This document shows, one piece after another, positions 1-36,283 of a stretch of 36,283 bases of DNA. The translations under genes and the position numbers were made by a program. How positions within the stretch are numbered: the stretch's first letter is position 1; every line of letters begins with the position of its first letter. Origin of the DNA: Oscillospiraceae bacterium (GTDB taxonomy: Bacteria > Bacillota > Clostridia > Oscillospirales > UBA929); NCBI GenBank assembly GCA_031253545.1, contig JAIRWH010000086.1, positions 1 through 36,283 on the forward strand, read 5' to 3'. Below the pieces are notes generated by a model that saw nothing but the letters and a program-made list of their open reading frames with translations, had not been told where the DNA came from and did not search any database.

Positions 1-437
1 CCGTCTATGTAAACGGCGGTATTCTCAAAATCCAAGCGTAAATTTTTGCAGACAAAAGCCGGTTCGCAAGTTCCCTGACAGCGTTTTAGCACCGCCTTGA
101 CCTTTGCCAAAAGCACGGATAAAGAGCAGGGTTTTTGGATATAATCGTCGCCGCCTATAGAAAGGGCTAAAAGCATATCGTCGTCGCTTGTGCGCGCGCT
201 TATGAACAAAATGGGAATATCGGTGGTTTCTCGCAGCTTCCTGCACAAATCAAAGCCGGAGGAATTCCCGAGATTTATATCAAGCAGAATCAAATCGGCT
301 TTATTCTCCCGAAAAAAATCAAAACAAGCCCCGGCACTGTCCGCCCACGCGGTTTTCACCCCGAAGGTATTGAAATATTCACAGGCGCTTTCCGATAATA
401 ATTCTTCATCGTCAATGATAAGGCAGTCGTATTGCAT
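1..437 (-). CDS. Response regulator, receiver domain (C-terminus beyond the window)
   Basis: This is the N-terminal part of a two-component response regulator; the reading frame stays open to the left edge, so the output domain is not visible. The receiver domain shows the acidic pair (IIDDEE), the phospho-acceptor Asp in LILLDINLG, the conserved Ser/Thr region (LFISART) and the Lys of IQKPCS. Sequence after about residue 115 (linker and FENTAVYIDG) is of the type that leads into an OmpR/PhoB winged helix, which is inference. The ATG at 437 is chosen because GGGAGGA lies about 9 nt upstream. It is probably transcribed from the promoter at 657-685. Its start overlaps a short GNAT-like remnant read in another frame. 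A sensor kinase is expected downstream, outside the window. Confidence 0.9.
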   Translation of the reverse strand, partial: MQYDCLIIDDEELLSESACEYFNTFGVKTAWADSAGACFDFFRENKADLILLDINLGNSSGFDLCRKLRETTDIPILFISARTSDDDMLLALSIGGDDYIQKPCSLSVLLAKVKAVLKRCQGTCEPAFVCKNLRLDFENTAVYID

Positions 438-564
438 TTGAGCGTTCCTCCCGTCTCTTTTTATCCTTATTGGCATTAGGCGGTAAGCCCTCCTCAATTA
501 ACTGTTGCTTACGATACTGAACAAAGACATTTATGTCACTTATATTTGCTTTTCTGAAATTCAT
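412..564 (-). pseudogene. Truncated GNAT acetyltransferase N-terminus overlapping the response regulator start
   Basis: A 50-codon frame begins at ATG 564 behind an AGGTGG ribosome-binding site. Its first 30 or so residues (MNFRKANISDINVFVQYRKQ, then QLIEEGLPPNAN) look like the start of a GNAT N-acetyltransferase. The acetyl-CoA-binding part is absent: after about residue 33 the frame becomes a run of Lys, Arg and Glu, enters the response regulator gene and stops at 412. It therefore cannot be an enzyme. It may simply be a decayed gene fused to the regulator's promoter, or it may serve as a translated leader that delivers ribosomes to the regulator start. Family assignment rests on a short match and is moderate. 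Confidence 0.45.
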
Positions 565-656
565 TATATAACCACCTGCCGTACCTAATATAAATTTCCC
601 TGCGCAACCGACATAAGGCAGGTCAACGCAGAAAAGATTTTTACTGCTCTAAGGGC

Positions 657-685
657 AGTATAGCATGGCGCTTCCCTGCTGTCAA
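657..685 (-). promoter_or_regulatory. SigA-type promoter for the response regulator
   Basis: On the minus strand a perfect -35 (TTGACA, 680-685) is separated by exactly 17 bp from TATACT (657-662). The start point would be near 650, leaving a leader of about 85 nt before the GNAT-like frame and about 210 nt before the response regulator. Confidence 0.8.
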
Positions 686-725
686 TACACAAAAAAGTCC
701 GTAAAATGGCTGTTTCTAAAAAATT

Positions 726-881
726 TCAACATACCCCTTGACAAAACAAAACGGAGTTCCCGTCGAACGGGCTGACTATTCTGCCATCCCAACGGAGTTC
801 TTCCAGATGGCAGATGCAAGCCTGCTCGTCCGGGAACGCTTGGAGCAGTTCGGGTATGGAGTTGAAGTCTGTGTTAATCAT
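726..881 (-). pseudogene. IS1595-family transposase, N-terminal remnant
   Basis: A 51-codon frame from ATG 881 reads MINTDFNSIPELLQAFPDEQ, then ACICHLEELRWDGRIVSPFD, which matches the start of IS1595-family (ISXO2-like) transposases as I remember them. The match ends shortly after FDGNS, where the zinc-finger Cys pairs should begin, and the frame then stops. The DDE-type catalytic domain is absent. It still has a promoter directly upstream (920-948). It is an inert insertion-sequence remnant, possibly left when a deletion joined it to the response regulator promoter region. Confidence 0.6.
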
Positions 882-919
882 GGCATGGCGTATCTCCTCT
901 CGTCTTGGATTATGCCATG

Positions 920-948
920 ACTATACCATACTATTATACATTCGTCAA
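920..948 (-). promoter_or_regulatory. Promoter of the IS1595 remnant
   Basis: On the minus strand TTGACG (943-948), a 17-bp spacer and TATAGT (920-925) lie about 40 bp upstream of the transposase remnant. Transcription would run through the remnant towards the response regulator. Confidence 0.6.
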
Positions 949-1197
949 GGGGGTAGTTGTGTAATGTGGTATATAGTTACCAAAATTTTCTCATATCTAC
1001 AAGATGATCGCTTAGTACAGCAATGCAAGGCTTTGATTTGCACAAAAGAGAAAGCCTCACAAGGCTGATTATCTTTACAAGGTTTCCATTTTCCTAATCA
1101 AATTGCCGGCGGAGTCATATATTTTTGTTTTATATCATTATTACGGCCAACCCAATGCTACGGGTTTTGGCGCAAAAGCATTCGTGAAAGAGGGGTT
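949..1197. other. Gene-free spacer between the IS remnant and the SUMF1 gene
   Basis: No convincing gene is visible. The AT-rich part (950-1010) adjoins the IS remnant and may contain its end, but I could not identify matching terminal inverted repeats. A short inverted repeat (AGCCT/AGGCT, around 1054-1067) is too weak to call a terminator for the SUMF1 operon. Confidence 0.4.
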
Positions 1198-3330
1198 TTA
1201 CGAAATGGCGAGACGGAAGCCCACGGTGCCTTCCGCCCGTCTCGCGTCCATTCCCTCGCGGTAAGACACGCAAAACCGGCTCTCAAAGCCGCTGTTCCAA
1301 CTCCCGCCCCGGTAAACGCGGCTGCCGCCAATGTCGCGACCCTCGGCGGCTCCGTCTTTTTCCGCTTTATCCCTCTGCCTTTGTTCGAGCGCTTGCCCCA
1401 CCGAGGCGGCCATTGCTCCGCTCAGCGACAACCTCTTCGGCAGGTTCTTCAATTCGTCCGTCAGGCGCAGCACCGCATCCAAATCCTTGTTGTCGGAAGC
1501 CGCGTTTATCTGCGCCACAAGCTCCATAGATACCTTGGTGTATTCCTCCATAGTCAGCTTGCCGCCGCCCACAGTCACGCCGCCCGCGGTAACGGCGTTG
1601 TTTGCCGCGCTCACGGCGGGGGAGGGCTGGTGCCGGGTATCGGGTGCCGGCTTCGCCCCCGTAGGGTCTGTTTTCGGCTCCGGCGTATACTTCCCCTCCA
1701 AATCGTCAACCCACTCGCACACGTTGCCCGTCATATCGTAAAGCCCCAGCTCGTTGCACGCTTTCAACCCCACGGGGCGCGTTCCTTTTTCGCCCGCATA
1801 CGGCCGCCCTGTCTTGACTTTCGGATGCCACGCCACCTCGTCGAGGTCGTTGCTTCCCGAAAACCTGAACCCCAAGCTCCCGGCTCCTCCGCGCGCGGCA
1901 TATTCCCATTCCGCCTCGGTCGGCAGGCGGTATTCCTTGCCCGTTTTTTGGTTCAACTTGTCCAAAAAAACCCGCACGTTATCCCAACTGACGTTTTCCA
2001 CGGGGTACGCGCCGCCTTTATTATGCCGCGAGGGGTTGCTGCCCATTACGCTCACCCATTGCTCCTGCGTCACCGGATATACGCCGATATAGTAGTCGCT
2101 TGTGAGCGTAACTTGGTGCGCCGGGCATGAGGGGCCGCCCTCGGCAGCTTCCTGCTCCGGCGTGGCACCCATTGTAAACGTGCCGGCCTTCACGCGCATC
2201 ATCTCAAACCCATCGCTTACGCGGTAACCTTCGCGCTCGCGCGGCGGCGTTTTGTCCGCCTCCGCGGGCGCGGCGTAAGCGGACGGGGGCGGCGGGAACA
2301 CCAAGGCGGGTTTATCTGACACGAGCTTATCTCCCGCAATCAGCCTGCCTCCCCGCACGCCCGCGGTATCGGTCGGCACGGATATAGTCTGCCGCTTGCC
2401 GGAAGAGTCGTCCCTAAAGCGCAAACTGTCTAAATACGAGGCGGTGAGCTCGCCGCCGTTCATAATCAGGCGACCGCCGATTTCAGCGTCGGTGCCCGCG
2501 CCAATGGCCGACGCGCCCATGAGGTTTTCGCCTTTCGTTACCCTCGGCACAGTCGCCGTCACGCTTCCGCCGTTGATTGTCACGGTGCCGCCGGAACCGC
2601 TCCCGATGGCGGAGGCGATACCCCTGCTCCTTGCCGTGACGCTCCCGCCGTTGATTATAACCTGTTCGCCTCGGATTGCCGGGTTCTTCCCGCCGTCCGC
2701 GGTCACGCTTCCGCCGTTGATTGTGATGTTTTCGCAGTCAATCCCCGAAGCGATATAAGTGTCGCCGCTTGTTTCGGCGGCGGTCACGCTCCCGCCGTTG
2801 ACGGTTATATCGCCACATTTGATTCCCACGCCAGATTGCCCCGCGTAAGACACGTTGAGCGCCCCGCCGTGGATTGTGAGGTCTTTGGCGCGTATGGCCG
2901 CGCCTTGCCTTTCGGCGCGTATATCGTATGTTCCGCTCACCACGGCGAGGCTTCCGGCGTTGATTGCCCCGCGCTCCGAGCACACCGTCAGGCTGCCCGT
3001 TCCCGTCAGCGTAATACCGTCCCCCGAAATACACGCGGCCTTGCCCCGCGTTTTCAGCGTGTTTTCCCCCTCAAGGGTCACGGTGGCTTCGCCGCAAAGC
3101 GCGATGGCGGGGCAGTCGCCGCCCTCGGGCAGTTCGATGGATACGTTGCAAAGCGTGATTTTCACCTTTTTCGCGTGCCGCTCCGCCGCCACCCGGCAAT
3201 TGCCGCCCCGGCTCCCGCCCGTAACGGTGACGCATGAGTAGGCATCCACCGTGTACACGCCGTCGGCGAATGTCCAACAGTCGCCTTGCGGGGCGGGGGC
3301 AGGGTCGCTCAGGTTAATTGTCGCCGGCAT
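1198..3330 (-). CDS. Beta-helix (Cthe_2159/DUF4353-like) and SUMF1/FGE-sulfatase domain fusion protein
   Basis: A 710-residue protein with two parts. Residues 1-345 are right-handed beta-helix-like repeats (ITINGGSVTA-type rungs) resembling the carbohydrate-binding DUF4353 family. After a Pro-rich linker, residues 375-560 and 668-710 form a SUMF1/FGE domain of the C-type lectin fold, with RVKAGTFTMG, YPVTQEQW, RLPTEAEWEYAARGG, LYDMTGNVCEW and RVYRGGSWNSG. An Ala/Lys/Glu-rich segment of about 105 residues is inserted between the last two motifs. The FGE catalytic Cys pair is not present (only one Cys in SRFCVSYREG), so this is probably a binding domain rather than a sulfatase activator. ATG 3330 is chosen because it overlaps the upstream stop as TGATG; the longer open frame before it lies inside the upstream gene. 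No signal peptide is seen, which is odd for a surface-type protein. Confidence 0.85.
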   Translation of the reverse strand: MPATINLSDPAPAPQGDCWTFADGVYTVDAYSCVTVTGGSRGGNCRVAAERHAKKVKITLCNVSIELPEGGDCPAIALCGEATVTLEGENTLKTRGKAACISGDGITLTGTGSLTVCSERGAINAGSLAVVSGTYDIRAERQGAAIRAKDLTIHGGALNVSYAGQSGVGIKCGDITVNGGSVTAAETSGDTYIASGIDCENITINGGSVTADGGKNPAIRGEQVIINGGSVTARSRGIASAIGSGSGGTVTINGGSVTATVPRVTKGENLMGASAIGAGTDAEIGGRLIMNGGELTASYLDSLRFRDDSSGKRQTISVPTDTAGVRGGRLIAGDKLVSDKPALVFPPPPSAYAAPAEADKTPPREREGYRVSDGFEMMRVKAGTFTMGATPEQEAAEGGPSCPAHQVTLTSDYYIGVYPVTQEQWVSVMGSNPSRHNKGGAYPVENVSWDNVRVFLDKLNQKTGKEYRLPTEAEWEYAARGGAGSLGFRFSGSNDLDEVAWHPKVKTGRPYAGEKGTRPVGLKACNELGLYDMTGNVCEWVDDLEGKYTPEPKTDPTGAKPAPDTRHQPSPAVSAANNAVTAGGVTVGGGKLTMEEYTKVSMELVAQINAASDNKDLDAVLRLTDELKNLPKRLSLSGAMAASVGQALEQRQRDKAEKDGAAEGRDIGGSRVYRGGSWNSGFESRFCVSYREGMDARRAEGTVGFRLAIS
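2559..2820. repeat. Four copies of a degenerate repeat encoding beta-helix rungs
   Basis: The plus-strand motif ACGCTTCCGCCGTTGA or a close variant (ACGCTCCCGCCGTTGA) recurs near 2561, 2639, 2705 and 2787, spaced about 65-80 bp. It encodes the NGGSVT core of successive rungs. Copies are similar enough at DNA level that repeat number could vary by recombination or slippage. Confidence 0.65.
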
Positions 3331-4070
3331 CACTCTAAGGTTATCCACATGGCCGGGCGCACACCGTAGCTCATGGTAACGGGCGAGCCGGTCGCGCTGA
3401 CCCCGCCCATAAAGTTCACGCACGCGGCGCTGGTTTTGGAACTGCCCGGCGAACGCAACCACCACCACACGCCGTCGGAGCCACCGTCCGTGGCTTTCCG
3501 CGCCGCGTCGTCGGCAAAATACGCGCCGGCTTCGTCCACACTCAACAAAAAGATATTATCTTCGGTGTCGTTGCCGCCGGGGGTGTCGTATTCCGGGTGG
3601 TTGGGCGTTGTAACCGTCGTCGGCAATATCCTGCTTTGCTCGTCCGCGCCGAAGGCATTGTAAAATGAGCCGTTCAGATAGTCGCGCAGCCCGCACTCCT
3701 CCCAGGTCATAAAGTCGTTTTCCGCGTGGTAAGGTCTTTCTCCCACGGTGTGTTCGCTGATAATCAGCGCCTTGCCGTCCGACTCCTCAAGTATAATCCA
3801 GCTGTATCCGCCGAACTCAATGGTGTTGCCGTCGTCCTGCGGGGTGCTTTTGTCGGAGGGGGTGGCAGGGTCTTCCGACGGCGAGGGGCTGTTTAGGGCG
3901 CTGTTTAGTGCGCTGTTCAGAAGGTCGCCCAGCGAATCACCGCCCGGCAGGCTGTCGCAGGCGGAAAGGGCGAAGGCAAGCGTGAGGATGGACACGGCAA
4001 CGGGGAAGAGCGCCCGGCCGCGCGCGCGGACACGCGCAAGGGGTGAAAGGGTCGGTTTTACGTGCTTCAT
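3330..4070 (-). CDS. DUF6273-like lipoprotein
   Basis: A 246-residue predicted lipoprotein. It has a basic N-terminus, a hydrophobic core (VAVSILTLAFA) and a lipobox ending LSAC, followed by a low-complexity Ser/Pro/Asp linker with the tandem repeat NSALNSALNS. The C-terminal domain carries WWLRSPG followed by the region up to YGVRPAMWI, typical of DUF6273 domains in Clostridia surface proteins. The ATG at 4070 is supported by GGAGGTT 9 nt upstream; an in-frame ATG at 4094 lacks this. It is the first gene of a two-gene operon with the beta-helix/SUMF1 protein, expressed from the promoter at 4254-4282. The pair probably acts at the cell envelope, but no substrate can be inferred. Confidence 0.8.
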   Translation of the reverse strand: MKHVKPTLSPLARVRARGRALFPVAVSILTLAFALSACDSLPGGDSLGDLLNSALNSALNSPSPSEDPATPSDKSTPQDDGNTIEFGGYSWIILEESDGKALIISEHTVGERPYHAENDFMTWEECGLRDYLNGSFYNAFGADEQSRILPTTVTTPNHPEYDTPGGNDTEDNIFLLSVDEAGAYFADDAARKATDGGSDGVWWWLRSPGSSKTSAACVNFMGGVSATGSPVTMSYGVRPAMWITLE

Positions 4071-4253
4071 TGTGAAATAACCTCCGGCAATCATAATTCG
4101 CGCCCGCTCCGCCCGTTTCCGCCATCACCACGGAGATAATCGGCGGCAACTTCCCTTGCCCCTCTCCCCCGGAGGGGGCAGGCGAGCCCCGTTCTGTCGC
4201 GGCCGTTATCTTCGGGAGTAATAATGCGGAAAAACGTGAACCGACGCACGGGT

Positions 4254-4282
4254 ATTATAGCACATGCCTTTTCTGATTGCAA
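4254..4282 (-). promoter_or_regulatory. SigA-type promoter for the lipoprotein/SUMF1 operon
   Basis: On the minus strand TTGCAA (4277-4282), 17 bp, then a consensus TATAAT (4254-4259). The leader of about 180 nt contains a GC-rich imperfect inverted repeat around 4157-4180 (CCCCTC/GAGGGGG) of unknown role. I see no gene between 4071 and 4356. Confidence 0.8.
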
Positions 4283-4356
4283 CAAAATATTCGCCGAGTA
4301 TGAGAAAGGGCGGGAGTGACCGATACCGGCATAGTGTGTCTTCTGTCGGCAGTATA

Positions 4357-4941
4357 TCATATTAGGGGCCATTCTTCTTTGTGTGAGCGTCGCCTATGTG
4401 TTGTATCATAACAGTTTTCTGCGGTTTGTTTTGCGGCGGCGGCGCAAAGAAGCACCCTGCCCGCCCCGGCATCTTTCAACACACGCGCGCAGGCGCGGAA
4501 TGTGGCTCCGGTGGTGTATATGTCGTCTACCAGCAAGACCGTGGCGTAATCGGCACGGCGCAGGGCTCTGTACTTGCCTGAAATATTCGCTTCCCGCTCC
4601 GCGGCGCTCTTGAGCTTATACTGCGGTGTGGCAAACCCCTTGCGGCAGATGAGCTTTACGGCGGGCATGCCCGTGACGCGCGCGAGCTTTTTGGCAAGCA
4701 GACGGCTCTGGTCGTAGCCGCGCGCGATTTTTCGCGCAAGGCTGCACGGCACCCATGTAATTACGTCGAAAGCCACGCCTTGCAGGCATTGGGCCATCAG
4801 GCGCGCGAGGGGCATGGCGTAGCCGGTGTAATGCTTGAACTTAAAGCGGTGTAACATCAGGCGCGTCTTGCCTTTGTAAAGCAAGGGCGCGTACACCTCC
4901 GGACCGAGGCGCGTATTGCGTTCACATTCGTCGAATGTCAT
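4357..4941 (-). CDS. comF: ComF-family phosphoribosyltransferase-like protein, no N-terminal zinc ribbon
   Basis: A 194-residue ComF-family protein. The PRPP-binding motif is clear (VLLVDDIYTTGATFRACARVL at about 145-165), preceded by the family's LMLHRFKFKHYTGYA and RKIARGYDQSRLLAKKLA blocks. ComF proteins take part in DNA uptake and transformation in competent Firmicutes and are linked to DNA repair elsewhere. Most members begin with a zinc ribbon of four Cys; here the protein starts MTFDECERN and upstream in-frame sequence inside recD2 has no Cys cluster, so the ribbon is missing. ATG 4941 is chosen because it overlaps the recD2 stop as ATGA, implying translational coupling. Length is short for the family (usually about 220-240 residues). 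Confidence 0.85.
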   Translation of the reverse strand: MTFDECERNTRLGPEVYAPLLYKGKTRLMLHRFKFKHYTGYAMPLARLMAQCLQGVAFDVITWVPCSLARKIARGYDQSRLLAKKLARVTGMPAVKLICRKGFATPQYKLKSAAEREANISGKYRALRRADYATVLLVDDIYTTGATFRACARVLKDAGAGRVLLCAAAAKQTAENCYDTTHRRRSHKEEWPLI

Positions 4942-7241
4942 TGCGCCATCCGTTCGGAAGCCGGCGACAGCAGTTTTACCTGTTTTCCTCCCTCTTCGGA
5001 GGGGGGCGCGCCTTCCGATGCGGCGGCTGTTTGGCGCAGGGGGAGTATCCGCTCGCGCAACGCGCTGTAACGCTTCGGTTGCGCGGTGTTGGCCGTCATG
5101 CGGGCAAATACCGTTTCGTCGCCCACCACAATGAGCCAACGCCGCGCGCGCGTCATCGCCGTGTACAGCACCCTGCGCGTAAGTAACGGCGGCGGGCCGT
5201 TCATAATCGCCAGAATAACGGCGGTGTATTCGCTTCCCTGCGCTTTGTGTACCGTGATGGCATAAGCGGACTCCAATTCGCCGAGGATGTCGAAAGGGTA
5301 TTCCACAAGGTGGTCGTCGTAGCGGACGGTGAGCGTCTCGTAGCGCGTATCCACGCTTTCTATAACCCCCGTCTCGCCGTTGTACACACCCACGCCGCCG
5401 TCGCCGGACTGTATCCACACTAAGTTGTAGTTATTCCTGGTTTGCATAACGCGGTCGCCCACGCGATATGTGGTGTCTCCATACTGTTTTTCCGCCTTTT
5501 CCGCAGAGGGCGGGTTGAGGGCTTCCTGCAGGGCCTTGTTGAGCGCGACCGTGCCGAAAGGACCCTTGCGGGTGGGTGTGATAATCTGTATCTGTGACGG
5601 CTCCAAACCCAAGCGCCGGGGCAAGCGCTCGGCGCAAAGCTCCGTTATGGCGCGCAACGCCTCTTCGGGAGCGGTGCGCCGCAGGAAGAAAAAATCGGAA
5701 TCATCCTTGTTTCTCAGCGGCGGCACCACGCCCATATTCACGCTGTGGGCGCTTGTGACTATGGCGCTCTCGCCCGCCTGCCTGAATATCTCCCGCAAAT
5801 GTACAGAACGCACCGAATCGGATGATATTATGTCCGCGAGCACTTGCCCCGGCCCCACCGACGGCAATTGGTCGGGGTCGCCCACGAGCACAAGGCGCGC
5901 CCCCGGCGCGAGCGCGCGAAGCAAGCGCTCAAACAAGAGGACATCCACCATGGAAAACTCATCCACAATCACCATATCCGCAGGCAACCTGTTCTTTTCG
6001 TTGCGCAAGAAACGAAACGCCCCGCTTTCCGGATCCGGCATAAACTCCAACAGGCGGTGGAGCGTGGTGGCGCTTTCCCCGGTAAGCTCCGACATACGCT
6101 TTGCGGCTCTGCCCGTGGGCGCGGCGAGTGAAACGCGCAGGTTCTGCCGCTTCATCAGGCGCAGTATGCCGCTGACCGCCGTGGTTTTCCCCGTGCCCGG
6201 GCCGCCGGTGAGCAGGAAGAGGGGGCAGAGTACGGCAAGCTCGATAGCCTCCCTTTGGGCGGGGGCGTACGATAAACCGATTTCCGCCTCTATTTGGGCA
6301 ATGGCCTTCGCTATCTCCGGCCCGGGCGCGGGCGCGGCTTTGCTTCTCTGCGCGATAAACTCCGCCACGCCGGTTTCGGCTTGGTATAGTTCAGGCAGAT
6401 AGCATATATCGGCACCGGAGCCGGGCGATTTGCCGACGGCGATTTGCCGCTTTTCGCATAAAATGTCCAATGCCCCGGAAAGCGCGCCGTCGTCACGGCA
6501 ATCTATCAGCGATTCGGTGGATTCAAGCAGTTTTGCGCGCGGCAGGTAACTGTGGCCGATTTCGGTGTTATAGTGCAGCTGGTGCAGCAAAGCGGCTTGG
6601 CAGCGCAGGGGGCTGTTGCGCGCCATGCCCTCGCGCAGCGCCATGGCATCCACGAGATGAAACTCCGCGCCATAGTCCGGGTGCGCGAGTATATACGGGT
6701 TTTCGCGCACCTTCGCCCTTGCGTCCGAGCCGTAATTGCGCAGAAGCAACGCCGCGCAGCGGGTGTCTAAGCCGTGGGAAGCAAGGAACTCCAAAAGCAG
6801 CTTCAACCCCATGTGGCGCAGAAAACCGCTGCTGATTCTTTTGGCTCCGGCTTCGTTTATGCCCCTGACCTTTGTCAGCTTCTCCGGCTCTTTTTCAAGC
6901 ACGCGGAGCGTGTCCGCCCCAAACTTATCCACAATGAGCTGCGCCGTGACTTTGCCCACTCCCCTGATAACGCCGGAAGCCAAGTATGCCTTAATGTCTC
7001 CGGGGGTCTCCGGGAGCGTCCGCGCAGCCTTTTCTATGAAAAACTGTTCACCGTATGTGGGGTGGTTTCCGGCGTAACCTTCCGCCGTAACGCCTTCGCC
7101 GGGGGCAATGTGCGGCAAATGCCCCACGGCAGTCACGGGCTTGCCGCCGCCGGGTACGGCTATACGCACAACGGCATAACCCGTGACCTCGTTCTTAAAC
7201 ACCACGGCCAGCACCTTGCCGCAGAGAATAGTCTCCTTCAC
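4938..7241 (-). CDS. recD2: RecD2-type ATP-dependent DNA helicase
   Basis: A 767-residue superfamily 1B helicase of the RecD2/YrrC type, the form found in bacteria without RecBC and acting in DNA repair and replication-fork maintenance. The N-terminal OB-like part (GKVLAVVFKNEVTGYAVVRI) is followed by a helix-hairpin-helix region (KVRGINEAGAKRI). Walker A is GGPGTGKTT (346-354), Walker B DEFSMVD (about 427-433), and motifs V/VI are AYAITVHKAQGSEY and LYTAMTRARRWLIVVG. It starts with GTG at 7241, overlapping the preceding gene's stop as GTGA. The coding order ECF transporter, recD2, comF is fully overlapping, so the three genes are almost certainly co-expressed. Confidence 0.95.
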   Translation of the reverse strand: MKETILCGKVLAVVFKNEVTGYAVVRIAVPGGGKPVTAVGHLPHIAPGEGVTAEGYAGNHPTYGEQFFIEKAARTLPETPGDIKAYLASGVIRGVGKVTAQLIVDKFGADTLRVLEKEPEKLTKVRGINEAGAKRISSGFLRHMGLKLLLEFLASHGLDTRCAALLLRNYGSDARAKVRENPYILAHPDYGAEFHLVDAMALREGMARNSPLRCQAALLHQLHYNTEIGHSYLPRAKLLESTESLIDCRDDGALSGALDILCEKRQIAVGKSPGSGADICYLPELYQAETGVAEFIAQRSKAAPAPGPEIAKAIAQIEAEIGLSYAPAQREAIELAVLCPLFLLTGGPGTGKTTAVSGILRLMKRQNLRVSLAAPTGRAAKRMSELTGESATTLHRLLEFMPDPESGAFRFLRNEKNRLPADMVIVDEFSMVDVLLFERLLRALAPGARLVLVGDPDQLPSVGPGQVLADIISSDSVRSVHLREIFRQAGESAIVTSAHSVNMGVVPPLRNKDDSDFFFLRRTAPEEALRAITELCAERLPRRLGLEPSQIQIITPTRKGPFGTVALNKALQEALNPPSAEKAEKQYGDTTYRVGDRVMQTRNNYNLVWIQSGDGGVGVYNGETGVIESVDTRYETLTVRYDDHLVEYPFDILGELESAYAITVHKAQGSEYTAVILAIMNGPPPLLTRRVLYTAMTRARRWLIVVGDETVFARMTANTAQPKRYSALRERILPLRQTAAASEGAPPSEEGGKQVKLLSPASERMAQ

Positions 7242-7825
7242 GCGCCCGGTTTGAAAAGCCGACTGATGCGCTTATAGATGAGGAATGTGATGGCGGATGC
7301 CGCCAAGGCCTTCAGCAGGTTAAACGTGACGAATACGTAGAGTATGAGCGTGGCCATGCCCGTGGGGGGCAGGAAAAACTGCGAGGCCATGCTCAGTATG
7401 GTTTCAAGCGAAAAACCCATTACCTCCAAGTAAAACGGCAGTATGATGAAGTAATTGGCCGCCGCGCCCGCCGCCGCCATTGCCGCGGTGCCGCACAGCA
7501 TGGCCGTGAGCGCGCCGGCGCGGGTCTTTTTCAGTTCGTAGATTGTGCCTGCCGTAAACACAAATGTGATGCCGACAATGAGGTTTGCCAGCTCGCCCAC
7601 GCCGAGCGTGGTGGTCACGGGCAGGTGGAGGAGCGCCTTGGCGGCCACGATGCTCACCCCCGCCGCCGGACCCATGGCGAACGCGCCGATAAGGGCGGGC
7701 ACTTCCGAGAAGTCGTATTCTAAAAAAGCGGGGAAAAACGGCAGCGGAAACTCTAAATACATGAGGACGACCGCAATGCCGGTCAGTATGGACGCTCTCG
7801 CCAAACGCCTGAGTTTTTCGCCCAT
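7238..7825 (-). CDS. ECF transporter S component, RibU-like (riboflavin)
   Basis: A 195-residue membrane protein with about six hydrophobic segments. The block EYDFSEVPALIGAFAMGPAAG and the following KALLHL region match RibU-type substrate-binding S components of energy-coupling factor transporters, which bind riboflavin and share a common EcfAAT module encoded elsewhere. A GTG at 7834 is possible, but the SD-like GAGGG is only 2 nt from it and 10 nt from the ATG at 7825, so the ATG is preferred. I see no FMN riboswitch in the 84 bp separating it from tuf; expression may come from read-through or a promoter I cannot see. Substrate assignment is by family resemblance only. Confidence 0.8.
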   Translation of the reverse strand: MGEKLRRLARASILTGIAVVLMYLEFPLPFFPAFLEYDFSEVPALIGAFAMGPAAGVSIVAAKALLHLPVTTTLGVGELANLIVGITFVFTAGTIYELKKTRAGALTAMLCGTAAMAAAGAAANYFIILPFYLEVMGFSLETILSMASQFFLPPTGMATLILYVFVTFNLLKALAASAITFLIYKRISRLFKPGA

Positions 7826-7840
7826 ATTATCCACCCTCAG

Positions 7841-7876
7841 ACAAAAGGATACCCCGCGCGTATTGGCGCACGGGGT
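7841..7876 (-). terminator. Possible weak terminator after tuf
   Basis: On the minus strand an inverted repeat (ACCCCGTGCG and CGCGCGGGGT, about 10 bp with one mismatch, 7851-7876) is followed by a short T-rich stretch (CCTTTTGT). It would only partly end tuf transcription and could pass read-through to the ECF gene. Confidence 0.45.
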
Positions 7877-7918
7877 TGCGGTAACAAAAAGATTTGCAAC
7901 ACGAAAAGCGGAAAACGG

Positions 7919-9121
7919 TTAATCGCCGAGCACTTTGATGACCACGCCGGAGCCCACGGTGCGCCCGCCTTCGCGTATGGCGAAACGCAGGCCTTCCTCG
8001 ATGGCGATGGGGGTGATGAGCTGCACGTCCATCTCCACGTTGTCGCCCGGCATGCACATCTCCACGCCTTCCGGCAGATTGATAACCCCCGTCACGTCGG
8101 TGGTGCGGAAGTAAAACTGCGGGCGGTAATTGCCGAAGAACGGGGTGTGGCGACCGCCTTCTTCCTTGGTGAGCACATAAACCTGACCGATAAAATGCGT
8201 GTGCGGTTTGATGGAGCCGGGCTTGGCGAGCACTTGGCCGCGCTCAATGTCTTTCTTGTCCACCCCGCGCAACAGGCAACCGGCGTTGTCGCCCGCCTCC
8301 GCGTAGTCAAGCGTCTTGTGAAACATCTCAATGCCGGTTACGGTGGTCTCACGGGTGTCTTTGATGCCCACTATCTCCACTTTCTCGCCCGTCTTCAACT
8401 GGCCGCGCTCCACGCGGCCGGTGGCCACGGTGCCGCGACCGGTAATGGTGAACACGTCTTCCACAGGCATGAGAAACGGCATATCGCTCTTGCGTTCCGG
8501 GGTGGGAATCCAGGAATCCACTTCCTTCATGAGCTCTAAGATACAGGCGTATTCGGGAGCGTCTTGCGTCTTGGCCGCGCATTCGAGGGCTTGGAGGGCG
8601 CTGCCGCGCACGATGGGGGTGTTGTCGCCGTCGTAGTCGTACTTGGCGAGCAACTCGCGTATTTCCATCTCCACGAGGTCGAGCAACTCCGGGTCATCCA
8701 CTTGGTCAACCTTGTTCATAAAGACCAAGATTTGCGGCACGTTGACCTGGTGGGCGAGCAATATGTGCTCACGGGTCTGGGGCATAACGCTGTCGGGGGC
8801 GGACACCACCACGATGGCACCGTCCATCTGAGCCGCGCCGGTAATCATATTCTTGATGTAGTCGGCGTGACCGGGGCAGTCCACATGCGCGTAGTGGCGG
8901 TTTTGGGTTTCGTACTCCACGTGCGCGGTGTTGATGGTAATGCCGCGCTCGCGCTCTTCCGGCGCTTTGTCAATTTGGTCGTAAGCGGTGTAAACGGCTT
9001 TACCGTCCATGGCGAGCACCTTTGTGATGGCGGCCGTAAGGCTGGTCTTGCCATGGTCAACGTGGCCGATGGTGCCGATGTTCACGTGGGGTTTGGTGCG
9101 CTCGAATTTTTGTTTGCCCAT
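7919..9121 (-). CDS. tuf: Elongation factor Tu
   Basis: A 400-residue EF-Tu, the GTPase that delivers aminoacyl-tRNA to the ribosome. It shows the P-loop GHVDHGKT (about 19-26), switch [10 protein letters not shown], and the nucleotide-specificity motif NKVD, with full-length domains 2 and 3 ending in VIKVLGD. The start ATG at 9121 has a strong AAGGAGG about 9 nt upstream. It lies last in the RNA polymerase/str cluster but has its own promoter (9167-9195), which fits the large amount of EF-Tu needed. Length and motifs are normal. Confidence 0.98.
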
Positions 9122-9166
9122 GGTGTTGTGTCCTCCTTAATAAGTCTGAATAATCAAGTACAAAGC

Positions 9167-9195
9167 ATTATACAGCAAGCGCGGCGAAAAATCAA
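9167..9195 (-). promoter_or_regulatory. Internal promoter for tuf
   Basis: On the minus strand TTGATT (9190-9195), 17 bp, then consensus TATAAT (9167-9172), giving a leader of about 40 nt with a strong SD. It sits in the 185-bp fusA-tuf spacer. Confidence 0.75.
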
Positions 9196-9306
9196 GAGCA
9201 ATTTTCATTGTCTGCCGAGGTTGACTCAACCGCCACTCAATTACTTGTAATGCCCGCCCGCCCGGCATTTGTAACCCGTCCGCCGCCGAGCTTTCGCGGA
9301 GGCTTG

Positions 9307-11379
9307 TCAGCGCCCGCCGAGCAGTTTTTCCTGCAACGCTTTCGGCAGTTCGATATAGCGCGAAGGTTCCATGGAGTACTGGCCCCTGCCTTGGGTCTTG
9401 GAGCGCAGCGCCGTGGCGTAGCCGAACATTTCCGAGAGTGGCACCTCCGCCGTAATCTCGTTGATGCCCTGACGCTTGTCTATGCCGTCTATGTGCGCCC
9501 GGCGGGAGTTTATGTCGCCGATAACATCGCCGAGGTAGTCTTCCGGGGTAAAGACGGAAACCTTCATAATCGGCTCAAGCAACACGGGGTCGGCCTTTTT
9601 GCAACCTTCCTTGAAAGCCATAGACGCGGCTATTCTGAACGCGATTTCCGACGAATCAACTTCGTGAAAAGAGCCGTCACGCAGTGTGACCTTGATGTCC
9701 ACCGCCGGATAGCCGGAGAGCACACCCGAAAGCATAGCGTCCGCGATGCCCTTCTCCACGGCCGGTATGTACTCTTTCGGTACGCTCCCGCCCACGGTTT
9801 TGTCTGTGAACTCGAAACCTTTGCCCGATTCGTTGGGCTCCACGGTGATGACCACATGGGCGTATTGGCCGTGGCCGCCGGTCTGGCGGACATGTTTATA
9901 TTCGGACTGGGCAGACTTCCTCACCGTTTCCTTGAAAGCCACCTGGGGCTTGCCCACGTTTGCCTCCACCTTAAAATCGCGCAACAGGCGGTCCACAATA
10001 ATCTCCAAATGCAGCTCGCCCATGCCCGCGATAATGGTCTGGCCCGTGTCGCCGTCGGTATATGCCTTGAAGGTGGGGTCTTCCTCGGACAGTTTTTGCA
10101 ACGCGATACCCATTTTTTCCTGCCCCGCCTTTGTGCGCGGCTCAATAGCCACCCGGATAACCGGTTCGGGGAAATCTATGGGTTCGAGAATCAAGGGGTG
10201 CTTTTCGTCACAAAGCGTGTCGCCCGTAGCCGTGCTGCGCAGACCTACCACGGCGGCGATATCTCCGGCATAGACCTTGTCCACATCCTCGCGGTGGTTG
10301 GCGTGCATGAGCAACAACCGCCCAAACCGCTCGCGTTGCTGCTTGGCGGTGTTCATGGCCACGCTGCCGGCCGTCAAGGTGCCGGAATACACCCTGAAAA
10401 AACTCAGCCGCCCCACATGCGGGTCGGTCATTATCTTAAACGCCAAGGCCGAAAACGGCGCGTCGTCCGAGGCTTCCCTTTCGCGGGTAGTTTCGGGGTT
10501 CTCCGGGTCCGTGCCCGTGACCGGCGGTATGTCGAGAGGAGAGGGGAGGTAGTCCACCACGGCATCGAGGAGGTTTTGCACACCCTTGTTGCGGTATGAT
10601 GTACCGCACAGCACCGGCACCAAGCCGCCGGATATGACCGCCTTCCTGATGACGGATTTGATGAGCGCCGCGGAGGGTTCCGTGTTTTCAAGCACCATTT
10701 CAGCCAATTCGTCGGAAAACATGGTGAGCGTGTCTATGAGCTTTTCGCGGCAAGAGGCCGCCTCGCCGACCAATTCCGCCGGCACGTCTTCTTCGCGTAT
10801 GTCTTTGCCCAGTTCGTCGTGGGCGCAGAAGGCGCGCATTTCCACAAGGTCCACCACGCCCCTGAACGCGAACTCCGCGCCGATGGGGATTTGTATGGGC
10901 ACGGCAAGGCAATGGAGGCGGGTACCCATCATATTTACCACATTTGAGAAATCCGCGCCCATTATATCCATTTTGTTGACATACGCAATACGCGGCACAC
11001 GGTATTTATCGGCCTGCCTCCACACCGTCTCCGATTGGGGCTCCACGCCGCCTTTGGCGCAGAAAACACACACCGCGCCGTCTAACACGCGCAGGGAACG
11101 CTCCACCTCTATGGTGAAGTCCACATGACCGGGCGTGTCTATGATGTTGATGCGGTGGTCTTTCCAGATGGCGGTGGTGGCGGCGCTGGTAATGGTAATG
11201 CCGCGGTCTTGCTCCTGCACCATCCAATCCATCGTGGCCGTGCCCTCGTGGACTTCGCCGAGCTTATAGTTGCGCCCCGTGTAAAACAGGATACGCTCCG
11301 TGGTGGTGGTCTTGCCCGCGTCTATGTGCGCCATAATGCCGATATTGCGGGTCATTTCCAGGGGGTATTGGCGGGACAT
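9307..11379 (-). CDS. fusA: Elongation factor G
   Basis: A 690-residue EF-G, the translocation GTPase. The N-terminus [20 protein letters not shown] leads into the P-loop [20 protein letters not shown] and NKMD complete the GTP-binding site. Domain IV/V blocks such as GGHGQYAHV and [21 protein letters not shown] are present. ATG 11379 is chosen by family alignment; it is 5 nt after the rpsG stop with no clear SD, so translation is probably coupled to rpsG. The in-frame extension upstream lies inside rpsG and is not credible. Confidence 0.98.
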
Positions 11380-11384
11380 GGGAA

Positions 11385-11855
11385 TTACCAGCGATAATGA
11401 GCGAACGCTTTGTTTGCGTCTGCCATACGGTGGGTGTCCTCGCGTTTCTTTACCGCGCTGCCCGTGCCGTTGTTCGCGTCCATCAGTTCGCCCGCAAGCC
11501 GCTCCGCCATGGTTTTCTCGCTCCTGTTGCGAGCGTAGCCTATGAGCCAACGCAATCCGAGAGCCAAACGGCGGTCCGGGCGCACCTCTATGGGCACCTG
11601 GTAGGTGGAGCCGCCCACGCGGCGTGCCTTTACCTCAAGCACGGGCATGATGTTCTCCAACGCGTTGGTGAATACTTCCAACGGCTCTTTGCCGGTCTTT
11701 GCCTTAACCATGTCGAACGCGCCGTATACCACCTTTTGCGCCACTCCCTTTTTTCCGTCGTACATTATGCCGTTTACGAGCTTACTGACGATTTTGGAGT
11801 TATAGACAGGGTCGGGCAGGATATCTCTTTTCGGGACAGTACCTCTTCTGGGCAC
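11385..11855 (-). CDS. rpsG: 30S ribosomal protein S7
   Basis: A 156-residue S7, the primary assembly protein of the 30S head. The N-terminus [20 protein letters not shown] and the block [18 protein letters not shown] are typical. It starts with GTG at 11855, with AAGGAGGG about 8 nt upstream. It lies between rpsL and fusA in normal str-operon order. The 95-nt spacer upstream can form two hairpins (listed separately). Confidence 0.98.
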
Positions 11856-11893
11856 ATCGCTTCCCTCCTTCAGATTATGATTTCATAGGTACT

Positions 11894-11944
11894 CGAAGTG
11901 CGCCTTCGTGCTGTGCCCGCAGAGGCTATATAAAGCCTCGCGGG
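11894..11944 (-). promoter_or_regulatory. Two stem-loops in the rpsL-rpsG spacer
   Basis: A strong stem at 11916-11944 pairs CCCGC-A-GAGGCT with AGCCTC-GCGGG around a 6-nt loop (11 bp, one bulged A), starting 6 nt after the rpsL stop. A second hairpin, CGAAG/CTTCG with a 5-nt loop, lies at 11894-11908. Neither has a U-tract, so they are not terminators. In E. coli the S12-S7 spacer is where S7 binds to repress its own operon; a similar role here is inference. Confidence 0.55.
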
Positions 11945-11950
11945 GCGGAG

Positions 11951-12379
11951 TCACTTCTTGGCGGCGGGAGCCTTCGGGCGCTTGGCACCGTATTTGGACC
12001 TGCTCTGCCTGCGGTTAGCCACGCCTTGTGTGTCCAATGTGCCGCGCACGATGTGGTAGCGCACGCCGGGAATGTCTTTAACGCGCCCGCCGCGAATGAC
12101 CACCACGCTGTGTTCTTGCAGATTGTGCCCCACGCCGGGGATGTACGAGGTGACTTCCACGCCGTTGGAAAGGCGCACACGAGCCACTTTGCGAAGCGCG
12201 GAGTTGGGCTTTTTGGGTGTGGCCGTCTTTACCACCGTGCAGACACCGCGTTTTTGGGGGTTGTTTTGGTCGAGCAACTTTTTGCTGAGGGTGTTGAGGT
12301 TCTTGCCGAGCGCCGGCGCTTTGGATTTGTGCGCGGCCTTCCTGCGTCCGTTGCGTACCAACTGATTGAATGTGGGCAT
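11951..12379 (-). CDS. rpsL: 30S ribosomal protein S12
   Basis: A 142-residue S12, part of the decoding centre. [11 protein letters not shown] at the start, [17 protein letters not shown] and the [13 protein letters not shown] block are diagnostic. The Lys residues in [11 protein letters not shown] and the KDIPGVRYH region that are altered in streptomycin-resistant mutants are wild type. AAAGGAGG lies just before the ATG at 12379. It follows the L7Ae-like gene by 39 nt. Confidence 0.98.
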
Positions 12380-12418
12380 ATTCTTCCTCCTTTCCGTGAA
12401 TATATGGCCTGCCTGCGG

Positions 12419-12658
12419 CTACGCGAGGATTACGGCCACCGCCGCGCCGATTTCTATGCCGCAGGCGGCACCGAGTTCGCCCATGCTTTCCACCGCCGTC
12501 ACGGGTATGCTTTTTTCCTCGCAGAGCCGCCGTATGGGCAGGGTCACGTCCGCCTTGGCATCGCTCGCCACAAAAGCCCGCAACGCCTTTCCTTCACGGA
12601 TGGCGCGGGCGGACTGCCTTGCGCCCGTGTAATGCTTGGTATCCGCGATACTTTCCAC
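12419..12658 (-). CDS. L7Ae-family ribosomal protein (YbxF-like)
   Basis: A 79-residue protein of the L7Ae/L30e/S12e family, the small K-turn RNA-binding protein commonly encoded between rpoC and rpsL in Firmicutes (YbxF/RplGB). Visible features are the GARQSARAIREGKALRAFVASDA block and the hydrophobic IPVTAVESMGELGAACGIE segment. It starts with GTG at 12658 behind AGGGGTGAG. YbxF-type proteins bind K-turn RNAs; the specific target here is unknown. Confidence 0.9.
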   Translation of the reverse strand: MESIADTKHYTGARQSARAIREGKALRAFVASDAKADVTLPIRRLCEEKSIPVTAVESMGELGAACGIEIGAAVAVILA

Positions 12659-12714
12659 GCAAACTCACCCCTATGCCATACAAGAGCAAAGTGTAACGCC
12701 TCCGGCGGTAAAAG

Positions 12715-15700
12715 TCAATACCTGTTTATGTATTCGTATGGTTCCTCTTGGTAGAATTGGTATTCCTGCGGGCTGCGCACCAAGTCGAAGTCGCGGTACA
12801 TTTCCATGCCGGAGCCGGCCGGCACGAGCTTTCCGATGATGACGTTTTCTTTGAGACCGAGCAGGCTATCTACTTTGCCGCGTGTGGCGGCCTCCGTGAG
12901 CACGCGCGTGGTTTCTTGGAACGATGCCGCCGACAGGAAGCTGTCTGTGGCGAGCGAGGCTTTGGTGATGCCGAGCAACAACACGCTGCCTTGCGCTTTT
13001 TCCAAATCCGACTCTCCGGAGGCGATGCGCGCGTCAATTTCCTTGTTCTTTTGTTCTAATTCGTAGACATCCACTATGGAGCCGATGAGCAAGTCGGTGT
13101 CGCCGGAGTTTTCCACGCGGGTCTTTCGCATCATTTGCCGGGCAATCACCTCAATATGCTTGTCGTTGATGTCCACGCCTTGTTGGCGATAAACCTGCTG
13201 CACTTCAAAGATGAGGTAGTCATGAACCGCGGAGACACCCCTGATTCTGAGCACATCGTGCGGGTTCATGGTGCCTTCGGTGAGTTCTTTGCCTTTCTCA
13301 ATAATGTCGCCCTGCTCCACTTTGAGTTTGATGGAGGATGGTATTTGATATGTGTGCCCCTCGCCGTTTTCATCATTTTTCACGGTGATGACGCGCAGCG
13401 AACCTTTGCGCGCCTCCTCAATGGAAACCACTCCGCCGCTTTCGGCGAGTGTGGACGCGCGTTTGGGTTTGCGAGCCTCGAAAATCTCCTCCACGCGCGG
13501 CAGGCCTTGCGTAATATCCTCGCTTGTGGCAATGCCGCCCGTGTGGAAGGTGCGCATGGTAAGTTGTGTGCCGGGTTCGCCTATGGACTGCGCGGCGATA
13601 ATGCCCACGCTTTCGCCAACATTTACCGGTTCGCCGGTGGCGAGGTTTGCGCCGTAACAAGCGGCGCAAACGCCGTAACGCGCGCGGCAAGTGAGAAGCG
13701 AACGGATTTTGACTTTCTCAACGCCCGCCGCGCTGATTTTGACCGCGTCGTCTTCCGTCATGCAGGTGTTCTTTTTTACCACGGTTTTGCCGTCGGCATC
13801 CGTCACATCTTCCGCGCAATAGCGACCTATGAGCCTGTCGGCAAGCGGCTCTATGACCTTGCCGGAATCCTCCGCAATCTCGCAGACCTCTAACCCGTCG
13901 GTCGTCTTGCAGTCAAGCTCACGGATGATAACGTCTTGCGACACGTCCACAAGCCGTCTCGTGAGATAACCGGAGTCGGCGGTGCGCAAGGCGGTATCGG
14001 CCAATCCTTTCCGCGCTCCGCGCGAGGAGATGAAGTATTCGAGCACATTCAGCCCTTCGCGGAAATTGGCCTTGATGGGTATTTCAATCGTCTTGCCCGC
14101 AGTATTTGCCATAAGACCGCGCATACCCGCGAGCTGGCGGATTTGGTTGGTGCTGCCGCGCGCTCCGGAATCCGCCATCATGTATATCGGATTGGTTTTG
14201 TCGAGGTGTTCCTGCATTTTCTCCGTAACTTTTTCGGCGCACTTGCTCCATTCGGCCACAACTTCCCTGTAGCGTTCTTCGTTGGTGAGCGTCCCGCGCC
14301 TGTATTGACGGTCGAGCGAAGCCACCCTCTGCTCGGATTCCTTTATCAATTCCGCTTTTTCCGGCGGTACTGTCATATCGGAGATGGATATGGTGATGGC
14401 ACCGCGCGTGGAATACTTAAAGCCGAGAGCCTTGATTTTGTCGAGCAGCGCGGCGGCCGCCGTGAATCCGTGCTTCTTGATGACCCTGTCTATTATTTTG
14501 GAAAGCTCCGCCTTGTTTGTGCGGGTGGTTATCTCTAAGTCGAGCTCTTTTTCGGGGTTTGTGCGGTCCACATAGCCGAGATCTTGCGGTATATGCTCGT
14601 TGAATATGAGTTGCCCCACGGTACATTCCACAATACGGGCAATTTTCACGCCGCCTTTGCCCGTCTTTTCACGCCTGACTTTAATTTTGGCATGAATACC
14701 CACGGAGCCGGCATCCAAGGCCATAAGAGCCTCGTCTTCACTTGAAAAGGCTTTACCCGTGCCTTCTTCGCTTTCGCGCACATCCGTGAGATAATAGGCT
14801 CCGAGTACCATGTCCTGTGTGGGCACGGTCACCGGGCGACCGTCTTTCGGGTGCAGCAGGTTGTTTGCCGAGAGCATGAGGAAACGCGCCTCGGCCTGCG
14901 CCTCGGCGGACAAAGGCACATGCACGGCCATTTGGTCGCCGTCGAAGTCCGCGTTGTAGGCCGTGCAGACCAACGGGTGGAGTTTTAAGGCTCTGCCCTC
15001 CACGAGCACGGGTTCAAAGGCCTGTATGCCTAACCTGTGAAGCGTGGGGGCGCGGTTGAGCAGCACGGGATGTTCGGTAATGACATCGTCTAAGGCATCC
15101 CACACTATGGTCAGGGAGCGCTCCACCTTCTTTTTCGCAGCCTTGATATTGTCCGCCTTCCCGTCTTCCACAAGTTTTTTCATCACAAAGGGCTTAAAGA
15201 GCTCAAGCGCCATCTCTTTGGGCAGACCGCACTGGTATATTTTCAGCTCCGGACCCACCACTATGACCGAGCGCCCGGAATAATCCACGCGCTTGCCGAG
15301 CAGGTTTTGCCTAAAACGCCCCTGCTTGCCTTTGAGCATATCGGAAAGGCTTTTGAGCGCGCGGTTATTGGAACCCGTAACAGGCCTGCCTTTCCTGCCG
15401 TTGTCTATAAGCGCGTCCACGGCTTCCTGCAGCATGCGCTTTTCGTTCTTTACCATAATATCCGGTGCGGAGAGTTGTATGAGCTTGCTCAGGCGGTTGT
15501 TTCTGTTGATTACCCTGCGGTAGAGGTCGTTGAGGTCGCTCGTGGCAAAGCGCCCCCCGTCGAGCTGCACCATGGGGCGCAGTTCCGGCGGAATAACGGG
15601 TATGACATCCAGAATCATCCACTCCGGGCGATTGCCCGAAGTCCTAAACGCCTCCACCACTTCAAGGCATTTGATAATGCGCAGCTTCTTTTGGCCGGAG

Positions 15701-16293
15701 GCATCTCTCAGGTCGGCTTTGAGCTTCTGCGACAGCTCGTCGCAGTCTATTTCGGCAAGGAGCTTTTGTATGGCTTCCGCGCCCATGCCCGCTTCGAAGT
15801 CATCTTCGTACTTTTCGCGTAGCGCCTCGTATTCTTTGGGCGAGAGCACGTCTTTTTTCTTCAGTTGCGGCACATCGCCCGGGTCTATGACCACATAAGA
15901 GATGAAGTACAAAACCCTTTCTAAGTTGCGCGGGCTCATGTCGAGTATCAAGCCCATGCGCGAAGGTATGCCCTTGAAGTACCAAATATGGCTGACGGGC
16001 GCGGCAAGCTGTATGTGCCCCATCCACTCGCGGCGCATCTTTTTGCGGGTGACTTCCACCCCGCAGCGTTCGCAGATTTTGCCTTTGTGGCAGATTTTTT
16101 TATATTTGCCGCAATGACATTCCCAGTCTTTTTGGGGTCCGAAAATTTTCTCGCAAAACAAGCCCGCCGGTTCGGGTTTGAGGGTGCGGTAGTTGATGGT
16201 TTCGGGCTTTTTCACCTCGCCCTTCGACCATTGCAGCACCATATCCGGTGAGGCAAGGCCGATTTTGATGGCTTCAAACGGCTGGTAACTCAT
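12715..16293 (-). CDS. rpoC: DNA-directed RNA polymerase subunit beta'
   Basis: A 1192-residue RpoC. The N-terminal zinc site ([13 protein letters not shown], then CERCG), the catalytic Mg-binding motif [12 protein letters not shown] and the second zinc site ([13 protein letters not shown]) are all intact. Three in-frame ATGs lie near the rpoB stop; 16293 is chosen because GGGGAGG is 12 nt upstream, whereas the ATGs at 16305 and 16302 lie within or next to that SD. It begins 1 nt past the rpoB stop. No large lineage-specific insertion was seen. Confidence 0.97.
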
Positions 16294-16294
16294 G

Positions 16295-19200
16295 TTATTC
16301 ATCATCCTCCCCGCTACCGGCGGCAAACTCGCCGTTATCGCCTGAACTCGCATGTTTGGTGTCTATGTCTTCGTAGTGGTAGCCCCTCGTGTGCACATAT
16401 ACGCCGGCTGAGTCGTCGAAGCCGATTTCCTCGGCGTTGCGCATATTGACATCCTCCTCGTCGGCAAGGGTAATCTCCTCGCCGTGCCTGTCAAGCACCC
16501 GTATGTCTAAGCACAGTGACTGCAACTCTTTGATGAGGACACGAAAACTTTCCGGCACTCCCGGTTGCGGCACATTATGACCCTTGACGATGGACTCGTA
16601 AGTCTTGACCCTGCCGGTAATATCGTCGCTTTTGACCGTGAGTATTTCCTGCAAGGTAAACGCCGCGCCGTAAGCCTCCAAAGCCCAGACCTCCATTTCC
16701 CCGAAACGCTGACCGCCGAATTGCGCCTTGCCGCCGAGCGGCTGCTGCGTGACGAGCGAATACGGACCCGTGCTGCGCGCGTGGATTTTGTCGTCCACTA
16801 AATGATGGAGCTTTAGGAAGTACACGTAACCCACGGTCACGGGGTTATCGAACTTCTCGCCCGTGCGCCCGTCGTAGAGGACAGATTTGCCCGTGGGGCT
16901 GAGACCCGCGTGCAGAAGCGTGTTTTCGATGTCTGTTTCATCTGCGCCGTCAAACACGGGCGTGGCCACTTTCCAGCCTAATTTTTGCGCCGCGTAGCCA
17001 AGGTGCACTTCCAGCACTTGCCCGATATTCATACGCGAGGGTACACCGAGCGGGTTGAGCACTATGTCTAATGGGGTGCCGTCCGGTAAGAACGGCATAT
17101 CCTCCTGCGGCAGTATGCGCGAAACCACGCCTTTGTTGCCGTGGCGCCCGGCCATTTTGTCGCCCACCGAGATTTTGCGCTTTTGGGCTATGTAGCAGCG
17201 AACGAGCATATTCACGCCCGGGGGCAGTTCGTCGTTGTTCTCTCTCGTGAAAACCTTCACGTCCACCACGGTGCCGGATTCGCCGTGGGGCACACGCAGT
17301 GAGGTGTCGCGCACCTCGCGGGCTTTCTCGCCGAATATAGCCCTGAGCAGTTTGTCTTCGGACGCGGGCTCTGTCTCGCCTTTTGGTGTCACCTTTCCCA
17401 CGAGTATATCGCCGCTCCGCACCTCGGCGCCGATACGGACGATGCCGCGCTCGTCCAAGTCCTTGAGCGCGTCGTCGCCCACTTGCGAAATATCGCGGGT
17501 AATCTCCTCGTTGCCGAGTTTGGTGTCGCGCGCTTCGGTTTCGTGCTCCTCGATGTGGATGGAGGTGAATACGTCGTCGCGCACAAGCCGTTCGTTTATG
17601 AGTATCGCGTCTTCGTAATTGTAGCCTTCCCATGTCATAAAGCCGATGAGCACATTTCGCCCGAGCGAGATTTCACCCTTGCACGTGGAGGGGCCGTCGG
17701 CAATGACGGTACCCGCGGATATTGTGTCGCCCACGCCGACGATGGGCCGTTGGTTGATGCAGGTGCCTTGGTTGGAACGCAAAAATTTCGTGAGCTTATA
17801 CGCGGCTTCGGTGCCGTCGTGGTGGGCGACGACAATCTTGTCTGCGGTCACGGCGTTTACCACGCCGTCTTTCCGCGCGCATACCACCACGCCGGAATCC
17901 ACCGCGGCCTTATATTCCATGCCCGTGCCCACAATGGGGGCTTCCGTGATTAGTAACGGCACAGCCTGGCGTTGCATATTGGAGCCCATCAGCGCCCTGT
18001 TGGCATCGTCGTTTTCCAAAAACGGTATCATGGCTGTGGCCACGGATACCATCATTTTCGGTGATATGTCCACATAGTCCACACGCTCCCTGTCTACCTC
18101 AATTATTTCGCGGTTGCGGCAAGTAATACGTTCGTTGACAAAACGGCGCTCGCCGTCTGTCGGCTCGTTGGCTTGCGCCACAACATATTCGTCTTCCACG
18201 TCCGCGGTCATATACACAACTTCACCGGTGAGCTGCTTTGTCTCCGGGTCTATCTTCTGATACGGCGCTTCTATGAAGCCGTATTCATTGATGCGGGCGT
18301 AAGTGGAGAGGTAGGAGATGAGGCCGATGTTCGGGCCTTCCGGCGTTTCTATGGGGCACATACGGCCGTAATGGCTGTAATGCACGTCGCGCACCTCGAA
18401 GTTCGCGCGTTCGCGCGAGAGGCCGCCGGGACCCAGCGCGGACATACGGCGCTTGTGCGTCAGCTCGGCAAGCGGGTTCGTTTGGTCCATAAACTGGCTC
18501 AGCGGTGAAGAGCCGAAAAACTCCTTTATCGCGGCCGTGACCGGTCTTATGTTGATAAGGGTCTGCGGTGTGACGATTTCTATGTCTTGTATAGTCATAC
18601 GTTCGCGTATAACGCGCTCCATACGCGAAAAACCTATGCGAAATTGGTTTTGCAACAGTTCGCCCACGGAACGCAGCCTGCGGTTGCCCAAGTGGTCTAT
18701 GTCGTCCGTAGAGCCGATGTTGTGGTGCAACCCGCACATATAGCTCACGGATGCCAGTATGTCGTCTTTGAGTATGTGTTTCGGCACCAAGTCGTCTATA
18801 CGCTCGGCGATTATCTCGGCAAGGTTCGGGTGGTTGCCGGCGAGTATTTCGCGCAATACCGAAAAGCGCACCTTTTCCTTTATGCCCCCCGCCGCTTCGG
18901 GCGGCACAAAATCCGCTATATTGACCATGCCGTTGCCGAGCAATTTTACCTCTTTGCCGTCGGTCTCCACCCATAGCTCCGTGACCCCGCGCGCTTCAAC
19001 GGCGGCGGCTTCTTCGCGGGAAAGGAGTTTGCCGACGTCAGCCAAGGTCTCGCCCGTGAGCGGGTCGGTCACGGCGCGCGAGAGGCGCAGGTTTGCCGCG
19101 CGGGAAGCGAGGGCGAGCTTTTTGTTGAACTTGTAGCGGCCCACGTTGCCCAAGTCGTATCGGCGCGTGTCGAAAAACAGCCCGTTGAGCAGGCTTTCCG

Positions 19201-19993
19201 CGCTCTCCACAGTGGGAGGTTCGCCCGGGCGGAGCTTTTTATATATTTCCATCATGGCCTCGCCGCGTGTCTTTGCGGTGTCTTTTTCGAGCGTAACCTT
19301 AATGCGCTCATCCCCGCCGAACAGCTCCAAAATCTCGGCGTCGCTTTCCGGACCCACGGCACGGAGCAGGCATGTCACGTTGAGTTTGCGGTTTTTGTCT
19401 ATGCGCACGGAGAAAGTGTCGCTGTTTATGTCCGTCTCATACTCTAACCACGCGCCGCGATATGGTATTACGGTGGCACCGTAGCCGTTGACAATGCCCT
19501 TGTCTTTGCGCTCTTCATAGTAAACCCCGGGCGAGCGGACTATTTGGGAAACAATGACGCGCTCCGCGCCGTTGATGATGAATGTGCCGCTGTCTGTCAT
19601 CTTCGGGAAATCGCCCATGAAGAGCTCCTGCTCTTTTATCTCCCCGGTTTCGCGGTTGTACAGCCTCACGCGCACCTTCAGCGGGGCGGCGTAAGTGGCA
19701 TCGCGTTCTTTACATTCGTCCACGGTATATTTCGGCGTATCGTCAAGCTGATGGTCAATGAAGGTGAGCTCCAATTTGCCCGTGTAGTCGGTGATGGCCG
19801 CCACATCATGAAAGACTTGCCGCAAGCCGGTCTCTAAAAACCAGTTGTAGGAGTTTTTTTGCACCTCGATAAAATTGGGCATTTGCAAAACGTCTTCAAG
19901 CCGCGCGTAACTCTTGCGGACGGTGCCGCCATACTCGATGTCTTTTACCCGGTCTAATATTCCGACCCGCTCCTCTGCCTGCAAAGCCGCCAC
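16295..19993 (-). CDS. rpoB: DNA-directed RNA polymerase subunit beta
   Basis: A 1232-residue RpoB of normal Firmicutes length. The rifampicin-pocket region reads [20 protein letters not shown] then [12 protein letters not shown]: the residues equivalent to E. coli D516, H526 and S531 are wild type, but Q510 is Pro, N518 is Thr and S522 is Ala. The start is uncertain. GTG 19993 sits directly against the SD-like AAAGGG, while a TTG at 19984 (three codons in) has an 8-nt spacing; the true start may be the TTG. It is the first gene of the transcript from 20239-20267, separated from rplJL, which usually precede rpoB and are not in the window. Confidence 0.97.
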
Positions 19994-20232
19994 CCCTTTA
20001 TATCATTTGATGAAACCGTTCGACGGGGAATTTTCCCCAAAACCCCTTTCCGCAAGAGAGGAATGGCGCGCATTGCCTCCGCTCCGCGACAATCTGCCGT
20101 TCGGGGAAATCGGGTGCGATATTCACGGATAGGACGTAACAAAATAAAAAAGCGCGATTATCAGCTTGCCTTGCGTGCGGTTTTCTGTTATAATTGGAAC
20201 GCGGAGTTGTGCGGTCTGCGCGCAAGCGTCAA
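19994..20232 (-). promoter_or_regulatory. Long rpoB leader
   Basis: About 240 nt separate the predicted start point from rpoB. Near its end (about 20026-20039) GGGGAAAATTCCCC can fold into a small hairpin, and other GC-rich segments could pair. No credible gene or recognised riboswitch is present. Regulation through this leader is inference. Confidence 0.4.
20166..20194 (+). promoter_or_regulatory. Promoter for the GT2-GtrA operon
   Basis: TTGCCT (20166-20171), 17 bp, then consensus TATAAT (20189-20194) with an extended -10 (TG at 20186-20187). It faces the rpoB promoter. Confidence 0.7.
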
Positions 20233-20238
20233 TTTAGG

Positions 20239-20267
20239 ATTGTATCACCTGCCCGGCACGATGTCAA
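20239..20267 (-). promoter_or_regulatory. SigA-type promoter for rpoB-rpoC and the str genes
   Basis: On the minus strand a perfect TTGACA (20262-20267), 17 bp, then TACAAT (20239-20244). The start point is near 20232. It points into the GT2 promoter, so the 5' ends of the two transcripts should overlap by about 30 nt. Confidence 0.8.
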
Positions 20268-20333
20268 CATCTTTTTTGCGTTTTGCTCCAAACTTTTTTA
20301 TTCTGCCCTGCGCTTGGAGTTGTCGAGCGGATT

Positions 20334-21347
20334 ATGGAAACTGTCGTACTCATACCGGCATACAAACCGGATGCTAAACTGTTGGGTTTAGTGGCGGATT
20401 TGTGTTGTCCCGTTATCGTGGTGGACGATGGAAGCGGCGGCGATTACGCCGCCATTTTTACCGCGTTGGAGCAGCTTCCCCGGTGTGTTGTGCTACGCCA
20501 CAACACAAATCGCGGCAAGGGCGCGGCGTTGAAGACGGGTATGCGCGAGGCGCTCGTGAGCGGCGCAACGGGACTTGTGACCGCCGATGCCGACGGACAA
20601 CACCTGCCGGAAGATATACTCTCCGTGAAAAACGCCCTGGACACGCATCCGGGCAAACTTGTGCTTGGTTGCCGCGATTTTTCGCAAGCGCAATGCCCTT
20701 TCAAGAGCAGGGCGGGCAACATCATCACCCGGCGCATATTTCAGTTGATGACCGGCGTGCCCTGCACGGACACGCAAACCGGTCTGCGCGGCATACCGCT
20801 CGCCCTGTTGCGGAGCTTCTCCGAGATAGAGGGCGACCGCTACGATTACGAAATGAATATGCTCATATACGCCGCCAAGAGGGGCTACGGTTTCGCGGAG
20901 GTACCCATACACACCATCTACCTTGACGACAATAAATCCTCTCATTTCAAGCCGTTCTTGGATTCACTCAGGATTTACGGGCAGATTATCATCTTCACCC
21001 TCGTTTCCGTCATCTGCTCGGCTGTGGACATAAGCCTGTTTTGGTTGTTCACCTCCTCGGGCGCCTCGCTCCTGCCTTCCATCGCGGCGGCGCGCGCGTG
21101 TTCGTCGCTCATCAACTTCCTGCTGAATAAAAACATCACCTTCCGGCGGGGCAACGCCTTAATACCGGCGGCGCTCCGCTATTACACGCTCGTGGTATGC
21201 CAGATGTTCACAAGCTGGCTGCTGCTCTCGCTCATTGCGCGCATTAACCTGCCGTATCTTGTGCTGCAAAAGGCTGCGGTGGACTTCGCCCTGTTCATAG
21301 TCGGCTACAATATGCAGCGTATGCTGGTATTCAGAAAGAGACGATGA
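20334..21347 (+). CDS. Glycosyltransferase family 2 fused to a GtrA-type membrane domain
   Basis: A 337-residue two-domain protein. Residues 1-215 are a GT2 (dolichyl-phosphate-mannose-synthase-like) domain: IPAYKPD, VVDDGSGGD, the DxD-like TADADGQH, and RYDYEMNMLIYAAKRGYGFAEVPI. Residues 220-337 contain four hydrophobic segments of a GtrA-like domain, including AVDISLFW, SSLINFLLNKNITFRR and GYNMQRMLVFRKRR. Such fusions are thought to make and flip a polyprenyl-phosphate-linked sugar for cell-surface glycosylation. ATG 20334 is chosen by alignment with GT2 starts. The stop overlaps the next gene as ATGA. Confidence 0.88.
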   Translation: METVVLIPAYKPDAKLLGLVADLCCPVIVVDDGSGGDYAAIFTALEQLPRCVVLRHNTNRGKGAALKTGMREALVSGATGLVTADADGQHLPEDILSVKNALDTHPGKLVLGCRDFSQAQCPFKSRAGNIITRRIFQLMTGVPCTDTQTGLRGIPLALLRSFSEIEGDRYDYEMNMLIYAAKRGYGFAEVPIHTIYLDDNKSSHFKPFLDSLRIYGQIIIFTLVSVICSAVDISLFWLFTSSGASLLPSIAAARACSSLINFLLNKNITFRRGNALIPAALRYYTLVVCQMFTSWLLLSLIARINLPYLVLQKAAVDFALFIVGYNMQRMLVFRKRR

Positions 21348-22336
21348 GAAAGTACACATGGGCTGCGGCTTTCTCCGCGGCGCTTTTATGTTTCACTCTC
21401 GCCACATTGCTCGACGCGTTTGTGTGGGAGAGGGAGTTCGCAACACCCGCGCCCTCCCTGCCGTTTTCCTCCCCGACCCTCTCCTCCGCGCCGCCGCCCG
21501 CCTCCCCGTCCTCCGCGCCGCCGTCCGCCGTACCGCCACAAAGCCCGGAGGTAAGCGACGAACCCGACCCCCCAAAAAGCCCCGAACCGATACTGACCGA
21601 TATGTCGTATATTGACGGCGACATTGCCATCGTCATTGAGCGCGTGGAGCAATACGGCGCGGTATATTATGTGGCCGACGTTGTGCTTTCCGACCCATCC
21701 CTCCTCATGACCGCGTTTGCCAAAGGTAAGTACGGGAGGAATATCACCCAGAGAACTTCGGTAATGGCCGGCGAGAACAACGCCATATTCGCCGTAAACG
21801 GCGACTATTACGGCTTCCGCAACAGCGGCCTTATCATAAGAAACGGTGTCTTTTACCGCGATGTGCCCAGGCGCTCGCCGGATAACACCTCCGCCGTGAT
21901 AGACGCAAACGGCGATATGTTCGTTGTCACGGAGGGGCAAGTGTCCGGTCAGGGGCTGAGCGCCAACGGCGCGTGGCAGAGTTTTTCCTTCGGCCCCGCG
22001 CTCATAGACGGCGGCGTTAAGACCGCGTATGCCGCGGCGGGCACAAGGTCAAAGCACCCGCGCACGGCCTTCGGCCAAGCGGGTCCTTTGCATTACGTCT
22101 TTGTGGTGGTGGACGGCAGGACAAGCGAGAGCAGCGGCATGTCCTTCTCCGTGCTCGCGGACGTGCTCGCGGAACGCGGCTGCCATGTGGCGTACAACTT
22201 AGATGGCGGCGGCTCGTCTTGTATGTGGTTTAACGGGAAGGTCGTCAACACTCCCTCCGACGGCACCAAAATCGGCGAAAGGGCAATTTCCGACATAATA
22301 TACATACCCGCAAGCCTCGCGGGCGACGCGCAATGA
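21344..22336 (+). CDS. Exported phosphodiester glycosidase (NAGPA-like) domain protein
   Basis: A 330-residue protein. An N-terminal hydrophobic segment (AAAFSAALLCFTLATLL) acts as a signal or anchor and is followed by a Pro/Ser-rich spacer (about 33-85). The catalytic-type domain includes AVNGDYYGFRNSGLIIRNG, a FGPALIDGG block and the diagnostic AYNLDGGGSSCMWFNG. NAGPA-family enzymes remove GlcNAc from a phosphodiester; bacterial homologues are thought to act on cell-wall glycopolymers. It overlaps both neighbours by 4 nt, so it is co-translated with the glycosyltransferase. A role in modifying or trimming a surface glycopolymer is inference. Confidence 0.85.
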   Translation: MRKYTWAAAFSAALLCFTLATLLDAFVWEREFATPAPSLPFSSPTLSSAPPPASPSSAPPSAVPPQSPEVSDEPDPPKSPEPILTDMSYIDGDIAIVIERVEQYGAVYYVADVVLSDPSLLMTAFAKGKYGRNITQRTSVMAGENNAIFAVNGDYYGFRNSGLIIRNGVFYRDVPRRSPDNTSAVIDANGDMFVVTEGQVSGQGLSANGAWQSFSFGPALIDGGVKTAYAAAGTRSKHPRTAFGQAGPLHYVFVVVDGRTSESSGMSFSVLADVLAERGCHVAYNLDGGGSSCMWFNGKVVNTPSDGTKIGERAISDIIYIPASLAGDAQ

Positions 22337-22731
22337 GCAGACCGGGCAGAAACCTCACGGCATATGTGCTGCTCTCCGTGTTGCTGTTTTTATTCGACAA
22401 TATTTACGCTATGTTCGGCCACGGGGTGCGTTCGCTTTCCATGACCCTTGCTTGCCCCGCGTTGCTCGCGCTCGCGTTGCCGTTTGCTTTTTTGCGCTTT
22501 TTCCGTCCCGGCGCGGAAAAGGTCAGGGGTTACCGCCTTTTCCTGAACATCCACAGCACCGGCGCGGCTTTGCTCGTCATGGGTCTGTTGCTGCGCGGCG
22601 TATTGGAGATAGCCGGCGGCTATTCGGAGATACTGCCCTGGTATTTTGTGCTCGCGGCGGCAACGCTCGCCGTGGGTTTCTTTGAGTTCGCGCTGCTGCT
22701 GACAAGGTACGGCCACAAGAGAATCAAGTGA
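22333..22731 (+). CDS. Small integral membrane protein of unknown function
   Basis: A 132-residue protein with about four hydrophobic segments (LTAYVLLSVLLFLFDNIYAM, ACPALLALALPFAFLRFF, GAALLVMGLLLRGVLEI, WYFVLAAATLAVGFFEFALL). I do not recognise the family. Its start overlaps the glycosidase gene as ATGA, so it belongs to the surface-glycan operon. Its 3' end overlaps the 3' end of tyrS on the other strand by 8 bp, leaving no room for a terminator between them. Confidence 0.75.
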   Translation: MSRPGRNLTAYVLLSVLLFLFDNIYAMFGHGVRSLSMTLACPALLALALPFAFLRFFRPGAEKVRGYRLFLNIHSTGAALLVMGLLLRGVLEIAGGYSEILPWYFVLAAATLAVGFFEFALLLTRYGHKRIK

Positions 22732-23932
22732 ACACAACCTTGTGATATATTTTTTTACCCTTTCTGATTACGCAGCTACCCGCGCCCCGTTTATCGGCCA
22801 AATCGGCAAGCGGGTCCGTGACCCTTTGACCGTCTACTTCCACCCCGCCCTGCGTTATCAGCCTGCGCGCCTCGCTTTTGGACGCGACAAGGGAACAAGC
22901 CACAAGTATGTCGGTCAAAAGTGTGCCTCCGCCGCAAAGCGTGGTGGAGGGCATGTCGCCTTCGCCGGGGCCGCCGGAAAAGAGCGCGCGGGCGGTCTCC
23001 TTGGCTTTTTCCGCCTCGCCCTTGCCGTGGCAAAGCGCGGTAAGCTCGTAGGCTAACCGCTCTTTTGCTTCGTTGAGCCGTTCTCCCCGCCAATGCTCCA
23101 TGGCGGCGATTTCATCGAGCGGCACAAAGGTGAGCCGTTTCAAGTACGGTATCACGTCGGCATCGTCGGTATTGCGGAAGTATTGGTAGAAGTCGTGCGG
23201 CGGGGTTTTTTCCGGGTCGAGCCACACGGCCCCCTTCGCCGTTTTGCCCATCTTTCCCCCGGAGGAAGTGAGCAGCAGCGTCAGCGTCAGCGTGTGCGCG
23301 TCGCGGCCGAGCTTGCGGCGAATCAGCTCCGTGCCTCCGAGCATATTGGACCACTGGTCGTCGCCGCCGCATTGCAGGTTGCATCCGTAACGCTCGTGCA
23401 GCAAGAGATAGTCGTAGCTTTGCATGAGCATATAGTTAAACTCCAAAAAGCTCAGGCCTTTTTGCAGGCGCGATTTATAGCACTCGGCGGCGAGCATGCG
23501 GTTTACCGAGAAATGCACGCCCACGTCGCGCAGAAAATCCACATAGTTGAGCTTGGTAAGCCAATCGGCGTTGTTTACCATTATCGCGCCGCCTTCGGAA
23601 AAGTCGAGAAACCTTGTCATCTGGCGGCGAAAGCACTCCGCGTTGCGCTCGATTGTCTCCGGTGTCATCACGCGCCGCATCTCCGTCTTGTCCGTGGGGT
23701 CACCCACAAGCGTGGTGCCCCCGCCGATGAGCGCGATGGGCTTATTGCCCGCCTTTTGCAAGTGTCTCATCACAATGAGCGGCACGAAATGACCCACCGT
23801 GAGGCTGTCGGCCGTTGGGTCGAAGCCCACGTAAAACACGGCCGCGCCGCCGTTTACCATCTCGCGCACTTCGCTCTCGCCCGTGGTCTGCGCAATCAGC
23901 CCGCGCGCGCGCAGTTCGTCATACACCTTCAT
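22724..23932 (-). CDS. tyrS: Tyrosyl-tRNA synthetase
   Basis: A 402-residue class I TyrRS. YVGFDPTADSLTVGHFVPL holds the HIGH-like signature, GGKMGKTAKG the KMSKS-like loop, and residues from about 335 form an S4 RNA-binding domain (SEARRLITQGGVEVDGQRV). ATG 23932 shares one base with the recN stop (TAATG), showing translational coupling to recN. No T-box leader can exist here because the gene begins inside an operon, which is unusual because many Firmicutes tyrS genes are T-box controlled. Confidence 0.96.
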   Translation of the reverse strand: MKVYDELRARGLIAQTTGESEVREMVNGGAAVFYVGFDPTADSLTVGHFVPLIVMRHLQKAGNKPIALIGGGTTLVGDPTDKTEMRRVMTPETIERNAECFRRQMTRFLDFSEGGAIMVNNADWLTKLNYVDFLRDVGVHFSVNRMLAAECYKSRLQKGLSFLEFNYMLMQSYDYLLLHERYGCNLQCGGDDQWSNMLGGTELIRRKLGRDAHTLTLTLLLTSSGGKMGKTAKGAVWLDPEKTPPHDFYQYFRNTDDADVIPYLKRLTFVPLDEIAAMEHWRGERLNEAKERLAYELTALCHGKGEAEKAKETARALFSGGPGEGDMPSTTLCGGGTLLTDILVACSLVASKSEARRLITQGGVEVDGQRVTDPLADLADKRGAGSCVIRKGKKIYHKVVFT

Positions 23933-25572
23933 TATTGCCCTCTCCCCTCTTGTGCTTTCCGCTTTTCCGCCTGCTCCAACAAATCTCCGGCACCCGCCAG
24001 GGTCGCCTCGGTAATTTCGTTCCCACCGATAACGCGGGCGATTTCCGCCACACGCGCCTCGTAGTCGAGCTTCGTGGCACCCGTAAGCGTACGGTCGCCG
24101 CCCGTATCCTTGGATATGTAATAGTGCGCGTCCGCCATGGCCGCGATTTGCGGCAGATGGGTAACGCATATAACCTGCCTGTGCCGCGCCGCGTCGTACA
24201 GCTTCTCGGCCACCTTCTGCGCCGCGCGCCCGGATACCCCGGAGTCTATTTCGTCAAATATCAATGTGCCGATGTCCTCCGCGTCAGACAGGGCGTTTTT
24301 CATGGCGAGCATCACGCGCGCCAGTTCGCCGCCGGAAGCGGTCTTAGACAGCGGCTTTAAGTCTTCGCCCGGATTGGCGGCAAGCAAGAAACGTACCGCG
24401 TCCGCGCCGTGCTCGCAAAGCTCGCGCGGCGACAGCTCAACGACAAACCGCACCTTCGCCATGTCTAAGTCGCGCAACTGCGCCTCCACCGTTTTTTGCA
24501 GCTTGTTCGCGGCGGCCGCGCGGAGTTTGGAGAGTTTTGCCGTCAGCAAGCCCAACGCGGTTTGCGCCTTTTCTTTTTCGGCTTCCAAAGCCCGCAAGCG
24601 CTCCGCCTCCGAATCCATATCCGCCAGTTCGCGTTTCCACTTTTCGGGCAAGCAGGGCAGTTCGTCCGCCGTCACATTATACTTATGCTTGAGCCTGTAT
24701 ATTAGGTCTAAACGCGCCTCGATGGCATCCGGGCTCCACGGAAACCGCTCCAAGTCGTCTGTTTTTGCCCGCACCGTCTCCGCCGCGTCCGCCGCCTCAT
24801 AGCGCATCGCGTCTAACCTTTCGGCGGCGCTGTAATCACCCGCGCCGTGTTTTTCCGCTTCGCGCAGTTGCCGCGCCGCCTCGCCGAGCAGCTCCGCCGC
24901 GCCCGCCGCCTCGTCTGTGCCGGCTAAGGCCGCATAGGCGGCGTTGTAGGCCGCGGCTATTATTTCCGCGTTCTTTATCTGTTTCCGCGCGTCTTGCAGC
25001 CCTTTCTCCTCCCCGGCGTAAACGTCGGCGTTTTCCGTTTCCTCTATGCAATACCGCAGCGCGTCCGCCCTTTGCTCCCTCGCGTTCTCGTCTTCCCTCA
25101 GTTTCGCCGCCGCGCGCTCCATCTCCGCGAGCTCGCGGTAGCCGGACACATGCGGCGCTGTGTCCGCCCGCGCGAAAAGGTCAAGCAACCCTAGGTGATT
25201 TTCGTCTTGCAGCAAACCCTGCGCGTCGTGCTGCCCGTGTATCTGCGCCAGCGTCACGCCCAGTTCCCGCAGCTGCGCCACGGTCACGGGCTTGCCGTTT
25301 ACCTTGCATATATTCTTACCGTCTTGGAATATCTCGCGCTGCACCAAGGTTTCTTCCCCGGCGTGATGAAACAGCGCGCTCACAAACGCCTTGCGGCAGC
25401 CGGAGCGCAAAAGCTCGCGCGAGGCGCGCTCGCCCAGGGCGGCGGCGAGCGAATCCACAATAATAGACTTGCCCGCGCCCGTTTCGCCCGTAAGCAGATT
25501 AAGGCCGGGCTCGAAGGTGATGTCGGCCTCCTCAACGACGGCGATATTCTCAATATGCAGCAATGTGAGCAC
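23932..25572 (-). CDS. recN: DNA repair protein RecN
   Basis: A 546-residue SMC-like ATPase acting in double-strand-break repair. Walker A GETGAGKS is near residue 30. A long central coiled coil (about 150-370) carries Ala/Glu/Lys-rich heptads. The ABC signature SKTASGGELARVMLAM and Walker B TLIFDEIDSGVSG follow. GTG 25572 is chosen: it has GGGG 7 nt upstream and gives the usual MLTLLHIENIAVVEE start, whereas the longer frame runs into argR. The argR-recN order is conserved in Firmicutes. Confidence 0.95.
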   Translation of the reverse strand: MLTLLHIENIAVVEEADITFEPGLNLLTGETGAGKSIIVDSLAAALGERASRELLRSGCRKAFVSALFHHAGEETLVQREIFQDGKNICKVNGKPVTVAQLRELGVTLAQIHGQHDAQGLLQDENHLGLLDLFARADTAPHVSGYRELAEMERAAAKLREDENAREQRADALRYCIEETENADVYAGEEKGLQDARKQIKNAEIIAAAYNAAYAALAGTDEAAGAAELLGEAARQLREAEKHGAGDYSAAERLDAMRYEAADAAETVRAKTDDLERFPWSPDAIEARLDLIYRLKHKYNVTADELPCLPEKWKRELADMDSEAERLRALEAEKEKAQTALGLLTAKLSKLRAAAANKLQKTVEAQLRDLDMAKVRFVVELSPRELCEHGADAVRFLLAANPGEDLKPLSKTASGGELARVMLAMKNALSDAEDIGTLIFDEIDSGVSGRAAQKVAEKLYDAARHRQVICVTHLPQIAAMADAHYYISKDTGGDRTLTGATKLDYEARVAEIARVIGGNEITEATLAGAGDLLEQAEKRKAQEGRGQ

Positions 25573-25585
25573 AAGATAACCCCGT

Positions 25586-26032
25586 TTACAGCAGAATATT
25601 GTTGATGGCGCGCAACAGTTCGCGGGCATCCGCATCGGACTTCATGGCGAGAAAGGCGGTGTCGTCGCCGGCGAGTGTGCCCACCAGGCCGGTAATACTC
25701 ATGGAGTCTAACGCCGAGCAGGCCGCCGACGCAAGACCGGGCAACGTCTTTAACACCACTATATTCTTCGCGATGTCGCACGATATAACGCTCTCGCGGA
25801 AAATGGTCTTCAAGCGGGGGGTCAGCCCGCCGTCGGAAAGGTTTTCCGCGCAGTAGCGATACGCCCCGCCGCCCACGGGCGCTTTCACCAAGCGCAGCTG
25901 CCTTATATCGCGCGACACCGTGGCCTGCGTCACGGCAAACCCGCTCGCCTCCAGCTTTTCGCACAGCTCCTTTTGTGTGCCGACAGGCTCGCGCGCGATA
26001 ATCTCCAAGATTTTGTTTCGGCGCAAGTACAT
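25586..26032 (-). CDS. argR: Arginine repressor ArgR
   Basis: A 148-residue ArgR/AhrC. The winged helix contains VTQATVSRDIRQLRLVK (about 34-50), and the C-terminal oligomerisation and arginine-binding core has GTLAGDDTAFLAM. ATG 26032 is supported by GGAAGG about 7 nt upstream. It ends 13 nt before recN. Its upstream side adjoins the integrase of the mobile element, so the native argR promoter region may have been altered by integration. Confidence 0.95.
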   Translation of the reverse strand: MYLRRNKILEIIAREPVGTQKELCEKLEASGFAVTQATVSRDIRQLRLVKAPVGGGAYRYCAENLSDGGLTPRLKTIFRESVISCDIAKNIVVLKTLPGLASAACSALDSMSITGLVGTLAGDDTAFLAMKSDADARELLRAINNILL

Positions 26033-26074
26033 TCTACCGCCTTCCACGTTTCTTACCTTTCTCTGCCGTTTGCC

Positions 26075-26098
26075 AAACCCCTTGCGCCACAAGGGTTT
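26075..26098. other. Stem-loop between the integrase and argR
   Basis: AAACCC-C-TTG pairs with CAAGGGTTT around a 5-nt loop (9 bp with one bulged C). It follows the integrase stop on the minus strand, but there is no U-tract beyond the stem, so termination would be weak. Confidence 0.35.
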
Positions 26099-26148
26099 TG
26101 GCCCTCTCTCGTTTTTTTCGCTTCCCGCTGTTTCTGCCCTTACTTTTC

Positions 26149-27303
26149 TCAAATCGTGTACGAATCGTGTACGGAACAACCGACCCGATTGAGTACGGCG
26201 ATAGCCTTTTCCTCCTCTTTCGGGTAAAGGTGGGAGTACGTATTCCACGTCATCTCAACCTTTGCATGGCCAAGCCGCCGCGCAACCTCTTGAATGTTGA
26301 TACCCTCACTCGCAAGCAAAGACGCGTGGCTGTGCCGAAAGTCGTGTATGCGTATCCTCTTGACCCCCGCCACCTCCGCATATGTCCTGTTCCGCTTGGC
26401 AAGAACAACTCTCGTGACGACATCGGTACCCCCACATACCCTAAGACCGTCCACACCGCTCATAAGCTCCTTATGCCTTCGTTTCTGCTCGTTAAGGATA
26501 ACCATAAGAGGCTTTGGGATTTGCAACGTCCTCATGGATGACCTGTTCTTGGGAGGGGTTTCTTCGTTGTATATACTCATACTCCTTCTCACCGACAAAT
26601 ACTCACCGCTAATATCACCCCACTTCAACGCCAATATCTCCCCTATGCGAAGCCCCGTGTAATACGCTATGGCGAAGAACACATAATAGTTCCACTCGAC
26701 GTAAGTGTTCTTGTTGGTTTCGCAATTCTGCGCACTGCTCCTTGCTACGCCGATGAACCGCTCAAACTCCTCAGGGGTATAATAGCTCGCATCAGGCTTT
26801 ATGCTCATTACATCGCGGAAATTGCCAATACGAAAAAGGGGATTCTTAGTAATGTACTCCATCTTGACCGCACAGTTGAGAATCGCCCTCAACAATGAGT
26901 AAATCTCCTTTTTTGTCGAACAAAGCAAACCTGTCTTCTCAACCCCCAACTTCCATCCTTGGAGTACCGATGCTGTTAGCCTGTCAATCCGCACTTCGCC
27001 CAACGTATCTTTGATATAGTGCACATATTTCGACAAGCGCGATGCATATGTCGTCTTCCTCGTCTCATACTGCTTGACGGCTATGTACTCCTCGAACAAC
27101 TGCTGTACCGTTTTCCTTGTTGTCGGGTTCTCCTTCTTCTCCTTAACCTCCGTGTACAGCGCCCTCTCCAAATCACGCGCCGCTTCCAAGCCGTATGCCG
27201 TGCGCGTTACCTGCTTAGCACCCCCCGACTCATCCATAAAATTGACTCTCACCAGATACTTCCGCAAGCCGTCCCTCTTGCCCGTTGTCTTGTAAATAGG
27301 CAC
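26149..27303 (-). CDS. Tyrosine-type site-specific integrase
   Basis: A 384-residue phage/ICE-type tyrosine recombinase. It has an N-terminal arm-binding region, a SAM-like core-binding domain (about 65-165, VQQLFEEYIAVKQYETRKTT) and a catalytic domain with the Arg of YYTGLRIGEILALKWGD, HDFRHSHASLLASEG, LGHAKVEMTWNTYSHLYP (nucleophile Tyr). All R-H-R-H-Y residues are visible, so it looks active. It starts with GTG 27303 behind GGAGGG (7-nt spacing) and has a promoter at 27340-27368. It marks the left boundary of the element; its last codons contain a tandem repeat that may be part of the attachment site. Confidence 0.93.
   Translation of the reverse strand: MPIYKTTGKRDGLRKYLVRVNFMDESGGAKQVTRTAYGLEAARDLERALYTEVKEKKENPTTRKTVQQLFEEYIAVKQYETRKTTYASRLSKYVHYIKDTLGEVRIDRLTASVLQGWKLGVEKTGLLCSTKKEIYSLLRAILNCAVKMEYITKNPLFRIGNFRDVMSIKPDASYYTPEEFERFIGVARSSAQNCETNKNTYVEWNYYVFFAIAYYTGLRIGEILALKWGDISGEYLSVRRSMSIYNEETPPKNRSSMRTLQIPKPLMVILNEQKRRHKELMSGVDGLRVCGGTDVVTRVVLAKRNRTYAEVAGVKRIRIHDFRHSHASLLASEGINIQEVARRLGHAKVEMTWNTYSHLYPKEEEKAIAVLNRVGCSVHDSYTI
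26152..26173. repeat. Perfect tandem 11-bp repeat at the integrase 3' end; candidate attachment site
   Basis: AATCGTGTACG occurs twice without a gap (26152-26162 and 26163-26173) and overlaps the last codons of the integrase. This is where an attachment site would be expected. The matching copy at the far end lies outside the window. Confidence 0.5.
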
Positions 27304-27339
27304 AGTATTCCCTCCAAGGCGGCTTGACTTTGCGCTATC

Positions 27340-27368
27340 ATTTTAACATAATCTCGTCACACTATCAA
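27340..27368 (-). promoter_or_regulatory. Promoter of the integrase gene
   Basis: On the minus strand TTGATA (27363-27368), 17 bp, then TAAAAT (27340-27345), about 37 bp before the GTG start. Confidence 0.65.
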
Positions 27369-27469
27369 GCCTTTTTATAAGACCCTGACCCCCCCTTGGC
27401 TATGGCATCTCAAGCGTTTTTTCTCGCAACCATAACAGCTTAATACACCCTGCCCCTCATTCCTTTTCC

Positions 27470-27760
27470 CTATATCATCCCATATTTCCTGAGCTTTTCC
27501 ATACGCTTCTCCAAGTCGTCGATGTTAAGCCCCCACACCTCATAAGCTATGCCTGTATTGACCGTATGTATTCCAAAGGAACGTACATTTCTGTTAATCA
27601 TTTCCTCTCTTACCATCTGTTTGAGAGCTGCAATCTTACACGACGAATGTCTGTCGCCAAATATCTCGGCAATTTCTTTGTTCCCTATCTCCGGGTACAA
27701 GTAGTATACCCTCACCGCATTCTCAATGTTGCTTATCTGTGGAACACCGCTCCTTGCCAT
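27470..27760 (-). CDS. Small HTH-like protein of a mobile element
   Basis: A 96-residue protein I do not recognise by name. The segment YPEIGNKEIAEIFGDRHSSC followed by KIAALKQMVREEM resembles a helix-turn-helix, so it may bind DNA. Its ATG at 27760 has GGAGGGAG about 8 nt upstream. It follows the RusA-like gene by 22 nt and is probably in the same operon. Confidence 0.6.
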   Translation of the reverse strand: MARSGVPQISNIENAVRVYYLYPEIGNKEIAEIFGDRHSSCKIAALKQMVREEMINRNVRSFGIHTVNTGIAYEVWGLNIDDLEKRMEKLRKYGMI

Positions 27761-27782
27761 AATTTTTCTCCCTCCACTCGTT

Positions 27783-28208
27783 TTAATGAAGATTTACGCC
27801 GAGACTTTCTATTTGGATTTCAAGCCTTGGTTTTATGGAATAATACTTTTCTATCCTTGCGTCCGTAATCTGGGAGTCGTCGCGGTACGCAACCCCATTT
27901 AGGGCATCTTCGATAAGTTTCAGTATATTCGAGGCGTCGGGTTTCTTTGTGGGTCGTATTTCCCCGCTTTCCATCGCCGCTTTTGTCTTTTTGTTTTTTT
28001 GTGAGGGAATGCCGCAGTATGCGATGACGCTTATTGATAACGCCCCGGTTTCGTGTTTTATATTTCCGCATTGTCTTATGTATTCTATGCGGATTATGTT
28101 TTCGCTCATTGCGGTTTTTCCATCAGTATAGGTAATCACGTAATTGCTGTGTCTTGAAAACCGAGGTCTCCCCTTCCCCGTTGGCTCGCCGTCAACGACA
28201 AATTTCAT
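27783..28208 (-). CDS. RusA-family Holliday junction resolvase
   Basis: A 141-residue RusA-like endonuclease. FVVDGEPTGKGRPRFSR at the start and the acidic catalytic-type block KPDASNILKLIEDALNGVAY followed by RDDSQI are diagnostic. RusA enzymes resolve Holliday junctions and are common in prophages and ICEs. ATG 28208 is chosen over the longer frame from 28292 because AGGAGGA is 6 nt upstream and the protein then begins like other RusA proteins. It overlaps the preceding gene by 17 nt. Confidence 0.82.
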   Translation of the reverse strand: MKFVVDGEPTGKGRPRFSRHSNYVITYTDGKTAMSENIIRIEYIRQCGNIKHETGALSISVIAYCGIPSQKNKKTKAAMESGEIRPTKKPDASNILKLIEDALNGVAYRDDSQITDARIEKYYSIKPRLEIQIESLGVNLH

Positions 28209-28662
28209 CTTCGTCCTCCTGTGCGTCCTCCTGTGTATTGTCAAAAACGGGCTTGTTATAAATGTCCGTGAATTCCCATTTGCCGTTTTCATAACGCGCC
28301 CTGAATAGCGCGATGTTGTAGGAATAGCCGTTTAGCAAGACATAGTACAGTTCGGCGGTGGTGGAATAAGAAAGTGTGCCGTTTATCTCAACGGGAAACC
28401 CCTCCGCCTCTATCGCGATATATTCCGTTAATTTGCCAAAAGCCCCGATTTCTGTTTTTATGTTGCCTGTTGTTGTTGTGGCTCGTAATCCGAGTCCGTA
28501 TCTTTTGCTGAGATACTCGCCGAAATCGCCGTCTAAGCTGTGTTCCATGATTTCCGTTTCAAATGAAATATTGATATTGCCGAATATTTTTTCCGTGTAG
28601 TCATACAGTGGGCGGAAGTTGATGCCGTTCAAGAAATCCCTTTTCTTTTGGGTCTGTTTCAT
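28192..28662 (-). CDS. Hypothetical mobile-element protein
   Basis: A 156-residue protein that I do not recognise. It appears soluble: a basic start, a mixed alpha/beta body with FPVEINGTLSYSTTAELYYV, and a very acidic tail (NTQEDAQEDEDEICR). ATG 28662 has AGGAGGG 7 nt upstream and is preferred over 28689. It overlaps the RusA-like gene by 17 nt, so the two are co-translated. Confidence 0.6.
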   Translation of the reverse strand: MKQTQKKRDFLNGINFRPLYDYTEKIFGNINISFETEIMEHSLDGDFGEYLSKRYGLGLRATTTTGNIKTEIGAFGKLTEYIAIEAEGFPVEINGTLSYSTTAELYYVLLNGYSYNIALFRARYENGKWEFTDIYNKPVFDNTQEDAQEDEDEICR

Positions 28663-28696
28663 AATGCCCTCCTTTTGTTTTTTCAACATAATAATG

Positions 28697-28717
28697 CCTG
28701 TGGAAATAATCCACAGG
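28697..28717 (-). terminator. Stem-loop after the first HipA-like gene
   Basis: CCTGTGGA and TCCACAGG form a perfect 8-bp stem with a 5-nt loop, 18 nt past the HipA-like stop. On the minus strand it is followed by an AT-rich stretch, not a clean U-tract, so termination is likely partial. Confidence 0.5.
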
Positions 28718-28735
28718 TATCAATAGTTGATTCGG

Positions 28736-29944
28736 CTAACGCTCTGTTCCGTAATCCGGGCCTGTCCGTATATGGGAAGGGTTTTGGCTGTATATTGTTT
28801 CCGAAAGCAGTTTAATCCTCCTGTCCAACGCGGAACACAGTGTGTCGCAACGGGCTTTGTCGAGAAACCGGGAATGCTTTATGATATTGCGCCATTCTTC
28901 GCTTACGTTTTTTAACGCGGATATGTCGAGCCAATCGAATGGTTGCGCTAATTTAATTTGTTTTTCGTGCGTGGATTCAAAAGGCTTGCATGGTGTTTTT
29001 ACGGAAGAGGGCCGTATCATCATAGTTGATTGTGAACACCACATTGATGTGCCGCTGTCGTAGATTGGGGCTATGCCGATATATTCTAAGGTTTCCGCAT
29101 TCCTTACCGCCCCGAAATTGCCCAAATGCCTGTCTTCATTGGCAATGATGTAGTCCAACACAAGCATCATGCCAATGCTTTTTTCGGCGGAAGGGATACG
29201 AAGGGTTTCACAACAATTAAGGAAATGTTTGTAAAGCGATATGTGGTTCGCTTGTTTTTGGGTTCGCGTAATTTGGTATGCGGTAACAAGCTCGGTATTT
29301 GCCGTCAAAAAATTTTCGCATACCGAATACGGATAATCCTCTGTGTCCGATATTAGCGTATATGGTACGTGGGGAACACCCAGGCGCGACATGATTAACG
29401 TCGCGAGGATTTCATTATATGGTTCCTGTTGGAACGGATTATTGCCGCCTTTAACAAGGCAATATTTGTTTTCGATAACCCTCCATCTCTTTTTCAGTTG
29501 GCCATCCGATGTATTATCGGGAGAAAAATAATTATCCTCTTCCGTTGGCTCATTTTCGGCGAACAATATATTTCCGATGTCGTAAGAGAATGAATTGGCA
29601 AAGAAATTTACTGCGCCCCATGATATGTCGGAGTTTCCGGGGCGTATCCAGTACTGGTCTGAAAACGACAGGCAAAGGCTTTTCATCGGTAATTGTTCCG
29701 TTGAATGCACCCCCAGTTTCGGCAAAGCGTCTTTTATGCTTATGCGGCTATCGGGAATCGAGCGGTTTTTAATCCAGTTGTTGAGCGCGGCGCGGTCGGT
29801 AGGTTGTACGCCGACCGGTATATGCTCCGGCGAGTGGATGGCTTTTATTTTTGTTATGGAAAAAGTATCATAGTCGATTTCTATATCGGCAACCCGTGTG
29901 TTTTGGTGCATGAGGGTATATGGTTTTATTCCCATACTGTCCAT
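28736..29944 (-). CDS. HipA-like kinase domain protein, 402 aa
   Basis: A protein whose C-terminal half is a HipA/PI3K-like kinase. Visible elements are a candidate ATP-binding Lys in YCLVKGG (about 165) with EPYNEILATLIMSRLGV after it, the catalytic loop ANEDRHLGNFG (269-278) and the metal-binding DSG of IAPIYDSGTS (about 296). The N-terminal 150 residues are not the usual HipA N-domain and I do not recognise them. Known HipA toxins phosphorylate aminoacyl-tRNA synthetases and are held in check by a HipB DNA-binding partner; no such gene is adjacent here. ATG 29944 has GGGGAGG 7 nt upstream. The promoter region carries phased repeats and an inverted repeat, suggesting tight control. Confidence 0.8.
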   Translation of the reverse strand: MDSMGIKPYTLMHQNTRVADIEIDYDTFSITKIKAIHSPEHIPVGVQPTDRAALNNWIKNRSIPDSRISIKDALPKLGVHSTEQLPMKSLCLSFSDQYWIRPGNSDISWGAVNFFANSFSYDIGNILFAENEPTEEDNYFSPDNTSDGQLKKRWRVIENKYCLVKGGNNPFQQEPYNEILATLIMSRLGVPHVPYTLISDTEDYPYSVCENFLTANTELVTAYQITRTQKQANHISLYKHFLNCCETLRIPSAEKSIGMMLVLDYIIANEDRHLGNFGAVRNAETLEYIGIAPIYDSGTSMWCSQSTMMIRPSSVKTPCKPFESTHEKQIKLAQPFDWLDISALKNVSEEWRNIIKHSRFLDKARCDTLCSALDRRIKLLSETIYSQNPSHIRTGPDYGTER

Positions 29945-29989
29945 CGAATTGCCTCCCCTTTGCCGTTACGCTATTTTTCCATTATGAAC

Positions 29990-30018
29990 AGTATAACACG
30001 GGTCACTTGGCATTACAA
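29990..30018 (-). promoter_or_regulatory. Promoter of the 402-aa HipA-like gene
   Basis: On the minus strand TTGTAA (30013-30018), 17 bp, then TATACT (29990-29995). The -35 lies inside an inverted repeat and phased direct repeats. Confidence 0.7.
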
Positions 30019-30021
30019 GTG
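30004..30021. promoter_or_regulatory. Operator-like inverted repeat over the -35 element
   Basis: CACTTG-N6-CAAGTG is a perfect 6-bp inverted repeat covering the -35 hexamer, the position expected for a repressor site. Confidence 0.55.
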
Positions 30022-30056
30022 CAGAAATTTGGCATCTTATATGCACAAAATTGGCA
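30007..30056. repeat. Direct repeats of TTGGCA at exact 22-bp steps
   Basis: TTGGCA begins at 30007, 30029 and 30051. The first two 22-bp units also share TGCA at positions 14-17 and AAA at 19-21. A 22-bp step is about two helical turns, so proteins bound to each copy would lie on the same face of the DNA. Confidence 0.6.
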
Positions 30057-30123
30057 CGGGGTTTTCGGCTGTATTCTGCGGGAAATATGCGGTATTTTTC
30101 GGTAATATTGAAATTTGTAACAG

Positions 30124-30161
30124 TTTTGGAGAGAAACGGGGTTTCCCGTTTCTCTCCAAAA
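30124..30161. repeat. Perfect 17-bp inverted repeat with a 4-nt loop
   Basis: TTTTGGAGAGAAACGGG (30124-30140) and its exact complement (30145-30161) flank GTTT. It lies 23 bp past the helicase/methylase fragment. The arms run TTTT to AAAA in both orientations, the opposite of an intrinsic terminator. Confidence 0.7.
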
Positions 30162-30184
30162 TGGACTTTAGGGGGCTTGACAAG

Positions 30185-30490
30185 TCATCTCTCATAGGCT
30201 GATTCGTCTTCTTGTTCCTCGCCATTTTCCGGCTCGTTTTCGGTTTCCGCCTCTTTTTCTTTCTTTTCCTCATTTTCATCGAGGACGGGCGCTTCGTCTT
30301 TTTTGTCCAGATTAAGTTTCGCGTTAAGTTCCGCAAGCCTTGCTTCTTTTTGGTTGAGTTCATCTTCTCGATCAAACGGAATGAGAAGTTGTTTTTCGGT
30401 GATTGCTATGTTTTTCTTGATTTCTTCAAGCATTTGTTTCTGTTCCGTTATCCCTTTCTCGAAACCGTTAAAAGCGTTATCTATACGGGT
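30185..30490 (-). pseudogene. C-terminal fragment of a large conjugative-element helicase/methylase-type protein
   Basis: An open frame running from the TnpB junction near 30490 to the stop at 30185 encodes RIDNAFNGFEKGITEQKQML, then EEIKKNIAITEKQLL, IPFDREDELNQKEARLAELN and AKLNLDKKDE, ending in a very acidic tail. This matches my memory of the extreme C-terminus of the giant SNF2-helicase/N6-methylase proteins of clostridial conjugative elements. The rest of that protein (well over 1000 residues) is missing. An internal ATG at 30433 has no clear SD. Family assignment is moderate because only the coiled-coil tail is available. Confidence 0.5.
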
Positions 30491-30875
30491 AATATTTGTG
30501 CATGAAGTCGAGGACTTGCCTGTTGCGTTTTTCCGCCAGCCCTTGCAACGTCGCCGTCCACTTACCCTGCCCCAGCCTGTCGGCTATCTCGGAGTAGTGC
30601 GCCCGCCGCTTGTTGTAGAGCAGGTTCATGGACTTCAGACCCTTGCCATTCAACGCCAGCGCCCGGAAACCGGTCACGTTGGAGGTTATGGCTGCGAAGT
30701 TGTCCATGCCCAGATCCAAGCTCATGTAGCGGCCGTTGTCGGGGATGAGGTCGGGTACTTCCGCGCGGTATATCACCTCGATGACCAGGTTGTTCCAGTG
30801 CGGGACTATGCGGGCGCCCTGCACCTTCTTGGACTTGCCGAACGGGACTTTGAACCCGCCGAACACCTTAGGCTT
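30477..30875 (-). pseudogene. TnpB (IS200/IS605 OrfB) central fragment
   Basis: About 132 residues of a TnpB RNA-guided nuclease: VQGARIVPHWNNLVIEVIYR, then the RuvC-I motif MSLDLGMDNFAAIT (catalytic Asp present), LNGKGLKSMNLLYNKRRAHY and LAEKRNRQVLDFMHK. The N-terminal domain, RuvC-II, the zinc ribbon and RuvC-III are absent, so it is inactive. It is fused in frame to the restriction-enzyme fragment before it, and its base composition is visibly more GC-rich than that fragment. It ends at a stop (30477) just past the junction with the helicase/methylase tail. No tnpA was found. Confidence 0.75.
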
Positions 30876-31464
30876 GATGTGTATTGCGTCGTTGAGAATA
30901 TTTAATGCGATGTTCATCCATTTTTCAAGCTCCACAGAGGGTTTACTCCCAATCGGCGTTTTCTTTGTGAGCGTAGAGGTCAAACCATCTATCGCTTCGT
31001 CAATCTTCTCGATAGCTTGATAATTTTGTTTCAGAGCCAAGCCTTGTAAATAATTGCGGTTTTCGCGAAGTTCGGTTATATGAGCCTTTAACTTATCTAT
31101 GTTGTTTGGTACAGGTATAGCCTCAAACGGAAGGTTTAACACGTGGGCTAACTCCGTATTCTCGGCGATAATTTTACTCGCAATTTCACGAAGTTTTAAT
31201 GGCGTTTCAAATGGTAAGGTATAAGCATTGTAATCACTAATGTAACGCGTGTAATCCGCGGCAGTTTCAAACACAATGGCCGAAGCATTGTCATGCTCTA
31301 AGAGAGCGCCAGTCTCAATCATACGGCGAGGCTCAAGGTCAATATAATACCCGCCGCCGCGAATGTAGATATACCGAGTGAGGCGCAGATACCTCACCAT
31401 GTTGTCGGTATACTCGTGGATGTTTTTCTCGGCGTTGCGGAAATTGCTGAGATAGTTTGCAATG
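30876..31464 (-). pseudogene. AlwI-family type II restriction endonuclease, C-terminal fragment
   Basis: About 195 residues resembling the C-terminal half of AlwI-family restriction endonucleases: NYLSNFRNAEKNIHEYTDNM, then VRYLRLTRYIYIRGGGYYID, LEPRRMIETGALLEHDNASA and LPFETPLKLREIASKI. The N-terminal half is replaced by a pilin-like gene fragment, and the extreme C-terminus by the TnpB fragment in the same frame. No cognate methylase is visible. The ATG at 31400 has GAGTATACC upstream and no good SD. A dead remnant is the most likely state. Confidence 0.7.
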
Positions 31465-31725
31465 AATGGCGAGCGCGAACATTATCCCGCCGACAAACGC
31501 CACAAGCAACCCTATCCGCATAATCCACGTGACAAAAAACCCCACGACGTTGTTGAATACATTCTCCGCATCAACGCTTGGACTCACAGCCCCTGCCAAC
31601 GGCGCAAACAACGTCCCCGCGATAAGGGCAACCATAATGATTGCCGTAACCCTCATCGCCCACCTCGCCTTACCGACTCCTTCCTGCGCTACGACCGCTT
31701 CCTGCTTTCTCTTGTTTGCCTTCAT
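31465..31725 (-). pseudogene. VirB2-like conjugal pilin, N-terminal fragment
   Basis: About 87 residues: a basic start, a signal-like hydrophobic segment (VTAIIMVALIAGTLFAPLAGA) and a second one (FFVTWIMRIGLLVAFVGGIMFALAI). This looks like the small VirB2/TrbC-type pilin of ICE type IV secretion systems, which normally continue with a short loop and a further hydrophobic segment. After residue 87 the frame passes into the restriction-enzyme fragment out of frame and stops at 31339, so the C-terminus is lost. ATG 31725 has AGGAGAG about 9 nt upstream. Confidence 0.5.
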
Positions 31726-31758
31726 TTGAATCGCTCTCCTTCATAAAATATTTGGAAT

Positions 31759-31776
31759 GTTATCACGAATGATAAC
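31759..31776. promoter_or_regulatory. Palindrome GTTATCA-N4-TGATAAC, copy 1
   Basis: GTTATCACGAATGATAAC lies about 34 bp upstream of the pilin-like start. The same arms recur at 35531-35548. Position suggests an operator. Confidence 0.6.
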
Positions 31777-31800
31777 TTATTCCCGTTTTGGCTACGTCCG

Positions 31801-31839
31801 CCAAACAAATCACCCTGCGGGGCTTCCCACAGGGTGATT
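31801..31839 (-). terminator. Intrinsic terminator after the 306-aa HipA-like gene
   Basis: On the minus strand AATCACCCTG pairs perfectly with CAGGGTGATT (31808-31839), with further GGG/CCC pairing inside, followed by TTTGTTTGG. It lies 18 nt past the kinase stop. Confidence 0.75.
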
Positions 31840-31856
31840 GCATCGCTCAATCTCGA

Positions 31857-32777
31857 CTATCTCCTTTTCAACAACCCCCGGCTTCCTTGCCCGCCATCGT
31901 CACCATTCCCTTGCCTATTTTGTCTTTTCAGGGCCGACAACAGTATCTCCTCATACCTCATGTTCACCGCCCTCTTGAGATACTCTTTCCTTGTCTCAGC
32001 AATTTCTTCCGTTTTACCAATAAGCTCGCCTATCGCATTCATATCAACGCGCGGAACAACTCTCTTTATCGCCGCTCCAAGCTCACAACTCGGATTCCTG
32101 AATATCTCATGGTAAAACATCTTCTTTCCGCCATACTTATAACACGAATACACATTATACTCACAATTCCTGAACTCCGTCATGTCCTGCATTACATTCC
32201 TCATTTTATCGTCACTCATCAAAGCCGCCAACGAAGACCCGCAATCATATATAGGCGCAAACCTCAGCTTCCCGCCATTCTCAACCAACCCCCAATTATC
32301 CAAATGCCTGTCCTTATTTCCAATCAACGCATCAATAACATACATATCCCAAAACCCGCACATAACCTCGTCTTTGTCTGTTATCAAAGGATGCGCTTCA
32401 ACTACTTCCTTAACATATTCAATCGTCAATTCCTCCCTTTTTCCTTCTTTTGTCTGTTTTGCAATTCTCGAAAACTCGTACAGCACCCCTTCATCTTCCG
32501 TAAAATCCTTACATCCGACAACTATTTTCCGAATCCCACCAACACTCGTCATATATCCCAATACTGTTTCCTGAGCCTTGATGCCACAAGCATTAGCTAT
32601 ATGACAACCAATATATTCCGAATACTGATTGTTCATATAGCTCAGCTGATTGTTTTTTTCCCTCACGGGGTCCGGATATTTTACCATATACATAGCGCCG
32701 CCGTACAATACCGCCGTCTTTGCTTCCGAACCTCCGTATCCGCTCAACTTCTGGACACCTTTATCAAAATCAATCAT
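31857..32777 (-). CDS. HipA/CtkA-like kinase, 306 aa
   Basis: A compact HipA-like kinase without a separate N-domain. A candidate ATP-binding Lys is in YMVKYPDP (33), followed by NQYSEYIGCHIANACGI; the catalytic loop is GNKDRHLDNWG (153-163) and the metal-binding DCG is in APIYDCGSS (about 178). The basic, Gly-rich tail (RQNRQGNGDDGGQGSRGLLK) is unusual. Its ATG at 32777 overlaps the end of the 80-aa gene by 8 nt, indicating coupled translation. Known relatives include toxins that phosphorylate host proteins and standalone kinases in mobile elements; the target cannot be read from sequence. It is a different subfamily from the HipA-like protein at 28736-29944. Confidence 0.82.
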   Translation of the reverse strand: MIDFDKGVQKLSGYGGSEAKTAVLYGGAMYMVKYPDPVREKNNQLSYMNNQYSEYIGCHIANACGIKAQETVLGYMTSVGGIRKIVVGCKDFTEDEGVLYEFSRIAKQTKEGKREELTIEYVKEVVEAHPLITDKDEVMCGFWDMYVIDALIGNKDRHLDNWGLVENGGKLRFAPIYDCGSSLAALMSDDKMRNVMQDMTEFRNCEYNVYSCYKYGGKKMFYHEIFRNPSCELGAAIKRVVPRVDMNAIGELIGKTEEIAETRKEYLKRAVNMRYEEILLSALKRQNRQGNGDDGGQGSRGLLKRR

Positions 32778-33012
32778 AACACATCTCGTCCATCCTTTCT
32801 CTTATCTCATTCGCCACCTCCTGTGTAATATAACCCTCCAACAACCTATGCTTAACACAAAAATACAGCGTCTCCCACTGCCGCTCTAAGGCAAACCTGT
32901 TCTCTTGACTATCCTCCATCTTACACAATTCGTATAACCGACAATATTCCCTCATGTCCTCCGAAAGGAATGACATTCCTTCGTAATTCTCCGGATTCAT
33001 AACGTCTTTCAT
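32770..33012 (-). CDS. 80-aa helical partner of the HipA-like kinase
   Basis: I do not recognise this protein. It appears all-helical and acidic (SFLSEDMREYCRLYELCKME, ALERQWETLYFCVKH, EVANEIRERMDEM). It is translationally coupled to the kinase by an 8-nt overlap and is directly behind a strong promoter. ATG 33012 is preferred over 33084 because the longer start would begin inside the promoter spacer and lacks an SD; AAAGGTGA lies about 10 nt before 33012. By position it could be an antitoxin or regulator of the kinase. It lacks the beta structure expected of HipS. Confidence 0.6.
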   Translation of the reverse strand: MKDVMNPENYEGMSFLSEDMREYCRLYELCKMEDSQENRFALERQWETLYFCVKHRLLEGYITQEVANEIRERMDEMCYD

Positions 33013-33046
33013 AACACAGCAATCACCTTTCTTTTTCTCTTTCTCA

Positions 33047-33075
33047 ATAATACTATATGTCCTACTTATTGTCAA
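33047..33075 (-). promoter_or_regulatory. Strong promoter for the 80-aa gene and kinase
   Basis: On the minus strand a perfect TTGACA (33070-33075), 17 bp, then TATTAT (33047-33052). It gives the module expression independent of the broken genes upstream. Confidence 0.78.
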
Positions 33076-33099
33076 CCTCTTCATAATCCGGGAAACCCC

Positions 33100-33453
33100 T
33101 CATCTCCTCCTCGCCGCCGACCGCGCCTGCGCGTCGCCACGCACCACATCCACACCGGCGCCGCAGTCAAGCCCCGTCAGCGCCGTATTGTGGCTCACGT
33201 CAAGCGTGGTGAGCCGGTTGCCGCCGCAGCTAAGCCTCCTCAGCGCGGTGGCACCGGTTACGTCAAGCGCGGTGAGTTGGTTGCCGTAGCACCAAAGCCA
33301 CGCCAACGCCGTATTCCTGCTCACGTCGAACTCGGCGAGACGGTTATTGTAACAACAAAGGTGTGTTAGCGCCGCATTATGGCTCACGTCAAGCGCAATG
33401 ATTTGGTTGTTGTTGCAGTAAAGTATCGCCAACACCGCATTACACTCCGTCAT
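33100..33453 (-). pseudogene. Leucine-rich-repeat protein fragment
   Basis: Just over four 21-residue repeats of the type LxxLxCYNNQLTALDVSxNTA are visible (63 bp per unit, about 33160-33430), a pattern found in surface and internalin-like proteins of gut bacteria. There is no signal peptide, N-cap or anchoring domain. The frame begins inside the end of the ParA fragment and finishes in an Arg/Ala-rich tail (VRGDAQARSAARRR). The possible ATG at 33453 has only a weak SD-like GGGG directly before it. It is most likely a piece of a larger gene brought in by recombination. Confidence 0.6.
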
Positions 33454-33613
33454 CCCCCGTTCCGTTGCGGAAGAACTCGAACGTATTCCGCTGGTCGTCA
33501 CAATCACAGACCAGTACCTGTTTTCCGAGCTTGCTCAGTCGGTGTGCCACATTGATAACCGCCGTGGACTTCCCGACCCCGCCTTTGTTGTTGAAAAACG
33601 CTATTCTCATCAT
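33440..33613 (-). pseudogene. ParA/Soj-like ATPase, N-terminal fragment
   Basis: A 57-codon frame with an intact deviant Walker A (FFNNKGGVGKSTAVINVAHR) and the beginning of the next strand (KQVLVCDCDDQRNTFEFF). A full ParA is about 250 residues; the remainder is replaced by the leucine-rich-repeat fragment in another frame. ATG 33613 has AAGGGAG 7 nt upstream, so the fragment is probably still translated. The original would have been the element's partition protein. Confidence 0.75.
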
Positions 33614-33763
33614 CTGTCAACTCCCTTTTATCAATATGTTTCCCATAGTCGGCAGCCAACGCCGCCGGAACCTCCGACAGTCTGTTATATCCGGCGGGAC
33701 GGACACAAGGGTGAAAGGATAAAGCCCCTCGTGCCGTCGCGCCGAGCTAATCCCCGAAGGGTT

Positions 33764-34144
33764 TTAGCCGAAAATATCCTCGTACTGTGCCTTGCTCATT
33801 ATCGCCACGAACGGCGACTCTTCAATTGCCTTAATTGCTTGCCTTGCCTCCTCCTCGGTTGTCTTGGTGACGTTATACAGCGCCACCATCTTTCCGCACC
33901 GCGACACGAACTCAATACTCCTCACATTTTCCGCCCACACTCGTCTTTCCTGTCCTGCTTCGTCCCCATATAAATCGTCCAGTCTGCACTCAAAGAACTG
34001 CGCCAGCTTACGCGCCAACGAGAGGTGGACGTCCGCGCCTCGTTCAATGGCGAAAATTGTCCGCTTCGTTGTTTTAACGGCGGCGGCAAGCGCATCCTGC
34101 GTTATACCCCTTTTAATCCGAAACTCTTTAACCCTATTAACCAC
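33764..34144 (-). CDS. XRE-family transcriptional regulator
   Basis: A 126-residue regulator. The N-terminal helix-turn-helix covers about 3-58 (VNRVKEFRIKRGITQDALAA, then TTKRTIFAIERGADV) and resembles Cro/C1 repressors. The C-terminal part (about 60-126) is of unknown function. A longer frame starts at GTG 34201, but a consensus promoter overlaps those codons (34190-34218), so that start would precede the transcript. GTG 34144 has GGAG 6 nt upstream and gives a typical XRE start. It may control genes of the element, for example through the repeated palindrome. Confidence 0.75.
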   Translation of the reverse strand: MVNRVKEFRIKRGITQDALAAAVKTTKRTIFAIERGADVHLSLARKLAQFFECRLDDLYGDEAGQERRVWAENVRSIEFVSRCGKMVALYNVTKTTEEEARQAIKAIEESPFVAIMSKAQYEDIFG

Positions 34145-34189
34145 GTACCTCTCCAACCTTTCCGTACAAGTGTAGTTTACTTCCTCTTT

Positions 34190-34218
34190 ATTGTATTCCA
34201 CTTCCTTGTCCCTGTCAA
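34190..34218 (-). promoter_or_regulatory. Promoter of the XRE regulator
   Basis: On the minus strand a perfect TTGACA (34213-34218), 17 bp, then TACAAT (34190-34195). The start point would be near 34183, about 40 nt before GTG 34144. Confidence 0.72.
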
Positions 34219-34293
34219 CCCCAATTTATATTACAGTTATGTTACATCACCGCCTCGCCGCCCGGCAACCTCCAACACCTCACACTCACCGCC

Positions 34294-34318
34294 AAAAGAA
34301 AAGACGCCCGCCGGCGTC
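34294..34318 (-). terminator. Intrinsic terminator after the Fic gene
   Basis: On the minus strand GACGCC-GGCG-GGCGTC is followed at once by TTTTCTTTT. It lies in the spacer between the Fic gene and the XRE promoter. Confidence 0.75.
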
Positions 34319-34347
34319 CCGTTATCTGTCTCATTCACGATGTGGCG

Positions 34348-34455
34348 GACCACAATTTGAGGGCACGGGCGGAAAACCCCGAAAACGCCCTTTTTTCGCC
34401 TTCATACAGCCTCAAACACCGTGACCGCAAGGATTTGGGGCACGGGCAGAAAACC
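34348..34455. repeat. Two imperfect direct repeats of about 31-33 bp
   Basis: Segments at 34348-34378 and 34423-34455 share GACC-CAA, then TTTG-GGGCACGGGC and GAAAACC, with a 75-bp step. Their role is unknown; they sit in the gap after the Fic gene. Confidence 0.5.
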
Positions 34456-34460
34456 TTGCC

Positions 34461-35285
34461 CTACCTCCTTCTTATTGTCCCCGCAACACTCCCCATATCT
34501 CCCACACAATAACTCATCGGCGCACCGGAGGATGTGCCGCCTACTCCTTCGCTACGCCAAAGCCTCTCCGTCCATGTCTTTTCTGTTTGCTCCCTCAAAA
34601 AATCACACATACCGTCAATGGTTTCTTCGGCATCATACTTTTCAAGCGTCCTGTAATATCTCCCCTTATCCTCATCATGCACTATAACGGGCGGGTGGTC
34701 ATGCGTCATAAGGTAATAATTCATTAACGTGCGCCCCACGCGGCCGTTACCGTCGGCAAATGGATGTATGTATTCAAACCGTAGGTGGAAATATGCGGCC
34801 ACCAATAGTGGTGTGGAGTCCTCATTGCCGTAAACCTCTTTCAGTAGCTCCGCCACGTCCTTTTCCACGTCTTCCGGTTGCGAACCTACCTCCGCCTTCC
34901 CGGTTACGTAATCATGCTTCTTAAACGTTCCCGGACGCTCGCCGCGCTCAATATACCTCTGTTCGTCGTATGTCCCGCTTGTCAATATGCCGTGAACCTC
35001 AAGCACAAGGCCCACCGTGATAGGCTCGCGGACATCTAACTTCTTTTTCAGGTATTCATAGCACAACTTCTGATTACCTATCTCAAACAATGTCCGAGGA
35101 TTGCCCGTAAAACCTATCGCCCGTCCATTCTCGAATATCTCACGTGTGTCGTGGTATTCTGTTTCGCTGTTTTCTATCTTATTTGAGTTATACGCAAACA
35201 ACACGCGGAAGTTATCCATCAACACATCAACACCTGTCGCGGACAGCCCCCTCCACATGTCTACTATTTCCTCGTATTTACCCAT
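34461..35285 (-). CDS. Fic-domain protein with N-terminal inhibitory motif
   Basis: A 274-residue Fic protein. The catalytic motif HPFADGNGRVGR (174-185) is complete. An inhibitory-helix motif, SNKIEN (34-39), fits (S/T)xxxE(G/N), so it is a class II Fic that holds its own activity in check. Fic proteins usually transfer AMP to a target hydroxyl; the substrate here is unknown. ATG 35285 has GAGGAG about 10 nt upstream. It is transcribed from the promoter at 35422-35450 and followed by a terminator. The C-terminal tail after about 250 is Gly/Ser-rich and appears unstructured. Confidence 0.9.
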   Translation of the reverse strand: MGKYEEIVDMWRGLSATGVDVLMDNFRVLFAYNSNKIENSETEYHDTREIFENGRAIGFTGNPRTLFEIGNQKLCYEYLKKKLDVREPITVGLVLEVHGILTSGTYDEQRYIERGERPGTFKKHDYVTGKAEVGSQPEDVEKDVAELLKEVYGNEDSTPLLVAAYFHLRFEYIHPFADGNGRVGRTLMNYYLMTHDHPPVIVHDEDKGRYYRTLEKYDAEETIDGMCDFLREQTEKTWTERLWRSEGVGGTSSGAPMSYCVGDMGSVAGTIRRR

Positions 35286-35334
35286 CTCCCACCTCTCCTC
35301 TCTTTTCCGGCAACCGCCGATACTTCCTCAAGAT

Positions 35335-35360
35335 AACGCCCCGCTTTACAGCAGGGCGTT
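35335..35360. other. Stem-loop in the Fic leader
   Basis: AACGCCC with an inner GCT pairs with AGC and GGGCGTT around a TTAC loop (10 bp, one C-A mismatch). It lies between the Fic promoter and gene and directly after a small open frame. It lacks a clean U-tract on either strand. Confidence 0.45.
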
Positions 35361-35498
35361 TCATTTGCTATACCGGCTTTTATACCCCGACTCCGGTTTA
35401 CGGCTGAGATTTACAATGCCTATTTTATCGTGATACACTTTGCCTGTCAACACCTTTTTCCTGAATATATTTTGCAGCCTTGTTACGGTGTACGCCAC
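35361..35498 (-). CDS. Possible 45-aa basic small protein
   Basis: GTG 35498 opens a frame encoding AYTVTRLQNIFRKKVLTGKV, then YHDKIGIVNLSRKPESGYKS and RYSK. It is strongly basic and I do not recognise it. An AAGGGCG sequence lies about 8 nt upstream. It could be a real small gene or the 3' remnant of a larger one. The Fic promoter lies inside it. Confidence 0.22.
   Translation of the reverse strand: MAYTVTRLQNIFRKKVLTGKVYHDKIGIVNLSRKPESGYKSRYSK
35422..35450 (-). promoter_or_regulatory. Promoter of the Fic gene
   Basis: On the minus strand a perfect TTGACA (35445-35450), 17 bp, then TAAAAT (35422-35427). The leader is about 130 nt. Confidence 0.75.
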
Positions 35499-35528
35499 TC
35501 GCGACGCGCCCTTGTTCGCTCCTCTCAA

Positions 35529-35550
35529 AAGTTATCACAAATGATAACTT
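35529..35550. promoter_or_regulatory. Palindrome GTTATCA-N4-TGATAAC, copy 2
   Basis: AAGTTATCA and TGATAACTT form perfect 9-bp arms around CAAA, immediately after the 126-aa gene. The core arms are identical to those at 31759-31776. Confidence 0.6.
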
Positions 35551-35552
35551 CC

Positions 35553-35933
35553 TCATATCACAGATAGCGACCCGACATCAATGAATACGTTGTGGTTGAG
35601 GCACTCCTGCGGGCAAGTGAACAAATACTCGGCCTTATACCCTCGCCCAAAATGCGGCTCCTCCAAGTAAAGCAACGGGTGCTTTGTCCATTCGGGCGAG
35701 GCATGGAAGTACCTGTTGTAGTTGAACTCGACATACGTAGCAAGCACCGCGAGTTTCCTTAGCTGCCCGTCACCCAACGCCTCCACGTCAAACGTCAATT
35801 CGCCGAACTCCGAATCACACTTCGCCTTATCTCCCTTTTCCCCACATTCCTTGATAAGGTGAAGCATCGAACCCATCAGGGCTTGGCGGGTCTCCCTTTG
35901 TATCTCGTTCAGATACTGTGCCACCATATTCAT
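35553..35933 (-). CDS. Hypothetical protein, 126 aa
   Basis: I do not recognise this protein. The N-terminal 35 residues look helical; the rest is mixed, with aromatic-rich stretches (VEFNYNRYFHASPEWTKHPL) and Cys near the end. ATG 35933 has a GGGGGC SD-like sequence 5 nt upstream. Its 5' end overlaps the preceding gene by 107 nt in another frame, so its true start may be the ATG at 35876. Confidence 0.5.
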   Translation of the reverse strand: MNMVAQYLNEIQRETRQALMGSMLHLIKECGEKGDKAKCDSEFGELTFDVEALGDGQLRKLAVLATYVEFNYNRYFHASPEWTKHPLLYLEEPHFGRGYKAEYLFTCPQECLNHNVFIDVGSLSVI

Positions 35934-36282
35934 GCTTGCCCCCGCTTTCTCTTTCGGTTTCGGCGTTTCTCAGCTGTCGCAACTCGCCGACAAGTTCGTC
36001 TATGAAACCGTATACACAATTATGCCTGCCCTTTTGTCTGTTCTGTTTCTTAATTTCGTCTTCTTTGACGTACTTTTTCAGAACCCTCTCCATCTGTAAC
36101 CTGCTGTCAATACCCAAGTCTCTGCACAACATCAACGCATGGTCAAAATCATGCTTTTCTTCGTCCATACGCGCCGCGAATATCTTCATTGCCAACAACT
36201 GTTCCGACGACGGTAAACGAACGGTGAGGTTGTCGAATCTTTCGTATTCGGTTAGGATGTTCGTCTTCAGGCACTCATTTAC
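35827..36282 (-). CDS. Nucleotidyltransferase-like protein (DUF6036/AbiEii type), 5' end beyond the window
   Basis: The frame is open to the right edge. The visible part begins NECLKTNILTEYERFDNLTV, then RLPSSEQLLAMKIFAARMDE, which resembles the C-terminal half of DUF6036/AbiEii-type nucleotidyltransferases, where a (S/P)xEyLLAMKLxAAR block follows the catalytic domain. AbiEii-like proteins are often toxins in abortive-infection or toxin-antitoxin pairs, but here the catalytic residues are off the window. The last 35 residues are Gly/Asp/Pro-rich and overlap the next gene, which is unusual and could reflect a frameshift near the 3' end. Confidence 0.55.
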   Translation of the reverse strand, partial: VNECLKTNILTEYERFDNLTVRLPSSEQLLAMKIFAARMDEEKHDFDHALMLCRDLGIDSRLQMERVLKKYVKEDEIKKQNRQKGRHNCVYGFIDELVGELRQLRNAETERESGGKHEYGGTVSERDTKGDPPSPDGFDASPYQGMWGKGR

Positions 36283-36283
36283 C

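Follow-up and report, generated by a model that had tools for sequence, protein, structure and literature searches.

The window (the whole stretch of DNA analysed, 36,283 nucleotides) is contig C30 of the source genome G000, an assembly of 1.8 Mb in 96 contigs. Its left part is chromosomal: argR was identified there with Pfam, and from reading the open reading frames (ORFs) we take others to be rpoB, rpoC, tuf, fusA and recN. An integrated island starts at about 26.0 kb, and inside this island, within a 240-bp gap between genes, lies a short array of phased direct repeats. The features around it are the following.

26149 to 28689, minus strand: genes for a 165-aa protein, a RusA-like resolvase, a 96-aa protein and a tyrosine integrase, downstream of the HipA-like gene
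28736 to 29944, minus strand: HipA-like kinase gene, 402 aa with a HipA_C domain, the first gene behind the predicted promoter
29990 to 30018, minus strand: predicted promoter, TTGTAA-17-TATACT with TG before the -10, a consensus match only
30004 to 30021, no strand assigned: inverted repeat CACTTG-N6-CAAGTG, overlapping the predicted -35 and within chance
30007 to 30056, minus strand: five-step 11-bp array (22-bp double step), TGCCAATTTTG TGCATATAAGA TGCCAAATTTC TGCACTTGTAA TGCCAA
30020 to 30034, plus strand: 15-mer TGCAGAAATTTGGCA, an imperfect dyad TGCnnAAnTTnnGCA
30042 to 30056, plus strand: second copy of the 15-mer, TGCACAAAATTGGCA, identical to the first at 13 of 15 positions, its dyad with one mismatch
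30124 to 30161, no strand assigned: inverted repeat upstream of the array, its 17-bp arms matching perfectly around a 4-nt loop; neither strand has a T-run

The HipA-like gene and the same-strand genes downstream of it form a possible operon. Neither the 82-aa ORF upstream of the HipA-like gene nor the 165-aa ORF downstream had a Pfam match, and the 165-aa and 96-aa island proteins found none in the domain scans. No hipB was recognised adjacent to the HipA-like gene. A protein of the XRE type, with an HTH_3 domain, is encoded at 33764-34201, about 4 kb from the array. The scanned ORFs of the window included no response regulator or recognisable activator, and no replication initiator was recognised among them or beside the array; scanning the window against Rfam (gathering threshold) and for tRNAs gave no hits. 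In the region 30477-31725, one ORF joins an AlwI-endonuclease-like part to a TnpB-like part (the latter below the Pfam cut-off). A second ORF that overlaps it resembles a small membrane protein, and the region looks like fused mobile-element debris.

On the plus strand the array shows TTGGCA at 30007-30012, 30029-30034 and 30051-30056, in steps of exactly 22 bp, as a reading made from the sequence alone had pointed out. The same reading held that the first two copies have more of the unit in common, and the first and second 22-mers are indeed identical at 15 of 22 positions. The spacing equals two turns of the helix. We find a finer period underneath: GCA recurs at 30010, 30021, 30032, 30043 and 30054, a strict 11-bp step, so that on the minus strand the array reads TGCCAA/TGC/TGCCAA/TGC/TGCCAA. 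Followed towards the gene on that strand it runs TGCCAATTTTG TGCATATAAGA TGCCAAATTTC TGCACTTGTAA TGCCAAGTGAC, the full TGCCAA alternating with a weaker box. It is a short array, made of only two full 22-bp units and a third core (about 2.3 units).

The promoter that we infer for the HipA-like gene is a consensus match of a kind for which 1.3 were expected and one was found. Its predicted -35, TTGTAA at 30018-30013 on the minus strand, is weak (4/6), and its predicted -10 ends 45 bp ahead of the HipA-like start codon. If transcription starts about 7 bases past the -10, near 29983, the array would span about -73 to -24. Two near-identical 22-bp sites would then lie upstream of the -35 or reach up to it, and the last, weaker half-site would fall in the spacer between -35 and -10. 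The sequence-only reading also placed an inverted repeat on the -35. That repeat is present (CACTTG at 30004-30009, CAAGTG at 30016-30021) and overlaps the predicted -35, but inverted repeats with 6-bp arms and gaps of 3-10 occur in 11.55% of 80-bp shuffles. Seen as inverted repeats of the hipBA type, the array's one 6-bp inverted repeat and its two imperfect 15-bp dyads are all within chance. An operator made of this inverted repeat and bound by the XRE protein as a simple repressor would profit from the repeat's seat over the -35 and from the confirmed HTH_3 domain. Elsewhere in the window, however, CACTTG and CAAGTG occur only as scattered singles, the copy at 34167, within the 5' part of the XRE ORF, having no partner, and this sequence analysis found no tie between the XRE protein and the array; together with the frequency of such repeats in shuffles, this makes simple repression by the XRE protein very improbable.

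TTGGCA alone is no commoner in the window than chance would give (21 found, 24.15 expected), and the exact TTGGCA triple with gaps of 14-18 bp occurs once there and in none of 100 shuffles. This motif was chosen post hoc, after being seen. If every 6-mer is allowed, repeated in three equal steps of 10-40 bp, 10% of 60 whole-window shuffles contain a triple and the real window holds two more, at 3888 and 12103; within the 240-bp intergenic stretch, the same search succeeds in 0.14% of 5000 shuffles. Measured as periodicity, the identity of 21/28 at offset 22 is the window's best at period 22, and it ranks third among the best scores of periods 9-40, below 3885 (period 12) and 21474 (period 27). 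None of 2000 shuffles of the 240-bp gap was as periodic at period 22, and 0.1% were at any period from 9 to 40. A five-fold trinucleotide repeat is not unusual by itself, since four other periods each yield one in the window; for the five-fold TGC pattern, the array is the sole mismatch-free match in its own genome. With one mismatch, 17 genomes of the family gave 14 places against 10 in the control, among the matches listed, and those of genome G001 are mostly tandem minisatellites. Several distinct 11-bp tandem repeat families containing TGC were seen in that genome, on contigs C11, C58, C8 and C15.

Conservation was sought upstream of homologues of the HipA-like gene, which was the refuting test named by the sequence-only reading. 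The outcome was negative: no comparable phased repeat (12/15 identity at a step of 15-33 bp) was found in any of 24 regions, namely those of 23 homologues with the stronger search matches and one phage record (H1), the weaker matches having been inspected by motif only. As the homologues are at most about 52% identical to the HipA-like protein and stand in other surroundings, the test is a weak one, and a recently acquired site could be missed. Eight phage records encode HipA-like proteins, at less than 60% identity; one of the eight (H1) entered the test for the array, and H2 stops 12 bp before the match. A first viral scan for the HipA-like protein gave no relative, and the plasmid search gave no DNA match. 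The 165-aa neighbour, with 155 aa as the query, was found only in G000 among 388 genomes. By eye, inverted repeats lie near likely promoters upstream of the HipA-like gene at L028, L036, L038, L040 and L044, and their sequences differ.

Other copies of the array are equally scarce. When one mismatch was allowed, G117 was the only one of 197 genomes of the order, besides that of the window, in which the TTGGCA triple was found. Within G000, pairs at a 22-bp step with at most one mismatch occupy 8 places, against 10 in the backward control; those outside the array all lie inside open frames of at least 100 aa, as a relaxed triple at C26:77662-77711 lies inside coding sequence, and no second copy of the array was found outside coding frames. 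The 15-mer TGCASAAAWTTGGCA, with at most two mismatches, has 11 places in G000 (two of them the array) against 1 in the backward control. Of the other nine, eight fall within open frames (at least 100 aa) and only C4:167-181 is intergenic; because so few are intergenic we do not build on this excess. The intergenic place (L052) is a weak copy ahead of a second integrase gene, at 223-1401 of that contig. No site of the array's kind, judged as an OmpR/PhoB-type operator, was found at other promoters of G000, and titles and the beginnings of abstracts held no description of the motif.

These observations bear on the reading in which the spacing is chance or neutral, for example the decayed remnant of a local duplication in an A+T-rich gap between genes, to which no protein binds. 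It is helped by the choice of the motif after sight, by the equal-step triples in shuffled and real windows, by the relaxed triple within coding sequence, by the lack of conservation seen in the homologues' upstream regions and by viral contigs, where the exact 22-bp triple occurs in 30 stretches against 25 in the backward control. The rarity of the periodicity in local shuffles and the place of the repeats directly upstream of a promoter-like pair argue against it, and we consider it somewhat unlikely.

Two further explanations come from mobile elements, and here the viral contigs and the ends of the island are informative. The TGCCAA-N5 triple occurs in at least 120 stretches of viral contigs (80 listed) against 97 in the control (80 listed). 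Such totals do not point to clear enrichment; the one difference from the control is how near the arrays lie to integrase genes. Among the matches listed, 7 of 81 viral loci have the array within 250 bp of an integrase gene, against none of 80 controls, and a recognised integrase of any kind is present at 14 of the 81 test loci and at 4 of the 80 controls. At five of the seven integrase-near loci a tRNA-like 3' end could be made out by eye close to the array. At L161, L139, L178, L147 and L146, where array, integrase gene and tRNA-like 3' end were seen together, the arrays are probably integrase arm sites (the domains that bind such sites are treated in PMC8138268). Arm-type sites resemble our array in being direct repeats with an 11-bp step, with TGCCAA in several viral examples. 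Unlike in those examples, the ends of this island carry other paired repeats. An 18-bp stretch, TTGCGCCGAAACAAAATC, is common to the window (26009-26026, at the start of argR) and to the end of contig C79 (L341, 291-308, beside nadK), the contig that holds the NAD kinase gene of G000. In the relative G014 the NAD kinase gene stands directly before argR (Pfam), and from reading we take the same to hold in three more of five relatives; G007 differs. Near each island end there is a pair of GTACACGA repeats with an 11-bp step (window 26154-26172; L341 219-237), and these, not TGCCAA, look like the arm sites of the resident integrase. The array is 2.7 kb from the integrase start and the att core at 26009-26026 is 4 kb from the array, not adjacent as for arm sites, and the stretch around the array has at most 9 bp in common with the integrase-side island end. 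Once the island ends were found, we dropped the array as the arm set of the resident integrase; arm-type sites of a tyrosine integrase, of this element or an earlier one, are a highly improbable explanation for it.

The sequence-only reading had offered an iteron-like site as its second possibility, that is, a relic or working origin at which a replication initiator binds 22-bp repeats. The layout has a striking parallel in lactococcal theta origins: the repB region (PMC3138775) combines repeats of 22 bp with an inverted repeat that falls on the last half repeat, an extended -10 and then the gene. The locus here is laid out in the same way, but with only about 2.3 units and with an inverted repeat that is within chance. 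Among the viral matches listed, the TGCCAA-N5 array falls inside some ORF of at least 60 aa at 51 of 80 loci, and five chosen arrays that were scanned (L160, L067, L156, L167, L190) all lie inside phage replication-initiator, primosomal or helicase-loader genes; these five are probably origin iterons. Against an origin at our locus, the lactococcal region has 3.5 repeats where the array has two full units and a third core; the array sits in an integrated island on the chromosome; and the gene directly downstream encodes a HipA_C domain, that is, a HipA-like kinase and not an initiator, with no Rep protein recognised among the scanned ORFs. An iteron-like origin is thus quite unlikely, although the term describes the layout fairly.

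The comparison that proved most useful came through G117. TTGGCA-N5-TTGGCA occurs 17 times in five genomes (G060, G092, G105, G117, G143) of g41, a genus within the same order as the source of the window, against 8 in the backward control, and not at all in six other genomes, G000 included (control 3). These g41 loci are L342-L357 and L240. At 14 of 15 distinct places a -10 hexamer (at least 5/6 to TATAAT) follows 21-22 bp after the last box; L349, one of the 14, has a better match at 25, which is also the distance of the best match at the remaining place, L355. A gene scan took in 10 of the 15 ORFs that are the longest to begin within about 400 bp: four matched endolysin or amidase, two the terminase large subunit and one, weakly, a tail fibre, with three unassigned. 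The g41 elements have the look of late promoters of phages, each with a tandem box for an activator. By eye, viral contig L075 has a similar array ahead of a promoter; a phage transcriptional regulator gene (phrog_36) precedes that array and a ParB-like gene follows it. Their core hexamer is identical to that of the array, and the array's fourth box (start 30023) stands 28 bp, start to start, from the -10, as the last box does in g41. TTGGCA points towards the -10 in g41 and away from it at the array, however, and on the plus strand no -10-like hexamer occurs 21-23 bp after the array's last TTGGCA. With its hexamers reversed and no plus-strand -10 in register, the array does not belong to the g41 promoter class, and we rejected it as a late promoter of that type; by analogy, it may work by the same principle. 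No packaging or lysis genes were recognised downstream of it, where the HipA-like, RusA and integrase genes are found together with the unmatched 165-aa and 96-aa proteins.

We also compared the array with bacterial and phage regulatory sites of known design. Operators of the OmpR/PhoB type have direct repeats 11 and 22 bp apart, centre to centre, several per promoter (PMC3798270). The array, with at least two direct repeats about 11 bp apart, resembles the ArcA box and the pho box in its tandem repeats at 11 and 22 bp; it differs in sequence, in having no recognised regulator and in showing no regulon in G000. In Gram-positive phages, late activators recognise tandem direct repeats placed directly ahead of the -10, and these repeats span -76 to -32 (Alt) or -107 to -42 (PMC13123087). 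Ltr/Alt late promoters thus share phased direct repeats with the array, at about -73 to -24 compared with -76 to -32 for Alt. The array departs from them, as from the g41 promoters, in its reversed hexamer, in preceding a kinase gene and not late genes, and in having no other copy in G000. The hipBA operators, too, are multiple phased sites ahead of a hipA-type gene. There, however, the antitoxin HipB binds inverted repeats, TATCC-N8-GGATA (PMC3920265), whereas the array consists of direct repeats and no adjacent hipB was recognised.

Comparison with the 11- and 22-bp designs of OmpR/PhoB, and the weighing of the rivals, leave as best supported an operator whose regulator, of the OmpR/PhoB type or a phage-type activator, would bind direct repeats in tandem. 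We hold this reading tentatively, a little short of calling it probable. It draws on the local shuffle frequency of 0.1-0.14% and on the overlap of the repeats with the -10/-35 pair. The cooperative operator proposed by the sequence-only reading is thus supported in part: phased direct repeats at about -73 to -24 of a plausible promoter fit it, but the weak test for conservation at 24 homologous genes found none. The regulator would bind the direct repeats on one face of the helix, each subunit taking an 11-bp step or each dimer a 22-bp unit, and would then control the promoter of the HipA-like gene. The repeats, their phasing and position and the gene behind them are observed; start site, protein binding, the regulator and the sign of control are inferred. 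The position of the array and the weak -35 would suit an activator, and the innermost half-site might repress. The regulator may be encoded by the host. A bolder proposal, that an activator of the mobile element targets the array and so switches on the HipA-like kinase, the RusA resolvase and the integrase together, seems to us very unlikely.

Taken as an operator, the array is of an ordinary kind and adds one more to the promoter arrays with helical phasing. The TTGGCA-box promoter that recurs ahead of phage lysis and packaging genes in the related genus can be tested directly. If the joint switch were true, the programme by which the island excises would include a growth-controlling kinase. 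Were a protein to bind it, the array would show how a HipA-like kinase is controlled without an adjacent HipB, and would tie that kinase to the life of the island that carries it.

What the first reader, a model, noticed from the sequence alone, without database searches (positions are those of the whole stretch)
30185..31725. Four unrelated gene fragments joined on one strand without spacers
Reading the minus strand: pilin N-terminus, AlwI-like C-half, TnpB centre, helicase/methylase tail. The AlwI-TnpB join near 30875 is in frame and base composition changes there. In conjugative elements the pilin and helicase lie on the same strand many kb apart, so this looks like one or more deletions that removed the transfer genes. 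An assembly chimera is also possible.
Basis: partly seen in the sequence, partly recalled or inferred. Interest (0 to 1): 0.6.

Follow-up and report, generated by a model that had tools for sequence, protein, structure and literature searches.

The report
Scar of a decaying conjugative element
Pieces of four unrelated genes (a transfer pilus protein, a restriction enzyme, a transposon nuclease and a transfer helicase) are stuck end to end inside a broken mobile element; this is most likely an ordinary deletion scar left as a self-transferring element decays, and it is unlikely to be a new gene.

Summary
On the minus strand, a TrbC/VirB2-type pilin (residues 1-86), the middle third of an AlwI-type restriction enzyme, the middle third of a TnpB nuclease and the last ~100 residues of a ~3000-aa conjugation helicase abut with essentially no filler. 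None of the pieces has a stop or frameshift. AlwI and TnpB are joined in frame, but each lacks both ends. The label "AlwI C-half" is wrong: it is the middle. No genome searched carries the chimera as one protein. In an intact conjugative element the pilin slot and the helicase tail lie on one strand about 18 kb apart. VirB4 and the helicase body were not found in this genome, and only a headless coupling-protein fragment remains on another contig. A second scar of the same kind (ParA N-terminus joined to a leucine-rich-repeat fragment) lies 1.4 kb away. Best reading: a decayed integrative conjugative element that lost its transfer region through several microhomology-sized deletions. A one-event rearrangement or an assembly chimera cannot be excluded without reads. 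Low interest.

The parts
31468..31725 (-). TrbC/VirB2-type conjugative pilin, residues 1-86 only; preceded by a Shine-Dalgarno-like AAGGAG; its frame runs on out of register to 31339
   Evidence: 41.7% tblastn hit, E 0.7, to pOBV01 OBV_p-00340; pairwise E 7e-11; that protein matches PF04956 and sits between T4CP and VirB6
30875..31466 (-). middle third of an AlwI-type restriction endonuclease (about residues 240-440 of ~600)
   Evidence: PF09491 E 5e-11; 46-48% to full-length AlwI proteins in G149, G148, G096
30497..30876 (-). middle third of a TnpB/IS605 OrfB nuclease (about residues 140-272 of ~410), GC3 85%, in frame with the AlwI piece
   Evidence: NF040570 1e-9, PF01385 3e-6; 39-44% to full-length TnpB; GC3
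30185..30498 (-). C-terminal ~103 residues of the very large conjugation-element helicase/methylase protein, with its stop codon
   Evidence: matches the C-terminal region of very large ORFs in 49 of 295 genomes including own, up to 45% identity over most of the piece
30124..30161 (-). perfect 17-bp-arm hairpin just after the helicase stop, possible terminator
   Evidence: inverted repeat I3
33445..33613 (-). second scar: first ~57 residues of a ParA-family ATPase, truncated
   Evidence: phrog_164 1.7e-16, AAA_31 1e-14; plasmid ParA alignments end at residue 49-57
33159..33440 (-). second scar: leucine-rich-repeat fragment (four 63-bp units) joined directly to ParA
   Evidence: phrog_7816 9e-22, LRR_4 7e-11; 69-80% DNA identity to stretches on several other contigs of this genome; D1 repeat
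26149..27303 (-). tyrosine integrase of the element
   Evidence: PF00589 2e-19

Best explanation
The stretch is a deletion scar in a decayed integrative and conjugative element (ICE) that begins at the integrase at 26.1 kb and runs off the contig end. Shown: a conjugative-type pilin start and an ICE-type helicase end are joined to inner pieces of an AlwI gene and a TnpB gene, all on one strand, at sites with no filler; VirB4 and the helicase body were not found in the genome. Inferred: an AlwI restriction gene and a TnpB insertion were carried as cargo in the same direction as the transfer genes, and several deletions with breakpoints at microhomologies of a few bases removed the ~18 kb of transfer genes and both ends of each cargo gene. 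The in-frame AlwI-TnpB join is a one-in-three accident; it lacks an obvious ribosome-binding site and both proteins lack their outer parts, so no product is expected to work.
For: Each part is truncated at a join relative to full-length relatives. An intact element has the pilin slot and helicase tail ~18 kb apart on one strand. VirB4 and the helicase body are not detected in the 97%-complete genome, and the only coupling-protein match is a headless 333-codon frame on contig C35, so this genome carries other conjugation remnants. A second fragment-to-fragment join (ParA-LRR) lies 1.4 kb away. No relative carries the chimera. A decayed ICE with a large T4SS deletion plus two further small deletions has been described (PMC7563491).
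Against: Three separate deletions would have had to occur without any stop or frameshift accumulating in ~1.5 kb. No intact relative was found with AlwI and TnpB between pilin and helicase. The VirB4 and helicase searches had no positive control inside the call. The contig ends inside the element, so the rest of it is unseen.
Confidence: 0.65

Rival explanations
1. One complex rearrangement: a single break-repair event captured short foreign or cargo fragments (filler DNA or template switching) between the pilin and helicase ends.
For: Blunt joins with tiny overlaps and no decay in any piece suggest one recent event; a similar join, ParA-LRR, is nearby and the LRR family is abundant in the host genome.
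Against: No Ku gene found in the genome (the control rang in Bacillus subtilis), so no classical bacterial end joining; all pieces share one strand, which capture does not predict; no donor copy of AlwI, TnpB, pilin or helicase in the genome.
Confidence: 0.15
2. Assembly or library chimera: the joins do not exist in the cell.
For: The window is a whole contig of a 96-contig draft assembly; no second genome of the species is available; the AlwI-TnpB junction DNA was not found in viral contigs.
Against: Three joins within 1 kb at few-base overlaps are not what short-read graph assemblers usually produce, since they need much longer shared words (general knowledge); no part occurs twice in the genome.
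Confidence: 0.15
3. A functional AlwI-TnpB fusion protein (334-codon open frame) selected as a new gene.
For: The join is in frame and the frame is open for 334 codons.
Against: Both halves are inner fragments lacking both ends; no copy of the fusion in 295 order genomes; ATG at 31400 has no Shine-Dalgarno.
Confidence: 0.03

Closest known systems
Decayed ICEs (dICE/CIME), e.g. dICE_Ssal39-01_fda of Streptococcus salivarius (PMC7563491)
   Same: integrase kept, T4SS block lost, extra small deletions in neighbouring transfer genes
   Different: here the end points fall inside four unrelated genes and two of them (AlwI, TnpB) are not transfer genes; no close intact parent is known
Clostridial conjugative elements: plasmid pOBV01 (pilin relative) and the ICE-like element in G229 (helicase relative)
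   Same: related pilin (pOBV01) and related giant helicase (G229), same strand and compatible order
   Different: the transfer genes between the two are missing here

Membership tests
decayed ICE (dICE/CIME) | integrase together with a remnant conjugation module | tested here: met
   tyrosine integrase 26149-27303; pilin and helicase remnants
decayed ICE (dICE/CIME) | loss of signature genes (VirB4, coupling protein, relaxase) | tested here: inconclusive
   VirB4 and helicase body not found in the genome, without positive control; coupling protein only as a fragment on C35; relaxase not searched; contig ends within the element
decayed ICE (dICE/CIME) | attL and attR recombination sites | not tested
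   right end lies beyond the contig
decayed ICE (dICE/CIME) | clear descent from a closely related intact ICE | tested here: inconclusive
   relatives of the pieces are only ~35-48% identical
AlwI restriction endonuclease | full-length protein of ~600 aa | tested here: not met
   only about residues 240-440 present
TnpB RNA-guided nuclease | complete ~400-aa protein with all RuvC parts | tested here: not met
   only residues ~140-272 of ~410
TrbC/VirB2 pilin | complete small membrane protein of the family, encoded between T4CP and VirB6 | tested here: not met
   homology to the pOBV01 pilin ends at residue 86 of the piece (residue 109 of 143 in the relative); window piece hits no pilin model and is not next to T4CP or VirB6

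The most novel reading that the evidence does not exclude
A process in this lineage joins sense-strand pieces of unrelated genes end to end (for example template switching on messenger RNAs followed by insertion of the copy), producing chimeric gene arrays; the ParA-LRR join would be a second product.
Probability: 0.03. Interest if true: 0.8.

Novelty: new member of a known kind. Interest (0 to 1): 0.2.

Why it matters
If read as above it is a clear snapshot of how conjugative elements erode, and a warning that automatic annotation could report a false AlwI-TnpB fusion protein. It would matter more only if the joins proved to come from a single fragment-joining process.

Tried and rejected
Conserved fusion family: rejected, none of the other order genomes searched carries both AlwI and TnpB parts in one frame. 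Recombination between repeats inside the genome: rejected for the four-piece scar, no second copy of any piece. Ku-dependent end joining: no Ku. Same junction elsewhere: AlwI-TnpB junction DNA absent from viral contigs; the region has no DNA match in plasmids or phages and only 30-48-bp matches in order-mates. Viral contigs encode no relative of the pilin, AlwI or TnpB pieces. pOBV01's 1484-aa gene as helicase relative: no similarity. A literature search for short-patch double illegitimate recombination gave nothing.

Full report
What was checked. The window is the whole of contig C30 (36,283 bp) of a 1.80-Mb, 96-contig draft genome that is about 97% complete. Its last 10 kb, from a tyrosine integrase at 26149-27303 to the contig end, looks like a mobile element with its recognisable genes on the minus strand: RusA, two HipA-like kinases, an XRE regulator, Fic and others.

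The four pieces. Reading the minus strand, 31725-31468 encodes the first 86 residues of a pilin. The only plasmid hit is the 143-aa OBV_p-00340 of the conjugative plasmid pOBV01 (E 0.7; 40% over 62 aa in the pairwise comparison). That protein is a TrbC/VIRB2 pilin by Pfam (25.9 bits, slightly under the 27.9 cut-off) encoded between a coupling protein and a VirB6-like protein, with a PrgI-VirB4 fusion after that. Similarity ends at residue 86, at the join. From there to about 30875 the DNA encodes the middle third (about residues 240-440 of 600) of an AlwI restriction enzyme. From 30876 to 30497 it encodes the middle third (about residues 140-272 of 410) of a TnpB nuclease. From 30498 to the stop at 30185 it encodes the C-terminal tail of a huge helicase found in conjugative elements of the order (49 of 295 genomes including own; many hits lie in frames of 2000-3300 aa).

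The joins. Neighbouring homologies abut or overlap by a few bases. At AlwI-TnpB the residues read I-K-P-K-V-F: AlwI relatives have I-K-P-N and TnpB relatives have F-P-K-V/T/A-F, so the proline codon and possibly the next two bases are shared. At TnpB-helicase about two bases (AA) are shared. At pilin-AlwI the breakpoint is somewhere within about 13 bases. These overlap sizes are inferred from protein relatives of about 45% identity and are not measured on parental DNA. All pieces are open in their own frame; GC3 is 67, 49, 85 and 41%, which suggests different sources.

Intact elements. In G229 the order is coupling protein (upstream), VirB6, VirB4, a gene in the CHAP slot, topoisomerase, helicase, all on one strand, and the helicase tail lies about 18 kb from the pilin slot just before VirB6. 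In G037 and G227 the helicase lies upstream of the relaxase instead, so order varies. In the window's own genome, VirB4 and the helicase body from G229 gave no match (no positive control within those calls), and the coupling-protein family gives one match, a 333-codon frame on contig C35 whose homology begins mid-protein and which sits among chromosomal-looking genes. This genome therefore holds other conjugation remnants.

A second scar. At 33613-33445 the first ~57 residues of ParA are joined directly to a leucine-rich-repeat fragment (33440-33159) that is 69-80% identical in DNA to repeats on several other contigs of the genome.

Interpretation. Serial deletion in a decaying ICE explains the common strand, the natural start at one end, the natural stop and hairpin at the other, and the missing transfer genes. 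A published decayed ICE has a large T4SS deletion plus two small additional deletions (PMC7563491), so several deletions in one remnant have precedent. The weak points are that three joins accumulated with no point-mutation decay, and that no relative shows AlwI and TnpB between pilin and helicase. A single complex event or an assembly chimera remain possible; the genome has no detectable Ku, which argues against classical bacterial end joining. The AlwI-TnpB open frame is best read as an accident: a one-in-three chance, no obvious ribosome-binding site before ATG 31400, and both partners lacking their outer parts.

Noticed in passing
31756-31778 and 35528-35550: Near-identical 23-bp palindrome (GTTATCA-N4-TGATAAC) upstream of the pilin start and upstream of the Fic region; looks like an operator of a regulator in the element, possibly the XRE protein at 33764-34201.
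   Followed up: no
31849-31902 and L058 (C71) 5090-5146: 57-bp match (77%) covering the 3' end and stop of a HipA-like kinase here and of an unrelated frame with a P-loop (GGGKTT) on contig C71, suggesting a shared downstream gene start and further chimeric gene ends in this genome.
   Followed up: partly
28736-29944 and 31857-32777: Two HipA-like kinases flank the scar, with a short 49-bp stretch of 73% identity between them.
   Followed up: no
L075 (C35) 11067-12065: Headless type IV coupling protein (C-terminal half) next to an XRE-like gene, among chromosomal-looking genes: a small conjugation remnant elsewhere in the genome.
   Followed up: partly
33159-33410: Four 63-bp LRR units whose relatives occur on several other contigs (C82, C44, C58, C24, C29, C6, C46 and others), some at contig ends: a repetitive LRR family that may break the assembly.
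   Followed up: partly
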